From assembly GCF_041320605.1 (NCBI RefSeq), contig NZ_CP166679.1, positions 2,404,001 through 2,468,000 on the forward strand: a DNA stretch of 64,000 nucleotides. The letters are read 5' to 3'. The translations under genes and the position numbers were made by a program. Of this stretch, positions 1 to 64,000 are shown piece after piece. The stretch's first letter is position 1, and each line of letters begins with the position of its first letter. Origin of the DNA: Arenibacter antarcticus (lineage in GTDB: Bacteria; Bacteroidota; Bacteroidia; Flavobacteriales; Flavobacteriaceae). The notes below the pieces were generated by a model that did not search any database, was not told the origin of the DNA, and saw nothing but the letters and a program-made list of their open reading frames with translations.

Positions 1-145
1 AACAAAAGTACCCCGACAATTAAAAATAAGATGTGAATTGTCTTCGTGTTGGTAATTAAATTTTTCATTACTATGTTATTAAATGTTATTTCGTTTTTAC
101 ACCAATTACATGTCGCTTTTCAGTGTTTCAAAATTGTGACTAATG

Positions 146-760
146 TCAAATTAAGTTGCTGATTTTTAGATTGTTTTTAAATCCCAAGCGTTCAGGTTTT
201 AATTCAAATTTATCAATTTGATTTTTAATGCGGTTCACTAGCCCAAGTTTTTTTTTTTGGTCTAGGAATAAGTATTGTTTCGGTGGTTGATATTCAATTT
301 TTTTGGTGACCCTATTCCAGATGATTACCGCAAGTTTTCGTGCCGTCGCAATGACTGCGGAATGCCTTCCCTTTCGGTAGGCGACCCTTCGGAAAAAATC
401 GGAGAGGTGGGTATTCTTTAGGTTGCCTATGGCCTTCGCTGCTTGCCACAGGCTGACTTTCAGTCGGTAGCTTCCCTTTGGCACGCGGTTACTGAGTATC
501 TTTCCCCCTGACCTTGTTGTTCGGTACGAGCCTGAGCCAAGAGGAAAACTGTTTTGCGGTCTTGAACTTATTGAAGCCTTCGGGGCCTATCTCGCTCGTA
601 ATGGACAATATTGTAGAATGGCTCAGTCCATCGATGGCAAAGAGATCTACCCCGTTAAAATAACGGAAGGCTATTTAATTCAGGTCCTTTATTTGCGGTG
701 CGTTCTTGTTGGTCCTCTTATGTGGTTTGTCCGTTGTTTATATAGTTGCTCGGATGGATA
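146..760 (-). pseudogene. IS110/IS1111-type transposase remnant
   Basis: This is the C-terminal part of an IS110-family transposase in decay. The intact 112-codon tail (146-484) carries the family signature around FFRRVAYRKGRHSAVIATAR. Further upstream on the minus strand the reading continues as VDLFAIDGLSHSTILSITSE and FNKFKTAKQFSSWLRL. That part lies in a different frame from the tail: about one base appears lost near 501-512, where KVRGK should read on into ILSNRVPKG. A TAA stop interrupts the frame at 675-677 and another lies near 745. The N-terminal DEDD half is not visible, so the element cannot transpose by itself. I saw no matching terminal repeats. Family assignment is by recognition of conserved motifs and is fairly secure; the upstream limit is approximate. 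Confidence 0.75.
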
Positions 761-799
761 CTTTGATAAAATAAAAACAAAATAAATACAAAGCCTAAA

Positions 800-1246
800 A
801 TGAAATTAGCTGAAGCATTATTAGTAAGGTCTGACCTTCTTAAAAAAATTAAACATTTACAAAATAGAATTCATCCAGTTCTTATTATTACGGAATGAAA
901 AATACCGCAGGAAGACCCAATTGTATTAATTGCAAAATTAAGAGAAGCAATATTAAAATTTGAAGAAATAGTTATTAAAATCAATAAAACCAATAATCAA
1001 ACCCAAATAGATGGAGAAGGTGAACTTATGATTGCCTTAGCTAAACGATATGCTTTGAAAATGCTATCAGAAAAATTAAGAAATATTCGATAATTTGCAC
1101 AAATTAACAATCAATCTTCTAACAATAATCTAAAGTCAACTATTGATATTAAAAAATTACAAATTGAAATTGACCAAACTGGAAGAGCATTTAGAGCAAT
1201 AGACAGTAAAATTCAAGAGATGAATTGGTTAACTGAATTAGTATAA
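800..1246 (+). pseudogene. DIP1984-family (septicolysin-like) gene with two in-frame stops
   Basis: One reading frame runs from ATG 800 to TAA 1244-1246 and matches the DIP1984 family along its length. It begins MKLAEALLVRSDLLKKI, has a central IVIKINKTNNQTQIDGEGEL, and ends with SKIQEMNWLTELV, the usual helical C-terminal signature. The frame is broken by TGA at 896-898 and TAA at 1091-1093 with no frameshift, so both are single-base nonsense changes. About 148 codons is a normal family length. The biochemical role of the family is unclear. It lies between an IS110 remnant and a lipoprotein gene and is most simply a recently inactivated accessory gene. No promoter was recognised. Confidence 0.72.
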
Positions 1247-1626
1247 TAAATAAGGTTGTGAATGGTTGGAGCGAGTACCAGCCTCTTTTTTTCGGGTGTG
1301 TATTTTCGGGGCAAATTGAAAATACTACCCATTCCAAGGCTGCTTGAGTTGTGGCAAAATGTATAATTTAGGGCTCATTACAGTTTACCATTAACAATTG
1401 TATAATTAATATTTTACTACCAGGTACTGACCGACCATTCTTTATTTTTAATAAAAAAACATATAACACTATTATGATATATAAGGGCTTTTCTGCTTAT
1501 AGCTAGTTCAGAGATAAGAGCAAGCAACCCTAAATATATAATTTAGTTAGAAGATACGTTAAGGGTACTACTAAACTTCCCTTTCTTATCTTATATTTAA
1601 CGCTATTATTCCTATATAAAAATATT
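1247..1626. other. Intergenic, no gene seen
   Basis: AT-rich spacer between the DIP1984 pseudogene and the phosphoesterase lipoprotein. I see no coding frame, no tRNA and no clear TAnnTTTG element. It presumably carries the promoter of the downstream gene. Confidence 0.5.
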
Positions 1627-2454
1627 ATGATTTTACGATTGAATAAATACCCAATACTAATTGCATTACTTGTACTCTTCATTTCCTGCGACAAAAGAGG
1701 GCAAAAGCCTTTCTCCTTTGTTCAATTATGCGATACTCAATTGGGAATGGGTGGTTATGCACATGATATAAAAACATTCAAACAGGCTGTTATACAAATA
1801 AATGAGCTTAACCCTGATTTTGTTGTAATATGTGGTGACCTTGTTGAAGAAGCTACTGATAGTTCATATTCTGATTTTAAAAACATTATGAAAGGGTTTA
1901 ATATACCTTGCCACGTCGCTCCAGGAAACCATGATGTAGGCAATAATGCAAACGACTCAAAACTAAGTTATTACCGAAAAACTATTGGAAATGATTATTA
2001 CGAATTTCAACATAAGAAATATTCATTTATTGTGACAAATACACAATTATGGAAAGCTAATGTAGAGAACGAATCAGAAAAACATAATAATTGGTTTAAA
2101 GAAACTCTTAGGATTCAAAATGACAAACAGAATCCAATAGTTGTTATTGGACATTACCCTTTGTACACTGATTCTCCCAAAGAAGAAGAACACTATTTTA
2201 ATTTGCCTCTGATTAAAAGGAAAGAGATATTAGAATTATTTAAGAAAAACAATGTTGTTGCATACTTATCTGGTCATACTCATAAATTAGTGGTTAACAA
2301 TTATGAGAACATTCAACTCGTGAGTGGTGAAACTACCAGTAAGAATTTTGACAATAGACCTTTAGGATTTAGACTTTGGCAAGTTTCATCTGACACTATA
2401 CAACATCATTTCGTTTCTTTAGAAACTTCAGCATTAAACAAGGTGAAACCGTAA
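1627..2454 (+). CDS. Calcineurin-like metallophosphoesterase lipoprotein
   Basis: A 275-aa exported phosphoesterase. The first 21 residues form a lipoprotein signal ending in FISC, so Cys21 should be lipidated and the enzyme anchored in the envelope. All five metallophosphoesterase blocks are present: DTQLG (first Asp, with Gln where His is common), GDLVEE, GNHDVG, VIGHYP and the late GHTHK. The order and the DTQ variant resemble the CPPED1-like branch. Substrate is unknown; phosphomonoesters, phosphodiesters or phosphoproteins are all possible. It is a single transcription unit inside a decayed accessory stretch, yet its own frame and motifs look intact. Start chosen at the ATG giving the signal peptide. 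Confidence 0.85.
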   Translation: MILRLNKYPILIALLVLFISCDKRGQKPFSFVQLCDTQLGMGGYAHDIKTFKQAVIQINELNPDFVVICGDLVEEATDSSYSDFKNIMKGFNIPCHVAPGNHDVGNNANDSKLSYYRKTIGNDYYEFQHKKYSFIVTNTQLWKANVENESEKHNNWFKETLRIQNDKQNPIVVIGHYPLYTDSPKEEEHYFNLPLIKRKEILELFKKNNVVAYLSGHTHKLVVNNYENIQLVSGETTSKNFDNRPLGFRLWQVSSDTIQHHFVSLETSALNKVKP

Positions 2455-2519
2455 ACAACTGATTATTTTAAGAAAAAACTACCCTAACTTTTCATCCGAA
2501 CTAGATAAATGAAAAGAAA

Positions 2520-2759
2520 TGGACCTGCAACAAAATAGTGGACAATTAGATAAGAGTCATGCTGCTATTTTTTGATTATACAATTCTATTTCAATTTCCT
2601 CTATGGTCTTATACCCCAAAAGAGGAGTGTATTCTTCTTCTGTTATACCAGGTCTCTATTCGTTGGAAGACAGATAGCTCGACTTCTGACCGCAGGTTAT
2701 AGCTATGTGCATAGACCCATTCTACCTTTAGATGACCCTAAAAGCATTGTACGAAATCG
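2520..2759 (-). pseudogene. IS3-family element, truncated right end with transposase C-terminus
   Basis: Minus-strand reading gives the C-terminal end of an IS3 OrfB: HLKVEWVY, then VFQRIETWYNRRRIHSS and LGYKTIEEIEIELYNQ ending at stop 2557-2559. A single extra T in the T-run after HSS shifts the frame, and a TAG lies at 2738-2740. Beyond the stop, 2520-2544 reads as a 25-bp end of TG...CA type, consistent with the right terminal repeat. The rest of the element, including OrfA and the DDE core, is absent. The left cut falls just short of the 36-bp repeat at 2772. The family call rests on the conserved WYN..R.HSSLGY block. Confidence 0.7.
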
Positions 2760-2771
2760 TTGAAAAGGGAC

Positions 2772-2807
2772 TTGGTCTTTAATTTAAAGTTTTGTCTATA
2801 TTTATGA
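2772..2807 (+). repeat. 36-bp inverted repeat, left copy
   Basis: Begins TTGGTCTTTAATTTAAAG and matches 36 of 36 bases to the reverse complement of 7164-7199. The two copies bracket about 4.36 kb containing the LytTR/CPBP, DUF6155 and AraC/VOC units. It does not belong to the adjacent IS3 end. Confidence 0.9.
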
Positions 2808-2960
2808 TGGTGCCAAATCGAAAATTACGCGATAGCTAAATATTCAAAATTTGGCATTTGAAATCTAAAAAATAAACACAAACAAATTGCTTTGGCCAGG
2901 TACCTGCAGGATGGACATTACTTCTCTACTCCCGCACTACCCATAGTTGGGGCGTTAGCT
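2808..2960 (+). repeat. Boundary element, left copy
   Basis: Extends the 36-bp repeat with weaker similarity to the reverse complement of 7030-7163. Shared landmarks in order are a TTTGGC block, an AACA...GCTTT.GC.AGG block near 2878-2900, an identical CTCCCGCACTAC at 2929-2940, a CATA and a GGCGTT at 2951-2956. No coding frame lies across it. The gene that follows begins 58 bases later. Function unknown. Confidence 0.6.
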
Positions 2961-3017
2961 GCGATGGTAAAAAAAATTCGTCCTGAAATAGGTTGACTAA
3001 AAATGAGCTTCTAATTC

Positions 3018-3854
3018 ATGAGAACTACACTACCAACCAAGAATACAGTAAAAATAGCATTACAGGCATTTATCAGTAGTTCTGCATGGCGTTGGTTTCA
3101 AAAGGCCATTGTATTGACGATTTTCTCTTTAGTGGTAAATCATTTAGCAACACGTGATAGTTTTCCAGGTGGTGAATCGTATAGATTCCCCATAGAAGGT
3201 TTTATGTCATCAATTGTTTTATGTATTCTCATTGGAATCATAGCGCATTTTAATTTTAAATTTTACAAGAAAAAATATTTCTCTAAAAAGGTAGAAATTG
3301 TCACTATTGTATGGTTTATGGCTTCTACTCTGGGTTATATTACACTCATGTATACTCCTGTAAATATTATTGCAGATAAAGTTGTGGGGGGTCAGACAGT
3401 GTTTTATTATTTATTAATTGGTTTGCTACTTACTTTATTATTGAGTTTTATTCTAATAGGTTTATGGTATGCGCAAGACATATATAATTTATACAAGCTA
3501 TCCATAAAAGACGCTGAAATTACAATTGAAAGCGGTGCAAAAATCATAAAGCTCACTTATGAAAATATTTTATGCTTTTACAGCGAAAATAAAATTGTGT
3601 ATACGGTTCAAAAAGATGGTACAACAATTACCACCAATTTCACATTGAATGAGCTCGAGGAAAAAATAAATGATCAATTGTTTTTTAGAGCCAATCGTAA
3701 AATTATAATCCACAAAGATGCCGTAGACCAAATTGAAAAGATTGAAAATGGCAAGGTACGTATTCGGTTAAAAGCCTCCATTGAAAACGATGCAATTGCT
3801 GAAATCTATATCAGTCGTTACAAGCGAAAAGCATTTATGAATTGGTTTCAATAA
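3018..3854 (+). CDS. Membrane-anchored LytTR transcriptional regulator
   Basis: A 278-aa protein with about four hydrophobic segments in residues 20-160 followed by a C-terminal LytTR DNA-binding domain (about 180-278). The domain shows the typical ENILCFYSENKIVYTV strand pair, the FFRANRKIIIH block and the closing ISRYKRKAFMNWF. There is no receiver domain, so the input is probably sensed by the membrane part rather than by phosphotransfer. This architecture is common in Bacteroidota. The CPBP protease gene follows 125 bases later on the same strand and may be its partner or target. The start follows the boundary element and gives a positively charged N-terminus ahead of the first membrane segment. 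Confidence 0.85.
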   Translation: MRTTLPTKNTVKIALQAFISSSAWRWFQKAIVLTIFSLVVNHLATRDSFPGGESYRFPIEGFMSSIVLCILIGIIAHFNFKFYKKKYFSKKVEIVTIVWFMASTLGYITLMYTPVNIIADKVVGGQTVFYYLLIGLLLTLLLSFILIGLWYAQDIYNLYKLSIKDAEITIESGAKIIKLTYENILCFYSENKIVYTVQKDGTTITTNFTLNELEEKINDQLFFRANRKIIIHKDAVDQIEKIENGKVRIRLKASIENDAIAEIYISRYKRKAFMNWFQ

Positions 3855-3979
3855 AAGATGCAATCAACTACCGACTATTCAGTTATAAATTCACTACCAT
3901 TCAGTAAAAACATTAGTATTTAAAAGGTTTTTCAGAGATTTTGTTCAGTATTTCGTTTAGAATTTAAAATCACTTAAAA

Positions 3980-4642
3980 ATGAATAGACTGACCTTACGA
4001 CAAACACTAATTCCATTAATCACCATTGCAATCATCTGCTTTTTATGGTTTGGCCCCATCCGTTTAAGCTACATAGAAAATGTAGTTATTTCAATATTAA
4101 TAATTATAGCCAATTATATAGAATACAAAGGAAAACTATTTTCAGCACTTGGTTTTCAACGTGAAAATTTCACCGCCAAAAACATAGTCGTACATGCTCC
4201 ATTAGTTGCGCTAGGACTCTTTACTTTTTATGCCTTTGCATTAGTTCCAGCAATTACCAAACTCACAGGAGTTCCTATAGATTATTCAAGTTTTGATTCA
4301 TTGAAAGGAAATCTTCCTGCCTGTTTAATTGCATTACTGGTAGTTTGGGCTACTGCGGGGTTTGGAGAAGAAATTATCTTTCGCGGTTATTTTATGCGTC
4401 AATTTGTAAAATTCTTTGGAGAGTGCAAAGTCAGTATGGTTCTTAATATTGTCCTACTCGCTTGTTTTTTTGGCTTTATGCATAGTTATCAAGGAATTAC
4501 TGGGCAACTTGTTGCAGGGTCTGTCGGAGCGCTATTAGCCCTGATATTCTACTTGCGTAAATACGATTTGTGGTTCATTGTTGCTGTACACGGTTTTTTT
4601 GACACTATTGCTTTAATTTGTATTTACTTTAGTTTGGCGTAA
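3980..4642 (+). CDS. CPBP-family intramembrane glutamic endopeptidase
   Basis: A 220-aa polytopic protein with roughly seven hydrophobic segments. The diagnostic CAAX/CPBP motifs are present: GFGEEIIFRGYF (Glu130, Glu131, Arg135), FGFMHSYQG with a conserved His, and VAVHGFFDT near the end. These residues form the active site in the membrane. Members process prenylated proteins, bacteriocin-type peptides or anti-sigma factors; nothing here reveals the substrate. Placed directly downstream of a membrane LytTR regulator, it could take part in a regulated-proteolysis circuit, which is inference only. No partner peptide gene was found between 4642 and 5040. Confidence 0.85.
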   Translation: MNRLTLRQTLIPLITIAIICFLWFGPIRLSYIENVVISILIIIANYIEYKGKLFSALGFQRENFTAKNIVVHAPLVALGLFTFYAFALVPAITKLTGVPIDYSSFDSLKGNLPACLIALLVVWATAGFGEEIIFRGYFMRQFVKFFGECKVSMVLNIVLLACFFGFMHSYQGITGQLVAGSVGALLALIFYLRKYDLWFIVAVHGFFDTIALICIYFSLA

Positions 4643-5039
4643 CCATACCAAGTAACAACAATTACTACTTGAATTTACTCAATAAAACGCGCCTTTTACA
4701 CTATATTTTATAAAAATAATTAAACAGAACTATGGCTATATTTGATAGGTTTTTGAGATTTAAATGAAATTGCTGTGCTGAATCTGACTTAAAAATATAA
4801 TTGAGATAATTACAGTTGGTGTGTTTCGTATAATACTACGCAAGTGGATTTCACTCTTGCGTAATCGTTGCGTAAATGGTCTCGTTACGGAATAAATTCG
4901 TAGGAAAACGCAAAGTTTCGTGCTTACTTACTCCAACGAAACCACAGCACCTAATTGAGTGGATGGCTCCGCCATCTAAAGACGGAGTGCACTTATAGCT
5001 CGGGCGTTACTAACAAGCTGCAAAAACATATAACTGAGA
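4643..5039. repeat. Intergenic with boundary element, middle copy
   Basis: No gene. A promoter-like TATATTTG lies at 4737-4744 without a gene behind it. Small inverted repeats include ACGCAAG...CTTGCGT near 4843-4870 and GATGGC-TCC-GCCATC at 4962-4976. It shares AAAACGCAAAG (4905-4915) with the minus strand of 7101-7111. It also shares the GCACT..TATA..GGGCGTTA layout (4989-5009) with both outer boundary copies. The broken DUF6155 gene follows 30 bases later. Confidence 0.5.
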
Positions 5040-5516
5040 ATGGCATTAAGAGAGGTGAAAAAGGAATTAAGCGGAATGGACAAAACTGAAATCGTAAAAC
5101 TAATTTCAGAGATGTACAAAAAAATGCCGGCCGAAAAAACCTATTTGGACGTTTTCGCGACTGGAGAAATTAAGCAACTTGTAGAGAAATACAAAAAGGA
5201 AATTGAAAGATAGATTTATCCAAGTGGGCGGAATATGCAGTTGCGTGAAACTGAGGCTCGAAATATAATACTGACTGTTCAAAAAATGAAAATAACTGAA
5301 CTTAATGTGGAGTTGGAATTACATTATGTGGGTTGTTGTTTAGAGGTTATCGAAGATTTCGGATATTGGGATGACGGCTATTATGTGGCGTTGGAAAGTA
5401 TGTTTTACAACGCTACAAGCGGAATTAATGAGTTGGGCATGGAGGAAAAATATGAAGAACGCATAATTGGTATTATGCATAAGGCCAGCGAATTCGGGAT
5501 AGAACTTTCCTGCTAA
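5040..5516 (+). pseudogene. DUF6155-like gene split by an in-frame amber codon
   Basis: One frame runs from ATG 5040 to TAA 5514-5516, 158 codons in all, with TAG at 5211-5213 after 57 codons. The N-terminal half (MALREVKKELSGMDKTEIV) has the opening helix typical of DUF6155 proteins. The rest (ELNVELELHYVGCCLEV, then FGYWDDGYYVALESMF) continues the same family in the same frame, so the two pieces are one gene and a former Tyr or similar codon is now TAG. Downstream translation could restart at ATG 5235, giving a 93-aa fragment. Function of the family is unknown; members are small accessory proteins. The family name is recalled from pattern and is moderately sure. Confidence 0.6.
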
Positions 5517-5536
5517 TGTGGAAAAAGCCAGTTGGT

Positions 5537-5589
5537 AATAAGTAAGCATTCGTGCGGTCGGTACGACCGAGCATGAATGCTTAGTTATT
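5537..5589. repeat. 53-nt hairpin between convergent genes
   Basis: Near-perfect inverted repeat: a 15-bp outer arm (5537-5551 with 5575-5589, one mismatch), an inner GGTCG/CGACC stem around a GTA loop, and unequal bulges between. It separates DUF6155 (plus) from the VOC gene (minus). It could act as a two-way terminator, but neither side has a real T-run. Confidence 0.6.
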
Positions 5590-5613
5590 GTGCGTCGTTC
5601 TTTTCCGTCGTGT

Positions 5614-6108
5614 TTAGTTTGGGGAATTTAGACCAAGTTTATTGCCTTCTGTGTCTAAAAACAAAGCAAAAAATCCACTTTCATCTGCGTGAGTTGTTTT
5701 CGGAACAATGATTGTTCCGCCATTTTTTTCGACCTTATCAAGAATGCTTTGAAGATTATCTCCACCGTTTAAATACATGGTTACTCCATCAGCCGAAGGT
5801 TTGTATCCTTCGCCCTTCATTATAACTCCTGTAACCATTTGTTCTTCGTGTGGGAATATTCCTAGTTCCATTCCTGGCATTTCCATTTTCTCAATGTTAA
5901 TGTCTAAAATTGCTTGATAAAAATCTACTGCCCGTGAAATTTCTGTTGCTGGAATTTCAAAAATTGAAATATGACTTTTCATATCGTTTGTTTTTTGTGT
6001 TACGTTTGAATCAACCTTTTGCTTGTCGGAATCAGATTTGGTTTGACCATTGCAAGCGATTGTACTAAAGGAAAGTGTTATTGCAAAACATAGTATTGTC
6101 TTTTTCAT
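5614..6108 (-). CDS. VOC (glyoxalase-fold) family lipoprotein
   Basis: A 164-aa protein. MKKTILCFAITLSFSTIAC is a lipoprotein signal with Cys19 as the lipidation site, followed by a low-complexity linker. The VOC domain then begins at SHISIFEIPATEISRAVDFY and ends at ALFLDTEGNKLGLNS, with the usual beta-alpha-beta layout and a Glu near the end as a possible metal ligand. Most VOC proteins are cytoplasmic, so an exported form is uncommon. An upstream TTG could extend the frame by seven codons, but the ATG at 6108 gives a clean signal peptide and was chosen. It lies 74 bases downstream of the AraC regulator on the same strand and is probably co-transcribed with it. Confidence 0.8.
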   Translation of the reverse strand: MKKTILCFAITLSFSTIACNGQTKSDSDKQKVDSNVTQKTNDMKSHISIFEIPATEISRAVDFYQAILDINIEKMEMPGMELGIFPHEEQMVTGVIMKGEGYKPSADGVTMYLNGGDNLQSILDKVEKNGGTIIVPKTTHADESGFFALFLDTEGNKLGLNSPN

Positions 6109-6182
6109 ATTGACCTGTTTAATTGACAATACAAATTTAGATTACCTACAAAGGCTAAAATTGTAAAAATGCGACACGCTGT

Positions 6183-6998
6183 CTATTTGTAGAAAAGAGT
6201 AGAAAGAGCCATATTTTCATTGCCTAGAAACTCCTTCGGGTTAATTCCGGTAAACTCCTTAAAGTCTTTATTAAAATGAGCTTGGTCGAAATATTCACTT
6301 TCATATGCAATGTTAGTTAGGTTTTCCGTCTTTTTGTTCAGTAACATTTTTAATGCCGTTTGTAGTCGGATTACTTTACCTAACTGTTTTGGGCTAACAC
6401 CGATTTGTTTTATAAAATTTCTTTCGAGTTGTCTTCTTTTGGACAAGTCTTCTTTAAGAATAGTGGTTATTGATGCAGTTCCATTTGTTGATAAAAGGGC
6501 ATCGATGGTCATTTTTACAATGTTGTCAATAGTGGTTTTCTCGTTCAACTTATCTAAAAAAAAATTTTCTATGATCTCTATTCGCTGTTTACTGTCTGTT
6601 GCCTGAATTATTTTTCGTTCCAGTTCTTTAGCGGTATTTTCTCCGAACAGCAATTCTATTGGGGTTTCTTTGTTTGCTAAATTTTTAATGGGTTCAGTAA
6701 CGAAATTGGCAAAACCATACGGATAAAATCGAATTGCAAATGTATTGACGTAGCCTGTTGGTTCGATATAAAATGGTTCAATGGTTTGTCCAAGTACCAT
6801 TGCACGAGGTTGAAGGATAAATTCATCTTGGGAAGTATATCGTTTAATGTCATCTCCAAGGATAAATGCCATTTCAATGCAACCATCAGGTATAATCCGC
6901 TGTCTTTCCGTATCATTTTCGGCAGGAACTTCTAAAGTCCAATAGCAACTTACAAGCGATTCTAAATCTAGATGCGGTTGGAATGTTTGATAGTTCAT
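6183..6998 (-). CDS. AraC-family transcriptional regulator
   Basis: A 271-aa regulator. The N-terminal half (MNYQTFQPHLDLESLVSCYW, then IIPDGCIEMAF) is the DUF6597-type sensing domain common in this family. The C-terminal 90 residues carry the double helix-turn-helix of AraC/XylS: RRQLERNFIKQIGVSPKQL followed by IAYESEYFDQAHFNKDFKEF and TGINPKEF. It probably controls itself and the downstream VOC lipoprotein. The ligand is unknown. The gene starts 32 bases from the GGCGTT core of the right boundary element, so its promoter must overlap that repeat. Confidence 0.88.
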   Translation of the reverse strand: MNYQTFQPHLDLESLVSCYWTLEVPAENDTERQRIIPDGCIEMAFILGDDIKRYTSQDEFILQPRAMVLGQTIEPFYIEPTGYVNTFAIRFYPYGFANFVTEPIKNLANKETPIELLFGENTAKELERKIIQATDSKQRIEIIENFFLDKLNEKTTIDNIVKMTIDALLSTNGTASITTILKEDLSKRRQLERNFIKQIGVSPKQLGKVIRLQTALKMLLNKKTENLTNIAYESEYFDQAHFNKDFKEFTGINPKEFLGNENMALSTLFYK

Positions 6999-7029
6999 AT
7001 ATTAACAGGTTTTTTTCTGAATGACGCAC

Positions 7030-7163
7030 AACGCCTAAGCTCGTATGAGTAGTGCGGGAGCAAACTTGCGCTTACCATTCCGTCATTCACCTAGCAAAAG
7101 CTTTGCGTTTTTGTTCTTTTCTTTCTTATTGTTCTAAAAGCCAAATCAAAAGATTTTGAGCCC
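7030..7163 (-). repeat. Boundary element, right copy (inverted)
   Basis: Read on the minus strand it repeats the layout of 2808-2960. AAAACGCAAAG lies at 7101-7111 and CTCCCGCACTAC at 7049-7060, identical to 2929-2940. These are followed by CATA and GGCGTT (7030-7035). Similarity between landmarks is partial, as expected for diverged copies of one repeat family. Confidence 0.6.
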
Positions 7164-7199
7164 TCATAAATATAGACAAAACTTTAAATTAAAGACCAA
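7164..7199 (-). repeat. 36-bp inverted repeat, right copy
   Basis: Exact reverse complement of 2772-2807. It closes the 4.36-kb bracketed segment. Outside it the sequence turns into decayed coding remnants. Confidence 0.9.
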
Positions 7200-7966
7200 T
7201 GCCCACATTACTTCATAGGTTATGTTGAACTAAAGTGTTTTTTTCGCAATGATTCCATAACAGTTTTATATTTTTTAATCACAACAGTGAGAAAAGTATC
7301 GGTTCTGCTTGCGTTTTAAGTGCGTCCGAGTAAGGAAGTATTAAAAGTCTTGCGTACCCCTCCGAATCGAGCTAAAATCCATTTGCGCATTAGTGGCAAG
7401 TCCAGCTACGTACAGATTGGAGATTTGATTGCCTACAGATTTGCCATCTAGATTATGCGATTATTGGGTTTTTTTAGAGTATTGGAAGAATCAAAAAGGT
7501 GATGTGTACCTCTTTGTTTATGAATATGGTTTTCTGAAGAAAACTAATATGGGGAAGGAAAAGTATCTATTGGTCACTTGGCAAGATTATATGGAGCTCC
7601 ACAAATAGAAATTCAACTAGTACGCTATAAATACAATGCTTGTAATCGTTAAAGTGCTAAGCATTATCCTCCTTAAGGATGAGCCATATTTCTACCGTTT
7701 AAAAGTAGTAGTTCTGCAGCCCCGTCCAAAACCGAACTCCCAATTACTTTAAGTAAATCTGAGTCGTAGATACATCTTTATAACGCAATGATTTCCAGAT
7801 AACATCTGTAGCAATTCCTTTTTTGTTTTGTGATTAGATGAGGTAAGATTTATATTTCGTCAATCTGTAAAGGAAAATTCTACAGCTATATTTTCCACAA
7901 TATCTCCTACAACCTACACCTAGTTGGATCCAAATATTATATTTGTGAATTTATAAACTATAAAGA
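7200..7966. other. Intergenic with decayed coding remnants
   Basis: No intact gene. Minus strand 7350-7470 reads GKSVGNQISNLYVAGLATN followed by AQMDFSSIRRGTQDF, coding-like but unidentified. Plus strand about 7421-7609 has an open frame without ATG that contains GDVYLFVYEYGFLKKTNMG. Minus strand 7744-7826 reads KGIATDVIWKSLRYKDVSTT then QIYLK, which resembles the C-terminus of a tyrosine recombinase. A TAtaTTTG promoter-like -7 element at 7938-7945 fits the flavoprotein gene at 7967. Confidence 0.4.
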
Positions 7967-9106
7967 ATGAAACATTATGATGTTGCTATAATAGGAAGCG
8001 GTCCTTCTGGAGCTTCAACCGCATTTCACCTGGCTAAAGCAGGTATTTCAACCGTAATTATAGAAAAAGAGACGTTGCCACGTTATAAAACTTGTGGAGG
8101 TGGTTTAGTATTTAGAGGGCGCAACAGCCTGCCTTTTGACATTTTGGAAGTTGTTGAAAAAGAATTTCACACTGTAGATATCTACTTAGGAGATAAACTG
8201 CATTTTAAAACATATAGAGAAGAACCGACCATTACTATGGTTATGCGCGATTCTTTTGATAGCCAAATTACTGGGAAAGCGAAGGAAGCTGGAGCAACTT
8301 TGTTAGCGAATCATACATTAGAAACATTGGTCTTTGAGGATAATCTGATAAGCTTAATTACCTCAAAAGGTACGATAACGTCAAATTTTGTAATCGCTGC
8401 TGATGGAGCCTTGAGTCCTACCGCCAAAATGGCTGGTTGGTTAGAGGATACTCGCAAATTAATTCCTGCTTTAGAGTATGAAGTAGAAGTGTCTGATGAA
8501 GATTTAGAACGTCTTTCTAAAGAAGTTCGCTTCGATATTGATGCTGTTCCGTATGGTTATGCTTGGAGTTTCCCCAAAAAGAAACATCTTTCAATAGGTG
8601 TTACTTCTACAAAGAGAAGTAAAATAAATTTAAAAAAATACTATCGAGAGTATTTGGAAACCTTAGGTATTACTAGTGTCATCAGTGAGTCACAACATGG
8701 CTTTCAAATACCTGTATCTCCACGTACCGATGGTTTTGTTAAAAACAATGTTTTCTTAATTGGAGATGCTGCTGGTTTTGCAGATCCTATTACTGCCGAA
8801 GGAATCTCTAATGCTATTTATAGCGGCAAATTAGCTGCTGAAGCTATTATCGAAGCATGCAAAAAACCAGAATTAGCTAAAGCCTTATACAAAGCAAAAT
8901 TAGAAGCTAATTTAATACCTGAACTTAAAACAGCGATCTGGCTTTCTAAATGGTTTTACGAACAAAAGACGATTAGAAATTTATTCTTAAAAAAATATGG
9001 ACAGCGGGTTAGTGAGGAAATGACCAATATTTTTCACGGTGAAAGACCCTATCCAAAAGATATTAAGCAAAAGCTAAAAGCTAAAATTAAAGAAATGGTT
9101 TTTTAA
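7967..9106 (+). CDS. Geranylgeranyl-reductase-family FAD-dependent oxidoreductase
   Basis: A 379-aa flavoprotein. The N-terminus has the Rossmann FAD-binding GSGPSGAS (residues 10-17) with the acidic IIEKE at the end of the second strand. CGGGLVFRG near residue 43 is the Cys-containing motif of the geranylgeranyl reductase family. LIGDAAGFADPITAEGISNA near 260 is the second FAD contact. Family members reduce isoprenoid double bonds in lipids or quinones, or act as other flavin monooxygenases; the substrate here is open. It stands alone, with long intergenic regions on both sides. Start at the ATG 22 bases after a TAtaTTTG element. Confidence 0.85.
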   Translation: MKHYDVAIIGSGPSGASTAFHLAKAGISTVIIEKETLPRYKTCGGGLVFRGRNSLPFDILEVVEKEFHTVDIYLGDKLHFKTYREEPTITMVMRDSFDSQITGKAKEAGATLLANHTLETLVFEDNLISLITSKGTITSNFVIAADGALSPTAKMAGWLEDTRKLIPALEYEVEVSDEDLERLSKEVRFDIDAVPYGYAWSFPKKKHLSIGVTSTKRSKINLKKYYREYLETLGITSVISESQHGFQIPVSPRTDGFVKNNVFLIGDAAGFADPITAEGISNAIYSGKLAAEAIIEACKKPELAKALYKAKLEANLIPELKTAIWLSKWFYEQKTIRNLFLKKYGQRVSEEMTNIFHGERPYPKDIKQKLKAKIKEMVF

Positions 9107-9685
9107 AAAAAAATAAACACACCTATCCCGTATTCTAAATCCTAATTAATCCAAAACACCTAATGTAACCATTTTACTGTTCTATGTTGCCGTAAAAAAT
9201 TTGAGTCAGTGGGATTTAATCTTTCATTTTTTAATAATTATACAACCTCCGATTTCTAAATCCTCATAATTATTATTTATTTAAGCCTCCTCCCTTAACT
9301 CCGGTATCCTGTAGGCTCTTGAATTTTAAAAGGATGTTTCTGACATTCGAAAATCCCTGAAACTTAATATTTCTGAATGAAAAAAATGTTTCTTGGATCA
9401 TCAACAATTGTTGTGTTTATCCAATAATTATGATACATAAGCATCTTTAGTAACAAAACTTGTTTGAGTGAATCTTAAGCGGAGGGAGTCTCACAAATCT
9501 ATTTTCTGGGAAATTCTCTTTATGTCGTCAATTATCTGCCACCTATTTATATTCATAAAATTTATATTTTGGTTTATTTTTTATAGTTGTTCAGTGCTGA
9601 TATTAAATATTTTATTGTAATTATGTAGAGTGAAAAACCCAACATCCGACCAGTGGTAGGGTCTGGATAACCTAGATTTTTCAAT
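9107..9685. other. Intergenic, no gene seen
   Basis: AT-rich spacer of 579 bases between the flavoprotein and the receiver gene. Both strands were read: no frame with convincing protein character, no tRNA fold, only short AT-rich inverted repeats near 9225-9285. Confidence 0.5.
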
Positions 9686-10129
9686 ATGGATTCAAGACCT
9701 TACATTCTCCTTGCCGACGATGACGACGATGATTGCAAGTTTTTTAAAGAAGCTTTGGAAGCGTTGCCAATTTCTGCCCATTTAACTTTTGTCAATGATG
9801 GAGAGGAGCTAATGCAGTTACTTACAAAGAATGTGGAATACATGCCCGATGTCCTTTTTCTGGATCTTAACATGCCTCGGAAAACTGGAGTCCAATGCCT
9901 AACGGAAATAAAATGTGATTATAGGCTCAAAAATGTTCCTGTAGTAATTATTTCCACCTCGTATGACCCTGTCGTAGCAAACCTACTGTACCAAAGTGGC
10001 GCCTCCTACTATATTCGGAAACCAATCGGATTTTCACAACTTCAGGAACTGATTTCAACAGCGATCCTGCGGATAATAAAGGAAAATATACCACGACCCG
10101 AAAAAGAGAACTTTCTGCTCTTGGCTTAA
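9686..10129 (+). CDS. Stand-alone response regulator receiver protein
   Basis: A 147-aa single-domain CheY-like protein. The acidic pocket is an unusual run of six Asp (residues 11-16, LLADDDDDDC). The phospho-acceptor is Asp60 in LFLDLNMPRKTG, followed by the switch Ser/Thr in IISTSY and the conserved Lys in YIRKP. There is no output domain, so it must act through protein contacts or as a phosphate relay. Such Rcp-like receivers in Bacteroidota usually pair with hybrid histidine kinases, but no kinase is in the window. Start fixed by the ATG at the receiver's first strand. Confidence 0.88.
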   Translation: MDSRPYILLADDDDDDCKFFKEALEALPISAHLTFVNDGEELMQLLTKNVEYMPDVLFLDLNMPRKTGVQCLTEIKCDYRLKNVPVVIISTSYDPVVANLLYQSGASYYIRKPIGFSQLQELISTAILRIIKENIPRPEKENFLLLA

Positions 10130-10368
10130 AATCCGAGAAAGTTGGTCTTTGACGCGCTAAAATGAGCGAATTAAATTTCGCTGGGACCCATTTTAGTCAA
10201 AATCGGCGTTCTAATGTGAATTTTTAAGAACATAATGTCCATCAGAGTACGAGGTGAATTGTGTTCCTAATTAGCATAACGAGAAATCAAAGGTTAACAA
10301 CAGCTAGTTAAGGTGATGTCACCAAGACCATGATAGCGAATTAAAATAAATGAAGATTGTAGATCTAT

Positions 10369-10542
10369 CTAATATTGATTGCTAGGATCTTCATTCGTTT
10401 TTTTATGAGGTAAATGATAATTGGAACCTGTGTCCAATTGATTATTTCTTTTTGTAAAAAACATTCCGTAAAGGATAATCAATATGATAACACCAGCAAA
10501 TAAAAGATTTAGTTCCAAAATAAAATAAGTAAACTGTGACAT
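10369..10542 (-). CDS. Putative 57-aa single-span membrane peptide
   Basis: A short frame beginning MSQFTYFILELNLLFAG. A hydrophobic stretch covers residues 5-29 (ending LIILYGMFF), followed by TKRNNQ and a polar tail rich in Asn, His and Lys. The positive residues right after the span predict an outside-N, cytoplasm-C orientation. AAAGGAT precedes the ATG. No family is recognised. It sits alone in a long intergenic stretch between the receiver protein and the sulfatase. The clean membrane segment and polar tail suggest a real gene, but size alone makes this uncertain. Confidence 0.45.
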   Translation of the reverse strand: MSQFTYFILELNLLFAGVIILIILYGMFFTKRNNQLDTGSNYHLPHKKTNEDPSNQY

Positions 10543-11244
10543 AATCCTTTAGTTTAAATGAATACCGCTAATATCGTCGATAGGGTGTGAGCAAAAGTTA
10601 TACCATTGTTGTATTTTGTTATATAATTATGGGAAAACCTACCAAATAGACCCTACGACATAGTGGATATAACTTCGTCCAAATTATTATCAACTAAAGT
10701 AGTAAGGACGTCGCAGTATTAAAACCTAAAATGTATAGGTGGTAAGGTTTTATATGCAATTGGCTTAAAGTATTGGGGCTTACAAGTCAAAATCCATACA
10801 TAACATGCATACCCTGATCTTATTAATATGCCTTTATATGATCTTAAAGGATGAACTATTTTGTAGTCAACCAGATGTTTGTGGTATTGTATTTCCCAGC
10901 CAATCCTATTTTATAATATTTAGATGGAAATTTGCTTAGGTAGATCATGGTGTTTTTGTTGATGGATTTTTTTTTTCTGATCCTTTTGTAATTATCGGTT
11001 ATCTTTTTTACCGTGATTTTGCCAACTAATATTTAATTGATTTATTCGATATAGTTGCTTTTAAATTACTGACCGCTAGTGGTCCGGTAATGGGAATCCC
11101 ATCCAATTCAAAAGGGCGTGCAGATTTTGGAGAGATTTTAATGCAGCCCTAAGCCTTAAAAATATTAAAGATTGTATATTTTTGATGATTAACCTTCTTG
11201 GGTGATTATTTAGTGTGCCTGAGCTATTTAAATTTGTTGGGATT
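10543..11244. other. Intergenic, probable sulfatase promoter
   Basis: About 700 bases without a credible gene on either strand. A -7-type TAttTTTG element lies at 11177-11184, 61 bases before the sulfatase ATG. No matching -33 TTG was found at normal spacing. Confidence 0.45.
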
Positions 11245-12723
11245 ATGCATTTAATTTTTCGTTTTGGGCTTTTTATACTTAGTTGTCTCAGTTTTATTTC
11301 TTGTAAAACGGACGGAAAATCGTCTCGATCAGATCTTCCCATAGGAATGGGGGAGCATCGTCCTTCCACTGAGAAGCCTAATATTATTTATATTCTGGCC
11401 GACGATTTGGGATATGGAGATCTTAGTATTACTGGTCAAAAGAAATTTACGACACCCAACATAGATAAATTGGCAGCGCAAGGCATGTTGTTTACGCAGC
11501 ATTATTCGGGTAGTACAGTCTGTGCGCCATCCCGTTCGGCATTAATGACAGGGATGCATACGGGGCATACCGTGGTTAGGGGGAATTATGAAATACAACC
11601 AGAAGGGCAATATCCCATCCCTGATGACACTCGAACTATAGCCGAATTTCTTAAGGAAGCCGGTTATACAACTGGTGCCTTTGGGAAATGGGGGCTTGGC
11701 TACCCAGGCTCCGAGGGGGATCCTAATTTTCAGGGATTTGATACGTTTTATGGCTTTAACTGTCAGAGGATAGGGCATAATTATTATCCCTATCATCTTT
11801 GGTCCAATCAAGATTCTATAGTATTGGCTGCCAACTCTGGTACCAACAGAGGGGATTACGCCCCTAGCCTTATTCACGATAAAACCCTGCAATTTATAGA
11901 GGAGAATAAAGACAGGCCGTTCTTCGCGTATGTGGCTTCTATCATTCCTCATGCGGAACTGGTAGTTCCTGAGGAAATCCATAAACTGTACAGTGGCAAG
12001 TTTGAGCCCGAAAAGCCCTATAAAGGAGTAGATGGGGGACGTGGTTATAAAATTGGAGGTTATGGTTCACAACCCGAACCACACGCTGCATTTGTAGGAA
12101 TGGTCCGATTGTTGGATCAACAAGTGGGGGAGATTGTTAATAAAGTAGAGAAACTAGGGGTCGCAGATAATACGATTATCATTTTCACTTCGGATAATGG
12201 CCCTCATAAGGAGGGGGGTGCAGACCCCGATTATTTTGATAGTAACGGACCATTTAGAGGGTATAAGCGAGATCTGTACGAAGGTGGTATACGTGTTCCA
12301 ATGGTCGTGAAATGGCCAAAAGCTATAAAAGAAGGGTCCACATCTGATCATGTTTCTGCATTTTGGGATGTTTTTCCCACTGTGATAGACCTGCTGGGAG
12401 GACAAAAGGGAATTGCTATGGACGGAGTTTCGTTCTTACCCACCCTCTTAGGGGAAGCGGTAAAGCAAGAGGAGCATAAGTACCTCTATTGGGAGTTTCA
12501 TGAATTAGGAGGTAGACAGGCGGTTAGAATGGGCAATTGGAAGGCTGTTAAATACAACGTATTAAAAAATCCAAATGCAAAAATTGAGTTGTACAACCTA
12601 AGAAACGATATTGGAGAGGAACATAATATAGCGGAAGATCATCCAGAAATAGTTGCGGAGATAGAGAAAATACTTGACGAGGCCAGAACACCATCAGAGG
12701 TCTTTGCCTTTGGGAAATCCTAA
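11245..12723 (+). CDS. Type I sulfatase lipoprotein
   Basis: A 492-aa arylsulfatase-type enzyme hydrolysing sulfate esters. MHLIFRFGLFILSC ending LSFISC gives a lipoprotein signal with Cys20. Metal-binding LADDLGYGDL has Asp53 and Asp54. The formylglycine site CAPSR (Cys93) lies in STVCAPSRSALMTG, and IIFTSDNGPH supplies later metal ligands. Cys at this site means activation by a formylglycine-generating enzyme or an anSME, neither of which is recognised here. Marine Flavobacteriia use such enzymes on sulfated algal polysaccharides, but there is no polysaccharide locus around it, so the substrate is unknown. A GTG at 11215 would extend it by ten residues; ATG 11245 gives the better signal peptide. 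Confidence 0.92.
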   Translation: MHLIFRFGLFILSCLSFISCKTDGKSSRSDLPIGMGEHRPSTEKPNIIYILADDLGYGDLSITGQKKFTTPNIDKLAAQGMLFTQHYSGSTVCAPSRSALMTGMHTGHTVVRGNYEIQPEGQYPIPDDTRTIAEFLKEAGYTTGAFGKWGLGYPGSEGDPNFQGFDTFYGFNCQRIGHNYYPYHLWSNQDSIVLAANSGTNRGDYAPSLIHDKTLQFIEENKDRPFFAYVASIIPHAELVVPEEIHKLYSGKFEPEKPYKGVDGGRGYKIGGYGSQPEPHAAFVGMVRLLDQQVGEIVNKVEKLGVADNTIIIFTSDNGPHKEGGADPDYFDSNGPFRGYKRDLYEGGIRVPMVVKWPKAIKEGSTSDHVSAFWDVFPTVIDLLGGQKGIAMDGVSFLPTLLGEAVKQEEHKYLYWEFHELGGRQAVRMGNWKAVKYNVLKNPNAKIELYNLRNDIGEEHNIAEDHPEIVAEIEKILDEARTPSEVFAFGKS

Positions 12724-12911
12724 TGGTAAAGAGGCCGCTAACTGTAATTGGCTAATACTTGCATTAAACTAAATTTCTTTGAATATTTTTTGGACTCTTA
12801 TATTAAATTGATGTAAGTTTGTCCAACTATTTTTCATCTTAAAAAAGGTGAATATACTTCTCGCCAATAGAAAGACAGAAAAACTCGAGGTTTTTTTGGC
12901 AAGTAGTAAAT

Positions 12912-12986
12912 GGGGTATTAGCTCAGTTGGTTTAGAGCGCTGCCTTGACAGGGCAGAGGTCACTGGTTCGAATCCAGTATGTCCCA
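12912..12986 (+). tRNA. tRNA-Val (anticodon GAC)
   Basis: The full cloverleaf can be drawn. The acceptor GGGGTAT pairs with ATGTCCC (two G-U pairs). The D arm is GCTC/GAGC and the anticodon stem CTGCC/GGCAG, with loop TTGACAG (anticodon 12947-12949). The T arm is ACTGG-TTCGAAT-CCAGT and the discriminator is A12986. CCA is not encoded. It lies between the sulfatase and the end of murF. Confidence 0.96.
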
Positions 12987-13012
12987 CAAAACTTGATGTG
13001 AACCAAGGGGTT

Positions 13013-14287
13013 TTACAATAGGGCTACCAATCTTTCCAAGGCCATTCCCCTAGATCCCTTTATCAGAATAGTTGCCTCCTCAGTGGAAATATTTCCTATA
13101 GACTTCGCTAATTGATCAAAGGATTTATATTTGTGAAGGTCTGTCGTTGTTTTGTAGAAGTTTTCGCCAATTAAGAACACTTGGTCAAAATCCATTTTCG
13201 CTGCCAGATTTGCAATTTCCTGATGCTCCTTTTCTGCAGCATTCCCCAATTCGAACATATCGCCCAAAAATGCTATTTTACGTGCCGATTTTAATTCCTG
13301 AAAATTTTCCAGGGCAGCCTTCATGCTGGTAGGATTGGCGTTGTACGCATCCAGGACAATTTTAAAACTGGTTTTCTGAATGATTTGCGAACGGTTATTC
13401 TGCGGGATATAATTTTCCAAGGCAATTTTAATATCGGTGAGGGGTACCTTAAAATAGTCGCCTATTAAAACGGCTGCACTACAATTGGTGAAATTATATC
13501 TTCCTACAAGTTTACTTTCTATTGGGAGTTCTCTGACTTCTAGAGATACATAGGGATCTGCACCCAAAATTTTTATTGGTAAATGAGGCCCTGGGTGGGC
13601 ACTGAATCCTAATTTGCTTGTAACCAAGTTAAGTCGGCTTGCCTGTATAGTATCATCGGCATTAAAAAAAACAAACTTATTGTTTGCGAAAAGATAATCG
13701 TAAAGTTCGCTTTTGGCCATGATAACCCCTTCCTCACTGCCAAATCCTTCTAAATGTGCTTTTCCAAAATTGGTGATATACCCGTAATCGGGCTTCGCTA
13801 ATTGGCATAGAAAGGCAATTTCTTGAGCGTGGTTGGCGCCCATTTCCACAATGGCAATTTCCGTTTCTGGGGTTATGGAGAGTAAGGTTAAGGGTACTCC
13901 AATATGGTTGTTTAGGTTGCCTTTTGTGGCTATAGTCTTGTATTTTTTAGACAGGACAGCAGTAATTAGCTCCTTAGTAGTAGTCTTGCCGTTGCTGCCG
14001 GTAAGGCCAATTACCTTTGCATTACAATATTCCCTGTGAAACTTTGCTAATTGTTGTAGGGTGCTTAGAACATCCGCAACTAAGATGTTCTTTTCGGAAC
14101 TGGCAAATTGCCTGTCCTCTATAATAGCATAAGAAGCTCCTTTCTTTATGGCATCGGCCGCATAGGCGTTTCCGTCAAAATTATCTCCCTTTAGTGCAAA
14201 GAATAGGCAATTAGGAGTTATTTTTCTCGTGTCGGTACAAATAACGGGGTACCTTAAAAAAAGTGTGTGAAGTTGTTCTGTTGTCAT
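13013..14287 (-). CDS. murF: UDP-N-acetylmuramoyl-tripeptide--D-alanyl-D-alanine ligase MurF
   Basis: A 424-aa cytoplasmic Mur ligase. It joins D-Ala-D-Ala to UDP-MurNAc-tripeptide, the last cytoplasmic step of muropeptide assembly. The N-terminal domain shows SNSR-like TDTRKI and LKGDNFDGN. The P-loop is GLTGSNGKTTTKELI, the central domain has NNHIGVPLTLL and EMGANH, and the C-terminal domain has DAYNANPTSM with FLGDMFELG. Length is normal for the family. It lies 65 bases downstream of gldJ on the same strand, but a terminator stands between them. This gldJ-murF order is familiar from flavobacteria. Confidence 0.96.
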   Translation of the reverse strand: MTTEQLHTLFLRYPVICTDTRKITPNCLFFALKGDNFDGNAYAADAIKKGASYAIIEDRQFASSEKNILVADVLSTLQQLAKFHREYCNAKVIGLTGSNGKTTTKELITAVLSKKYKTIATKGNLNNHIGVPLTLLSITPETEIAIVEMGANHAQEIAFLCQLAKPDYGYITNFGKAHLEGFGSEEGVIMAKSELYDYLFANNKFVFFNADDTIQASRLNLVTSKLGFSAHPGPHLPIKILGADPYVSLEVRELPIESKLVGRYNFTNCSAAVLIGDYFKVPLTDIKIALENYIPQNNRSQIIQKTSFKIVLDAYNANPTSMKAALENFQELKSARKIAFLGDMFELGNAAEKEHQEIANLAAKMDFDQVFLIGENFYKTTTDLHKYKSFDQLAKSIGNISTEEATILIKGSRGMALERLVALL

Positions 14288-14302
14288 AAAATTGAAGATA
14301 AA

Positions 14303-14325
14303 AAAAGCCCTTTTTAGAAAGGGCT
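14303..14325 (-). terminator. Rho-independent terminator after gldJ
   Basis: The stem AGCCCTTT/AAAGGGCT (14306-14313 with 14318-14325) has a 4-nt loop and, read on the minus strand, is followed by a run of T. It ends gldJ transcription just before the murF start, so murF may need read-through or its own promoter. Confidence 0.75.
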
Positions 14326-14352
14326 AAATTATATTATTTTTGACTTATAAAA

Positions 14353-16017
14353 CTACCTTACTTTTTTACTTCTAGGAGTTTTGTTCTTTGTTTTGGATTT
14401 GGATCCCACTCTGGACATGGCGCACCTAAAACCTATATAGTCTGTTGCCATATACTGGGGCATGTATCTTCTTTGTGCCGGGTCTAACCAATATGCTCTA
14501 TCTCTCCAAGAGCCTCCTTTAAATACCCGTGCCTCGTCGTTGATCAGCGTGGTCCTATTGTTAGATTTGTCATAAGCCCTTATGAGTCCGCCGGTAGAAT
14601 CTACCTGTACTTTACTAACGGGGGAGTTGTACATATTATCTCTATCCGCGCCATCACCATCTTCATCGTTAAATCTGTCGTAGAAGCGGGAAGATCCTGG
14701 TTCGCCATCCCTATATCCGCGGTTATCGCTAGAAGAAAAATTGGTTCTTAAGAAAGTTTCCTCTTCTCCAATTGGTATCATTTTAATTTCCCCTGGTAAA
14801 TTTATGGCCATTATTTTTCCGTTGGGTAGGGTGTCATAAATAATGGAATCACGTATTACAGTTGCTTTTCCGTCCTTGCCAATGGCAGATTTCATATATA
14901 CGTTGCCTCTATAGTAGTTGAAATCACTAACTTCATCATCTACAATTGGTCTGTATACGTCAGCTACCCATTCTGCCACATTTCCAGCCATATCGTATAG
15001 ACCAAAAGCATTAGGCTTGTAAGACATTACCTCGGCGGTGATATCGGCACCGTCGTCGGACCAACCTGCAATTCCGCCATAATCTCCTTTTCCTTGTTTA
15101 AAGTTCGCTAATTGGTCACCTCTTCCTACACGTTGACCACTTCTAGTATAGTCCCCTTTCCATGGATATTTTTTTCTACCTCTATAGTTGTTGTATTCTC
15201 TGTTGCCAATTTGAGCTTGGGCTGCATATTCCCATTCGGTTTCGGTAGGCAGTCTATATTCCGGTAAGATTATTCCGCTGCTGCGTTTTGCAAATACGGA
15301 AACAGAATCCGTTTTTTGTTTTCCTTGCATAGAATCTATTTGGCCGTTGTACACGGATTCTGGTCGGTTTAGGTACGCTTCAGTGCTGAAACCTCCTTCG
15401 ACCTCCCCTGATATCACCTTGTATTTGGCATCTTTAGAAAGATAACCTTCCCTTTCTAGCATAACCTCGTTTACCCTGTCCGTTCTCCATAAGGCAAATT
15501 GGGTAGCTTGGATCCAATTTACTCCTACCACAGGATATTCTGCATAGGCAGGATGGCGTAAGTAATTATTGGTCATGGTCTCGTTAAAGCCCAACCTATT
15601 TCTCCATACCAAAGTGTCTGGCAATGCTCCGGTGTATATGTGAACATATCTTGGGTCTTCTGGAGGATACACGCTTTTAAGGTAGTCTAAATATTCCAGG
15701 TACATGACGTTGGTTACTTCCGTTTCGTCCATGTAAAAAGACTGTACATGCTGTGAGGTGGGCGTATTGTTCCAATCCTTCATTACATCGTCTTGAACTT
15801 GACCTTTTGTAAAGGTTCCACCTTCAATAAAAACTAGGCCAGGAGCGGTTTCCTGTTCCTTAAAGTCTGAATTATACTGAAATCCCCCTTCCTTTGCGTT
15901 TATTTTCCAGCCAGTGGCCCTTGAAACGTTCTTGGACGAGGATGAGTTCTTACAGCTTGTAAGACCCCCAGCTACAATAACACAAGAGATTACAACTTTG
16001 ATGAATTCTTTTTTCAT
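14353..16017 (-). CDS. gldJ: Gliding motility lipoprotein GldJ
   Basis: A 554-aa outer-membrane-associated lipoprotein needed for gliding and for the type IX secretion apparatus in Flavobacterium. The signal ends GGLTSC with Cys22. The body is a SUMF1/formylglycine-generating-enzyme fold: FIEGGTFTKGQ at the start, EVTNVMYLEYLDYL, RLPTETEWEYAAQ, AFGLYDMAGNVAEWVAD and a closing FKGGSWRDRAYWLDPAQRR. Family members have lost the FGE catalytic function. The start at MKKEF gives a proper signal. It is divergent from porV, and the gene for PorU usually lying between the two is missing. Confidence 0.93.
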   Translation of the reverse strand: MKKEFIKVVISCVIVAGGLTSCKNSSSSKNVSRATGWKINAKEGGFQYNSDFKEQETAPGLVFIEGGTFTKGQVQDDVMKDWNNTPTSQHVQSFYMDETEVTNVMYLEYLDYLKSVYPPEDPRYVHIYTGALPDTLVWRNRLGFNETMTNNYLRHPAYAEYPVVGVNWIQATQFALWRTDRVNEVMLEREGYLSKDAKYKVISGEVEGGFSTEAYLNRPESVYNGQIDSMQGKQKTDSVSVFAKRSSGIILPEYRLPTETEWEYAAQAQIGNREYNNYRGRKKYPWKGDYTRSGQRVGRGDQLANFKQGKGDYGGIAGWSDDGADITAEVMSYKPNAFGLYDMAGNVAEWVADVYRPIVDDEVSDFNYYRGNVYMKSAIGKDGKATVIRDSIIYDTLPNGKIMAINLPGEIKMIPIGEEETFLRTNFSSSDNRGYRDGEPGSSRFYDRFNDEDGDGADRDNMYNSPVSKVQVDSTGGLIRAYDKSNNRTTLINDEARVFKGGSWRDRAYWLDPAQRRYMPQYMATDYIGFRCAMSRVGSKSKTKNKTPRSKKVR

Positions 16018-16575
16018 AATTAGGACTTGAGTTCAAATACAAACTTCCGTTATAGGAGTCTGAGATTCTTATTTTATTATAAATTTTGGATCGCTTTTGG
16101 CATATAAAACGATGATTAAGGCATAATATTTTGTTGAACCTAAAATTTTTCTTTTAACAATAGCATATGCAGTCAATCATGTTCAATATGAATAACGGCT
16201 CAAAATTTATTCTAGTATGGGCTAAAGGTACTTCTTTGTGAAATATGCGAAAATTATTTACGATTTTTTTTTATTAAGACTTCAGCTATTTTCACCCTAT
16301 TCTACAAATCTGTCCCCATCGGGGTCGGTTTTTTATCCAATTCCGCACACCAATGTTAACAACCGGAGTGGTAAAACCTGCGGGACAGTAGTCGTAGAAT
16401 TAGGCTATGGTTTAGGGCAAATTTTATTGCAAATGGGAGTATGTGATGAAATATTCTAAGGTTCGTATAAGATAACTTTAAATTAGTCGTTTATATGGTA
16501 TTAGAACTAATATTGTCTTATAATTAAGTTGAATTTACAGCGGCTTACAGGCAACGTTTAATTAGATTGTAAAAA
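16018..16575. other. gldJ-porV divergent intergenic region
   Basis: Holds promoters for both divergent genes, but no clear TAnnTTTG box could be placed. A weak 73-codon frame (16238-16459) has no recognisable character. A small GC hairpin CCCC-ATC-GGGG followed by a T-run lies near 16316-16334. No remnant of a PorU-like peptidase gene is visible on either strand. Confidence 0.5.
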
Positions 16576-17721
16576 ATGAAAAAACTTGCACTATTTTGTC
16601 TGTTTTGTGCGGTATTTAAGATTTCGGCTCAGGAAGACAGGGTGATTACCACTGCAGTTCCATTTTTGACCATTGCCGCAGATGCACGGGCCTCTGGTAT
16701 GGGGGATATGGGAGTAGCCACCTCTGTAGATGCCTTTTCGCAACAATGGAATCCTGCGAAATTTGCTTTCGCAGAACGTAAAATTGGGTTTGGACTTAGT
16801 TATACCCCCTATCTGGAAAGTATCATTACAGATATTTCATTACTCAGTGCTAGCTTTCATAATAAAATTAATGATAGAAGTGCCTTTGCCTTTGGAATCC
16901 GTTATTTCACCTTGGGAGAAATAGAACTACGGCAATTTGCTGGAGATCCAGGTAGATTGGCCAAGCCGAACGAACTTGCATTTGATGGTTCCTATTCCTT
17001 AAAATTAAGTCAGACTTTTTCCATGGCCGTTGCTGGACGCTATATTAGTTCCAATCTAAAATTGCCCGATAATGGCAGTGAGGACTCCAAAGCGGCAAGT
17101 GCGTTTGCTGTGGATGTTTCTGGTTATTACCGGTCTAGAGAAATGGCCTATGATAACTTTGATGGGCGATGGAGGGCTGGGTTCAATATTGCTAATCTAG
17201 GAAGTAAGATCAAATATGACGATGGAGGTCAAGAGAATTTCTTGCCAACTAATCTAAAGGTAGGTGTAGGTTTCGATTTTATTCTTGATCATGATAATGT
17301 ATTGGGAATTACTACAGAATTCAATAAATTATTGGTGCCAACGCCTCAAGATTTTAACGATGATGGAGTAATCAACGGCGTGGACAACGATGAATATCAG
17401 AAAATCACCTTTTTTGAAGGGGTGTTTAAATCGTTTGGGGATGCTCCAGATGGTTTTAGCGAGGAATTAAAGGAACTTACTTGGGCCTTGGGAGCTGAAT
17501 ATGTGTACCAGGATGCCTTTATGTTAAGGACAGGATATTTTAACGAGAGTGATGTAAAAGGATCAAGAAAATTTTTCACCCTAGGTGCCGGATTTAAATT
17601 TAATTCAGCGCAGGTAGATCTTTCCTATTTATTCTCTACCTCCAAAGTGAGGAATCCCTTGGAGAATACGTTGAGGTTTTCTCTGACCTTTAACTTAGGG
17701 GATGAATTTTATAACGATTAA
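16576..17721 (+). CDS. porV: Type IX secretion outer-membrane protein PorV (LptO)
   Basis: A 381-aa FadL-like beta-barrel. A cleavable signal (MKKLALFCLFCAVFKISAQ) precedes the conserved AVPFLTIAADARASGMGDMG and the SQQWNPAKFAFAERKIGFG block. The C-terminus LRFSLTFNLGDEF is a typical last barrel strand. PorV shuttles T9SS cargo from the translocon to the attachment complex with PorU. Length is normal. A strong terminator follows at 17741. In Flavobacterium johnsoniae porU lies immediately before this gene; here it does not. Confidence 0.93.
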   Translation: MKKLALFCLFCAVFKISAQEDRVITTAVPFLTIAADARASGMGDMGVATSVDAFSQQWNPAKFAFAERKIGFGLSYTPYLESIITDISLLSASFHNKINDRSAFAFGIRYFTLGEIELRQFAGDPGRLAKPNELAFDGSYSLKLSQTFSMAVAGRYISSNLKLPDNGSEDSKAASAFAVDVSGYYRSREMAYDNFDGRWRAGFNIANLGSKIKYDDGGQENFLPTNLKVGVGFDFILDHDNVLGITTEFNKLLVPTPQDFNDDGVINGVDNDEYQKITFFEGVFKSFGDAPDGFSEELKELTWALGAEYVYQDAFMLRTGYFNESDVKGSRKFFTLGAGFKFNSAQVDLSYLFSTSKVRNPLENTLRFSLTFNLGDEFYND

Positions 17722-17740
17722 AAAGTCGCATCCCGTTTTA

Positions 17741-17786
17741 AAAAATACACAAAACCTGCCCATGGGTAGATTTTGTGTATTTTTGT
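17741..17786 (+). terminator. porV terminator, overlapping a cdd -7 element
   Basis: The arms AAAAATACACAAAA (17741-17754) and TTTTGTGTATTTTT (17771-17784) pair perfectly around a partly palindromic CCCATGGG core. The right arm also forms a TAttTTTG -7 promoter element (17778-17785) about 26 bases before cdd, so one sequence may serve both genes. Confidence 0.75.
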
Positions 17787-17810
17787 ATGGATGTTAAATT
17801 GGAATAGGAT

Positions 17811-18296
17811 ATGGTAAAAAAAAATATAGCCTTTGAACTTTTGGTTTACACTTCTAGGGAAGAGTTGGAGCGTAAAGATGCAGAATTGATGGAGGTCGCT
17901 ATTGAGGCCCGAAAGAAGGCTTATTCCCCATATTCAAATTTTGAGGTGGGTGCTGCAATACTTTTGGGTAATGGTGAGGTAGTCCAAGGAAATAATCAAG
18001 AGAATGCCTGTTACCCAGCTGGATTATGTGCAGAAAGGGTGGCTATTTATTACGCAGCGGCAAAATACCCAGATGTTTCAATCATTTCAATTGCCATTAG
18101 TGCCACTTCTAGGAATTATGTAATGGACAGGCCAGCGGCCCCCTGTGGAAACTGTCGTCAATCTATTTCAGAATACGAAATAAAACAACAAAGCCCAATT
18201 TCAATTATCATGACCGGGGAAACGGGGGAGGTGCTTAAATGCCACTCGGTATCCGATATTCTCCCCCTTGCCTTTAATAGCACTTTCTTGGGATAA
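17811..18296 (+). CDS. cdd: Cytidine deaminase
   Basis: A 161-aa homotetrameric-type cytidine deaminase for pyrimidine salvage (cytidine or deoxycytidine to uridine or deoxyuridine). The zinc ligands and catalytic Glu are in AGLCAERVA (Cys73, Glu75) and APCGNCRQ (Cys112, Cys115). The substrate-binding NFEVGAAIL and ENACYPAG blocks are present. It sits between porV and pdhA, an order familiar from flavobacteria. A TAttTTTG -7 element lies inside the upstream terminator. The N-terminal 20 residues are longer than in compact homologues, but no later start fits better. Confidence 0.95.
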   Translation: MVKKNIAFELLVYTSREELERKDAELMEVAIEARKKAYSPYSNFEVGAAILLGNGEVVQGNNQENACYPAGLCAERVAIYYAAAKYPDVSIISIAISATSRNYVMDRPAAPCGNCRQSISEYEIKQQSPISIIMTGETGEVLKCHSVSDILPLAFNSTFLG

Positions 18297-18479
18297 CAGC
18301 AGGGAAATGTGGGGTTTAAAATTTGAGGTTACCCTCATTCACATGATATATGGGATTCTTTATCCAAACCTTTTAATTATAATTTTTTTCCTATTGATTT
18401 ATATATGTATTTTTGTTCTCCGTTTTTATTTTAAGCACGACTTTTAAATAATGCGATATACTTCAAAAATTGATAATAA

Positions 18480-19478
18480 ATGGAAAAAATAACCAAAGAG
18501 GTCTACCTTAAATGGTATGAAGACATGTTGTTCTGGAGAAAGTTTGAGGATAAACTTGCCGCCGTATACATTCAACAAAAAGTCCGTGGATTTTTACATC
18601 TATACAATGGGCAGGAAGCTGTCTTGGCAGGTGCTTTGCACGCTATGGATCTAACCAAGGATAGAATGATTACCGCTTACAGGAATCACGTTCAGCCTAT
18701 AGGAATGGGAGAGGACCCCAAGAAAGTTATGGCAGAGCTCTATGGTAAGGTTACCGGTACCTCAAAAGGTATGGGTGGTTCTATGCATATTTTTTCCAAA
18801 GAGTTTCGTTTTTACGGAGGTCACGGTATTGTTGGTGGACAAATTCCTTTAGGGGCAGGTCTGGCTTTTGCCGATAAGTATTTTAAAAGAGATTCGGTCA
18901 CTATATGTTATATGGGAGACGGTGCGGTAAGACAGGGTTCTTTGCACGAAAGTTTCAACTTGGCAATGCTTTGGAAGCTTCCAGTAGTCTTTGTATGTGA
19001 GAATAATGGATATGCCATGGGAACTTCTGTTGCCAGAACATCGCATTCTACGGAAATTTGGAAACTTGGACTTGGTTATGAGATGCCTTGTGGTCCTGTA
19101 GATGGAATGGATCCAGTTACAGTTGCCAAAGAAATGAGTAAGGCTATTGAGCGGGCTAGATCTGGCGGAGGTCCTACTTTTTTGGAAATGAAAACCTATC
19201 GTTATAGGGGTCATTCCATGTCCGATGCACAGCACTATAGAACCAAGGAAGAAGTAGAGGAGTACAAAAAAATTGATCCGATTACCCAAGTGTTAGAAGT
19301 GATCAAGGAAAACAATTACGCTACGGAAGCCGAAATCAAGGACATAGATAAAAAAATAAAAACATTGGTTACGGAATGTGAGAAATTCGCCGATGAGTCG
19401 GAATACCCTCCAATAAACCAATTATATGATATGGTCTACGATCAAGAGGATTATCCATTTGTACAACATAAAATATAA
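18480..19478 (+). CDS. pdhA: Pyruvate dehydrogenase E1 component, alpha subunit
   Basis: A 332-aa thiamine-diphosphate enzyme subunit that, with the beta subunit, decarboxylates pyruvate and acetylates E2. The ThDP motif runs from GDGAVRQGSLHESFNLA to CENNGYAMGTSV. The regulatory-loop region YRGHSMSDAQHYR and the early RGFLHLYNGQEAV are typical. E1-beta is not in the window, so the split E1 is encoded at two sites. pdhC starts four bases after the stop, so the two are certainly co-transcribed. Confidence 0.95.
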   Translation: MEKITKEVYLKWYEDMLFWRKFEDKLAAVYIQQKVRGFLHLYNGQEAVLAGALHAMDLTKDRMITAYRNHVQPIGMGEDPKKVMAELYGKVTGTSKGMGGSMHIFSKEFRFYGGHGIVGGQIPLGAGLAFADKYFKRDSVTICYMGDGAVRQGSLHESFNLAMLWKLPVVFVCENNGYAMGTSVARTSHSTEIWKLGLGYEMPCGPVDGMDPVTVAKEMSKAIERARSGGGPTFLEMKTYRYRGHSMSDAQHYRTKEEVEEYKKIDPITQVLEVIKENNYATEAEIKDIDKKIKTLVTECEKFADESEYPPINQLYDMVYDQEDYPFVQHKI

Positions 19479-19482
19479 GTAA

Positions 19483-21105
19483 ATGGCAGAAGTTATAAAT
19501 ATGCCAAGACTTAGCGATACCATGGAAGAAGGTACCGTTGCTAAGTGGCTGAAACAAGTAGGGGATAAGATCGAAGAAGGAGATATCTTAGCGGAAATTG
19601 AAACCGATAAGGCTACCATGGAATTTGAATCCTTTAATGAGGGAACTTTATTGTACATTGGGATCAAAGAGGGGGATACTGCCCCTGTAGAATCGCTTCT
19701 TGCCATAATTGGCGAAGAAGGAGAGGATATCTCGGCATTGATTTCTCCCGTAGCTAAGGAAGAAAAGACGGAAGAAGCAGCGTCAGAAACTGCTGAAGAT
19801 AAAGATGTAGCTGGTGATGCTCAAGATGCTGTTATCCCTGAAGGAGTGGAAGTTATTAAAATGCCACGTCTTAGCGATACCATGGAAGAAGGTACCGTAG
19901 CCAGTTGGTTAAAAAAGGTAGGCGATGAGATCGAAGAAGGAGATATACTTGCCGAAATAGAAACGGACAAGGCTACAATGGAGTTCGAATCCTTTTACTC
20001 GGGAATCTTATTGTACGTTGGTATCCAAGAGGGAGAAACTGCTCCTGTTGATGCTGTTCTTGCAGTGATTGGTCCAAAAGGCACCGACGTAGACGCTGTA
20101 TTGGCCAGTGGTGGTTCAGCAGCTCCTAAAAAAGAGGAGGCTTCAAAGGAAGCAGTAAAACAAACTGCAACTTCATCTAGCGAGGTTTCGGTAACCCCTA
20201 CATCTAATGACGGTCAGCGTATATTTGCCTCCCCCTTGGCTAAAAAAATGGCACAGGAAAAGGGAATAGATCTAAGTGATGTAAAGGGAAGTGGTGATCA
20301 AGGTAGGATTGTTAGGAAAGATATTGAGGAGTATCAGCCAAAACAAAAAGAGGTGGCAACAGAGGAGAAATCCGCTACGGCCAAAGCGAGCTCCCCAGCT
20401 CCTATGAATTTGCCAGTTGGTGAAGAGGCGACAGAAGATGTTAAGAATTCCCAAATGCGTAAGGTAATCGCCAAACGTTTGGGGGAATCAAAATTCTCAG
20501 CGCCACACTATTACCTCACTATTGAAGTGGATATGGATCATGCTAAAGCGTCTAGAGTGCAGATCAATGCCCTTCCAGATATCAAGGTGTCCTTTAATGA
20601 TATGGTTGTAAAGGCTTGTGCTATGGCATTAAAAAAACACCCACAGGTAAACACCACTTGGAACAATGATACTACGCGTATTAACCATCACGTCCATATT
20701 GGGGTAGCGGTGGCTGTAGAAGACGGACTTTTAGTGCCTGTATTAAAATTCGCCGATCAAATGAACTTGACCCAGATAGGGGCAACAGTTAAAGATCTAG
20801 CGGGCAAAGCACGGAATAAAAAAATTAGTCCCGCAGAAATGGAGGGAAGTACCTTTACGGTTTCCAACCTTGGAATGTTCGGGATTTCAGAGTTTACCTC
20901 TATTATCAATCAGCCTAATTCTGCTATTTTATCGGTAGGAGCAATAGAAGAGAAACCAGTAGTGAAAAACGGTGAGATTGTTGTTGGGAGTACCATGAAA
21001 GTTACCTTGGCATGTGACCATAGAACTGTTGACGGTGCTACCGGAGCTCAATTTTTACAAACCTTAAGAGCATATTTGGAGCATCCAGTGACTATGCTTG
21101 CCTAA
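19483..21105 (+). CDS. pdhC: Pyruvate dehydrogenase E2, dihydrolipoyl acetyltransferase with two lipoyl domains
   Basis: A 540-aa core subunit of the pyruvate dehydrogenase complex. Two lipoyl domains (about 1-80 and 122-200) carry lipoyl Lys43 and Lys163 in ETDKATMEFES. An Ala/Glu-rich linker follows, then the E1/E3-binding domain (about 247-285, FASPLAKKMAQEKGIDL) and the acyltransferase domain with DHRTVDG near the C-terminus. The two lipoyl domains are nearly identical in DNA over short stretches: 29 bp at 19510-19538 repeats at 19870-19898, exactly 120 codons apart. A strong terminator follows at 21188. Confidence 0.95.
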   Translation: MAEVINMPRLSDTMEEGTVAKWLKQVGDKIEEGDILAEIETDKATMEFESFNEGTLLYIGIKEGDTAPVESLLAIIGEEGEDISALISPVAKEEKTEEAASETAEDKDVAGDAQDAVIPEGVEVIKMPRLSDTMEEGTVASWLKKVGDEIEEGDILAEIETDKATMEFESFYSGILLYVGIQEGETAPVDAVLAVIGPKGTDVDAVLASGGSAAPKKEEASKEAVKQTATSSSEVSVTPTSNDGQRIFASPLAKKMAQEKGIDLSDVKGSGDQGRIVRKDIEEYQPKQKEVATEEKSATAKASSPAPMNLPVGEEATEDVKNSQMRKVIAKRLGESKFSAPHYYLTIEVDMDHAKASRVQINALPDIKVSFNDMVVKACAMALKKHPQVNTTWNNDTTRINHHVHIGVAVAVEDGLLVPVLKFADQMNLTQIGATVKDLAGKARNKKISPAEMEGSTFTVSNLGMFGISEFTSIINQPNSAILSVGAIEEKPVVKNGEIVVGSTMKVTLACDHRTVDGATGAQFLQTLRAYLEHPVTMLA

Positions 21106-21187
21106 ATAAATGAATATATGTCCGTTGTTAATCGGACATAACAATTCCAAGGTATAGGTTGGAATTATTTGCAGGGCAAAAATTGAC

Positions 21188-21220
21188 AAAAAGCATCCTG
21201 TTTTTCAGGATGCTTTTTTT
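21188..21220 (+). terminator. pdhA-pdhC operon terminator
   Basis: 13-bp perfect stem AAAAAGCATCCTG/CAGGATGCTTTTT (21188-21200 with 21206-21218), loop TTTTT, followed by more T. It ends the pyruvate dehydrogenase operon. Confidence 0.9.
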
Positions 21221-21313
21221 ATATTTAAAGGTGAATAGGACAGGTCAAAAATAATTTCTATCGGGAACGGTATAGGGAAGTTATTGGAGTAAGTAATACA
21301 TTAATAAAAATAG

Positions 21314-22312
21314 ATGAAAAATAGCTTCTTATTAGCATTCTTGGGTTTAGCCTTGGCATGTGGAGGGACCAAAATAGATCAATCGGTTAGTTTAGGCAAA
21401 GATGCCAGGCTTAAAAGTGAACCCATAAAGACCGAGGTGCGTGTGCCCTTTTCCAAAAGTAATGAGGTAGGAGAGATCATCAGTTATTTAGCCTCTGATG
21501 AATTAAAGGGAAGGGAAGCCGGGACCGAAGGAATAAACATGGCGGCAGATTATATAGCGAATTTGTTTAAGAGCTATAAGATTGCGCCTTATTTTTCGAC
21601 CTATAGGGATACCTTAGTCAATTTTAATCCGACTACTTATAATATGGTAGGGTACTTGGAGGGAACAGATAAGGACTTAAAGAATGAGTTTATTATTATC
21701 GGTGCCCACTATGATCATATTGGTGTTATTTCTCCAATTGCAGGGGACAGTATAGCAAACGGCGCTAATGACAATGCATCAGGGACTACTACAGTGTTGG
21801 AGTTTGCTAGGTATTTTGGGGAAACACGAACTAATAAAAGAAGTATCCTCTTTGTGTTGTTCTCCGCAGAGGAAAAAGGATTGTTGGGTGCAAAGCATCT
21901 GGCTGAGAAGCTAAAGCAAGAAGAGCTTAATCTATATGTGATGCTCAATTTTGAAATGGTAGGTGTGCCTTTGGTAGATAAGGATTATTTAATGTATGTT
22001 ACCGGCTATGAGAAATCTAATTTGGCGGAAATCAGTAATGGTTATGCCAAGGAGAAATTAGTCGGATTCCTGCCCACAGCAAAAGAATTTGGTTTGTTTA
22101 TGCGTTCTGATAATTATTCGTTCCATACCGAATTTGGAGTCCCTTCACAAACGTTTTGCACCTTCGACTTCACTAATTTTGACCATTATCATAAAGTTGG
22201 AGACGAGGTTTCCTTAGTAGATTTGGAACATATGGCAAATCTGGTAAATAAAACAATCCCCGTTTTAGAGGGAATTATAAATGCAGAGGAGCAAGAAATA
22301 AAATATAACTAA
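21314..22312 (+). CDS. M28-family zinc aminopeptidase lipoprotein
   Basis: A 332-aa exported peptidase. The signal ends LALAC with Cys16. The M28 dinuclear zinc site is visible in order: GAHYDHIG (His, Asp), NGANDNASGTTTVLEFAR (bridging Asp), FSAEEKGLLGAKH (catalytic and ligand Glu), LNFEMVG and a late HYHKVGDE His. Such enzymes trim N-terminal residues from peptides in the periplasm. The stop overlaps the start of the next SDR gene (TAATG), so the two are translationally coupled. Length is normal. Confidence 0.9.
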   Translation: MKNSFLLAFLGLALACGGTKIDQSVSLGKDARLKSEPIKTEVRVPFSKSNEVGEIISYLASDELKGREAGTEGINMAADYIANLFKSYKIAPYFSTYRDTLVNFNPTTYNMVGYLEGTDKDLKNEFIIIGAHYDHIGVISPIAGDSIANGANDNASGTTTVLEFARYFGETRTNKRSILFVLFSAEEKGLLGAKHLAEKLKQEELNLYVMLNFEMVGVPLVDKDYLMYVTGYEKSNLAEISNGYAKEKLVGFLPTAKEFGLFMRSDNYSFHTEFGVPSQTFCTFDFTNFDHYHKVGDEVSLVDLEHMANLVNKTIPVLEGIINAEEQEIKYN

Positions 22313-22992
22313 TGGCAAATATCATCATTACAGGGAGTAGTAGGGGCATCGGATTTCAATTGGCAAAGTTGTTCGCGGATGAGGGACATCAGGTATTGGC
22401 ACTTTCAAGGAACGATGCACCTATAGCAGAATTAAAAAATAAGAATATCAAGAGCTTTTCATTTGACCTGTCCAATGATAATGATTTTGAGAAATTAGAT
22501 TCTTTTCTAGAAAAAAACTGGAAGCAAGTAGATGTGCTCATTAACAATGCGGGAAAATTATTGAACCAAGCATTCTTGGAAACTTCTATGGAAGAATTTG
22601 AGGAGGTTTACAGGGTGAATGTCTTTGGAGTGGCAAAATTGACTCAGAAAATAATTCCCCTCATGTCCAGATCAGGACATGTGGTGACCATAAGCTCTAT
22701 GGGTGGGGTTCAAGGAAGTATGAAATTCCCGGGTCTTTCCGCTTATAGTTCCAGTAAGGCGGCGGTGATTACCATGACCGAGCTTTGGGCGGAGGAATTT
22801 AAAGAAAGCGGTCCAGCATTCAACGTACTGGCTTTAGGTGCTGTGCAGACCGAAATGTTACAAGAAGCCTTTCCAGGATATGAAGCGGGCACTACGGCAT
22901 TGGAAATGGCGTCCTATATCAAGGATTTTTCGTTGAATGGAAATAAGTTTTACAACGGTAAATTGCTGCAAGTTTCCAATTCTACCCCCTAA
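22312..22992 (+). CDS. Short-chain dehydrogenase/reductase
   Basis: A 226-aa SDR. The cofactor motif is TGSSRGIGFQLAKLF, followed by NNAGKLLNQAF. The catalytic set comprises Ser in TISSMGG and the Tyr/Lys of YSSSKAAVI. VLALGAVQTEM matches the usual P/G loop after the active site. Substrate cannot be inferred. It is coupled to the upstream M28 gene through a one-base overlap and is convergent with the AI-2E gene. Confidence 0.9.
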   Translation: MANIIITGSSRGIGFQLAKLFADEGHQVLALSRNDAPIAELKNKNIKSFSFDLSNDNDFEKLDSFLEKNWKQVDVLINNAGKLLNQAFLETSMEEFEEVYRVNVFGVAKLTQKIIPLMSRSGHVVTISSMGGVQGSMKFPGLSAYSSSKAAVITMTELWAEEFKESGPAFNVLALGAVQTEMLQEAFPGYEAGTTALEMASYIKDFSLNGNKFYNGKLLQVSNSTP

Positions 22993-23088
22993 TCTATGGC
23001 CCTGTGCAAATTGGAGTTGAAGTATACCTCCATAGCTGAGCCTAGGAGATATTCGGTTTACAGAAATCTTTATACCTAAATGTGCTGC

Positions 23089-24159
23089 TTACAATTTGTT
23101 GGCTTTGGATTTGGGGATCTGCATTGTTGCACCGTTTCCGGCAATTAGACTGGCTACAACCTTGGTCTGCGGAAACTGCTCCAGTATTATTTTTATAAAT
23201 ACGGTGATAGGTATGGCCATTATTAATCCTGGAACTCCCCATATGTAGCCCCATAACATTAGCATAACCAATACGGTAATGATATTTATGGAGAAAGATT
23301 TCCCCATAAATATAGGCTCTAATATAGATCCAAAGAGCACTTGGACAGCACTGATGGCAATTATAAAGAAGAGTAGGGTGCTGGTTGTTTCGAGTTCTAC
23401 AAAAGCGAATATACTCAAGAGAATAACGGATACAAAAGAGCCTACCATCTGAACAAAGTTGATGGCAAAGGCAAATAAGCCCCAGAAAATAGGAAAGCTA
23501 ACATCAAAGAACACACATGCTAGTCCTATTCCTATACCGGTAAAAAGACTGACCAAAAACTTTACCTTAATAAATTTTATAAGGTCTTTTTCAATTTTCA
23601 CGAAGGTCTTAACAGAAGTATGCCTTTGTTTCAGAATGGTATTGTTCATTAACTTTTGCACATTAATGGATTCGGCTAGCCACAGCACCACAAAGAAAAC
23701 GGTCATGAGAATCATGGTAATGGTGTTGCCGAGAAAATCTAGCGTATTGCCAAAATTCTTCATCATGCTCTCTTGAGGGAAAATATTGTTCAGGATGGTT
23801 TTGTCCTGGGAGTAAGGAATCCCGAAATTGTCCTCTAGTCCTTCAAATAATAATTCCAGTTTGGTTTGTGCCTTCGACAGGAATTGATTGTCCGGTGATA
23901 GGAGTTCTTGACTACTGAGCTGTATAAGTGCACCCCCAACTTTTAGGACAGCCAATATAATTAAGGCTACTATAAAAATGCTGATGGGCTTTGATACCTT
24001 CTTTTTATTGAGCCACCGCATTAATGGTAAGAACAACAATGCGATGAACATTGAAAAAATTAAAGGTATAAAGATAAACGACAGTAATTTTAGCAGATAA
24101 AATACTAATGGGATCACTATGATCAGCAGTAGCTTATTAGTTGTTTTTAAATCGTTCAT
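23089..24159 (-). CDS. AI-2E family transporter (TqsA/PerM type)
   Basis: A 356-aa integral membrane protein with about seven spans: N-terminal pairs at 12-45 and 58-85, a soluble central segment (about 90-145), then five spans to the end. LFAFAINFVQMVGSFVSV and FMGKSFSINIITVLVMLMLW match the conserved core of the AI-2E/PerM/YdiK family. Members export small molecules or ions; few are proven autoinducer transporters, so the name is a family label. The C-terminal tail after residue 330 is soluble and basic. Confidence 0.88.
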   Translation of the reverse strand: MNDLKTTNKLLLIIVIPLVFYLLKLLSFIFIPLIFSMFIALLFLPLMRWLNKKKVSKPISIFIVALIILAVLKVGGALIQLSSQELLSPDNQFLSKAQTKLELLFEGLEDNFGIPYSQDKTILNNIFPQESMMKNFGNTLDFLGNTITMILMTVFFVVLWLAESINVQKLMNNTILKQRHTSVKTFVKIEKDLIKFIKVKFLVSLFTGIGIGLACVFFDVSFPIFWGLFAFAINFVQMVGSFVSVILLSIFAFVELETTSTLLFFIIAISAVQVLFGSILEPIFMGKSFSINIITVLVMLMLWGYIWGVPGLIMAIPITVFIKIILEQFPQTKVVASLIAGNGATMQIPKSKANKL

Positions 24160-24862
24160 ATAGTAGATTAACAGTATATGTTTATTTCTAGCTTTTGCAG
24201 ACCGCTAAGTTAATGGAAACTGTTGGCTTTTGATAGTTAATAAAAACGTAAAATGAAAATTGTGCGCTACTTGGTACTAATTTAATTCTAAAAAGGGATG
24301 TAGGATTACTTATTTACCTCCTTGTGATCTCCTAAGGTCTTGTGTCTATGCCCAATTATAAGGTAGATGCCTACTGCGTGTATCGTTTAAATTGTAACTT
24401 ACCCAATTAGGCTGTGGCAGTTAAGCGTCAATTTTAAATATTTTGTATTTTGATTTATCTATTTTACTTTTCCTGGATAGTACTTAAAAGTGTCTCGAAA
24501 AACAATAGTAATTGATGCCGCGTTTTTAGGTGTCGAATAATTGATTTGGATTAGGTGCTTTTTTATTTACTATAAGTAAGACATGAAGGCGATTTGGGCA
24601 ACTATTCCTACAGATATAAAGTCCCTAACGTATGAGTGCGTTACCTTAACTTTCAAGATAAACTTATCACTCAAAAGCAATAATAAAGATTATCAGATCA
24701 GAAACGGATAATGTATTATAATAAGCCTTATTTAGTGATTCCTTTGGTTGGGATCAGGGTAAAGGTTTTAGGTAAATAACATTCTTAATCACTGGGAATG
24801 ATTTTTTTATAAATTATATAGGAATAATCAAATACCTTATTAAAATTTCTAATTTTGCCACT
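24160..24862. other. Intergenic, one doubtful small ORF
   Basis: About 700 bases between divergent genes. A 42-codon frame at 24593-24721 (MKAIWATIPTDIKSL...) has no recognisable features and is not called. A TAatTTTG box at 24850-24857 sits just before the SprT-like gene. Nothing else is seen. Confidence 0.4.
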
Positions 24863-25465
24863 ATGCAGGAAACATTGGAAAAGTACCTTCCTGAGAGAGC
24901 GGTAGGATTGTGTCTGGAGCTCATAAAGGAAAATGATGTAAACTTAAAAATTGTAAACCAGCGTGTTACGCGTCATGGTGATTACAGAAGGTTGCCTAAC
25001 GGTGCGCATATGATTACCGTAAATGTAAGCTTGAACAAATATCGATTTTTGATTACCTTGGTGCATGAAATTGCGCATCTGGTGGCGTTTGAGAAATATG
25101 GAAAAACAATTAAGCCCCATGGTGTCCAATGGAAAATGACATTTCAATATTTAATGCTCCCCTTTATTAGGCCAGAGGTGTTCCCTACCAAAATATTGCC
25201 GCTTTTGGCCAATCATTTTAAGAACCCTAAAGCCAGCAGTGATACCGATGCAAGACTATCCATAGCGCTCAAGGAATTTGACAAGCAGGAGGAGGGGAAG
25301 AATTATGTGTTTCAGTTGCCACATGGCAGTATATTCCGAATTTATAACGGTAAATTGTTCCAAAAGAAAAATAAAAGGGTAAAACGATATGAATGTATAG
25401 AAGTGGCAACTGGGAAAGTGTATCTTTTTCAACCGAATGCCGAGGTAGAATTGATAAAGACCTAA
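24863..25465 (+). CDS. SprT-like zinc metallopeptidase domain protein
   Basis: A 200-aa protein with a SprT-like (gluzincin) core. The zinc site is LVHEIAHLVAF (His68, Glu69, His72) with a third ligand His86 in KPHGVQWK. The C-terminal half (FRIYNGKLFQKKNKRVKRYECIEV) replaces the usual zinc ribbon and has basic residues that could bind DNA. SprT/Spartan relatives cleave DNA-crosslinked proteins, but bacterial roles are poorly known. The TAatTTTG box at 24850-24857 would place the transcript start at the ATG itself, so the message may be leaderless. It is first in a tight three-gene operon. Confidence 0.82.
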   Translation: MQETLEKYLPERAVGLCLELIKENDVNLKIVNQRVTRHGDYRRLPNGAHMITVNVSLNKYRFLITLVHEIAHLVAFEKYGKTIKPHGVQWKMTFQYLMLPFIRPEVFPTKILPLLANHFKNPKASSDTDARLSIALKEFDKQEEGKNYVFQLPHGSIFRIYNGKLFQKKNKRVKRYECIEVATGKVYLFQPNAEVELIKT

Positions 25466-25468
25466 GCG

Positions 25469-26554
25469 ATGGAAATGAATAAAAATTATTATGCCGTTTT
25501 GATGGCTGGTGGAGTAGGGTCGCGATTTTGGCCTATAAGTACCTCCGATTTTCCAAAGCAATTTCACGATATGTTAGGTGCAGGGGATACTTTGATTCAA
25601 AAAACGTTTAAGCGACTGAATAAATTTATTCCTACAGAAAACATATTGATCTTGACCAATGAGAGGTATAACCAATTGGTTTTAGAGCAATTGCCATTGG
25701 TGAAACAGGAGCAAGTGGTTTTGGAACCTGCCATGCGCAATACCGCTCCCTGTATTTTATATGCTGCATTAAAAATACAAAAGAAGAATCCGGATGCTGT
25801 TATGATTGTTGCACCCAGCGATCATTGGATCGAGGATGAAAGTGCATTTGCTAGAGATGTGGTTAGCTGTTTTAACAAATGTGAAAAAGAAGATGTTCTT
25901 TGTACCCTGGGGATAAAACCAACCTTTCCCAATACCGGTTTTGGTTATATAGAATATGAAAAAACAGATACCACTCCTGTAAAAAGGGTAAAACAGTTTA
26001 GGGAAAAACCAGACTATGAAACTGCTAAAGAATTTTTAAGCCAAGGAAATTTTTTATGGAACGCCGGAATTTTTATGTGGAGTGTTTCGGCCATAGTCAA
26101 CTCCTTTGAGAAATACTGCCCTGAACAGTACAACTTATTCTGGAAAGGTGTAGGTTATTACAATACAGAGGAAGAAAGTGCATTTATTTTGGAGCATTAT
26201 CCGAAGGCTGAGAATATTTCCATAGATTACGCAATTTTAGAGCCATCATCCAATATTGTAGTGCTACCGGCCTCATTTGATTGGAGCGATTTGGGGACCT
26301 GGGGGTCCTTATACGATAAGTTGGATAAAGATGATGACAACAACGCTGTGGTGAATGCTAGAGTGCTAAGCGTGAATGCCAACGGCAATATCATTCGTGC
26401 CCCAAAAGAGAAAATTGTTGTTGTAGATGGATTAAACGATTACATAATTGTGGATAAAAAAGAGGTGTTGCTAATATATCCGAAATCTAAGGAACAGGAA
26501 ATTAAAAAAGTACTTACAAAGGTTAAAGATCAGTTTGGTGATCAGTTTGCGTAA
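25469..26554 (+). CDS. manC: Mannose-1-phosphate guanylyltransferase
   Basis: A 361-aa nucleotidyltransferase making GDP-mannose from mannose-1-phosphate and GTP. The signature MAGGVGSRFWPISTSDFPKQ is at residues 12-31. IVAPSDHWIED is the metal/nucleotide Asp region, NTGFGYIEYE and FREKPDYETA bind substrate, and WNAGIFMWSV and FDWSDLGTWGSL follow. There is no phosphomannose isomerase domain; the protein ends after the catalytic and short beta-helix parts. It supplies GDP-mannose for envelope glycans. It starts three bases after the SprT-like gene and is followed two bases later by the DUF389 gene. Confidence 0.93.
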   Translation: MEMNKNYYAVLMAGGVGSRFWPISTSDFPKQFHDMLGAGDTLIQKTFKRLNKFIPTENILILTNERYNQLVLEQLPLVKQEQVVLEPAMRNTAPCILYAALKIQKKNPDAVMIVAPSDHWIEDESAFARDVVSCFNKCEKEDVLCTLGIKPTFPNTGFGYIEYEKTDTTPVKRVKQFREKPDYETAKEFLSQGNFLWNAGIFMWSVSAIVNSFEKYCPEQYNLFWKGVGYYNTEEESAFILEHYPKAENISIDYAILEPSSNIVVLPASFDWSDLGTWGSLYDKLDKDDDNNAVVNARVLSVNANGNIIRAPKEKIVVVDGLNDYIIVDKKEVLLIYPKSKEQEIKKVLTKVKDQFGDQFA

Positions 26555-26556
26555 AG

Positions 26557-28017
26557 ATGGAAGAAAATTTAAAGAAAAAGGACGATAAGGGGTTTTCTAA
26601 TGGAAACCCAGAGAATATCAAGAGAGATTTTAAAGGCCTTTTAGGAGGGGTCGGGGTATTCTTGAAGGATTTATTAGATATTCGTGACAATACTGATCAA
26701 GAGGCTACCAAAGCGTCCATTATTGCTGATATACCCTTTAAGGGACATACGTCATGGATTTTGATCTGCTCTATTTTTATAGCATCTGTGGGGCTGAATG
26801 CCAATAGTACAGCAGTGGTAATAGGTGCGATGTTAATCTCTCCCCTTATGGGACCTATTTTAGGTGTGGGGCTTTCTTTGGCTACCAATGATATTGATAC
26901 CTTAAGGCGATCGTTAAAGAATTTCGCAGTCATGGTGGTGCTCAGTGTTTTTACTGCGTTCTTGTTCTTCTACTTTTTTCCATTGCGCGATGAATCATCG
27001 GAGCTACTAGCTCGTACGGCACCAGACATTAGGGATGTGCTTATTGCCTTTTTTGGTGGCCTTGCCCTAGTGATTGCCAGAGCAAAAAAAGGGACCATTG
27101 CCAGTGTGATCTTTGGTGTTGCAATTGCCACCGCTTTAATGCCTCCATTATGTACCGTAGGTTTTGGATTGGCCATTGGTAATTTTGGGTATGCTACAGG
27201 AGCAATGTACCTCTTTACAATAAATACCATTTTTATTGGTTTGGCGACCTTCCTGGTGATAAAAGTGTTGCGCTTCCCTATGGTGCGGTATGCCAATTCT
27301 CAACGCCGAAGGTTTATTGCAAGAATGGCCTCTATAGTTGCTATTTTAGTTATGATTCCAGCAGGATTTACCTTTTATGATGTCTTTCAGGAATCGCTTT
27401 TCAGAAAGGAAGCCAAGCAGTTTATTGCCAATAATATTAAGCCCTATGAATTACCTGGGGAAGGTAGATACCTAGATAACCTAACGGATATTGCGTACGC
27501 GCATGGGAAAGATGGCTATATAGAATTGGTGTTTATGGGCAGTGAATCTATCCCGGATAATGTCGTAGCTACTTGGAATACGCAAAAGAACAATTATGTT
27601 AAGTTGCGGAACGTGGAATTAAAAATTGTACAAGGTTCCAAGAATTTGGAATTGGATCAAATGAAGTACGTAAACGAACTGTACGAAACTAAAAAAGCTG
27701 AACTCTTAAGTAAGGAACAACAAATACAGGTCCTAAAAGAAGAGGTGGGGAAAATGAGTAAAATTGCTGCCCAACAAATCCCTTTTCAAGAAATTAGTGC
27801 AGAGGCAAAGACCAATTATGAGAATTTGAGTAATTTGGGTTTTGCCTATACTATTACGACCGATTTTAGTAAGTTAGATACCATCCCCGTTTTTAATGTG
27901 CAATGGAAAAAAGGACTGTCTAGCCATCAAAAAACAAAGGACACCCAAAAATTAACTGACTGGTTGCGATTAAGATTAAAGAATGCTAAAATTCAGGTAA
28001 GGGAAGAAAAAATTTAA
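26557..28017 (+). CDS. DUF389 membrane protein with long C-terminal extension
   Basis: A 486-aa protein. Residues 1-60 are soluble and charged. The DUF389 membrane domain (about 65-290) contains NSTAVVIGAMLISPLMGPIL and ARAKKGTIASVIFGVAIATALMPPL, with six or so spans. A cytoplasmic or periplasmic C-terminal part (about 290-486) includes a probable coiled coil (MKYVNELYETKKAELLSKEQ). Function of DUF389 proteins is not established. It is the last gene of the operon; its stop overlaps the stop of the convergent ATPase gene by four bases. Confidence 0.87.
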   Translation: MEENLKKKDDKGFSNGNPENIKRDFKGLLGGVGVFLKDLLDIRDNTDQEATKASIIADIPFKGHTSWILICSIFIASVGLNANSTAVVIGAMLISPLMGPILGVGLSLATNDIDTLRRSLKNFAVMVVLSVFTAFLFFYFFPLRDESSELLARTAPDIRDVLIAFFGGLALVIARAKKGTIASVIFGVAIATALMPPLCTVGFGLAIGNFGYATGAMYLFTINTIFIGLATFLVIKVLRFPMVRYANSQRRRFIARMASIVAILVMIPAGFTFYDVFQESLFRKEAKQFIANNIKPYELPGEGRYLDNLTDIAYAHGKDGYIELVFMGSESIPDNVVATWNTQKNNYVKLRNVELKIVQGSKNLELDQMKYVNELYETKKAELLSKEQQIQVLKEEVGKMSKIAAQQIPFQEISAEAKTNYENLSNLGFAYTITTDFSKLDTIPVFNVQWKKGLSSHQKTKDTQKLTDWLRLRLKNAKIQVREEKI

Positions 28018-28781
28018 TTTCTTTCTTCTATATACATCTGGCGCACCTTTTTAAAGAGTTCCGAGGAATAGACAAAGTCTGTTACCGCCTCGTTATCTGT
28101 TTTAAAAATCTCCTTATTGCTGCCTTCCCATTCTTTGAGTCCGTTCTTTAGGAAAATTATCTTTTCGCCTATTTCCATAACGGAGTTCATATCATGAGTA
28201 TTGATCACCGTGGTAATGTCGTATTCCTGGGTTATTTCATGGATCAGATTGTCGATCAGTATTGCTGTCTTGGGATCCAATCCAGAATTGGGTTCATCGC
28301 AAAACAAATATTTGGGGTTCATCACTATGGCCCTTGCAATGGCTACCCTTTTTTGCATTCCCCCAGATATTTCAGAAGGAAATTTTTTATGGGCATCCAA
28401 AAGGTTTACCCTTTTTAATACAAAATCTGCCCGGTCCTGCATTTCTGATTTGGATTGTTTGGTAAACATGGTTAATGGAAACATAACATTGCCCTCTACG
28501 GTCATAGAATCGAATAAAGCGCTACCCTGGAATACCATGCCCATCTCTTGCCTAAGATCTCGCTGTTCGTCTCCCGTTAAGTCGGAATAGATTTTTCCAT
28601 CATAACTAATAGTGCCCTTATCTGTACTAAAGAGGCCGAGTAAGCATTTTATAAATACAGTTTTACCAGACCCACTTTGGCCGATGATTAAATTGGTCTT
28701 GCCCTTCTCAAAATTAGAACTGATCCCTTTTAATACATGGGAGTCATCAAAAGATTTATGGATGTTGTTTACTTCTATCAT
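28014..28781 (-). CDS. mlaF: ABC transporter ATP-binding protein, MlaF type
   Basis: A 255-aa ATPase. Walker A is IIGQSGSGKTV, the Q-loop lies in MGMVFQGSALFDS, the signature is SGGMQKRVAIARAI, Walker B is YLFCDEPNSGLDP and the H-switch is VINTHDMNS. The GSALFDS and NSGLDP variants are typical of the Mla/Ttg2A lipid-transport branch. The start at MIEVNNIHKSF was chosen over an upstream extension because it overlaps the permease stop by one base (TAATG), indicating coupled translation. It works with the MlaE permease in maintaining outer-membrane lipid asymmetry; no MlaD (MCE) gene lies beside it. Confidence 0.92.
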   Translation of the reverse strand: MIEVNNIHKSFDDSHVLKGISSNFEKGKTNLIIGQSGSGKTVFIKCLLGLFSTDKGTISYDGKIYSDLTGDEQRDLRQEMGMVFQGSALFDSMTVEGNVMFPLTMFTKQSKSEMQDRADFVLKRVNLLDAHKKFPSEISGGMQKRVAIARAIVMNPKYLFCDEPNSGLDPKTAILIDNLIHEITQEYDITTVINTHDMNSVMEIGEKIIFLKNGLKEWEGSNKEIFKTDNEAVTDFVYSSELFKKVRQMYIEERN

Positions 28782-29518
28782 TAGCCCAATAGTAATTGTG
28801 TTAGCACATAGTTGAAAATAATAATAACTACACTGGTCCATACAAAGGAAGTAGTACTCGCTTTCCCTACTTCCAAGGCTCCACCTTTCATATAATACCC
28901 ATGGAAAGAGGGTATGGTGGCAATGACGAGTGCAAAAACAATCGATTTTAAAAAGGAATAAGTGATGTGAAATGGAATAAAATCTAATTGTAGTCCTTCT
29001 ACAAAGTCGGCACTGGAACTAAATCCGCCGAAAACTCCAGCTACCCAGCCTCCAAAAATACCTACGTACATAGCAATGGCTATTACAAAAGGATAGAATA
29101 GCATGGCAATAATTTTCGGAAAGACTAAATAGTTTAAAGAATTGACTCCCATGATCTCCAGAGCATCAATTTGTTCCGTTACCCGCATCGTTCCAATACT
29201 AGAAGTGATATAAGACCCCACTTTCCCCGCCATAATAATAGAGGTGAAAGTCGGTGCAAATTCCAATATAACCGATTGCCTGGTGGCAAAACCGATAAGG
29301 TTTCTGGGTATTAATGGATTGGTAATGTTTAGAGCGGTCTGTATTGCTACAACACCACCTATGAAAAACGAGATAAAAATTATTATGCCGAGGGATCCAT
29401 AAATAAGTTCGTCAATTTCCTTTAAGATCAACTTTTTCATTACAGACCATTTTGTGGGTTTTTTAAAAACCTCCCTGATCATAATAAAATAGCTGCCAAT
29501 CGATGCTAAGTAGTTCAT
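28781..29518 (-). CDS. mlaE: ABC transporter permease, MlaE type
   Basis: A 245-aa membrane protein of the MlaE/DUF140 family. Five or six spans are visible: GSLGIIIFISFFIGGVVAI, the conserved APTFTSIIMAGKVGSYI with its coupling helix IGTMRVTEQIDALEIMGV, FPKIIAMLFYPFVIAIAM and the C-terminal VWTSVVIIIFNYVLTQL. The TEQIDAL segment contacts the ATPase. It forms an operon with the ATPase gene that overlaps it. It diverges from the phosphatase gene, with a 114-base shared promoter region. Confidence 0.92.
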   Translation of the reverse strand: MNYLASIGSYFIMIREVFKKPTKWSVMKKLILKEIDELIYGSLGIIIFISFFIGGVVAIQTALNITNPLIPRNLIGFATRQSVILEFAPTFTSIIMAGKVGSYITSSIGTMRVTEQIDALEIMGVNSLNYLVFPKIIAMLFYPFVIAIAMYVGIFGGWVAGVFGGFSSSADFVEGLQLDFIPFHITYSFLKSIVFALVIATIPSFHGYYMKGGALEVGKASTTSFVWTSVVIIIFNYVLTQLLLG

Positions 29519-29578
29519 TCAATATAAATATGCTTGCAAATGTAAAAATAACAATATTAAGAATCATTTAACCTTCAA

Positions 29579-29611
29579 TTGAGGTATAAAGGTTTAAATT
29601 CTATATTTTTG
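29579..29611 (+). promoter_or_regulatory. Candidate Bacteroidota promoter for the PafA-type gene
   Basis: A -7 element TAttTTTG lies at 29604-29611 with a TTG at 29579-29581, 22 bases upstream, close to the TTG/TAnnTTTG arrangement of the Bacteroidota housekeeping sigma factor. The ATG follows 21 bases later. Confidence 0.45.
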
Positions 29612-29632
29612 AGTTTCATAAAATTTATAATA

Positions 29633-31315
29633 ATGATAAAAAGAAGTGTATTAGTATTGTTTTTGTTGGTATTCCTTGGTTATGCCAGCGTTCCTTTGCA
29701 TGCCCAAAGGAAATCTCGGAATAAAATAGAGATTAGTGAGACTAAAGAGATTGCTGCTACTCCAAAACTGGTAGTTGGTATCGTAGTGGATCAAATGAGG
29801 TATGATTATCTTACCCGTTTTTGGGATCGCTATGGGGAAGGTGGATTTAAACGAATGGTGAATGACGGTTTTAACTGTAAAAACAATCATTTCAATTATG
29901 CGCCAACCTACACTGGCCCGGGGCATGCATCTGTGTATACCGGTACTTCCCCTTCTGTACATGGTATAATAGGAAATGATTGGTACGATAAATTTGATGA
30001 TAAAAGTGTATACTGTGCAGGAGATGATTCCTATAACTCTGTGGGTACCGCCTCCGACTCGGGGAAAATGTCTCCCCATAGGATGCAATCTACTACCATG
30101 ACAGATCAATTGCGATTGCATACCCAAATGCAAGGGAAAGTAATTGCAGTTGCTATAAAAGATAGGGGTGCTGTTTTACCTGGAGGTCATTCTGCTAATG
30201 CAGCCTACTGGTTTAAAGGTGGCGATGAGGGCAATTGGATAACAAGTACGTATTATATGGATGAATTGCCTACTTGGGTAAAGGATTTCAATACCAAAAG
30301 AAGTGTAGATGCGTACAAAAAGCCATGGACTACCCTAAAGGATATCAATACCTATGCAGAAAGCGGATCGGATAAGAATAATTATGAAGGCTTATTTAAA
30401 GGGAAGGCTTCGGCTACTTTCCCATATGACCTAGAGGCTTTGTGGGATGATAATGACCAATATAGCATACTTGCCAACACGCCCTATGGAAACAGTCTGA
30501 CTACCGATTTTGCATTGGCTGCGTTAGACAAGGAATCCTTGGGAGAGGATAATATCACGGATTTCCTTGCGGTGAGTTACTCAAGTACGGATTATGTAGG
30601 GCATAAATGGGGTGTTAATTCCAAGGAGATACAAGATACTTATATGCGTTTGGACCAAGATTTAGAGCGCCTATTTAAAAGATTGGATGAGAAGGTTGGA
30701 GTAGGGGAATACACTGTTTTTCTTACTGCAGACCACGCAGCGGTTCATGTGCCGGCCTATTTGAAGGATCAGAAAATACCGGCAAACTATTTGTCGTTAA
30801 CAGACATAAAGAATAAGCTAAACGATTATCTTAAATATACTTTTGGATCTACGGAAATCATTAAAAACATTTCTAACAATCAGATATTCTTGGATCATAA
30901 GGTGGTGAATAATTTGGATATAGACCTTGCTGAGATTCAAAATAATATTGCTCAAGAACTAATACTGTACGAAGGAATTTATAAGATATATACCGCCAAT
31001 CAGATGTGGCAAAATAATTATACCAAGGGAATTTCCAATATTATACAGAATGGGTACAATCAGAAACGTTCTGGCGACATCCTTATCGTTTATGATCCAT
31101 CTGCTATTAGTTATAATAAAACAGGATCTACCCATGGGTCTCCGTGGATATACGATACTCATTCTCCTTTATTGTTCTTTGGAAAAGGGATTAAAAAAGG
31201 GAGTACGGTAAACAGGACTGAAATTCCTGATATTGCCCCGACCATTTCAGCTCTTTTGGGGATGGCATTTCCTTCAGGGACAACTGGAGCACCTATAGTT
31301 GAGGTGTTAGAATAG
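29633..31315 (+). CDS. PafA-type alkaline phosphatase family protein
   Basis: A 560-aa exported phosphatase. The signal peptide is MIKRSVLVLFLLVFLGYASV ending LHAQ. LVVGIVVDQMRYDYL carries the first metal Asp, and NYAPTYTGPGHASVYTG contains the nucleophilic Thr of the PafA-like group. YSSTDYVGHKWGVNS and FLTADHAAVHVPAYL hold the remaining Asp and His zinc ligands, and GSPWIYDTHSPLLFFG is the closing block. PafA of Elizabethkingia/Flavobacterium is a calcium-independent periplasmic phosphomonoesterase releasing phosphate. The upstream in-frame ATG at 29579 would put 18 extra residues before the signal and overlaps the promoter, so it was rejected. Confidence 0.9.
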   Translation: MIKRSVLVLFLLVFLGYASVPLHAQRKSRNKIEISETKEIAATPKLVVGIVVDQMRYDYLTRFWDRYGEGGFKRMVNDGFNCKNNHFNYAPTYTGPGHASVYTGTSPSVHGIIGNDWYDKFDDKSVYCAGDDSYNSVGTASDSGKMSPHRMQSTTMTDQLRLHTQMQGKVIAVAIKDRGAVLPGGHSANAAYWFKGGDEGNWITSTYYMDELPTWVKDFNTKRSVDAYKKPWTTLKDINTYAESGSDKNNYEGLFKGKASATFPYDLEALWDDNDQYSILANTPYGNSLTTDFALAALDKESLGEDNITDFLAVSYSSTDYVGHKWGVNSKEIQDTYMRLDQDLERLFKRLDEKVGVGEYTVFLTADHAAVHVPAYLKDQKIPANYLSLTDIKNKLNDYLKYTFGSTEIIKNISNNQIFLDHKVVNNLDIDLAEIQNNIAQELILYEGIYKIYTANQMWQNNYTKGISNIIQNGYNQKRSGDILIVYDPSAISYNKTGSTHGSPWIYDTHSPLLFFGKGIKKGSTVNRTEIPDIAPTISALLGMAFPSGTTGAPIVEVLE

Positions 31316-31332
31316 TCAAAATATTGTTTTAG

Positions 31333-31379
31333 TAAGGGCCAAGCATTTCTTCTTAGAAAAGTTTGGCCCTTATTTTTTT
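31333..31379. terminator. Terminator between the phosphatase and glycosyltransferase genes
   Basis: TAAGGGCCAA (31333-31342) pairs with TTGGCCCTTA (31363-31372), followed on the plus strand by a T-run. The glycosyltransferase stop lies inside the hairpin, so it may act for both convergent genes. Confidence 0.75.
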
Positions 31380-32204
31380 CCAACGCAACTGGCGAATAAA
31401 TTTACCTTCGGCTGTATTTACTAAAAAGGGTGACTTTTCTTTTTTTGCTTTTAAAAATCCCCGCATATTATCCCAGAATACTTTAGGCTTATGGTGCTTG
31501 AAGGCCATTTTAATGGAGGCGATAAAGCTAATTATCAGCCCGTACCTCATGGTGTACATGGCTTTTCCCTGTAGTAATCTCGCTTTTTGGTTGTATCCTT
31601 TTCCTAGGGGGCGAAGGTGTTTAACCGCCAAGCTATCTTCAGTGTGTATTTCAAAGGAATAGTACTGCGCAAGTAACTCATCTACTGTATCCCATCCCAT
31701 TGCGTTTTTAAGTCCACCAATAGCTTTAAAACAAGTTTTGGAATACGCCTTAAAGGCTCCGCGAACGTGATCTTTATCCATGGGGTGATTTAAAATCCAT
31801 TCCCCGCTTTTATCCTGCTCATAAATAAACCCTCCGGCAATTCCAGCCTTTGGATTAAGGTGAAAAATTTCGGCAATTTTTTTAAAGTAATCAGATGGCA
31901 GTATGGTGTCTGCATCTAATTTCACTAAGAAATCATAGTCAAGATCAATTATCTCCAAGCCTTTGTTAAAGGCATTAATTACTTTGCTTCCCGGCATATG
32001 CTCCTCGGAGGAAGTAGTGTTCAGCTTGGTGATAAAGGGATATTTGGAGGTGAAGTGGTCTATTACACTTTCCGTATTGTCCGTAGAATGGTCATTTACT
32101 ACCACCACTCTAAAAGGTGTTAAGCTTTGGTTTGCTACGGATTGCAAGTTGTCCGAAAGGAAATTGCCCTCATTGTGGGCTGGGATGATAATTTGGTATT
32201 TCAT
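31353..32204 (-). CDS. Family 2 glycosyltransferase
   Basis: A 283-aa GT-A enzyme using a nucleotide sugar donor. It opens with IIIPAHNEGNFLSDNLQSV, then VVVNDHSTDNTESV. The metal-binding DxD equivalent is LVKLDADTILP. The acceptor region contains AIGGLKNAMGWDTVDELLA. No membrane span is obvious; a hydrophobic segment LIISFIASIKMAF near residue 230 could be a peripheral anchor. It is last in a minus-strand cluster with a methyltransferase and a KAS III gene, which suggests a lipid-linked or surface glycan role, as inference. Confidence 0.85.
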   Translation of the reverse strand: MKYQIIIPAHNEGNFLSDNLQSVANQSLTPFRVVVVNDHSTDNTESVIDHFTSKYPFITKLNTTSSEEHMPGSKVINAFNKGLEIIDLDYDFLVKLDADTILPSDYFKKIAEIFHLNPKAGIAGGFIYEQDKSGEWILNHPMDKDHVRGAFKAYSKTCFKAIGGLKNAMGWDTVDELLAQYYSFEIHTEDSLAVKHLRPLGKGYNQKARLLQGKAMYTMRYGLIISFIASIKMAFKHHKPKVFWDNMRGFLKAKKEKSPFLVNTAEGKFIRQLRWKKIRAKLF

Positions 32205-32280
32205 CGTTTATTTTAAACAGCCTCTAAAATACAAAATACAATTGTGGATCACCTGGCTCTTTCAAGGGGTGGAAATCCCT

Positions 32281-32862
32281 TTATTTGGAATTGTTGTTAG
32301 CGTGTATTTTCCGCTCTGCATAGACTATGTAATAACGCGGGGTAAAGCTTCTAAGCAATGGTCTAATGCCTAGTTTTTTAACAGGATTAGTCCATTTGGC
32401 ACTATCTTTAACTTCCCATCCAGCTTTTTCCAATAGCCAATCAAACTGCCATGGCTCAAATTCATGGAAATGCCTATCCCAAGCGTCGGTTTTACTGCGG
32501 TAGGCTGGTGAAAACCATAAACGTAACGGGATACTAGCCACTAATTTATTACTTTTTATTTCCGTTAGAATGTTGTATGGAGCAATTAAGTGTTCAAATA
32601 TTTCGAAGGCAGTGACCACCTCGGCAGAACTTTTTTGAACAGAGGTGTAATCCAAATCTAAATCCTCCCCTTTAGTATTGGATACGCTATAACCGTTCTC
32701 TTTCATGATTCTAGAGAACGGGTTTTCTACACCAAGGTCCAAGATCGTTTGATCTGGAGATATGTGTTTTTTAAGAAAGTCAAGCGTATTTTTAAAACGT
32801 TTATTCGGAAAAGTTTTCTCGTACATGGACTCGTTGCTATTATACTCTGTAAACGATGGCAT
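32281..32862 (-). CDS. Class I SAM-dependent methyltransferase (small)
   Basis: A 193-aa protein. The SAM-binding glycine motif is degenerate (TILDLGVENPFSRIM), followed by the acidic DLDLDY and the hydrophobic AEVVTAFEIFEHLIAPY typical of class I methyltransferases. The C-terminal basic stretch RPLLRSFTPRYYIVYAERK is conserved in this type. Acceptor unknown. As drawn it overlaps the KAS III gene by 23 bases; a second ATG at 32826 would remove the overlap and lose 12 residues without harming the fold, so the start is uncertain. Confidence 0.75.
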   Translation of the reverse strand: MPSFTEYNSNESMYEKTFPNKRFKNTLDFLKKHISPDQTILDLGVENPFSRIMKENGYSVSNTKGEDLDLDYTSVQKSSAEVVTAFEIFEHLIAPYNILTEIKSNKLVASIPLRLWFSPAYRSKTDAWDRHFHEFEPWQFDWLLEKAGWEVKDSAKWTNPVKKLGIRPLLRSFTPRYYIVYAERKIHANNNSK

Positions 32863-33898
32863 TTACATTCATTCCAGCGCCAACGCTGGCAAAGATAACA
32901 ACATCTCCTTTGGAAATAGATTGATTTTCTACTTTTCCTTTTTTTACCATATCGAATAAAGTAGGTATTGTGGCCACCGAACTATTTCCCAGTTTAGCTA
33001 TAGTCATTGGCATAATGCCTTTTGGCATTTCCTGATTGTATAGTTTGTAAAATCGCTTGATAATAGCTTCGTCCATTTTTTCATTCGCCTGGTGGATAAA
33101 AATTTTATTTACCTCCGATATGGCAACTCCGCTCTGGTCCAAGCATTCTTTCATGGCTAGAGGGACATTGGTGATAGCAAATTCATAAATTTTTCTCCCG
33201 TACATTTTTATGTACCTGTGGTCTTCATCGACCTGCTTGGAAAAAGAATCACCAAAGAAAAGGAAATACGCTTCCCCATTGGCATAAGTGGCACTATTGT
33301 GAGCTAATATTTGGCCATTATCCTCTCTTGATTCTACTATGGTGGCTCCGGCTCCGTCCGAGTAGATCATGGAATCGCGGTCATGCTTGTCAACAACCCT
33401 AGATAGTGTTTCTGCCCCAATAACAAGGCATTTTTTAGCAATCCCACTTTTTATAAATGCATTTGCCTGAATTACTCCTTCTAGCCAGCCTGGACAGCCA
33501 AACATGAGGTCATATGCCACACATTTTGGATTGTTTATTTTTAATTGGTGCTTCACCCTGGTTGCCAAGCTGGGTAAGGTGTCCCCTTGACTTTTACCCT
33601 CGGAAACATCGCCGAAATTATGGGCGAAAATGATGTAATCCAATTCTTCCTTATCAATGCCAGCATCGGCAATGGCTTTTTCAGCCGCAAAGAAGGCCAT
33701 ATTGGAAGTGTTTATATCTTTGGTTGCATAACGGCGCTCCTCTATACCAGTAATGCTCCTAAATTTTTGAATAATAACTTCATTGGAATGATTAAATGAA
33801 GTGCCATCATCATTTAAAAATTCATGTTCTAGAAAATCTACGTTTTTGGTTACTACTGATGGTAAGTAAGAACCAGTTCCTGTAATTCCAATTTTCAT
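32840..33898 (-). CDS. 3-oxoacyl-ACP synthase III family protein (KAS III)
   Basis: A 352-aa thiolase-fold condensing enzyme. The catalytic triad is visible: Cys135 in YDLMFGCPGWLEG, His in IFIHQANEKMDEAI and Asn in KLGNSSVATIPTLFD. KITGIEER-type SITGIEERRYATKD and the closing GDVVIFASVGAGMNVNAIVY are typical. KAS III starts fatty-acid synthesis from acetyl-CoA, and many paralogues make specialised products such as flexirubin-like pigments or alkenes. Here the neighbours are a methyltransferase and a glycosyltransferase, not fab genes, so this is probably a specialised paralogue or the free-standing fabH2 seen in flavobacteria. Confidence 0.88.
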   Translation of the reverse strand: MKIGITGTGSYLPSVVTKNVDFLEHEFLNDDGTSFNHSNEVIIQKFRSITGIEERRYATKDINTSNMAFFAAEKAIADAGIDKEELDYIIFAHNFGDVSEGKSQGDTLPSLATRVKHQLKINNPKCVAYDLMFGCPGWLEGVIQANAFIKSGIAKKCLVIGAETLSRVVDKHDRDSMIYSDGAGATIVESREDNGQILAHNSATYANGEAYFLFFGDSFSKQVDEDHRYIKMYGRKIYEFAITNVPLAMKECLDQSGVAISEVNKIFIHQANEKMDEAIIKRFYKLYNQEMPKGIMPMTIAKLGNSSVATIPTLFDMVKKGKVENQSISKGDVVIFASVGAGMNVNAIVYRV

Positions 33899-34013
33899 AA
33901 TAGGTTACTCATTTTTTATTTTAAATATAATACAATGGGTCAGGTCTATTCTTTCGGCATAAAATTGCTTACGATGTCCAAGCATGACGTTCATTGATAG
34001 TTGTAAAGGAAAA

Positions 34014-34041
34014 CAGCCTTTTAAATTTATGTAAAAGGCTG
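34014..34041 (-). terminator. gcvP terminator
   Basis: CAGCCTTTT (34014-34022) pairs with AAAAGGCTG (34033-34041). Read on the minus strand the stem is followed by TTTTCC. It lies 26 bases after the gcvP stop. Confidence 0.7.
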
Positions 34042-34066
34042 CTAACTAGTTGATTTGCTGATGTTT

Positions 34067-36916
34067 CTACGCGTCCATATAGGCCTCTATTGGAGCGCAG
34101 GTACAGATTAAATTACGGTCTCCATAGGTTTCGTCCACGCGCCTTACGGATGGCCAAAATTTGTTTTCCATGATATAAGGAAGTGGAAAAGCAGCTTTTT
34201 GTCTACTATAAGGGAATTCCCAGTTGTCCGAAGTAACCATTTCCAAAGTATGTGGAGCGTTTTTAAGGGGATTGTTGTTGTCATCGATCAATGCCTCATC
34301 TATTTCTTCCCTAATTGCGTGCATTGCGCCACAAAACCGGTCCAATTCTGCGAGGCTTTCACTTTCCGTGGGCTCTATCATTAAGGTTCCAGCTACAGGG
34401 AAGGAAACGGTTGGAGCATGGAAGCCGTAATCCATTAATCTTTTGGCTATATCGGATACTTCAATGCCTTTTTGCTTAAAAGGGCGACAGTCAATAATCA
34501 TTTCATGGGCAGCTCTTCCTCTTTCTCCAGTGTAAAGAACCTCGAACTTTCCACTTAATTTATTTTTTATATAATTTGCATTTAAGATAGCGGTCCTTGT
34601 GGATTGGGTAAGTCCACTTTCTCCTAACATTTTTATATATCCGTAAGAAATAAGACATACCAAGGAGCTTCCCCAAGGTGCAGCAGATATTGCTGTTATA
34701 GCATTCTTTCCTCCTGTTTTAATTACAGGGTTTCCAGGTAAAAATGGAACCAATTGCTCTGCTACGCAAATTGGGCCAACACCAGGACCACCTCCCCCGT
34801 GAGGAATGGCAAAGGTTTTGTGAAGGTTTAAATGACAAACATCTGCGCCAATGGTTGCAGGGTTGGTGAGCCCTACTTGGGCATTCATATTGGCACCGTC
34901 CATATAAACTTGTCCGCCATTGTCATGGATCAATTTGGTGATTTCTTTTATAGACGATTCAAAAACCCCATGGGTAGATGGATAAGTCACCATTAAGGCG
35001 GCAAGGTTGTCTTTGTGCAAAATGGCTTTTTCAGCCAAATCACTTACATCAATATTGCCGTTATCGTCGGTTTTAGTCACCACTACCTTCATTCCCGCCA
35101 TAACTGCCGAAGCCGGATTGGTTCCATGCGCTGAGGCTGGGATTAGGCATATGTTTCTATGTCCCTCTTTTCTAGATTCATGATAGGCCCTAATTACCAT
35201 TAGTCCAGCATATTCGCCTTGTGCCCCAGAATTGGGTTGTAGGGAGGTGCCGGCAAATCCGGTGATTATATTTAGGTCCTTCTCTAATTCTTTTAGCATT
35301 ATTTGATATCCTTCCGCCTGATCTATTGGCGCAAAAGGATGTATATTGGCCCAGCGTGCCATGCTAAGAGGAAGCATTTCTGAGGCTGCATTCAATTTCA
35401 TGGTACAGGATCCCAAGGAAATCATGGAATGGTTCAATGCCAAATCCTTTCTTTCCAATTTCTTTATGTATCGCATCAACTCCGTTTCAGAATGATAGGA
35501 GTTGAAAACCGAATTGGCTAAAAACGGGGAGTTTCTCTTAACTGATGGGAGGATGGCCGAGGTGGAATTTAATGCCACAATGGTGTTCTCTTCTTTATCT
35601 AATGCTTCTGCGAAAATTGCAGTTATTGCCTGTAAATCCTTTAAAGAGGTTGCCTCGTTTAGTGAGATACTTATGGTATTACCATCAATATAATTAAAAT
35701 TCACTCCTTGTTTTTCGGCGATTGCTTTTACTTTTTCAGCATCCGCGTTTACCATCAAGGTGTCAAAATAAGAGGAATTGATCTGGGAAACACCTAATTT
35801 CTCCAAGCTTTGCGCTAAGGTAGTGGCTGAGGAATGTACCTTGTTGGCAATGTATTCTAGTCCTTTGGGGCCATGGTACACTGCGTACATTCCTGCCATT
35901 ACAGCTAAAAGTACTTGGGCAGTACAGATATTGGAAGTAGCTTTATCTCTTTTTATATGTTGTTCCCTGGTCTGCAATGCCATTCTTAGGGCGGTTTTGC
36001 CGTCGGTATCCTTGGTGACGCCAATAATTCTGCCGGGAATACTTCTTTTATATTCCTCCTTGGTGGCAAAATATGCAGCATGGGGACCACCATAGCCTAA
36101 TGGAATACCAAATCGCTGTGTAGTACCCACTACCACATCGGCGCCAAATTCGCCCGGAGGGGTTAACATAACAAGACTTAATAGGTCTGCTGCTACTGCT
36201 GTTTTTATATTATTTTCTGAAGCTTTTACCACAAATGGTGCAAAATCGTGTACCTGACCATTTTTGCCTGGATATTGAAGAAGGGCGCCGTAGAAATCCT
36301 CGCCAAAAGTAAAATCTTCGTGGTTGCCAATCGTTAATTCAATTCCTAAGGGGGCCGATCTTGTTTTTAGTAAGGAAAGGGTCTGTGGTAAAATTTCCTC
36401 TGAAACGAAAAATTTCAACACATTGTTTTTCTTTTGCTCCCTAGAGCGTAATTCATAGAGCATGGCCATTGCTTCTGCAGCTGCCGTACTTTCGTCCAAA
36501 AGGGAAGCATTGGCCAGTTCCATCCCTGTTAAATCTACCACCATGGTCTGGAAATTTAACAAGGCCTCTAAACGTCCTTGGGCAATTTCTGCTTGATATG
36601 GGGTGTAGGCGGTATACCAACCTGGGTTTTCTAGAATGTTTCTTTTAATGACCGAAGGGGTTAGACCCTCATGGTACCCAAGGCCTATATAGGATTTGAA
36701 AATTTTATTTTTTTCCGATAGTTCCTGGATGTGCGACAAGTACTCGTGTTCGCTCATAGGTGGGTCCAGTACTAGTGGCTGCCTTAGTCTAATATCATCG
36801 GGGATGGTTTCTGTAATTAATTCGTCTAGAGTTTCTACTTTTATGGTTGCTAACATCTGTTGAAGATCTTCTTCTTCAATGCCAATGTGGCGTAAGGCAA
36901 ATACGTCTGTCCTCAT
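34067..36916 (-). CDS. gcvP: Glycine dehydrogenase (decarboxylating), P-protein
   Basis: A 949-aa single-chain P-protein of the glycine cleavage system, which decarboxylates glycine and loads the aminomethyl group onto lipoylated H-protein. The N-terminal half shows RHIGIEEEDLQQML and PYQAEIAQGRLEALLNFQT. The C-terminal catalytic half has HLNLHKTFAIPHGGGGPG with the PLP Lys at residue 700. Length matches the fused eukaryote/proteobacterial form rather than the split gcvPA/gcvPB. A TActTTTG -7 element lies on the minus strand at 36950-36957. The H- and T-protein genes are not in the window. Confidence 0.97.
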   Translation of the reverse strand: MRTDVFALRHIGIEEEDLQQMLATIKVETLDELITETIPDDIRLRQPLVLDPPMSEHEYLSHIQELSEKNKIFKSYIGLGYHEGLTPSVIKRNILENPGWYTAYTPYQAEIAQGRLEALLNFQTMVVDLTGMELANASLLDESTAAAEAMAMLYELRSREQKKNNVLKFFVSEEILPQTLSLLKTRSAPLGIELTIGNHEDFTFGEDFYGALLQYPGKNGQVHDFAPFVVKASENNIKTAVAADLLSLVMLTPPGEFGADVVVGTTQRFGIPLGYGGPHAAYFATKEEYKRSIPGRIIGVTKDTDGKTALRMALQTREQHIKRDKATSNICTAQVLLAVMAGMYAVYHGPKGLEYIANKVHSSATTLAQSLEKLGVSQINSSYFDTLMVNADAEKVKAIAEKQGVNFNYIDGNTISISLNEATSLKDLQAITAIFAEALDKEENTIVALNSTSAILPSVKRNSPFLANSVFNSYHSETELMRYIKKLERKDLALNHSMISLGSCTMKLNAASEMLPLSMARWANIHPFAPIDQAEGYQIMLKELEKDLNIITGFAGTSLQPNSGAQGEYAGLMVIRAYHESRKEGHRNICLIPASAHGTNPASAVMAGMKVVVTKTDDNGNIDVSDLAEKAILHKDNLAALMVTYPSTHGVFESSIKEITKLIHDNGGQVYMDGANMNAQVGLTNPATIGADVCHLNLHKTFAIPHGGGGPGVGPICVAEQLVPFLPGNPVIKTGGKNAITAISAAPWGSSLVCLISYGYIKMLGESGLTQSTRTAILNANYIKNKLSGKFEVLYTGERGRAAHEMIIDCRPFKQKGIEVSDIAKRLMDYGFHAPTVSFPVAGTLMIEPTESESLAELDRFCGAMHAIREEIDEALIDDNNNPLKNAPHTLEMVTSDNWEFPYSRQKAAFPLPYIMENKFWPSVRRVDETYGDRNLICTCAPIEAYMDA

Positions 36917-37054
36917 AGTTTGAGTATTTTATCTAAAAATAATGGTGTGCAAAAGTACTCATTATTTATAATTATTTTGTAGGTTTAATTAGGATCTCCT
37001 TTAAAGTTTTTAACCGACCAAGCGACTTATAAACAGTTTGTTGCAAATTGACTT

Positions 37055-37891
37055 ATGTATTATTTAAAACGCTTGTTCGAGTTTTATCTGGATGCCAGTA
37101 TCCATACGGCATTGGCGGTTTTTGCGTTGATCGAGGTTACCGGTGTTTTTTTTGGAATTACCAGAGACCATAACTTTTCCTTTTTGGTGTTTTTTGGCAC
37201 TATAGTTTGCTACAATTTCGTTAAATATGGAGTAGAGGCCAAGAAGTATATTCTGGTGTCCAGTACCTACCATAGGTATATACAATTCGTTAGCTTTATT
37301 GCCGGCGCCTTTGCGTTATACCATGCGTTTTACATTACGCTTAGTGCTTGGGTGGGTATTGTTTTCTTGTCATTATTGACTGGGTTGTACGCTGTTCCCA
37401 TGCTCCCCCGTGCAAAGAATCTTAGGAGCTTGGGCGGATTTAAGATATTCATTGTAGCCTTGGTGTGGGCGGGATCAACGGTGTTGCTACCAGTGATGTC
37501 TGCAGATAAGCCTATTCGTTGGGATGTAATTATTGAAGGAATTCAACGGTTTATAATGGTGCTGGTCTTAATGGTGCCTTTTGAGATTAGAGACTTAAAG
37601 TACGATGATTTGCGGCTTAATACCTTGCCACAACGCTTTGGTTTTATAAATTCTAAATTATTAGGTGCCTTTGGTTCCTTGCTATTTTTTATGTGCACTT
37701 TTTTAAAGGATGACATCACTTATTTGGATGTCATTAGTAAGGGGTTTTTGTTTCTTATTTTATGGCTAATGATCTATAGGACAAAGAAGATTCAATCCAA
37801 ATATTTTTCTTCATTTTGGGTAGAAGCAATTCCAATTTTTTGGTGGGGATCCGTATTGGTAATCGGGCATTTCTTATCTACTTTCGCTTAG
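37055..37891 (+). CDS. UbiA-like polytopic membrane protein
   Basis: A 278-aa protein with eight or nine predicted spans and the general layout of the UbiA prenyltransferase superfamily. The second Asp motif survives as EIRDLKYDD (about residue 180), but the first (NDxxDxxxD) is replaced by CYNFVKYGVEA, which keeps only the Asn. Without that Asp cluster normal Mg-diphosphate binding is doubtful, so the protein may be a diverged or non-catalytic member. It diverges from gcvP, and its last 18 bases overlap the convergent anti-sigma gene. Substrate unknown. Confidence 0.7.
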   Translation: MYYLKRLFEFYLDASIHTALAVFALIEVTGVFFGITRDHNFSFLVFFGTIVCYNFVKYGVEAKKYILVSSTYHRYIQFVSFIAGAFALYHAFYITLSAWVGIVFLSLLTGLYAVPMLPRAKNLRSLGGFKIFIVALVWAGSTVLLPVMSADKPIRWDVIIEGIQRFIMVLVLMVPFEIRDLKYDDLRLNTLPQRFGFINSKLLGAFGSLLFFMCTFLKDDITYLDVISKGFLFLILWLMIYRTKKIQSKYFSSFWVEAIPIFWWGSVLVIGHFLSTFA

Positions 37892-38101
37892 GGCTTTTTT
37901 TAACCTTTCCTTTTCTTCCAGCGGAAGCGTCCTTAGGTTGGCCTGGTCGCAAAGTGAGGTGAGCTTAGTGTTCTTTTTTATGAATGTTTTGCAGGTGCGA
38001 CACATTAATAAATGAATCCTAATCCGTATTTTTTCAAATAGTGTGGCTTCCTTGTACTGTATTTTGGTACATATAATTTCAGCCTCCTTGCAATTCCTCA
38101 T
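37874..38101 (-). CDS. Small soluble zinc-finger anti-sigma factor
   Basis: A 75-aa protein starting MRNCKEAEIICTK. It has the ZAS motif H-x3-C-x2-C in IHLLMCRTCKTF and no membrane segment, so it would act in the cytoplasm. Its ATG overlaps the sigma-factor stop as ATGA, the classic arrangement of coupled sigma/anti-sigma pairs. An in-frame ATG four codons upstream was rejected for that reason. It probably binds and holds the ECF sigma factor; the signal that releases it is unknown, though a thiol or zinc switch would be typical of ZAS proteins. Its end overlaps the convergent UbiA-like gene by 18 bases. Confidence 0.75.
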   Translation of the reverse strand: MRNCKEAEIICTKIQYKEATLFEKIRIRIHLLMCRTCKTFIKKNTKLTSLCDQANLRTLPLEEKERLKKALSESR

Positions 38102-38658
38102 ATTTTGAACCAATTAGTGTTTAAGCAATCCATTAGTGCGGTCCTTGCTCTGTGAAGGATTACCCATAAATTAGACGGATTTATATTTAGCTCCTTACAC
38201 ACCTCTTCGGTGCTTAAGCCGTTTATGGTTTTTAAGGTAAAGGCCAAAGCCTGTTTCTTGGGGAGTTTGCTGATACATTCATAGATTGCCATTCCCAATT
38301 CCTCATTTTCTATTTCGCTGTTCTCTAAAAGACTTACAGGATCTGCAACCTGTTGCTCCAAAAAATTGCCGTCGGTCTCCGTATCCCTGTTTTGGGAAAT
38401 ACGGATCATAGATTTTGCTTTCTTTGAGTTTATCTTGCGATAGTGGTCAATTACTTTGCGTTTTAAAATAGAGATCAGCCAAGTGCGCTCAGCGGCCTCC
38501 CCTTTAAAATTTTTAGCCGACTTTAATCCTGCGAAAAAAGTTTCCTGAACTAAGTCCTTGGCTATTTCCGCATCGTTTACCCGGGTTACCGCATAATTGA
38601 ATAGATAGTCGGAATAACTATCTACCCAAGTGTCTGGATTTAATAATTGCTTCGTCAT
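38098..38658 (-). CDS. ECF-type RNA polymerase sigma factor
   Basis: A 186-aa sigma-70-family protein beginning MTKQLLNPDTWVDSYSDYLF. Region 2 is AEIAKDLVQETFFAGLKSA with FKGEAAERTWLISILKRKVI. A variable linker follows, then region 4 ISKLPKKQALAFTLKTING with LSTEEVCKELNINPSNLWV. The resemblance is to the Bacteroidota group described as TIGR02943. The longer frame upstream would run back through the divergent rhodanese gene, so ATG 38658 was taken. The pair probably autoregulates; the divergent rhodanese lipoprotein, 73 bases away, is a candidate regulon member. Confidence 0.88.
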   Translation of the reverse strand: MTKQLLNPDTWVDSYSDYLFNYAVTRVNDAEIAKDLVQETFFAGLKSAKNFKGEAAERTWLISILKRKVIDHYRKINSKKAKSMIRISQNRDTETDGNFLEQQVADPVSLLENSEIENEELGMAIYECISKLPKKQALAFTLKTINGLSTEEVCKELNINPSNLWVILHRARTALMDCLNTNWFKI

Positions 38659-38731
38659 ATTTTTTGTACATTCAAAGTAAGTGATTTTTTTTTGACTTGG
38701 ATTGCTTATTTTTGAAACAAATTTACTTGTT

Positions 38732-39094
38732 ATGAGATTCGTATTTGTTTGGTTAATAGTAGTTGGCCTGTTCACAGGCTGTGTACAAGAAGTAAAAGGC
38801 GATTTACCCATAAGCCAATTTAACCAAGAGTTGCTTGATGAAAATGCAGTTCTTATAGATGTTAGAACCCCTGAGGAATTTAGTGCTGGACACTTGGATA
38901 ATTCCATAAACATAAATTGGTTGGCTTCCGATTTTGCAGATAAGTTTAAGGGTATAGATAGAGATAAAATCATTTATGTATACTGCAAAGTAGGCGGTCG
39001 TAGTACCAAAGCACAAGAAAAGTTACAGGCTATGGGGTATTCTAAAGTGGTTAATCTCTCTGGAGGCTATGATACCTGGAAGGCAAAAGAATAA
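38732..39094 (+). CDS. Rhodanese-like domain lipoprotein
   Basis: A 120-aa exported sulfurtransferase-type protein. The signal ends VGLFTGC with Cys17. The single rhodanese domain shows VLIDVRTPEEFSAGHLDNSI, YVYCKVGGRSTKA with catalytic Cys85, and the closing NLSGGYDTWKAK. Single-domain periplasmic rhodaneses carry sulfane sulfur or act in thiol stress. A TAttTTTG element lies at 38707-38714. The upstream in-frame ATG at 38702 precedes that element and was rejected. It is divergent from the ECF sigma gene. Confidence 0.88.
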   Translation: MRFVFVWLIVVGLFTGCVQEVKGDLPISQFNQELLDENAVLIDVRTPEEFSAGHLDNSININWLASDFADKFKGIDRDKIIYVYCKVGGRSTKAQEKLQAMGYSKVVNLSGGYDTWKAKE

Positions 39095-39278
39095 AAAATC
39101 CATGTGCTAGGTGAGGGATATTCTCATTGGACACATGGAGCTTTAGTAGTTGATAGCCCCTTTTGTCTTGAAATTTTGGGCATATTATAAGTTTGGATCT
39201 TTTTGATCCGTATTGTTCTTTTGTGAAATTTTCACGATACCGTTTTCAAGGTTGCTGTTCTCTTTATTGCTGAATAGG

Positions 39279-41303
39279 CTATTTTGCTAAAAGTCCTGCT
39301 CTTTCCAATAGCGGTTCCAGTTTAGGTTCGCTGCCCCTAAATCTCTTATAGAGTTCCATAGGATTTTCTGTCCCGCCTTTGGAGAGGATGTTATCCTTAA
39401 ATTTATTGGCGATTTCCGTATTGAAAATTCCGTTCTCCTTAAAATAGGCAAAAGCATCTGCATCCAATACTTCTGCCCATTTATAGCTGTAATAGCCAGA
39501 AGAATATCCTCCTTGAAAAATATGAGAAAATGAAGTGCTCATACAGGTTTCCGAAACGTCTGGAAAAAGGTCTGTATCTTTAAATGCTTTTAATTCTTGA
39601 GCTTTCACATCGGTAATCCCAGTGGGATCTGCTGCATGCCAAGACATATCTAGCATGCCAAAACTCAATTGTCGCATGGTAGCCATCCCTTCTTGGAAGG
39701 TGGCCGATTCCTTTATCTTTGTCACGTATTCCATGGGTATAGTTTCCCCGGTTTTATAGTGGGTGGCAAAAAGTTCTAAAGCTTCTTTTTCGTAGCACCA
39801 GTTTTCTAAGATCTGGCTCGGTAATTCTACAAAGTCCCAGTATACAGAGGTTCCTGAAAGTCCAGGGTAGATCGTATTGGCTAGCATCCCGTGTAAAGCG
39901 TGCCCAAATTCATGGAACAAAGTGGTTACCTCGTTAAAGGTAAGTAGCGACGGCTTTGAGGCTGTGGGTTTGGTGAAATTACAGACATTGGAGATATGTG
40001 GGCGTACATTTTTTCCATGGTGTATGTATTGGGATTTATAGGAGGTCATCCATGCGCCTCCCCTTTTCCCTGGTCTAGGGTGAAAGTCGGCATAAAATAG
40101 GGATACCATAGTATTATCCCCATCGTAGATGCGGTAGGTTTTTACATCTGGGTGATACTTTTCAACATCAAAAACTTCTTCAAATTGCAGTCCGAATAAT
40201 TTTTCGGCAACCTTAAAGACTCCTGCAATAACATTTTCCAATTTAAAAAAGGGCTTTAGCTTTTCATCGTCCAAATCAAAAAGTTTTTGTTTCAATTTTT
40301 CGGAATAATAGGCGCTGTCCCATTTTTCCAATCGGTCTATATTGTCCAGTTCCTTGGCAAAATCCTCCAATTGTAAAAATTCCCGTTTGGCGGCTGGCTT
40401 GGCCATGGTTTGCAATTCATCGAGGAATTCGGCTACTTTTTCAGGAGTTTCGGCCATGCGCTCCTCCAAAACATAATGGGCATGAGATTTATATCCCAGT
40501 AACACCGCCCTTTCATACCTGAGTCTGGTTATGTTGAGGATATTCTCCTGATTGTCCAATTCATTCTTATGGAATCCCTTGCTGCCAAAAGCTAAGGAAA
40601 GTTCCTTTCGCAAATTCCTATTGGAGGCATATTTCATGAAAGGGATATAGCTTGGGTAATCTAAAGTGATTACCCATCCGGTTTTATCTTTGGTTTTTGC
40701 CAAATGTGCCGCGGCCTCCTTTTCTCCGTCAGGGAGTCCATCCAAGTCGGACTCCTTAGTGAGGTGCATTTCGTATTTGTTGGTCTCCGCCAAAACATTT
40801 TCGCCAAACTGCAATTTCAGTCTGGAGAGTTCCGTATCGATCTCCCGTAAACGTTTCTTTTTGTCTTCTGGTAAATTGGCGCCGTTCCTACTAAAACCCT
40901 TGTATTTTTTGTCCAATAAGGTGTGCTCTTCAGGAGTGAGCTCTAGTTGGTCCTTTTGGTTGTAGACTGCTTTTACCTTTTTAAATAGGTCTTGGTTAAG
41001 GGTGATGTCATTGCTGAATTCTGATAGTAATGGTGATATTTCCTGAGCTATTTTCTGAATTTCGGCATTGGTTTCCGCCGAATTGAGATTAAAAAACACA
41101 CTGGTGACGCGGTCCAATTGTTGTCCTGAAAAGTCGAGAGCAGCAATGGTATTCTCAAAGGTAAGTTGCTCTGTGGATTCGGCAATGGCATCGATTTCTT
41201 TTCTGGCATCTTCTATGGCCTGTAAAATTGCAGGCTTAAAGTGCTCGTTCCTTATTTTGGAAAATGGTGCCGTATCAAATGGGGATAATAAAGGATTGAT
41301 CAT
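39279..41303 (-). CDS. M3-family oligopeptidase (peptidyl-dipeptidase Dcp / OpdA type)
   Basis: A 674-aa zinc metallopeptidase. The active site is TLFHEFGHALHGML (His464, Glu465, His468), with the third ligand Glu in the SQILENWCYE segment. The opening NPLLSPFDTAPFSKIRNEHF is characteristic. There is no signal peptide, so it degrades short peptides in the cytoplasm. Length is normal for Dcp/OpdA. It is a single-gene unit between the rhodanese and purE. Confidence 0.93.
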   Translation of the reverse strand: MINPLLSPFDTAPFSKIRNEHFKPAILQAIEDARKEIDAIAESTEQLTFENTIAALDFSGQQLDRVTSVFFNLNSAETNAEIQKIAQEISPLLSEFSNDITLNQDLFKKVKAVYNQKDQLELTPEEHTLLDKKYKGFSRNGANLPEDKKKRLREIDTELSRLKLQFGENVLAETNKYEMHLTKESDLDGLPDGEKEAAAHLAKTKDKTGWVITLDYPSYIPFMKYASNRNLRKELSLAFGSKGFHKNELDNQENILNITRLRYERAVLLGYKSHAHYVLEERMAETPEKVAEFLDELQTMAKPAAKREFLQLEDFAKELDNIDRLEKWDSAYYSEKLKQKLFDLDDEKLKPFFKLENVIAGVFKVAEKLFGLQFEEVFDVEKYHPDVKTYRIYDGDNTMVSLFYADFHPRPGKRGGAWMTSYKSQYIHHGKNVRPHISNVCNFTKPTASKPSLLTFNEVTTLFHEFGHALHGMLANTIYPGLSGTSVYWDFVELPSQILENWCYEKEALELFATHYKTGETIPMEYVTKIKESATFQEGMATMRQLSFGMLDMSWHAADPTGITDVKAQELKAFKDTDLFPDVSETCMSTSFSHIFQGGYSSGYYSYKWAEVLDADAFAYFKENGIFNTEIANKFKDNILSKGGTENPMELYKRFRGSEPKLEPLLERAGLLAK

Positions 41304-41505
41304 AGGATGAAAAATTTCTTTTTTTGTTGAACTTGTAAAATAATGGGCGTTGTTATTAGCCTCCTAATGCAATTACATAGGCAACTATTTTGATTTCAAT
41401 GGTCAGTATATGGGTGGTTGTTCGTAGGTAGGAACTGCCAGCTACCCATGGTCAATTCCTTAATTTTTTACTAGTGTACGCAGCAACCCAGTTGCTTGGT
41501 TGCGA

Positions 41506-41997
41506 TTACTTTTCTCCGCGAACCAATTTAGCACCTTCAATCACCTTTAGCTTTAGGCCTTCCTTGTATAAGATAATCTTGTCCAATATGCATTTGTCAG
41601 AACTCCCGATGATTTGAGCTGCCAATATCCCTGCATTTTTGGCGCCATTAAGAGCAACTGTGGCAACCGGCACTCCTCCTGGCATTTGCAGGATTGAGAG
41701 TACGGAATCCCAGCCGTCAATAGAATTACTGCTCTTTACAGGTACGCCAATTACAGGTAAAGGCGACATAGAAGCCACCATTCCGGGTAAATGGGCTGCG
41801 CCACCAGCACCAGCTATGATTACAGAATACCCTTTTATATGGGCGTTTTTACTAAATTCGAATAATTTTTCCGGGGTGCGATGTGCAGAAACAATGTCCA
41901 CATCAACCTCAATGTCAAACCCCCTTAATATATCAATGGCTTCCTGCATTACAGGGAGGTCACTGGTACTTCCCATAACTACTGCTACTTTACTCAT
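41506..41997 (-). CDS. purE: 5-(carboxyamino)imidazole ribonucleotide mutase
   Basis: A 163-aa class I PurE, moving the carboxylate from N5-CAIR to CAIR in purine synthesis. VAVVMGSTSDLPVMQEA binds the phosphate, SAHRTPEKLFEF carries the catalytic His, and GAGGAAHLPGMVAS and LSILQMPGGVPVATVA complete the site. It follows purK by 29 bases and works directly after it. A hairpin with CGCAACC/GGTTGCTGCG arms lies just beyond the stop near 41480 and may terminate the operon. Confidence 0.97.
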   Translation of the reverse strand: MSKVAVVMGSTSDLPVMQEAIDILRGFDIEVDVDIVSAHRTPEKLFEFSKNAHIKGYSVIIAGAGGAAHLPGMVASMSPLPVIGVPVKSSNSIDGWDSVLSILQMPGGVPVATVALNGAKNAGILAAQIIGSSDKCILDKIILYKEGLKLKVIEGAKLVRGEK

Positions 41998-42026
41998 AAT
42001 ATTGAAGATTGCTTATTTGCCGATAC

Positions 42027-43181
42027 TTATTGGCTGATCACTTTAATTGTATTTTTCACTAGTTCCGCTATCTGCCTAGCCTTGTCTATATCGTTGTTAA
42101 CGATGGAGACATGCCCCATTTTCCGAAAAGGTCTAGTTTGTTTTTTTCCATAGATATGGGGGGTAACTCCGTCTAACCTAAGAATTTCCTCCATGTTTTG
42201 GTACACTACATTGCCGGTATGCCCTTCAGCTCCTACCAAATTTACCATAATGCCTGCTAGCTTGCTTTCTGTATTGCCTAGGGGTAGGTTTAGAATAGCG
42301 CGAATATGTTGTTCAAACTGATTGGTATAACTAGCTTCAATACTGTAATGGCCGCTGTTGTGTGGTCTTGGGGCAACTTCGTTTACTAAGATCTGATCGT
42401 CTTGGGTCTGGAACATTTCTACCGCCAAAATACCCACATGTTCCATTTTGTCCGAGACCTTTAGCGCTATTTCAATAGCTTTTTTGGCTACTGAATCTGA
42501 GATGCGTGCTGGACATATAACGTATTCTACCTGATTGGCCTCTGGGTGGAATTCCATTTCTACTACGGGATAGGTCCTTACTTCGCCATTGGCGCTTCGG
42601 GCAACTATAACAGCAAGTTCATTTTTAAAGGGCACTAATACTTCCGTGATACATTCACCGGAAGGTAGGTCCTTCAAATCTTCCATCTTACGGACCACCT
42701 TTACTCCCTGACCGTCATAGCCAAATTGTGCTGCCTTCCAAATAAATGGAAATTTTACTCCCCCGTTATCTATGCTGTCCTCTATCTCGCTTTTGTATGC
42801 AAAACGTTGAAAATCGGCCGTGGGAATATTATTGTCCACATAGAATAATTTTTGTTTTGCTTTATTCTGGATAATGCGCAGGGTGCGGGTAGGGGGATAT
42901 ACTTTTAATCCCTCTTCCTCTAATTTTATCAGAGCACTTAAGTTTACATTTTCAATTTCAATGGTGAGGACATCTACCTTTTTTCCAAGGTTGTAGACCG
43001 CATCGTAGTCCATTAAATCTCCTTCGATAAATTCGTCGCAGGCAATTCTGGATGGAGCATCGGGAGATGGATCCATTACCTTGGTGTGGATATCAAATTT
43101 TCGGGTCTCATACAACATCATCTTGCCCAACTGTCCGCCACCAAGAATTCCCAATTTAAAATCAGAAGAAAAATAGTTCAT
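42027..43181 (-). CDS. purK: N5-carboxyaminoimidazole ribonucleotide synthase
   Basis: A 384-aa ATP-grasp enzyme using ATP and bicarbonate to make N5-CAIR from AIR. The N-terminal GILGGGQLGKMMLYETRKF is diagnostic. The central FPFIWKAAQFGYDGQGVKVV and the later LVNEVAPRPHNSGHYSIEAS contain the ATP-grasp metal site. A TAttTTTG -7 element lies on the minus strand at 43230-43237, without a -33 at normal spacing. It is the first gene of purK-purE and diverges from the hpt-adk fusion, so a purine salvage gene and a de novo pair share one control region of about 150 bases. Confidence 0.96.
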   Translation of the reverse strand: MNYFSSDFKLGILGGGQLGKMMLYETRKFDIHTKVMDPSPDAPSRIACDEFIEGDLMDYDAVYNLGKKVDVLTIEIENVNLSALIKLEEEGLKVYPPTRTLRIIQNKAKQKLFYVDNNIPTADFQRFAYKSEIEDSIDNGGVKFPFIWKAAQFGYDGQGVKVVRKMEDLKDLPSGECITEVLVPFKNELAVIVARSANGEVRTYPVVEMEFHPEANQVEYVICPARISDSVAKKAIEIALKVSDKMEHVGILAVEMFQTQDDQILVNEVAPRPHNSGHYSIEASYTNQFEQHIRAILNLPLGNTESKLAGIMVNLVGAEGHTGNVVYQNMEEILRLDGVTPHIYGKKQTRPFRKMGHVSIVNNDIDKARQIAELVKNTIKVISQ

Positions 43182-43330
43182 TAGAAATGTTTCGCTAGTA
43201 ATTATTTATGAAAGATGGTATTTTAGGCACAAAAATACAGTTAAATCTTAGAAACTAGACGCGGACGGGCAAAAAAGAGAAATCAAAGTGGTATATTTGG
43301 CATCTTAAATTTGTTATAAAATCAATAGCA

Positions 43331-44446
43331 TTGATAAAGCTTCACGATAAATATTTTAAGCCTTTTATAAGCGAGGGCGAAATTCTGTCCGCAATTAAAA
43401 AGGTGGCAGATGCCATAGCAGAGGACTATAAAGGGGAAGTTCCCATTTTTGTAGGGGTCCTTAATGGGTCTTTTATGTTCGTGTCCGACTTTCTTAAAGC
43501 ATATCAACACCCATGTGAGGTCTCATTTGTAAAATTAAGTTCGTATCAGGGGCTTACCTCAACAGGGATCGTGGAAACTTTATTGGATGTCCCTGAAAAT
43601 ATAGAGGGACGTAGTGTTATTATTTTGGAAGATATTATCGATACTGGTAGAACGGTTAAAAAATTGATCGATATATTTTCCGCTACCAACGTAAAGGAAT
43701 TTAAGATCGCTACCATGTTTTACAAATCGGAAGTCTATAATGGAGAGTACGATATTGACTATTTTGGAATGAAGATCGAGGATAGGTTTATTGTTGGTTA
43801 TGGATTGGATTATAACGAATTAGGAAGAAATTTAAAAGAAGTATATCAACTTAACCAAAAACACATGATCAACCTCGTTTTGTTTGGAAAACCCGGTGCT
43901 GGAAAGGGTACGCAGGCCTCATTTTTAAAAGAAAAATATAATCTAAAACACATTTCCACAGGGGATGTATTTAGGTACAATATCAAGAATGGAACAGAGC
44001 TGGGTACACTAGCGAAACTCTATATAGATAAGGGGGAATTGGTTCCCGATGAGGTTACCATTAAAATGCTGCAGGATGAAGTAGAGAAGAATGCCGAGGC
44101 CAGTGGATTTATTTTTGATGGTTTTCCAAGGACTACCGCGCAAGCAAAGGCTTTAGATGATTTCTTGATTTCTAAGCAGATGAAAATTGATGCTACTATC
44201 GCCCTAGAGGCAAATGATGAGATCTTGATAAATAGGTTGTTAGAGCGTGGAAAGATCAGTGGTAGGTCCGATGATCAAGATGAAGGTAAGATCCGTAACC
44301 GATTTGAGGAATACAATGAAAAAACAGCTCCTTTAAAGGACTATTACGATATTCAAGGAAAATTTCACAGTGTAAACGGAATAGGTTCCATTGAGGATAT
44401 TACCAGTCGTTTGGCCAAAGTGATCGAAGAACTGCAGGAGGTCTAA
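43331..44446 (+). CDS. adk: Fused hypoxanthine phosphoribosyltransferase and adenylate kinase
   Basis: A 371-aa protein read in one frame through two enzymes. Residues 1-178 are an Hpt domain with IFVGVLNGSFMFVSDF and the PRPP loop ILEDIIDTGRTVKKL. Residues 179-371 are an adenylate kinase starting at MINLVLFGKPGAGKGTQ, with GFPRTTAQAKALDD and a short lid without zinc Cys. There is no stop or spacer between them; a separate adk translation from ATG 43865 is possible but no ribosome-binding site is evident. The start codon is TTG. TATATTTG at 43292-43299 is a candidate -7. The pair links purine salvage (IMP/GMP) with AMP/ADP balance. A CCGTA/TACGG hairpin with T-run at 44543-44566 may terminate it. 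Confidence 0.9.
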   Translation: MIKLHDKYFKPFISEGEILSAIKKVADAIAEDYKGEVPIFVGVLNGSFMFVSDFLKAYQHPCEVSFVKLSSYQGLTSTGIVETLLDVPENIEGRSVIILEDIIDTGRTVKKLIDIFSATNVKEFKIATMFYKSEVYNGEYDIDYFGMKIEDRFIVGYGLDYNELGRNLKEVYQLNQKHMINLVLFGKPGAGKGTQASFLKEKYNLKHISTGDVFRYNIKNGTELGTLAKLYIDKGELVPDEVTIKMLQDEVEKNAEASGFIFDGFPRTTAQAKALDDFLISKQMKIDATIALEANDEILINRLLERGKISGRSDDQDEGKIRNRFEEYNEKTAPLKDYYDIQGKFHSVNGIGSIEDITSRLAKVIEELQEV

Positions 44447-44598
44447 ACCTAAGGATTAGGTGGACTTTATTAATTAAATAGCGATTAGTTGCACATGAAA
44501 TCCTACCGTCTAGGGTAGTTGTGCGTGGCTATTGGAGATCTGCCGTAGCATGATATTACGGTTTTTGATAATTGTCGTTAGAATAATAAACAAAATAA

Positions 44599-45600
44599 AT
44601 GACTGAGGGAAATTTTGTGGATTATGTAAAAGTGCACCTAGAATCCGGTAAGGGAGGAAAAGGATCTATACACTTGCATAGGGAAAAGTTTATAACCAAA
44701 GGAGGTCCCGATGGGGGTGATGGTGGTAGAGGTGGACATATTATCGTTCGTGGTAACAAAAACTTATGGACCTTATTGGGTTTCAAATATACGCGTACCT
44801 ATAGGGCAGGACATGGTGGGCACGGAAGTAAAAATAGAAGTAGCGGTGCCGATGGAGAGGATGTATATATAGATGTGCCTTTGGGTACGGTTATAAAGGA
44901 CTCGGAAACACAAGAAGTGCTTTTTGAAATAACCGATGACCAAGAAGAAAAAATTCTATTGGAAGGAGGAATGGGAGGTCGTGGTAATTGGCATTTTAGA
45001 ACAGCTACCAATCAGACCCCTAGATACGCCCAACCTGGAATTGATGGATTGGAAATAGACCTTATTTTTGAACTAAAGGTTTTGGCCGATGTTGGTCTGG
45101 TAGGTTTTCCTAATGCAGGGAAATCCACTTTACTATCCGTACTTACTTCCGCAAAACCTAAAATAGCAGATTACGAATTCACCACCCTTAAACCCAATTT
45201 GGGAATTGTGGAATACAGGGATTTTAAAAGTTTTGTTATTGCTGATATTCCCGGTATTATAGAAGGTGCTGCTGAAGGAAAGGGATTGGGTCACTATTTT
45301 TTAAGGCATATAGAGCGTAACTCTACTTTGTTATTTTTAATCCCGGCAGATAGTAAGGATATCACCAAGGAATACGAAATTCTTTTGGATGAACTCCGAA
45401 GGTACAACCCAGAACTTTTGGATAAAAGCCGATTAGTGGTCATCTCAAAATCGGATATGCTAGACGAGGAACTCATTGCTGAAATGAGGGCAGAGCTAGA
45501 CAAGGATTTTAAGGATGTTCCCTATATGTTTATTTCCTCCGTAGCCCAATTGGGCTTGGTGGAACTTAAGGATAAGCTCTGGTCCATGTTGAATAATTAA
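44599..45600 (+). CDS. obg: GTPase Obg/CgtA
   Basis: A 333-aa ribosome-associated GTPase. The glycine-rich Obg domain (residues 1-160) contains [15 protein letters not shown] and [13 protein letters not shown]. The G domain follows, with G1 [11 protein letters not shown], switch [11 protein letters not shown]3 DIPGIIEGA and G4 ISKSDM. The variable C-terminal extension is short. It acts in large-subunit assembly and growth control. The channel gene begins four bases after the stop. Confidence 0.97.
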
Positions 45601-45604
45601 GCGT

Positions 45605-46318
45605 ATGAGGGATTATCTAAGGGATATGGTAGAAGGAAATGAAACACCGAAAAGTCGGTATTTCGGTTTTTTTATTCAAACCCTTATATTGATTTCCATT
45701 GTTGCGTTTACTATGGAAACCGTTCCAAGTATTAGCGATGATACCAAAATTATTCTTAGGGGAATCGAAATATTTTGCGTGTTGGTATTTAGCGTGGAGT
45801 ATCTGCTTCGATTATTTGTGTCCGAACGAAAATTGAAATTTGTATTTAGCTTTTTTGGAATAATTGACCTGTTGGCCATTTTGCCATTTTATTTGGCTTT
45901 GGGGCTAGACCTGCGATCTCTAAGAGCGCTCCGTTTTCTCAGGTTATTTAGGATTTTAAAGCTGATGCGGTACAATAGGGCTATAAACCGATTCTCCATC
46001 GCTATTAAAACGGCAAAGGAAGAGATTACCTTGTTTCTTTTTGTAACACTGATCCTAATTTATTTATCCGCAGTTGGTATTTACTACTTTGAAAATGAAG
46101 TTCAGCCAGAGCATTTTGCCTCAATTTTCGATAGTTTATGGTGGGCCATAATTACCTTGACTACCGTAGGTTACGGGGACGTTTATCCCATTACCTTAGG
46201 AGGTAGGATGTTTACCTTTGTCATATTGATGATCGGTCTAGGAATTGTCGCTATTCCCACGGGGATCATCTCCTCCGCTTTAACGAATTCTATAGATAAT
46301 GAAAAAGGGGAAGAATAA
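45605..46318 (+). CDS. Voltage-gated-like potassium channel
   Basis: A 237-aa six-span ion channel. S1 begins near FFIQTLILISIVAF. The S4 voltage-sensor-like helix is RSLRALRFLRLFRILKLMR, with Arg at every third position. The pore helix and filter are ITLTTVGYGDVYP, and S6 (MFTFVILMIGLGIVAIPTGI) closes the pore domain. TVGYGD indicates K+ selectivity. There is no large cytoplasmic regulatory domain after S6. It is closely linked to obg (four-base gap) and followed 29 bases later by a DUF4136 lipoprotein gene. Confidence 0.92.
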   Translation: MRDYLRDMVEGNETPKSRYFGFFIQTLILISIVAFTMETVPSISDDTKIILRGIEIFCVLVFSVEYLLRLFVSERKLKFVFSFFGIIDLLAILPFYLALGLDLRSLRALRFLRLFRILKLMRYNRAINRFSIAIKTAKEEITLFLFVTLILIYLSAVGIYYFENEVQPEHFASIFDSLWWAIITLTTVGYGDVYPITLGGRMFTFVILMIGLGIVAIPTGIISSALTNSIDNEKGEE

Positions 46319-46347
46319 TTTTCACTATTTTTATAAAAACATCCCAA

Positions 46348-46875
46348 ATGAAATTCGCCTTACCCCTATTGCTACTTCTATTTATATCCTCTTGCAGTGC
46401 TGTGCGTGTTCAGTACGATTACGATAACGAAACAGAATTTTCTGCTTATTCTACTTACAATTATTATCCGGACATGGAAACAGGTCTTAACGATTTGGAT
46501 AACCGTAGGTTGATGAGGGCCATAGATTCTACTATGAGAGCTAAGGGCTTGTTGTTATCCGAGGAACCGGATTTTTATGTGGCCATTGTGGGGCGGTCTT
46601 TTCAGGCGGCAAGAAAGAATACCGTAGGAGTTGGGCTGGGTGGTTCTGGTAGAAATGTAGGGGGCGGACTATCTGTTGGTATCCCAGTTGGTGCAGCAAA
46701 AATGGAACGGGAAATTCGATTCGATTTTGTAGATAGCCAAAAAGATGAACTTTTCTGGCAGGCCGTAACCGTTAGTGCATTTAATGATAACAGTACTCCT
46801 GAAATTAAAGAAGAAAAACTTAGAGCAATAGTGCAGAAGGCATTTGAAAAATATCCGCCCAAACAACGGAAATAA
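46348..46875 (+). CDS. DUF4136 lipoprotein
   Basis: A 175-aa lipoprotein. The signal is MKFALPLLLLLFISSC with Cys16. The DUF4136 domain has the typical opening VRVQYDYDNETEFSAYSTYN, a central DNRRLMRAIDSTMRAKGL and a Gly-rich segment. EREIRFDFVDSQKDELFWQA and the terminal REIVQKAFEKYP-like helix follow. Function unknown; likely outer-membrane associated. It is last in the obg-channel-DUF4136 run and ends in the 54-bp palindrome. Confidence 0.87.
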   Translation: MKFALPLLLLLFISSCSAVRVQYDYDNETEFSAYSTYNYYPDMETGLNDLDNRRLMRAIDSTMRAKGLLLSEEPDFYVAIVGRSFQAARKNTVGVGLGGSGRNVGGGLSVGIPVGAAKMEREIRFDFVDSQKDELFWQAVTVSAFNDNSTPEIKEEKLRAIVQKAFEKYPPKQRK

Positions 46876-46911
46876 AGTGGATTATTACAGGGCAATCCCC
46901 TTTATAAAATA

Positions 46912-46965
46912 TACAGAAACCCAAAAAGCAGTTCGTTTAAACGAACTGCTTTTTGGGTTTCTGTA
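46912..46965. terminator. 54-bp perfect palindrome, bidirectional terminator
   Basis: All 27 base pairs are exact around the centre at 46938/46939 (core GTTCGTTTAAACGAAC). Each strand carries a T5 tract inside the stem. It lies between the convergent DUF4136 and DoxX genes and can serve both. The length without any mismatch is unusual for a terminator. Confidence 0.85.
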
Positions 46966-46977
46966 CTTTAGGTTTAA

Positions 46978-47352
46978 TTACGGCCTTAGTATATCTTTAT
47001 ATCTGTCCTTATAAGCGTACAGCATAACAATATTCAATATTATCAGGACCAATGCGCCACCTATGGATCCCGGCTCTAAAAACGCATGGAACAATATAGC
47101 ATTAACGGAGATAATCATAAGGATCAGCATCATTAAGGCTGCGTATTTGTTGAGCAGTAGGGAAATCCCAGACAGAATTTCAACTATAGCTATAATGTTT
47201 ATGGTATTAGTACTCATCAATGCCGAAAAGTAGTTCATGGCAGCCTCCGACATTTCACCCGCTGGCATAAAATGTAAAAATTTATTTGCCCCAAAAACAA
47301 TGAGAAAGAGACCGAAAACTATTCTTAGACCTATAAAAAATGTCGCATTCAT
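46978..47352 (-). CDS. DoxX-family membrane protein
   Basis: A 124-aa protein with four membrane spans: GLRIVFGLFLIVFGANKF, INIIAIVEILSGISLLL, YAALMMLILMIISVNAILF and GGALVLIILNIVMLYAY. FGANKFLHFMP and the HAFLEPG loop are the usual DoxX/SURF4 landmarks. DoxX proteins have been tied to quinone or thiosulfate reactions and to redox stress, but most are uncharacterised. It starts 78 bases downstream of the alpha-2-macroglobulin stop on the same strand. Confidence 0.87.
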   Translation of the reverse strand: MNATFFIGLRIVFGLFLIVFGANKFLHFMPAGEMSEAAMNYFSALMSTNTINIIAIVEILSGISLLLNKYAALMMLILMIISVNAILFHAFLEPGSIGGALVLIILNIVMLYAYKDRYKDILRP

Positions 47353-47429
47353 AATTGTTTTATTTTATGTTGGTTATGGTTAATTTAAGAAAAAAATCGT
47401 TAACAATCAGATAATCATAAGAGTTTTTT

Positions 47430-50400
47430 CTATTTCACCTGTATCCGTACACCTTCGCTATGGCTGCTAAATTCGGGTGCATACATACTTTGAATGGTGG
47501 TTATGCCATTACTGAAATTGCCTGAATTATTTACCCTGAGGTCATATTCAAATATGTAAACTCCCTTAGGTAAGTAGTCGAAAAAGAAATTAACGCTAGC
47601 ATCTTTTACGCTCTCATAATAGCCCATTCCATCCTGCCATTTGTACTTGGACAATATATTTATTGGCTCCAATCCAGAGGCTCTCATATCTTTCATATGT
47701 ACAAATTCCATAGGTCTGTCCGATCGTAATTCTATGCGGATCCGTACTAGGTCACCTACCTTTAATTGTGTGTTCACCTTAACTTCACTAAGTTCCTCCC
47801 CGGTAGCCGTATTCTGCTTAAGGAATACTTTCTTTTTTAATTTTAAAGGGGTTTCGGCAGATGTTATTTTATCCAGATCCTCAAAATACTGCCAAGTTAA
47901 AGAGCCCCAAGCGCTACCTTCCGATTTTTTGGTGAGCTGTACCTCGGCCATTTCAGAAGTAATCTCAGTTCCGTTCCAAGAAGTTTTGAAATATCCGGTA
48001 CCTGCTTCTAACGTTACATTTTCAAGTTTTATGGGGTCTATTTTTTCACCGCCAACTAGAATAGCTACGCTTTCGGAAACCGACAACCAATCGCTTCCCT
48101 GTAGTAAAAGAGCATAGACAGCGTCTGTGGTAGCCTTGGTAGTTTTCCACTGGCTGGTCTGTTTGTTTTTTAATAGCCACAGCTTTAAAAGGTCTATTTT
48201 TTTGGTGTCATTAGTTATTTCCGAGAAAGCCTCAATTAAGAGCGATTGTGTTTCTATAGGCGCTTGGTGCCAATGCCAGGTAGCAGCGTTCTCTTTCCAA
48301 TACATCCCCATTTCATCATTGGTAATGCTATTTTCCTCTAAAGCCGATATAATTTTTTTGGCGGTCGTTACATTATTGTTTCTAAATAAGACGAGGGATA
48401 ACAAGCCTTTGGCATATAAACTCTTAGTGGTCCAATATTGCTCTGCCTGTCCCAGATAATATTCCTTGATTTCCGCAACCTTTTCAGACATTTTATAGTC
48501 AGGAAAAAAGCTACGCATATATAGGTAATGAATTTGGGTTACGCTTAAATGGTCCTTGTTGATATCTGTAGTGTATTTCTTCATCTTCTCATATTCGGCA
48601 ATAAATTCTGAATCCAAGTAGGCAACGGCATTCGTGATTATAGGTTGTATCCTTTGATTTTCATTTTGTGTTGTAACTGAGGTATTTCCAACTTTATTGG
48701 GGGAAGTAAGTTTGTTGAGATGACCAAGACCAGTAATTATATGTTGGGTGATAAACCTATTTTCTGGTCCTCCGTTAAACCAAGCCCATGCTCCCGAGTT
48801 CATTTGGTTCTGTTCTAATTTTTTTAAGGAATTCTGCTGGTCATTTTTCAATTTATTGAGGTCAAAAAGCAGGGCAATGCGCTTCTTTTGCTCGGTTTCA
48901 GATTGGGCATCCCTAAGCCAAGGGGTTTCTTGGATCAAAATCGATTTTAATTCCTGGTTTTTTTCCAAATTGCTCAACAAAGCATCGGAATTGGCCCATT
49001 GTTTAAATACCTCCTGTATCCTTGGATTGGTATTGGCAATATGGGCGCCCAAGCTATTCGCATAATATCTGGAGAAAATCTGTTCGTTACAATCGTAGGG
49101 GTATTCCATTAAATACGGTAGTGCCTGTACTGCGTACCAAGCAGGATTGGAGGTTATTTCCAGACTCAATTGATGCTGCGTTAGAGTAGCGGAGTTGCTA
49201 TTTTTTAGCTTCTCCAAGGTGAAGTTCTTTGTCTGATTGCCGTTTATCCACATGGGAAGGGTTTCGGTCACCAAAGTGCGATTGCTAAGCACAGGGAGAA
49301 TGTTTTGTTCTCCATCGCTGTAATCTCCTGCGATGGCCATGATTTTGTATTGTACTGCCTGTAGCCCTTCAGGTATTTTTATGGTCCAAGAAACTTCTGT
49401 ATTTCCCTTGCCATCTACTTTAAACTCTTTGGTAGACAGGTCTAAGGAGGAGGTGTTTTTGGAGAAAAGTAGCTCCTTCCCTATATCTTTTCCAGTAACG
49501 GCATCTACCAATTCCAGTTTTGCCTTTCCAGTCAATAGTTTATCTGTTAGATTGGCAATTTTACTGCTAAATGTAAGTTGGTCCCCTTCGCGTAAGAAAC
49601 GTGGGGCGTTAGGGATTGCCATCAATTCCTTTTGGGTGACGGTTTCCATGGTGGTGGTGGCGCTTTCAAGCGACTTGGTGTGGGCCAATAACTGTAATTT
49701 CCATTTGGTTAATGCCTCTGGAGTGGTAAAGCTAAAAGATACATTTCCATCTTTATCCGTCAGAAGTTGAGGGAAGAAAAATGCAGTTTCCTTCAGGTTT
49801 TTCCGAATTTGAATGTCTTCAAATCCGGGTTTATTAGTATCCTTTTCAATTGGTGCTGGTGTATTTCCGGTTGAGTTTTTAGATTCTTGAGTCCTGTATG
49901 GCACAGTTACTAGTTCGTCCATGGATTCTGCTTCTTCCCTCATAGCAGCTGGACCATTGCTCTTCATCATCATTCGGTCCCGAAGGTGTAGACCATAACC
50001 GAAATGTAATCCAAACCAATTAAAAGAATCGTAGAGCTGGGAATCATAGCTAATGTCATTTCCATAATCAGAATAAGTATTAAAAGAGGTCACACCGTAA
50101 CTTTTGGAAGCGTTACTGTAAAAGCTGGAATAGTAGTTTCCCTGTTTGTTGGGGTTAAAACTCCAAGCATGTGGTTTAAAGGCATCCAAGGAAGCGTCGT
50201 ACATACCGGCCATAATTTCAGCGGTTAGTCCGTTGCCCTTCGGTCCCTTTACTTTAAACGACCATGTTTCATCCGATCCAGGTTCAATTTTATTGCGGAA
50301 ACTCACTGTTTCAATTTGTAGATCCGTATTTGGATAAGGTACGGGGATGGCTATATTGCCATTTTGAAAGGAGTTGAATGCCGAAAAACTATACGTAATG

Positions 50401-53400
50401 GCAAAACCTCCCAGATCACCCTCGGAAACTGGAATCCTTAAGGTCTTAGAATTGTTGTTGAGCTTAATCTTATGGGTAGCCACAATTTTGCGGTCCTTTT
50501 CCAAGAAGAGGGAAACGGTAAGGTCTTTAGCAGCAGAAGCCATGCTAAGCACTACTTGGTCTCCAATGGTGTAGGAAGGTTTATCGGTCTTTATCTGAAA
50601 AAGTTGATTGTCCGCTAGGGTCTTATCAGCAGTGCTATACAGAGTAGTATAGGCAATGTCCTTTACTTCCTGACCAAATTTATCCTTTGTGGTAAGCACT
50701 ATGCGATATTTTCCTGAACTCCATTTTTTGCTGAAAGCCAAACCAATTTCTTTGGATTTACCTGTGTCAAAGGGATATTCCCATACCATTTCCCCATTTT
50801 CCCACTGGGAGCTGTCATCATCATTGGCAAAGGCATCATGTGGAAAGAGCTCGTTAAACTTCTCTTGTTCAAATCCATTGTAATCCGGAGCTGCCCATGG
50901 TCGCGGTCGTATTACCCTGTTCGGGGCTTTAAGTTTGTACATTTTAAGCACCCCTTCGGTAGGAACAAATTGCCCGTTTAGATTGTGGGTGGTAATGCTA
51001 AGTTTGTGATCTTTAGTATTCTTGTTGATGGGGTCTGCGATCTGTATAGTTGCGGTAAGGGCATGGTATCCCACCCTAACGGTTGTTGTGGTGCTTCTAG
51101 TTTCACCGTTTAGGTCGGTTACATCAGCAGTAATTTCGTAATTGAAAACAGGCATATTGTCCTTGGAAACCGATAAATCAGGGATGGCCTTAAAATTTAT
51201 ATTGTATTTCCCCTCACCATCCGTAAGGGTAGTGCCATGGGCTATTTCTTGTGGCGTCTCTCTATAATACGGTAAGTGTCGGGAGTACCAAATCGGGAAA
51301 TTCACAACACGCTTCACCGTATAGCTTACTTGGGCATCGGTAATATTGCTTCCCGCATACCCTACTGCTTTGCCATCTACCTGAATACTGTCGTTCACTC
51401 GATAGGAATCCGAAATAGATTCAAAGCTGGTTTCAAATTTTGGGCGTTTGTACTCCTCAACGGAAAAGTACTGTTGACCATTAATATTGTATTCGGTAGA
51501 GGAAACCTCCAAGAAGAAATTACCTGTTAGGCCATTAGTGGGGATTATAAATTCCCCTGCAAAAGAACCGTAGTCATTGGACTTAAATTCTTGTGCCGAT
51601 ATTTCTTGATGATTAACGTCTTTTAGTGACACCCGAATTTTTGCCTGAGTCAATATTTCAGAGATATTATCCGTCCTTTTTAGGGCGATTCCCTTAAAAT
51701 ATAAAGTTTGTCCAGGTCTGTAGATGCTTCGATCCGTAAAAAGGAAACAAGGATAAGTTGTAGTAAGTTGATCGGAATCATACTTTTTAGGGACATAGAA
51801 GTCTTCAAAAAAAGCTGTTTGGTCTTTATGCGTAACCATGACACTGATATTGTTTTTATAGTCGGAATTTCGGGGAAGCGTCACCTGTCCCATATGGTCC
51901 GTGGTCATGGTGTTTGTGACAAAAGGTTTATTGTACCCTGGCCGATAAGTGAAGTGTACCTTGGCCCCTACAGCTGGTGCTCCATTGTTGCGATCTATGA
52001 CCTGGTAATAATGAAAATCGGTAGCGGTGGACTCTATAAGGGCTAGGTCTGTGGCTTGCAGGGTGCTAAAGGAGAAGGTACTGTCTGTAGTGTTCTTAGG
52101 GATTGCCAAAAGGACAAAATAACCATTGGGTAGTTCTGGTAAAAGTATTTCCGTGCCATGGTTTTGGTAATCGCTTTCATTCTTCAACTGGACATCCCAC
52201 TGTTTTTCAATCGTTAATTTTTTTATGAAGGCCAGTTTTTTTTCCTGAGGATAAAGTTCGTTCAACGTCTTTAGCTCCTTAGTAGTAATTTTATGGGCAG
52301 ATAGTTGTAAATGGGACAGGTTCTTGTAGTTCACCAGAATTCGGGTAGGTTTATTTATAGGAATATGCCTCTCCGTAGTCAATTGAAGGCTTTTAGCAAG
52401 GATTTGTGATTTCAATGCAGAAGATTTTTCCGCGGCCCTACTTTTTGGGAATTGTGTAATTATCGCTTCACAAATTGCCAAGGCTTCTTTTTGTTTCCAT
52501 CGGGTTTCTATATTGGTTTCTGGGTGGTAAGAGTTGCCAGTTTCGTGAGAAGAAAGTGCAATTTCATAACGGTACAGTTCCCCATTTTCATCTTCTTTGA
52601 TGGCCTCTGCAGAATTTTGGAGGACCTCTAAATATTGATTGTCCTTATTCGGAAATACTGCATTTTGCTCAATAAATTTTAAGCGGGCGATATCCACGTC
52701 CACAAGTGCTTCTAAGGAAGTGTCATTTAAATGAAAATGCACGAGTTCTTGATATAATAAGAGGGCTTTGGATTGCAGTGATGTCTTGTCTCCTGTATTG
52801 ATATTTTGAAGAGAAAACTGATTAGCATCACATAAAATCTCGGAATCGTCCAATTGAAACTTATCGGCAGGTTGGTCAATATTATTTTCAGAACTGGTAT
52901 AAAAATCCAGGGCATTGTGTGCTAATAGATCAAACAGACTGGGCCTATATATTTCTGAATTCTTTTGTTTCTCCAGTATCCCGTCAAATTGCTGGATAGC
53001 TGTCTTTTGTAACATGGCAGGATTTTCCAAAGAAGCCTCAAAATGAATTCCTATTTCGTAAAACAAAGTAGAAAGGTCCCAGGTCCTAAAATCGGTGCTA
53101 TCTATTTTGACTTCCGTTTTGCTGCGGTCGTAAAATCGGTACCTATTTTGTTGGAAGTATTGCCAATAGAGGTTGGCCAAATATCCTTCCAAAATATTTT
53201 TTACAGGGAAGCTGCTTTTTGCAATTTCGTTCTTGAAATCACTAATTATCGCCAATTGTGCCTCCTCTTCTAAAATTAGGGTGTACTTGGAAGTATACAG
53301 TAGCGATTTTATAATTTGAGTGCCATTTTTTTCTTTTTTTGCCTTTGCGGATATGTTGGCCACCAATTCCATTGCGGATTTGGTCATGGTTTCTGTTTCC

Positions 53401-53507
53401 AGTTTTTGTACCCGTTCCCATAAAACATCAAAGGTGTCAGAAGGTTGTTGTGAGTATGCCATTTGGGCGAAAAGAAATATAGTGAGTAATTTTGTTATGT
53501 TTTTCAT
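47430..53507 (-). CDS. Alpha-2-macroglobulin family protein with thioester motif
   Basis: A 2025-aa exported protein. MKNITKLLTIFLFAQMAYSQ is the signal peptide, with no lipobox Cys. After an N-terminal helical region (20-470) come macroglobulin-like domains, with IYRPGQTLYFKGIALKR near 600 as the MG2 landmark and YFSVEEYKRPKFE after it. A bait-like low-complexity segment lies near 1180-1220 (NSTGNTPAPIEKDTNK). FPQLLTDKDGNVSFSFTTPE is the A2M core, and the thioester domain carries CNEQ at Cys1473 in EYPYDCNEQIFSRYYAN. Such proteins are thought to trap attacking proteases in the periplasm. No penicillin-binding protein 1C gene, the usual partner in other bacteria, is adjacent. Confidence 0.92.
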   Translation of the reverse strand: MKNITKLLTIFLFAQMAYSQQPSDTFDVLWERVQKLETETMTKSAMELVANISAKAKKEKNGTQIIKSLLYTSKYTLILEEEAQLAIISDFKNEIAKSSFPVKNILEGYLANLYWQYFQQNRYRFYDRSKTEVKIDSTDFRTWDLSTLFYEIGIHFEASLENPAMLQKTAIQQFDGILEKQKNSEIYRPSLFDLLAHNALDFYTSSENNIDQPADKFQLDDSEILCDANQFSLQNINTGDKTSLQSKALLLYQELVHFHLNDTSLEALVDVDIARLKFIEQNAVFPNKDNQYLEVLQNSAEAIKEDENGELYRYEIALSSHETGNSYHPETNIETRWKQKEALAICEAIITQFPKSRAAEKSSALKSQILAKSLQLTTERHIPINKPTRILVNYKNLSHLQLSAHKITTKELKTLNELYPQEKKLAFIKKLTIEKQWDVQLKNESDYQNHGTEILLPELPNGYFVLLAIPKNTTDSTFSFSTLQATDLALIESTATDFHYYQVIDRNNGAPAVGAKVHFTYRPGYNKPFVTNTMTTDHMGQVTLPRNSDYKNNISVMVTHKDQTAFFEDFYVPKKYDSDQLTTTYPCFLFTDRSIYRPGQTLYFKGIALKRTDNISEILTQAKIRVSLKDVNHQEISAQEFKSNDYGSFAGEFIIPTNGLTGNFFLEVSSTEYNINGQQYFSVEEYKRPKFETSFESISDSYRVNDSIQVDGKAVGYAGSNITDAQVSYTVKRVVNFPIWYSRHLPYYRETPQEIAHGTTLTDGEGKYNINFKAIPDLSVSKDNMPVFNYEITADVTDLNGETRSTTTTVRVGYHALTATIQIADPINKNTKDHKLSITTHNLNGQFVPTEGVLKMYKLKAPNRVIRPRPWAAPDYNGFEQEKFNELFPHDAFANDDDSSQWENGEMVWEYPFDTGKSKEIGLAFSKKWSSGKYRIVLTTKDKFGQEVKDIAYTTLYSTADKTLADNQLFQIKTDKPSYTIGDQVVLSMASAAKDLTVSLFLEKDRKIVATHKIKLNNNSKTLRIPVSEGDLGGFAITYSFSAFNSFQNGNIAIPVPYPNTDLQIETVSFRNKIEPGSDETWSFKVKGPKGNGLTAEIMAGMYDASLDAFKPHAWSFNPNKQGNYYSSFYSNASKSYGVTSFNTYSDYGNDISYDSQLYDSFNWFGLHFGYGLHLRDRMMMKSNGPAAMREEAESMDELVTVPYRTQESKNSTGNTPAPIEKDTNKPGFEDIQIRKNLKETAFFFPQLLTDKDGNVSFSFTTPEALTKWKLQLLAHTKSLESATTTMETVTQKELMAIPNAPRFLREGDQLTFSSKIANLTDKLLTGKAKLELVDAVTGKDIGKELLFSKNTSSLDLSTKEFKVDGKGNTEVSWTIKIPEGLQAVQYKIMAIAGDYSDGEQNILPVLSNRTLVTETLPMWINGNQTKNFTLEKLKNSNSATLTQHQLSLEITSNPAWYAVQALPYLMEYPYDCNEQIFSRYYANSLGAHIANTNPRIQEVFKQWANSDALLSNLEKNQELKSILIQETPWLRDAQSETEQKKRIALLFDLNKLKNDQQNSLKKLEQNQMNSGAWAWFNGGPENRFITQHIITGLGHLNKLTSPNKVGNTSVTTQNENQRIQPIITNAVAYLDSEFIAEYEKMKKYTTDINKDHLSVTQIHYLYMRSFFPDYKMSEKVAEIKEYYLGQAEQYWTTKSLYAKGLLSLVLFRNNNVTTAKKIISALEENSITNDEMGMYWKENAATWHWHQAPIETQSLLIEAFSEITNDTKKIDLLKLWLLKNKQTSQWKTTKATTDAVYALLLQGSDWLSVSESVAILVGGEKIDPIKLENVTLEAGTGYFKTSWNGTEITSEMAEVQLTKKSEGSAWGSLTWQYFEDLDKITSAETPLKLKKKVFLKQNTATGEELSEVKVNTQLKVGDLVRIRIELRSDRPMEFVHMKDMRASGLEPINILSKYKWQDGMGYYESVKDASVNFFFDYLPKGVYIFEYDLRVNNSGNFSNGITTIQSMYAPEFSSHSEGVRIQVK

Positions 53508-53844
53508 AGGAAAATAGTGATGAACAAATTTTGGTTTGCTTTTTATGTTCTACCGATTTAAATAGAAGATGGTTTCGTGTGAACTGATAAAACAACTTCT
53601 ATGGCCTAGATGCAAAAAAGATACCAATGTTGCTTTTAAACGCGAATTATAATTTTTGAATTACCCAATACGTTGTTCTCGATACATTTAGAAAGTATTT
53701 TTCAAGATTGATACATTGCGATAAAGTTCTATTTTACGCCCTTATTGTCCTGCAATAAGTTCCGAATACCGTGTATTTGTGATTCGCGTAGGTTTCTTGA
53801 GTATGTGGTACTCCAAGGCTAGTGTAGTTCCAGTATGGCAATTG
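53508..53844. other. Intergenic, nothing recognised
   Basis: 337 bases between two minus-strand genes, presumably with the promoter of the macroglobulin gene. No coding frame, repeat or clear -7 box was found. Confidence 0.45.
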
Positions 53845-54630
53845 TTACATAGATTTTAGCATTCCCCCGTCTATGGGGATATTTGTCCCGGTTATAAAAG
53901 AGGCCTGTTCAGAGGCTAAGAACGCTACCAAAAATCCATATTCTTTGGGGTCTCCAAATCTACCCACAGGGACATTAGAGAGCAGTTGTTGGTTTACTTC
54001 CTCTATAGGGATGTCCATTGACTTGGCCTTACTCTCGTTGAGGTTCTTTAAGCGTTCTGTATAAAAATACCCAGTCAAGGTGTTGTTGACCGTAATATTG
54101 AATTTTCCGACTTCAATCGCCAAAGATTTGGCCCATGTTGCCACTGCCGCTCTTATGGAATTGGAAAGTACCAAATAGGAAAGTGGTTCCTTCACCGAAA
54201 CCGAGGCAATATTTATAATTCGGCCATAATTTTGAGCCATCATTCCCATAAGTGCTTGTTGGGTTGTGAATACCGTAGTCTTAAAAAGAAGGTCAAAGGC
54301 AGCCTGATAATCGGTTACCTCTTTTTCCAGTGCATTTCCGGCAGATGGGCCTTGAGTATTGTTTACTAAAATATCTACGGAATTAGTAATAAAATAAGCT
54401 CCTATAATATTTTTGTAGTTCTCATAATCGGTATAATCTACAACTAAATATTGATGATTTTGACCCTGATCTGTTGGGAGTTGGGAGATTATTGATTTTA
54501 ATTTTTCTTCGCTTCTGGCCATTATGGTGACACTGGCACCACTTATTGCCAACTGCTGCGCAACAGCTTTTCCAATTCCTTTGCTGCTTCCTCCCACAAA
54601 GGCCTTTTTGTTTTTAAGTGATATTTCCAT
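53845..54630 (-). CDS. SDR-family oxidoreductase with atypical active site
   Basis: A 261-aa Rossmann-fold protein. The cofactor site is intact: VGGSSKGIGKAVAQQLA, then VDILVNNTQGPSAGN. The catalytic Ser is in INIASVSVKEP, but the YxxxK motif is replaced by LSYLVLSNSIRAAV, where the Lys position is missing. The same SN(S/A)xRAA replacement occurs in a known subgroup of 3-oxoacyl-ACP-reductase-like SDRs. The C-terminal FITGTNIPIDGGMLKSM is typical. The cupin gene precedes it by 18 bases on the same strand, so the two form an operon. Activity is uncertain. Confidence 0.85.
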   Translation of the reverse strand: MEISLKNKKAFVGGSSKGIGKAVAQQLAISGASVTIMARSEEKLKSIISQLPTDQGQNHQYLVVDYTDYENYKNIIGAYFITNSVDILVNNTQGPSAGNALEKEVTDYQAAFDLLFKTTVFTTQQALMGMMAQNYGRIINIASVSVKEPLSYLVLSNSIRAAVATWAKSLAIEVGKFNITVNNTLTGYFYTERLKNLNESKAKSMDIPIEEVNQQLLSNVPVGRFGDPKEYGFLVAFLASEQASFITGTNIPIDGGMLKSM

Positions 54631-54648
54631 AAATCTAGGGTTCTAATT

Positions 54649-54984
54649 TTAGTGTATAGGAGTTGTTTTAGCGATTCTCCTCCCTTGTGGGCTAAAGATA
54701 TCCATTATTTTGCAAGCTGTAAGTGCCTTGCCACTGGGATGGGACATTGGCGAAATAATTACTAGGTCTACTGAACTATAAAGGATAGTTGTCCCACTAA
54801 GGGTAAATTCAAAATGTCCTTTAAGCACCTGCATCACCTGCTCGTTACTAGGACTGTGCTCTGGAACAATAGCACCTTCCTCCAACTTCCAAAAGACTAG
54901 ACTCATATTTTGGGTATGGATCAGTTTCCCATGATAACCCGGCATCATTTCCTTGGAATTAAGCTTGGAGAGTTTAATTTTCAT
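54649..54984 (-). CDS. Small cupin-domain protein
   Basis: A 111-aa single cupin barrel. Motif 1 is GAIVPEHSPSNEQVMQVLKG with one His and a Glu, a Ser standing where a second His is usual. Motif 2 is SPMSHPSGKALTACKIMDIF. It could bind a metal and act on a small carbonyl or sugar compound, but the role is unknown. It starts the two-gene unit with the SDR and is divergent from mpl. Confidence 0.8.
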   Translation of the reverse strand: MKIKLSKLNSKEMMPGYHGKLIHTQNMSLVFWKLEEGAIVPEHSPSNEQVMQVLKGHFEFTLSGTTILYSSVDLVIISPMSHPSGKALTACKIMDIFSPQGRRIAKTTPIH

Positions 54985-55164
54985 TTTTGGTAATATTTGG
55001 AACTAAGATAACTAAATGAAAGCAGTTTCCAGTCAGCAGACTCATTTGAACCTTCGGTCTTGGACTTGTGACATTGGGCAGTAGATTTAAACCTCAAATT
55101 TTTATTTGGAACGGGTATAAGGCTATATCAATTCTTATCTTTACCATTTTTAAATTAGTTTTTA

Positions 55165-56526
55165 ATGCGAATACATTTTATTGCAATAGGGGGAAGTGCC
55201 ATGCACAACTTAGCATTGGCCCTACACCATAAAGGATATACGATTTCAGGAAGTGATGACGTAATTTACGAACCTTCACAAACAAGACTAAAGGAGCAAG
55301 GTCTATTGCCCCAAGTTTTTGGGTGGTTCCCGGAGAAGGTTACTGCAAATTTGGATGCTGTTATTTTGGGAATGCATGCCAAGGAAGATAATCCAGAGCT
55401 ATTAAAGGCACAAGAACTGGGATTGAAGATTTTTTCCTATCCCGAATTTCTTTACGAACAATCCAAGCACAAGACTAGAGTGGTTATAGGGGGGAGTCAC
55501 GGTAAAACAACTATCACGGCCATGATACTTCATGTTATGGATTATCACGATAGGGCGGTAGATTATATGGTAGGGGCCCAGCTCGATGGTTTTGACAGAA
55601 TGGTACACTTGACCGAGGAGAACGATTTTATTGTTTTGGAAGGAGATGAGTATCTGTCTTCAGCAATTGATCGGAGGCCCAAGTTTCATCTATATCGCCC
55701 TAATATTGCATTATTAAGTGGCATTGCATGGGACCATATCAACGTATTTCCTACTTTTGAGAACTATGTAACGCAATTCAGGGTTTTTGTGGACAGTATT
55801 GTTAAAGGTGGTAGTATCACTTATAATGAGGAAGATGATGACGTAAGGGAAGTGGTGGAAACTTCGGAAAATACAATTAGAAAATTAGGCTACAGCACCC
55901 CAGAATATTCAGTGGTAAATGGAGAGACTATATTGGAGACTCCAGATGGCCCCATGCCTATTTCAATTTTTGGTAAACACAATCTAAATAATTTGGCAGG
56001 TGCAAAATGGATCTGTCAGAATATGGGCTTGGACGAGGAAGATTTCTATGAGGCCATAGCCACCTTTAAAGGTGCCTCCAAGCGGCTCGAGAAACTGGCA
56101 GAAGGGAAATCGAGTGTAGCTTATAAGGATTTTGCCCATGCGCCCAGTAAGGTGAAGGCATCCACGGTAGCGGTGCGGCAGCAGTATCCGGAAAGGAAGC
56201 TGTTGTCCTGTTTGGAACTGCATACTTATAGCAGTTTTAACCCACAATTCTTAAAAGAGTATAAAGGCGCATTGGAGCCCGCAGATGTGGCAGCAGTGTT
56301 CTATTTGCCAGAATCGGTAAAAATAAAAGGACTCAAAGAGGTTTCCCCGGAGCAAATAATAGAAGCCTTTGGTCGCGAAGATCTGCAGGTTTTTACAAAT
56401 GCCGAGGCGTTTAAAGAGTTTTTATATAATCAACAGTATGCTGATACAGTCTTATTACTGATGAGTTCCGGTAATTATGGAGGTCTAGACCTGGAAGCAA
56501 TAAAAGATAAGGTAACTAATGCCTAG
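55165..56526 (+). CDS. mpl: UDP-N-acetylmuramate:L-Ala-gamma-D-Glu-meso-DAP ligase
   Basis: A 453-aa Mur ligase of the murein-recycling type, joining recovered tripeptide to UDP-MurNAc. The N-terminal MRIHFIAIGGSAMHNLALAL resembles MurC but with the Mpl spacing. The P-loop is VIGGSHGKTTITAM, followed by EGDEYLSSAIDRRPKF and ISGIAWDHINVFPT-like LLSGIAWDHINVFP. The C-terminal domain starts at YKDFAHAPSKVKAST and holds LELHTYSSFN. DEYLSSAID and AHAPSKV distinguish Mpl from MurC. It is monocistronic. Confidence 0.93.
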   Translation: MRIHFIAIGGSAMHNLALALHHKGYTISGSDDVIYEPSQTRLKEQGLLPQVFGWFPEKVTANLDAVILGMHAKEDNPELLKAQELGLKIFSYPEFLYEQSKHKTRVVIGGSHGKTTITAMILHVMDYHDRAVDYMVGAQLDGFDRMVHLTEENDFIVLEGDEYLSSAIDRRPKFHLYRPNIALLSGIAWDHINVFPTFENYVTQFRVFVDSIVKGGSITYNEEDDDVREVVETSENTIRKLGYSTPEYSVVNGETILETPDGPMPISIFGKHNLNNLAGAKWICQNMGLDEEDFYEAIATFKGASKRLEKLAEGKSSVAYKDFAHAPSKVKASTVAVRQQYPERKLLSCLELHTYSSFNPQFLKEYKGALEPADVAAVFYLPESVKIKGLKEVSPEQIIEAFGREDLQVFTNAEAFKEFLYNQQYADTVLLLMSSGNYGGLDLEAIKDKVTNA

Positions 56527-57022
56527 TAAATATGTTGTTGTTGGTCTTCTATCACAAATAGAAATTTATAGCTATGGGAAATGTGAATTATATATGAAGT
56601 TCACTAAATAAAAAAGTACTTCGAGGTCATTTCACGTTCCTATATAACAAGACTTTGTTTACGGAAAAACTACTTAATTGATTCTTTGCTTCTAGTTTTC
56701 TTTTTTTCAAGTATTTGGTAATACTAAATTTTATATAACCCTATAATTTATTATGAGGGGATATCGAATACTATAAACAACAATTGCAATCTATAATAAC
56801 TTTTAGGCATGTCATTAAATTTCAATCCGCATTTGCTTTGGATTTAGTTAGATTATGTGTTTCTTTTCAATGTAAATTATATGTAAAATTTGGATTTCTT
56901 AGTTCCGTTATCTTTAACATAATATTGTATATTGCAGGTTTTGATTTATAAAAATAAGGATTGTAAATATTATTTTTTTAAGTTTAAAAGTTGACTAACT
57001 AATAACTAAACATTATTTAATT
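56527..57022. other. Intergenic, susC control region
   Basis: About 500 AT-rich bases. It must carry the promoter of the SusC/SusD operon, but no exact TAnnTTTG box was found (TATATTG near 56927 lacks one T). No sigma, anti-sigma or two-component regulator gene lies beside the pair. Confidence 0.4.
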
Positions 57023-60000
57023 ATGATTAAAAGAACATTATTATGTTTAAGGTTTCGGCGAAAAATATTTTCGTATTGGGCTGGGTTTTTAATGCTATTG
57101 CTTGGACTTGTGTTTCCAAGTGCCCTGTTAGCAGCCAATAATGACTCAATCGCATATAACCTGAGTCTTCAAGATTTGATTACAGGTGTAGTTTTAGATG
57201 AAACCGGCATGCCTATACCTGGGGCCAATGTATTAGTAAAAGGCACCACCATTGGAGCAGTAACTGATTTTGATGGGAACTATAGTATTAATGCGGCATC
57301 GGATGCAGTATTGGTTTTCTCCTATATTGGTTATCGTAGCGTTGAGGTTCCTGTTAATGGACAAAGTGCCGTAGACGTAAGTTTGGAAACGGATGTTACT
57401 GCCTTGGAAGAAATTGTAGTGGTTGGGTATGGGACTCAACGGAAACAAGATTTAACCGGTGCTGTTTCAGTAGTGAAAACCGATGATCTAGCAAAGCAAC
57501 CCTCAGGGCAGGTCACCAGTCAATTACAAGGAAGGGCCTCTGGGGTTACTATTACAGGTGGAGGACAGCCAGGTGAAGCCCCACAAGTCAAAATTAGAGG
57601 GTCGAACACTTTTGGGAATAATAATCCACTATATGTAGTAGATGGTATCCCTACAGATAATATTAACGACTTAAATCCTAATGATGTAGCATCCATGCAG
57701 GTCTTGAAGGACGCTGGGTCGGCTTCGATCTATGGATCAAGAGCTGCTAATGGGGTTATCGTTATTACTACCAAAAAAGGGAAAGGAAAAATGAAGGTTA
57801 CCTATGATGCCTATTATGGTACACAGATGGTACAAAATGGTAATCCATGGAATATATTGTCTTCGCAGGAAATGGCCGACCTTACTTTTATGGCTTTGAA
57901 AAACACCAATCCGGGTGACCCGATAAATCATAGCCAATATGGCAATGGTGCTACTGCCGTACTTCCGAATTATATAGCTCCAGTTGGCGCAAATACGGTA
58001 GATGAAGCACTCTATAATGTGAATCCTAATTATACTAGTAGTTCAGATCTAGATAATTTTGTTAGAATTGTACAGGCCAATAAACAAGGAACTAATTGGT
58101 TCCAAGAAATTTTTAGCCCTGCTAGTATTACAAGTCACAACCTTTCCGTGAGTAATGGAAGTGAAAAAGGGAGTTATTTATTCTCTTTAAACTATTTTGA
58201 TCAAGAGGGATCCTTGAACAACACATATCTTAAACGTTATACCATGCGTTCTAATTCGGTATTTAACATAACAGAGAATATTAGATTAGGACAAAACCTA
58301 AGTTTTAGTATTAGAGATAATCCTCAGATTGATGCTTTGACCGAAGGGAGTGCTATTGGAATGGCTATTAGACAGCAACCTATTATTCCTGTCAGGGATA
58401 TAAAGGGAAATTATGCCGGGTCTTTTGGTTCTGACCTTGGGAATGCAAGAAACCCTGTTGCAATGTTAGACCGATTAAGGAATAATAGAGGGGTGTCTAA
58501 CCGTGTTTTTGGTAATATATTTGCCGAAGTAGATTTCATGGAAAATTTCACGCTTAGAACTAGTTTTGGGGGGCAGTATTTTTCTAATAGTTTTAATTCG
58601 TTCACTTTTCCAGAATATGAAAATGCCGAGAATAATTCAGTAAATTCATATTCAGAGGCAGCAGCCACAAATTATAATTATACGTGGACCAATACCTTAC
58701 AGTACAAAAATACCTTTAATGACATCCATAACGTCAATGTTCTTGTCGGTACGGAAGCCTATCAGAATAGAGAGAGAGAAGTAGGCGGTACTATGCAGAG
58801 CTATTTCTCCTTTAATCCGGATTATGTAACTTTGGAAACAGGCTCTGGAACACAGACCAATTATAGTTTTAAAAAACAGGATGCACTTTCTTCCCTGATT
58901 GGTCGATTGGATTATAATTTTGATGACAGATATTTATTGAGCGCTACCATTCGTCGCGATGGATCTTCTAGATTTTTAAGAAATCAGTATGGATGGTTCC
59001 CTGCAGTTAGTGCTGGATGGAACATTGGCAATGAGGATTTTATTCCAGAAAACGACTGGTTGAACGACCTTAAGATTCGTGGAGGTTATGGAGTTATGGG
59101 GAATCAATTGAATGTAGATCCTCCTAATTCATTCACAACTTTTGGGGGTGATCAGGAAACTTCCTACTATGGGATTACAGGGAGCAACCAATCTACTTCG
59201 GAAGGCTTTCAACAGACAAGAATTGGAAATCCGGACGCTAAATGGGAAAGAAATACTAATTCCAATATTGGACTGGATGCAAACCTATTTAATAATAGTG
59301 TCCAGTTAAGTTTAGATTACTATAAAAAGGATATAAAGGACTTGCTGTTTAATCCAGATCAGCCAGCCACGGTAGGAACTGCCACAGTTCCTTTTGTGAA
59401 CGTTGCGGAAATGTCCAATAGTGGATTGGATATGGATGTGTCCACCTTTTTTAACTTAACGGATGACTTACGTTTAAATACCACTATAACCCTAACTACG
59501 TATAGTAATGAGATAAAAAAGATTGCTGATGGGTATTCTTATTTTGACAGAGAGGGTAGACGTTTTAATGGGAGTACTATTATTAGAAATGCAGTTGGAC
59601 ATTCTGTGAGCCAATTTTATGGCTACAAGATTGCTGGTTTTTGGAATTCAGAGGACGAAATCACTAGTGCAAATGCTGGTGCCGTTGCTGCAACTGGTGA
59701 TGCTAACACAACATATCAATCTGACGTGTCTGTGGGAAGGTTCCGTTATGAGGATATAGATGGGGACGGAAGAATAACGGCTGATGACCGTACCTTTATT
59801 GGCAATCCCAATCCAGATTTCACCTACGGATTAAACATAGAGCTACTGTATAAATCTTGGGATTTAAGCATGTTCCTGTATGGTTCTCAAGGGAACGACA
59901 TTTGGAACAATGTTAAATGGTGGACGGACTTTTACAGCTCGTTTACAGGAGCTAAAAGTCAAACTGCATTATACGATTCTTGGACACCACAGAATACTAA

Positions 60001-60313
60001 TGCAAAAGCGCCCATACAGGAAACAACCGGATCATTTAGTTTAGCGGATGTACCCAACTCCTATTTTGTGGAAGATGGGTCATATTTGAGAGCAAAACAC
60101 ATTCAGTTGGGGTATACTTTCCCATCAGACTTGATGAGTAAAGCCAGTATTTCAAAATTAAGGCTTTATGCCCAAGTTGTTAATGCATTTACTATTACCT
60201 CCTATTCTGGGATTGATCCTGAAATATCTGGAGGAACCGTTAGTTTTGGAATAGACGAAGGGGCCTATCCAAATCAAAGACAGCTTCTTTTTGGGGTAAA
60301 TGTTATTTTTTAA
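57023..60313 (+). CDS. SusC/RagA-family TonB-linked outer membrane protein
   Basis: A 1096-aa TonB-dependent importer. The long signal region ends VFPSALLAA. It is followed by a carboxypeptidase-D-like N-terminal domain (TGVVLDETGMPIPGANVLVK, about 53-130). A TonB-box-type EEIVVVGYGTQ lies near residue 131, then the plug with NPLYVVDGIPTDNINDLNP and GSASIYGSRAANGVIVITTK. A beta-barrel follows to QLLFGVNVIF. No signal-transducing STN domain is present, so it probably does not signal through an anti-sigma factor. With SusD it forms a lidded pump for an oligosaccharide or peptide. The substrate is unknown, because no enzyme genes flank the pair. Confidence 0.95.
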   Translation: MIKRTLLCLRFRRKIFSYWAGFLMLLLGLVFPSALLAANNDSIAYNLSLQDLITGVVLDETGMPIPGANVLVKGTTIGAVTDFDGNYSINAASDAVLVFSYIGYRSVEVPVNGQSAVDVSLETDVTALEEIVVVGYGTQRKQDLTGAVSVVKTDDLAKQPSGQVTSQLQGRASGVTITGGGQPGEAPQVKIRGSNTFGNNNPLYVVDGIPTDNINDLNPNDVASMQVLKDAGSASIYGSRAANGVIVITTKKGKGKMKVTYDAYYGTQMVQNGNPWNILSSQEMADLTFMALKNTNPGDPINHSQYGNGATAVLPNYIAPVGANTVDEALYNVNPNYTSSSDLDNFVRIVQANKQGTNWFQEIFSPASITSHNLSVSNGSEKGSYLFSLNYFDQEGSLNNTYLKRYTMRSNSVFNITENIRLGQNLSFSIRDNPQIDALTEGSAIGMAIRQQPIIPVRDIKGNYAGSFGSDLGNARNPVAMLDRLRNNRGVSNRVFGNIFAEVDFMENFTLRTSFGGQYFSNSFNSFTFPEYENAENNSVNSYSEAAATNYNYTWTNTLQYKNTFNDIHNVNVLVGTEAYQNREREVGGTMQSYFSFNPDYVTLETGSGTQTNYSFKKQDALSSLIGRLDYNFDDRYLLSATIRRDGSSRFLRNQYGWFPAVSAGWNIGNEDFIPENDWLNDLKIRGGYGVMGNQLNVDPPNSFTTFGGDQETSYYGITGSNQSTSEGFQQTRIGNPDAKWERNTNSNIGLDANLFNNSVQLSLDYYKKDIKDLLFNPDQPATVGTATVPFVNVAEMSNSGLDMDVSTFFNLTDDLRLNTTITLTTYSNEIKKIADGYSYFDREGRRFNGSTIIRNAVGHSVSQFYGYKIAGFWNSEDEITSANAGAVAATGDANTTYQSDVSVGRFRYEDIDGDGRITADDRTFIGNPNPDFTYGLNIELLYKSWDLSMFLYGSQGNDIWNNVKWWTDFYSSFTGAKSQTALYDSWTPQNTNAKAPIQETTGSFSLADVPNSYFVEDGSYLRAKHIQLGYTFPSDLMSKASISKLRLYAQVVNAFTITSYSGIDPEISGGTVSFGIDEGAYPNQRQLLFGVNVIF

Positions 60314-60340
60314 TGAAAATGAACAATAAAAAAAAAGTAT

Positions 60341-62110
60341 ATGAAAATTATAAAACAATTAAGTAGACTATATATTCCAGTTCTTGCATTGATAGGCTTA
60401 GGCAGCTGCACCGATGATTTTTTGGAACAGCCTGCTATGGGAGCGCTAAGTGAAGACGTAATCGCGAATAAAGATGGTGTGGAAAAATTGCTTATCGGTG
60501 CTTATGCTGCATTAGACGGAGCAGGTTTTGGCGGTAACGCTTGGGAAGCAGCGCCCGATAACTGGGTATATGGAACCGTAGCTGGAGGAGAAGCCAGTAA
60601 AGGAAGTTTTGGTGGAGATCAACCTGCCATAGACCAAATTGTTAAGTTTATCTCCAATCCGTCCAACGGTTATTACAACTCTAAGTGGAAAGCACTCTAT
60701 GAGGGAGTTAAACGTACTAATAATACCTTAAAGCTTTTATCGATTGCAACAGATATTTCTCCGGAAGTTAGCAAGGATATGACTGCCCAAGCGCGTTTTT
60801 TAAGGGGGCATTATTATTTTGAGCTAAAGAAAATGTTCAATATGGTCCCATGGGTTGATGAAAATACAGAAGATCCCAAGCAACCCAACGACGTTGATAT
60901 TTGGCCTAATATAGAAGCAGATTTTAAATTTGCTTTTGAAAATTTACCTGCCATACAAGGTGATTTTGCAAGGGCTAATAAGTGGGCAGCCGCTTCCTAT
61001 TTAGGAAAGACGTATTTGTATCAAAAGAAATTTCCTGAGGCCAAGGCGATTTTTACTGATGTTATTAATCTTGGCGTAAATCCTTCCGGTGTAAAGTATG
61101 CCCTTTTAGATAGGTTTAGTGATAATTTTGATGCTGCCGAAGAGAATAACTCAGAGACCGTTTTTGATATCCAAATGGTAGCAAATGATGGTACGGGCAC
61201 TATAACTAACGCCAATCAGGGAGGGATGTTGAATTTCCCTTACAATAGTCCATTTAGATGTTGTGGATTCCTTCAGCCTTCACAAGACTTAGTGAATTCT
61301 TTTAAAACGGATCCAGTTAGCGGACTTCCAGATCTCGCTTCTTATAACCAAAATTCTGTAAAAAGTGATATGGGAATTACAAGTAGCAATCCTTTTACTC
61401 CTTATACCGGAACTTTAGATCCTAGATTGGACTGGACCGTAGGCAGAAGGGATGTACCTTTCCACGATTGGGGAAAACACCCAGGTGCAAACTGGGTGAG
61501 GGAGCAAACCTATGGTGGTCCTTACGCACCTAAAAAGAATATTTACTGGCAATCAACGCAGGATATCTATGCAGATCAGAGTTCATGGGCGCCTGGAACA
61601 GCGTTGAATGTAAGGGTTATACGTTTTGCAGATGTGCTATTGATGGCTGCAGAGGCTGAAGCGCAAGCTGGTAGTTTTGACGTAGCTCTAGGTTACATAA
61701 ATAATATACGTCAAAGAGCGGCTAATCCAAATGGTTTCTTAAATCAATATTTAGATGATGACGATCCGTTGGCGGGCTTTAATGAGACTGCTTTTGCTGC
61801 AAATTATATAATTTCGGACTACACTATGGCAGATTTTGGTTCCAAGGAAAGTGCATTGGAAAGAATATATTTTGAAAGAAAGTTAGAACTTGCCATGGAA
61901 GGACATCGGTTTTTTGATTTGGTACGATGGGGTATAGCTGAGCAGACCCTAAATGCCTATTTTGATTTTCAGGGAGACATAACTACCGATGTTAGAGGTG
62001 GAAAGTTTATTTCAGGAAAAAGTGAGTACTACCCTATTCCACAGGCTCAAATTGACCTAAGTGTAGGCGGCAATGGAAAGCCCACCTTAAAACAGAATCC
62101 AGGATACTAG
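60341..62110 (+). CDS. SusD/RagB-family nutrient-binding lipoprotein
   Basis: A 589-aa outer-membrane lipoprotein forming the lid over the SusC barrel. The signal ends IGLGSC with Cys23. CTDDFLEQPAMGALSEDV is the classic start, TPR-like helices include FLRGHYYFELKKMFNMVPW, and the C-terminus has YFERKLELAMEGHRFFDLVRW and YYPIPQAQIDLS. Length is in the usual range. It follows SusC by 27 bases and is closed by the terminator at 62147. Confidence 0.95.
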   Translation: MKIIKQLSRLYIPVLALIGLGSCTDDFLEQPAMGALSEDVIANKDGVEKLLIGAYAALDGAGFGGNAWEAAPDNWVYGTVAGGEASKGSFGGDQPAIDQIVKFISNPSNGYYNSKWKALYEGVKRTNNTLKLLSIATDISPEVSKDMTAQARFLRGHYYFELKKMFNMVPWVDENTEDPKQPNDVDIWPNIEADFKFAFENLPAIQGDFARANKWAAASYLGKTYLYQKKFPEAKAIFTDVINLGVNPSGVKYALLDRFSDNFDAAEENNSETVFDIQMVANDGTGTITNANQGGMLNFPYNSPFRCCGFLQPSQDLVNSFKTDPVSGLPDLASYNQNSVKSDMGITSSNPFTPYTGTLDPRLDWTVGRRDVPFHDWGKHPGANWVREQTYGGPYAPKKNIYWQSTQDIYADQSSWAPGTALNVRVIRFADVLLMAAEAEAQAGSFDVALGYINNIRQRAANPNGFLNQYLDDDDPLAGFNETAFAANYIISDYTMADFGSKESALERIYFERKLELAMEGHRFFDLVRWGIAEQTLNAYFDFQGDITTDVRGGKFISGKSEYYPIPQAQIDLSVGGNGKPTLKQNPGY

Positions 62111-62146
62111 GCACTTGCTTTAAATTATTGAAAATTATTTTTATAG

Positions 62147-62186
62147 AAGAAGCCATTCTAATTTTTAGAATGGCTTCTTTTTTTTA
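62147..62186 (+). terminator. SusC/SusD operon terminator
   Basis: A 14-bp perfect stem AAGAAGCCATTCTA (62147-62160) pairs with 62166-62179, with a 5-nt loop and a long T-run. It shows that the operon ends after SusD and does not extend into radC. Confidence 0.92.
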
Positions 62187-62314
62187 ACTACGGGGGCTAT
62201 TTTTACTAATTTGTACATCCTACAATTTCTATTTACTGGCCAGACTTTTAGTTATTCGGGCTTAGATTGGGGAAAGATAATTTTCCAAGTGACTATAATT
62301 CTTATCTTTAACCT

Positions 62315-63013
62315 ATGCAAGAAAAACCAACCTCCTTCTCTATTAAAAATTGGTCCGATGATGATAAGCCAAGAGAGAAATTGGTGCATAAAGGAAAGGC
62401 CGTGCTTTCGGATGCGGAGCTCATAGCTATTCTAATTGGTTCAGGAAGTCGAAATGAAAGTGCAGTGGAGCTCTCCAAACGCATTTTGGCCTCAGTGAAT
62501 AACAACCTAAACGAGTTGGGAAAGCTCTCCATAAAGCAACTTATGGCATTTAAAGGGATTGGGGAAGCCAAGGCGGTAACTATTGCTGCTGCTTTAGAAA
62601 TTGGGCGCAGACGTAGAGGGGGAGACGGTTTAAAAATCACTAAAATCAATTCGAGCTCCAGTGTGTTCGACCTTTTGCAACCCAAAATGGGCGAACTGCC
62701 TCATGAGGAATTCTGGATCGTGTACCTTAATAATTCCAATAAGGTGCTATTTGCCGGACAACAAAGTAAAGGTGGTATCACTGGAACCTTGGTTGATGTT
62801 CGTTTGGTATTGAAACACGCCTTAGAACTAGGAGCCGTGGGACTGATCCTTGCACATAACCACCCCTCTGGCACCCTAAAGCCAAGTGAGGCCGATAAAC
62901 AGATTACGCAAAAACTAAAAATTGCATCCCAAGCCTTAGATATAAAAGTGTTAGACCATATCATCATTACTCAAAAAGAATATTTTAGTTTTGCAGATGA
63001 AGGCCTGCTTTGA
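62315..63013 (+). CDS. radC: RadC/YsxA family JAB1-domain protein
   Basis: A 232-aa protein. The N-terminal helix-hairpin-helix region (about 70-95, LMAFKGIGEAKAVTIAAALE) is followed by the MPN/JAMM domain. Metal ligands are in LILAHNHPSGTLKPSEAD (His181, His183, Asp194), and the conserved EEFWIVYLNNSNKVL lies before it. Despite the name no direct DNA-repair activity is established for RadC; many members occur near mobile elements, but this one has the housekeeping form and context. The start ATG 62315 follows the SusD terminator by about 130 bases. Confidence 0.93.
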   Translation: MQEKPTSFSIKNWSDDDKPREKLVHKGKAVLSDAELIAILIGSGSRNESAVELSKRILASVNNNLNELGKLSIKQLMAFKGIGEAKAVTIAAALEIGRRRRGGDGLKITKINSSSSVFDLLQPKMGELPHEEFWIVYLNNSNKVLFAGQQSKGGITGTLVDVRLVLKHALELGAVGLILAHNHPSGTLKPSEADKQITQKLKIASQALDIKVLDHIIITQKEYFSFADEGLL

Positions 63014-63133
63014 TTATTTTTTTTTTGGCAAGGAGGTTAGGTTACAGATTTGTCATTGGAAATAGTCTACAGCTTCTATGTACCGACATCATAAAATTAG
63101 AATCCAAAAATAAGAAGCGGAAAAATATAAACT

Positions 63134-64000
63134 ATGTTGCTCATTTATACCCATAAAATCACCTCTCGCTTCAGGTATATAACGAAGCATTTATTCACTA
63201 CAATCTTAGGAATTGAGGTGAGCCATACTACAAAAGTGGAGGATTTTATAAAACATTCCGGCCCCAAAATCACCTATACCAAACAGCCACTTCAAAACGA
63301 GTTCTTTATCAGAAATAACGACCTGTTGTTTGAACAGGGAATAAACGATCTGCAGATACATGTTTCGGATTGGGACGGTACCCCTTGTTTTTTTGCCACT
63401 GGGGACCGCAGTAATTTACCCTTCGATATTTTTGCCGCGAGCTTTTATTTGTTGAGCAGGTACGAAGAATATTTGCCCCACGTGAAGGATATACATGGGA
63501 GGTTTCCTCCAAAGGACAGCCTAGCCTTTCAAAATGATTTTTTACATCTTCCTGTGGTAGATATTTGGGCTTTAAAACTATTGGAAGCGTTAAAGACTAA
63601 ATTCCCCAATTTAGTGCACAAATCCAGAGTCTACCGGTTTACGCCAATAATTGATGTAACTTCTTCTCATTGTTTTCTATATCGGGGTTTGGTCAGGGGA
63701 ATTTTCGGATTGCTTTTAGACCTAGGGTCGCTTAAGATAAAACGGGTGGTAGACAGGATCTCTGTGTGGTTGAAATTTAAAAAGGATCCCTATGATAATT
63801 TCTTTGAGCTTATAGACCTCCATAGTCAGTATCAAACTAAGGGGATGTTCTTTTTTCAGTTTGCGGAGTATTCTACCTATGATAAAAATGTGTCTCCCAA
63901 TAATAATAACTTTAAATATCTTATTAAATCGGTGGCCGATTACGATGTGGTATCTCTTTGTTGTTCCTATAGCGCCTTTAATAATATATCCCTATTGATG
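63134..64000 (+). CDS. Polysaccharide-deacetylase-like protein, partial at window end
   Basis: An open frame of 289 codons running off the window. It starts MLLIYTHKITSRFRYITKHL and continues through FTTILGIEVSHTTKVEDFI, YTKQPLQNEFFI, LPFDIFAASFYLLSRYEEYL, FTPIIDVTSSHCFLYRGLVR and KGMFFFQFAEYSTYD. This is the N-terminal part of the flavobacterial polysaccharide deacetylase-like family. In that family a DUF7033-type domain precedes a NodB fold whose motif 1 Asp lies in PIIDVTS; the DV pair stands where DxD is common. No signal peptide is present. The C-terminal catalytic half lies outside the window, so catalytic competence cannot be judged. It follows radC by 120 bases. Confidence 0.75.
   Translation, partial: MLLIYTHKITSRFRYITKHLFTTILGIEVSHTTKVEDFIKHSGPKITYTKQPLQNEFFIRNNDLLFEQGINDLQIHVSDWDGTPCFFATGDRSNLPFDIFAASFYLLSRYEEYLPHVKDIHGRFPPKDSLAFQNDFLHLPVVDIWALKLLEALKTKFPNLVHKSRVYRFTPIIDVTSSHCFLYRGLVRGIFGLLLDLGSLKIKRVVDRISVWLKFKKDPYDNFFELIDLHSQYQTKGMFFFQFAEYSTYDKNVSPNNNNFKYLIKSVADYDVVSLCCSYSAFNNISLLM

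What the first reader, a model, noticed from the sequence alone, without database searches (positions are those of the whole stretch)
2808..7163. Three copies of one boundary element separate small gene units, cassette-like
Copies at 2808-2960, 4905-5013 and 7030-7163 (inverted) share an ordered set of landmarks: AAAACGCAAAG-like block, CTCCCGCACTAC or GCACT, TATA and GGGCGTTA/GGCGTT. Each sits between independent one- or two-gene units. That is the layout of an array of exchangeable cassettes. The elements do not match the classical attC core, so this could be a different family of intergenic recombination or regulatory repeats in Flavobacteriaceae.
Basis: partly seen in the sequence, partly recalled or inferred. 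Interest (0 to 1): 0.55.

Follow-up and report, generated by a model that had tools for sequence, protein, structure and literature searches.

The report
An overlooked integron system in flavobacteria
The repeats are worn-out copies of recombination sites from a gene-cassette system that works like an integron but seems to be run by a different enzyme, and intact versions, with up to about a hundred such sites per genome, sit in other flavobacteria and relatives.

Summary
Two of the three copies (2767-2956, 7030-7226) are one element family. Copy 2 is a chimera: a group II intron relic fused to an element's last bases. A missed hairpin (5537-5589) is a fourth site.
Elsewhere in this genome and its relatives the system looks intact: a ~375-aa tyrosine recombinase without the IntI insert, an attI-like site 26-134 bp after its stop codon, then head-to-tail one-gene cassettes ending in attC-shaped sites.
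Key result, circle closure: cassette start (GTT+6 nt) and cassette end (6 nt+AAC), hundreds of bases apart, are reverse complements in 182 of 235 cassettes (3.3 expected by shuffling) and 60 of 73 in an independent set (2.1 expected). Two bases past the tag sits a near-obligate A.C mismatch.
The window holds a decayed remnant without recombinase; its AraC-VOC pair closes as a cassette, the LytTR-CPBP unit does not.
It works like an integron but fails two IntI-integron criteria: the recombinase and the GTTRRRY/RYYYAAC cores. Recombination was not tested. Eight literature searches found no description; preprints and most subscription journals were not covered.

The parts
2767..2956 (+). Copy 1: long-class attC-like element, 5'-truncated (model positions 22-189), ends in GTT at 2954-2956
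   Evidence: E 1e-25; also found in the whole-genome search with model R2 (G000:C1:2406763-2406956)
2957..4642 (+). LytTR-domain gene (3018-3854) and CPBP-type protease gene (3980-4642) between copies 1 and 2; start and end tags do not match, so not verified as a cassette
   Evidence: Pfam LytTR and Rce1-like; no strict tag match in the scan of 2401-7700; candidate end tags compared by eye also failed
4953..5008 (+). Copy 2: relic of the 3' end of a group II intron (4953-4992, antisense) fused to the last ~16 bases of an element, GTT at 5006-5008
   Evidence: RF00029 overlapping the homologous stretches of L006, L007, L072; window 4600-5100 itself has no Rfam match
5007..5537 (+). Probable cassette with two small ORFs (5040-5213, 5235-5516); start tag against end tag 5 of 6, end site reads AAT instead of AAC
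   Evidence: Sequences printed, compared by eye; ORFs
5537..5589 (.).
   Evidence: Fold of 5518-5606 as DNA: -21.0 kcal/mol top, -16.6 bottom
5587..7031 (-). Cassette closing 6 of 6: AraC-type regulator (6183-6998) and glyoxalase/VOC protein (5614-6129); start GTTGTGCGTCATTC, end complement ATTGTGCGTCGTTC (12 of 14 overall)
   Evidence: Sequences printed, compared by eye; inverted repeat I20, 5579-5600 with 7019-7040; Pfam
7030..7226 (-). Copy 3: full-length long-class attC-like element (model positions 1-189)
   Evidence: E 2.9e-39
7302..7402 (-). Relic of a cassette that occurs several times in the array of L063 (Arenibacter sp. F26102)
   Evidence: 76-84% identity to five places in L063, 81% to L077
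7459..7596 (+). Broken remnant of the small conserved gene that lies divergently beside the recombinase in intact platforms; no recombinase gene lies between it and copy 3
   Evidence: 34 of 42 identical; 76%; gene present in 22 of 22 main-clade platforms and 3 of 14 others

Best explanation
The elements are attC-type recombination sites of an integron-like cassette system. A ~375-aa Xer-like tyrosine recombinase (not IntI) is proposed to recombine the folded bottom strand of these sites with an attI-like site just downstream of its own gene, exchanging DNA within the GTT. Cassettes then leave and enter as circles in a fixed orientation. In each circle the cassette's own first bases (TT+6) meet its own last bases (6+AAC) to rebuild the site, which is why the two are complementary. 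Shown by sequence: array anatomy, closure, attI-like sites, structure covariation, identical cassettes with different neighbours. Inferred: that this recombinase does it, that circles exist, which strand is used. The window is a decayed remnant: part of the platform's neighbour gene, no recombinase, one full and two damaged elements, a short hairpin, one clean cassette, and intron debris.
For: Elements downstream of the recombinase in 22 of 22 and 14 of 14 loci of the first two sets, 201 of 201 and 90 of 90 on the recombinase's strand. Closure 182 of 235 at 6/6 (3.3 expected) and 60 of 73 (2.1 expected). attI-type closing site after the stop codon in 39 of 52 loci, against 28 of 940 random positions and 7 of 52 with arrays swapped between loci. 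11 of 13 consensus pairs change on both sides, covariation 0.478 against 0.130, 0 of 500 shuffles. Bottom strand folds more stably in 230 of 235. 27 near-identical cassette pairs, at least one neighbour differing in 26. Group II introns and IS110-type transposases (annotated in L312, L313; by eye in L064) in or beside such arrays, as described for attC sites.
Against: No recombination assay. 53 of 235 and 13 of 73 pairs do not close 6/6; 13 of 52 loci lack a strict attI hit. Loci were selected by recombinase score and available downstream sequence, not at random; upstream sequence is short. Of 4 further same-family loci taken later (L308-L311), 2 had no element-model hit and 2 one weak hit, and 1 of 4 passed the strict attI test. 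Some loci hold only one or two detected elements. Recombinase assignment rests on proximity. In the window one unit closes 6/6, and the two R'' sites read AAT, not AAC.
Confidence: 0.9

Rival explanations
1. The elements are ordinary dispersed intergenic repeats (REP-, MITE- or terminator-like) with no cassette function; arrays arise by tandem duplication.
For: Copies also occur singly across the own genome (13 matches with R2, several scattered), and 4 of 27 near-identical cassette pairs are tandem.
Against: It does not explain why DNA at the two ends of a cassette, outside the repeat, is complementary cassette by cassette, nor the matching attI-type site beside the recombinase, nor one-strand arrays.
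Confidence: 0.04
2. These are classical integrons whose IntI has diverged and lost its additional domain.
For: The recombinase scores 198-212 bits with the IntI model (cut-off 265); the solved IntI4 is its second-best PDB match; IntI and the cassette recombinases sit on the same side of XerC/XerD with modest support (82). A classification of tyrosine recombinases says the insertion is not fully conserved within its integron-like subgroup, though essential for integron function (PMC8138268, passages).
Against: 0 of 60 relatives pass the IntI cut-off, while 107 of 392 phylum genomes do, none of those listed in this family. IntI forms its own clade (99) excluding the cassette recombinases. GTTRRRY and RYYYAAC are absent.
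Confidence: 0.2
3. The recombinase near the arrays is a Xer-type dimer-resolution or transposon enzyme and the cassettes are moved by something else.
For: It passes the NF040815 cut-off (232 and 235 bits against 220), and several other tyrosine recombinases exist in the genomes.
Against: The five Flavobacteriaceae genomes checked carry, besides it, one gene of 330-338 bits and one of 237-250 bits with the XerD model, presumably XerD and XerC. The attI-like site closing the first cassette lies at this recombinase's 3' end in most loci.
Confidence: 0.08
4. Each repeat is itself a small transposon and the gene between is bystander DNA.
For: Repeats are about 120-260 bp with inverted arms.
Against: Near-identical DNA extends over whole cassettes, gene plus element (27 pairs, for example one 727-bp cassette three times at 100% with different neighbours).
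Confidence: 0.03

Closest known systems
Integrons with IntI (class 1, Vibrio superintegrons)
   Same: Recombinase gene, adjacent attI-like site, one-orientation arrays of mostly single-gene cassettes, imperfect-hairpin sites with GTT/AAC ends, bottom strand the more stable fold, invaded by group II introns and IS110-type elements
   Different: Recombinase lacks the IntI insert and lies outside the IntI clade; complementary end tags are 6-7 nt plus an A.C mismatch plus 3 more pairs instead of GTTRRRY/RYYYAAC; attI-like site at the 3' end of the recombinase gene
Treponema chromosomal integrons (PMC3607928, passages read)
   Same: Recombinase transcribed toward attI in the direction of the cassettes
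   Different: Those have a true intI, as that paper reports
Archaeal integrons (PMC9668308, passages read)
   Same: Integron outside the usual hosts
   Different: Their IntIs keep the IntI-specific domain, as that paper reports
XerA/XerD-type recombinases (NF040815)
   Same: Catalytic domain and best profile match
   Different: About 100-residue N-terminal extension; sits beside cassette arrays; the genomes checked carry separate Xer-like genes
CALIN, attC clusters without integrase (PMC9024848, passages read)
   Same: The window locus is the analogous state: sites and cassettes without a recombinase
   Different: Sites belong to this other family

Membership tests
Integron (IntI family) | Recombinase is an IntI: passes TIGR02249 and has the additional domain | tested here: not met
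   0 of 60 genomes over cut-off; 198 and 212 bits against 265; alignments to the IntI model and to IntI4 skip the region between the two matched stretches (model about 180-240; 28 residues in the query against 70 in IntI4)
Integron (IntI family) | Recombinase falls in the IntI clade | tested here: not met
   IntI (19 rows) one clade at 99; all 30 cassette-recombinase rows outside; deeper order weakly supported, quick method
Integron (IntI family) | Tyrosine recombinase catalytic residues present | tested here: met
   R235, K260, H324, R327, H350, Y359 invariant in 25 sequences; which residues are catalytic is recalled
Integron (IntI family) | attI site beside the recombinase gene that closes the first cassette | tested here: met
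   39 of 52 loci by the strict pattern; 21 of 22 main-clade loci have a 6/6 tag between the stop codon and the first detected element, in 19 of them 39-83 bp after the stop
Integron (IntI family) | attC folds as R''-L''-loop-L'-R' hairpin with paired arms | tested here: met
   L stem at least 6 of 7 in 233 of 249 unique elements against 92 after shuffling; covariation
Integron (IntI family) | Core sites GTTRRRY / RYYYAAC | tested here: not met
   7 and 8 of 235
Integron (IntI family) | Head-to-tail cassettes in one orientation | tested here: met
   201 of 201 and 90 of 90 elements; longest ORF on the array strand in 223 of 243 cassettes with an ORF of 60 aa or more. Not met in the window remnant, where two units converge
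Integron (IntI family) | Recombinase-dependent excision and integration of circular cassettes | not testable with these tools
   Needs experiment
Integron (IntI family) | Cassette promoter (Pc) | not tested
   -
Xer recombinase NF040815 | Profile score over curated cut-off | tested here: met
   232.1 and 235.1 against 220; describes the protein family, not this role
Group II intron (for copy 2) | Match to an Rfam group II intron model | tested here: inconclusive
   RF00029 at the homologous stretches of L006, L007, L072; not at those of L010, L018, L029 at the gathering threshold; no match in window 4600-5100: only a short relic

The most novel reading that the evidence does not exclude
Integrons arose more than once: Bacteroidota carry a second, independently evolved integron class built on a Xer-like recombinase. 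It spreads across the phylum, forms superintegron-size arrays in flavobacteria, and marks each cassette with a private self-complementary end tag plus a near-obligate A.C mismatch that may set strand choice.
Probability: 0.45. Interest if true: 0.95.

Novelty: new variant of a known kind. Interest (0 to 1): 0.85.

Why it matters
The integron survey whose passages I read reports in Bacteroidetes only In0 elements and one complete integron, in Salinibacter (PMC9024848), although reviews list the phylum among integron carriers (PMC8618304). Here recombinase relatives occur in 167 of 299 Flavobacteriaceae genomes at E <= 1e-60, and 36 of 36 such loci in the first two sets examined had elements. 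If right, the known host range of cassette exchange grows by a large part of a phylum, the IntI additional domain is not needed for this way of moving genes, and there is a second system for testing how a recombinase uses folded single strands. It also gives a candidate route, outside known integrons, for accessory genes to leave Bacteroidota.

Tried and rejected
Rfam on the window found only a tRNA at the gathering threshold. A first alignment showed that copy 2 does not align well; later kept as a chimera. IntI search in relatives gave no IntI over the cut-off. AlphaFold of the recombinase was poor (mean pLDDT 63.5, pTM 0.34) and was not used; no fold search was made. The tree could not settle whether the cassette recombinases are sisters of IntI (quick method, long branches flagged). 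A scan of window 2401-7700 for strict 6/6 closures with intact AAC returned none; the window tags were then compared by eye on the sequences printed there. The LytTR-CPBP unit could not be closed. Phages gave no recombinase match at E <= 1e-50. The Chryseobacterium plasmid (L312) gave tag matches without the A.C mismatch and is not counted as positive; the Persicobacter plasmid (L314) gave no closing site. The named loci were used for names and for the alignment A2, not searched for arrays. Literature: eight term searches on this question listed no paper on non-IntI integrons in Bacteroidota; two more served other points. Preprints and most subscription journals are not in that library.
Full report
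OBSERVATION. The window lies at G000:C1:2404001-2468000 of a 4.69-Mb genome. Its genus is taken as Arenibacter because two same-genus contigs agree in length with Arenibacter records (113,172 and 163,107 bases). Copies 1 and 3 are homologous and longer than reported (2767-2956 + and 7030-7226 -). Copy 2 is not homologous to them beyond chance. Its repeated core, 4953-4992, matches DNA in several relatives. There it overlaps the end of group II intron matches (RF00029 in L006, L007, L072), and by eye it follows an element-type end tag in several of the eight contexts printed. The window stretch itself has no Rfam match.

FROM REPEATS TO ARRAYS. Searching 60 genomes (own included) with copies 2 and 3 found matches in 10 and 17, some in runs, for example six in under 6 kb of G009. 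Profiles built from these gave full elements whose flanks differ from copy to copy. An IntI model found no IntI above its cut-off in the 60, but among its best sub-threshold hits were ~378-aa tyrosine recombinases beside the elements (G009, G000, G003, G017). They match NF040815, XerD, IntI and XerC models with 190-235 bits and lack the IntI insert. They have relatives at E <= 1e-60 in 167 of 299 Flavobacteriaceae genomes; that threshold also catches shorter recombinases whose context was mostly not examined.

ARRAYS DOWNSTREAM OF THE RECOMBINASE. I took 20 further loci from high-scoring hits and, with L063 and L064, examined 22. All had elements (1 to 24 each), 201 of 201 on the recombinase's strand. 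The profile seeds came from these loci, so presence is partly by construction, but strand is not. Fourteen loci with recombinases at 35-46% identity, not used in training, also all had elements (1 to 14 each), 90 of 90 on that strand. Five loci with classical IntI had none. Four more same-family loci taken later (L308-L311) had 0, 1, 1 and 0 model hits. Upstream sequence in these loci is short (about 1.4-2 kb). Whole-genome counts with a covariance model gave 103 matches in G079 (most of those listed within 3,130-3,199 kb), 99 in G031 (two clusters among those listed, one ending beside its recombinase), then 50, 49, 44, 35, 17, 9 (own), 8, 1 and three genomes with 0 (13 genomes, 150 candidates scored each, so lower bounds).

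CIRCLE CLOSURE. If cassettes are exchanged as circles cut within GTT, a cassette's first bases and its last bases must together form one site. Among 235 adjacent pairs the 6 nt after GTT equal the complement of the 6 nt before the next AAC in 182 (3.3 expected when ends are shuffled among cassettes); 200 match at least 5. In the independent set 60 of 73 match (2.1 expected). Position 8 almost never pairs (3 of 235, 4 of 73): A at the start in 225 and 72, opposite C in 198 and 60; positions 9-11 pair again. Failures (53 and 13) include missed short elements and inserted introns or IS, seen by eye, but I did not account for all.

ATTI. In 21 of 22 main-clade loci a GTT with the first detected element's tag (6 of 6) lies between the recombinase stop codon and that element. 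In 19 it is 39-83 bp after the stop, often preceded by a palindrome (by eye). In L126 and L129 it lies further in because earlier elements were missed. L139 had only 5 of 6. In the 14-locus set 11 had 6/6, 2 had 5/6, one none. With one strict pattern across 52 loci, 39 were positive (19 of 22, 10 of 14, 10 of 16); controls were 28 of 940 random reverse-strand positions and 7 of 52 when arrays were swapped between loci. Of 12 loci outside Flavobacteriaceae, 9 were positive: 4 of 5 in the same class, 5 of 7 in other classes of the phylum. So the system is probably phylum-wide, though element models match weakly or not at all there and only 1 of the 4 later same-family loci passed.

STRUCTURE. 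Elements run mostly 118-126 or 170-260 bases; a 45-base example was seen by eye. RNAalifold found an L stem and inner stem unaided. On 27 diverse elements 11 of 13 pairs change on both sides; the covariation score is 0.478 against 0.130 (0 of 500), and slides of 1-3 columns give at most 0.118. Folded as DNA with the cassette's own start attached, the bottom strand is the more stable in 230 of 235; G-T pairing may contribute and was not controlled.

MOBILITY AND CARGO. Of 273 cassettes (median 759 bp) 27 pairs are at least 90% identical over 95% of their length, 26 within a locus. At least one neighbour differs in 26, both are shown to differ in 9, and 4 are tandem. One 727-bp cassette occurs three times at 100%, and the own genome's platform has a 576-bp cassette twice in tandem at 100%. 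Cassette ORFs start a median of 32 nt from the cassette start and lie on the array strand in 223 of 243 (30 cassettes had none). Of 10 proteins picked from 20 listed, 5 had Pfam families (GNAT, FRG, amidohydrolase, metallo-beta-lactamase fold, DMP19/MORN) and 5 none.

THE WINDOW LOCUS. The AraC-VOC pair (5587-7031, -) closes: GTTGTGCGTCATTC against ATTGTGCGTCGTTC, 6 of 6 in the tag, with the A/G mismatch at its usual place (sequences, compared by eye). The + unit 5007-5537 closes 5 of 6. Both meet at one hairpin (5537-5589), so two units converge there, unlike intact arrays. The LytTR-CPBP unit does not close. Beside copy 3 are relics of a cassette of the L063 array (7302-7402) and of the small gene that is divergent to the recombinase in 22 of 22 main-clade and 3 of 14 other platforms. 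No recombinase lies between them. A platform with an intact 375-aa recombinase frame is about 770 kb away (G000:C1 about 1,632-1,637 kb).

COMPARISON. It works like an integron. It fails two tests of the IntI family, the recombinase and the core sites. IntI passes its cut-off in 107 of 392 phylum genomes, none of the listed ones in this family. Papers whose passages I read use the additional domain to define IntI (PMC9668308; PMC2426708) and report in Bacteroidetes only In0 elements and one complete Salinibacter integron (PMC9024848); against a sharp line, PMC8138268 says the insertion is not fully conserved in its integron-like subgroup. Treponema integrons share the recombinase-toward-attI layout (PMC3607928). 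IS1111-type IS and group IIC introns are known to target attC sites (PMC11187229; PMC8876359). I therefore file it as a new variant of the integron kind; independent origin is possible but not shown.

Noticed in passing
L315 (plasmid pHH1107, 3552-5573); listing: A truncated relative of the cassette recombinase (annotated TnpF; xerD in the tet(X3) literature, PMC8635130 passages) lies directly upstream of tet(X3) in the same direction, with an attI-like palindrome between them (by eye); the tags on either side of the gene match only 3 of 6. The gene may once have been captured as a first cassette. 69 plasmid records match the recombinase, 50 of them Acinetobacter; only this context was looked at. 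Described only.
   Followed up: partly
L313 (Rufibacter tibetensis plasmid 1): Plasmid-borne recombinase with a closing attI-type site and a row of small co-oriented genes: possibly a mobile version of the system.
   Followed up: partly
L006, L007, L010, L024, L029 (contexts): Group II intron ends sit at one fixed place, right after the end tag of an element, much as group IIC-attC introns are described at integron attC sites.
   Followed up: partly
L071, L079, L080; L068, L069, L081; L064:1648-2876: Two stretches (ending ...GGGCACACACAA and ...CAACAGGCACA) recur directly before element starts in place of the end tag, and an IS110-like transposase (by eye) lies against a partial element in L064; perhaps IS110-type elements that target the sites.
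   Followed up: no
L143 (five places) and window about 2978-3000: A near-identical ~1.45-kb sequence starts at the same spot just after the cassette start in several cassettes of L143; similar bases follow copy 1 in the window, perhaps an IS that targets cassette starts.
   Followed up: no
L063:8215-8592 (+), L064:12154-12534 (+): A ~125-aa protein with a cysteine-rich start and no Pfam or NCBIfam match is divergent to the recombinase in 22 of 22 main-clade platforms; it may be a regulator or partner.
   Followed up: partly
window 146-484 (-): ORF that looks by eye like the C-terminal remnant of an IS110/IS116-type transposase.
   Followed up: no
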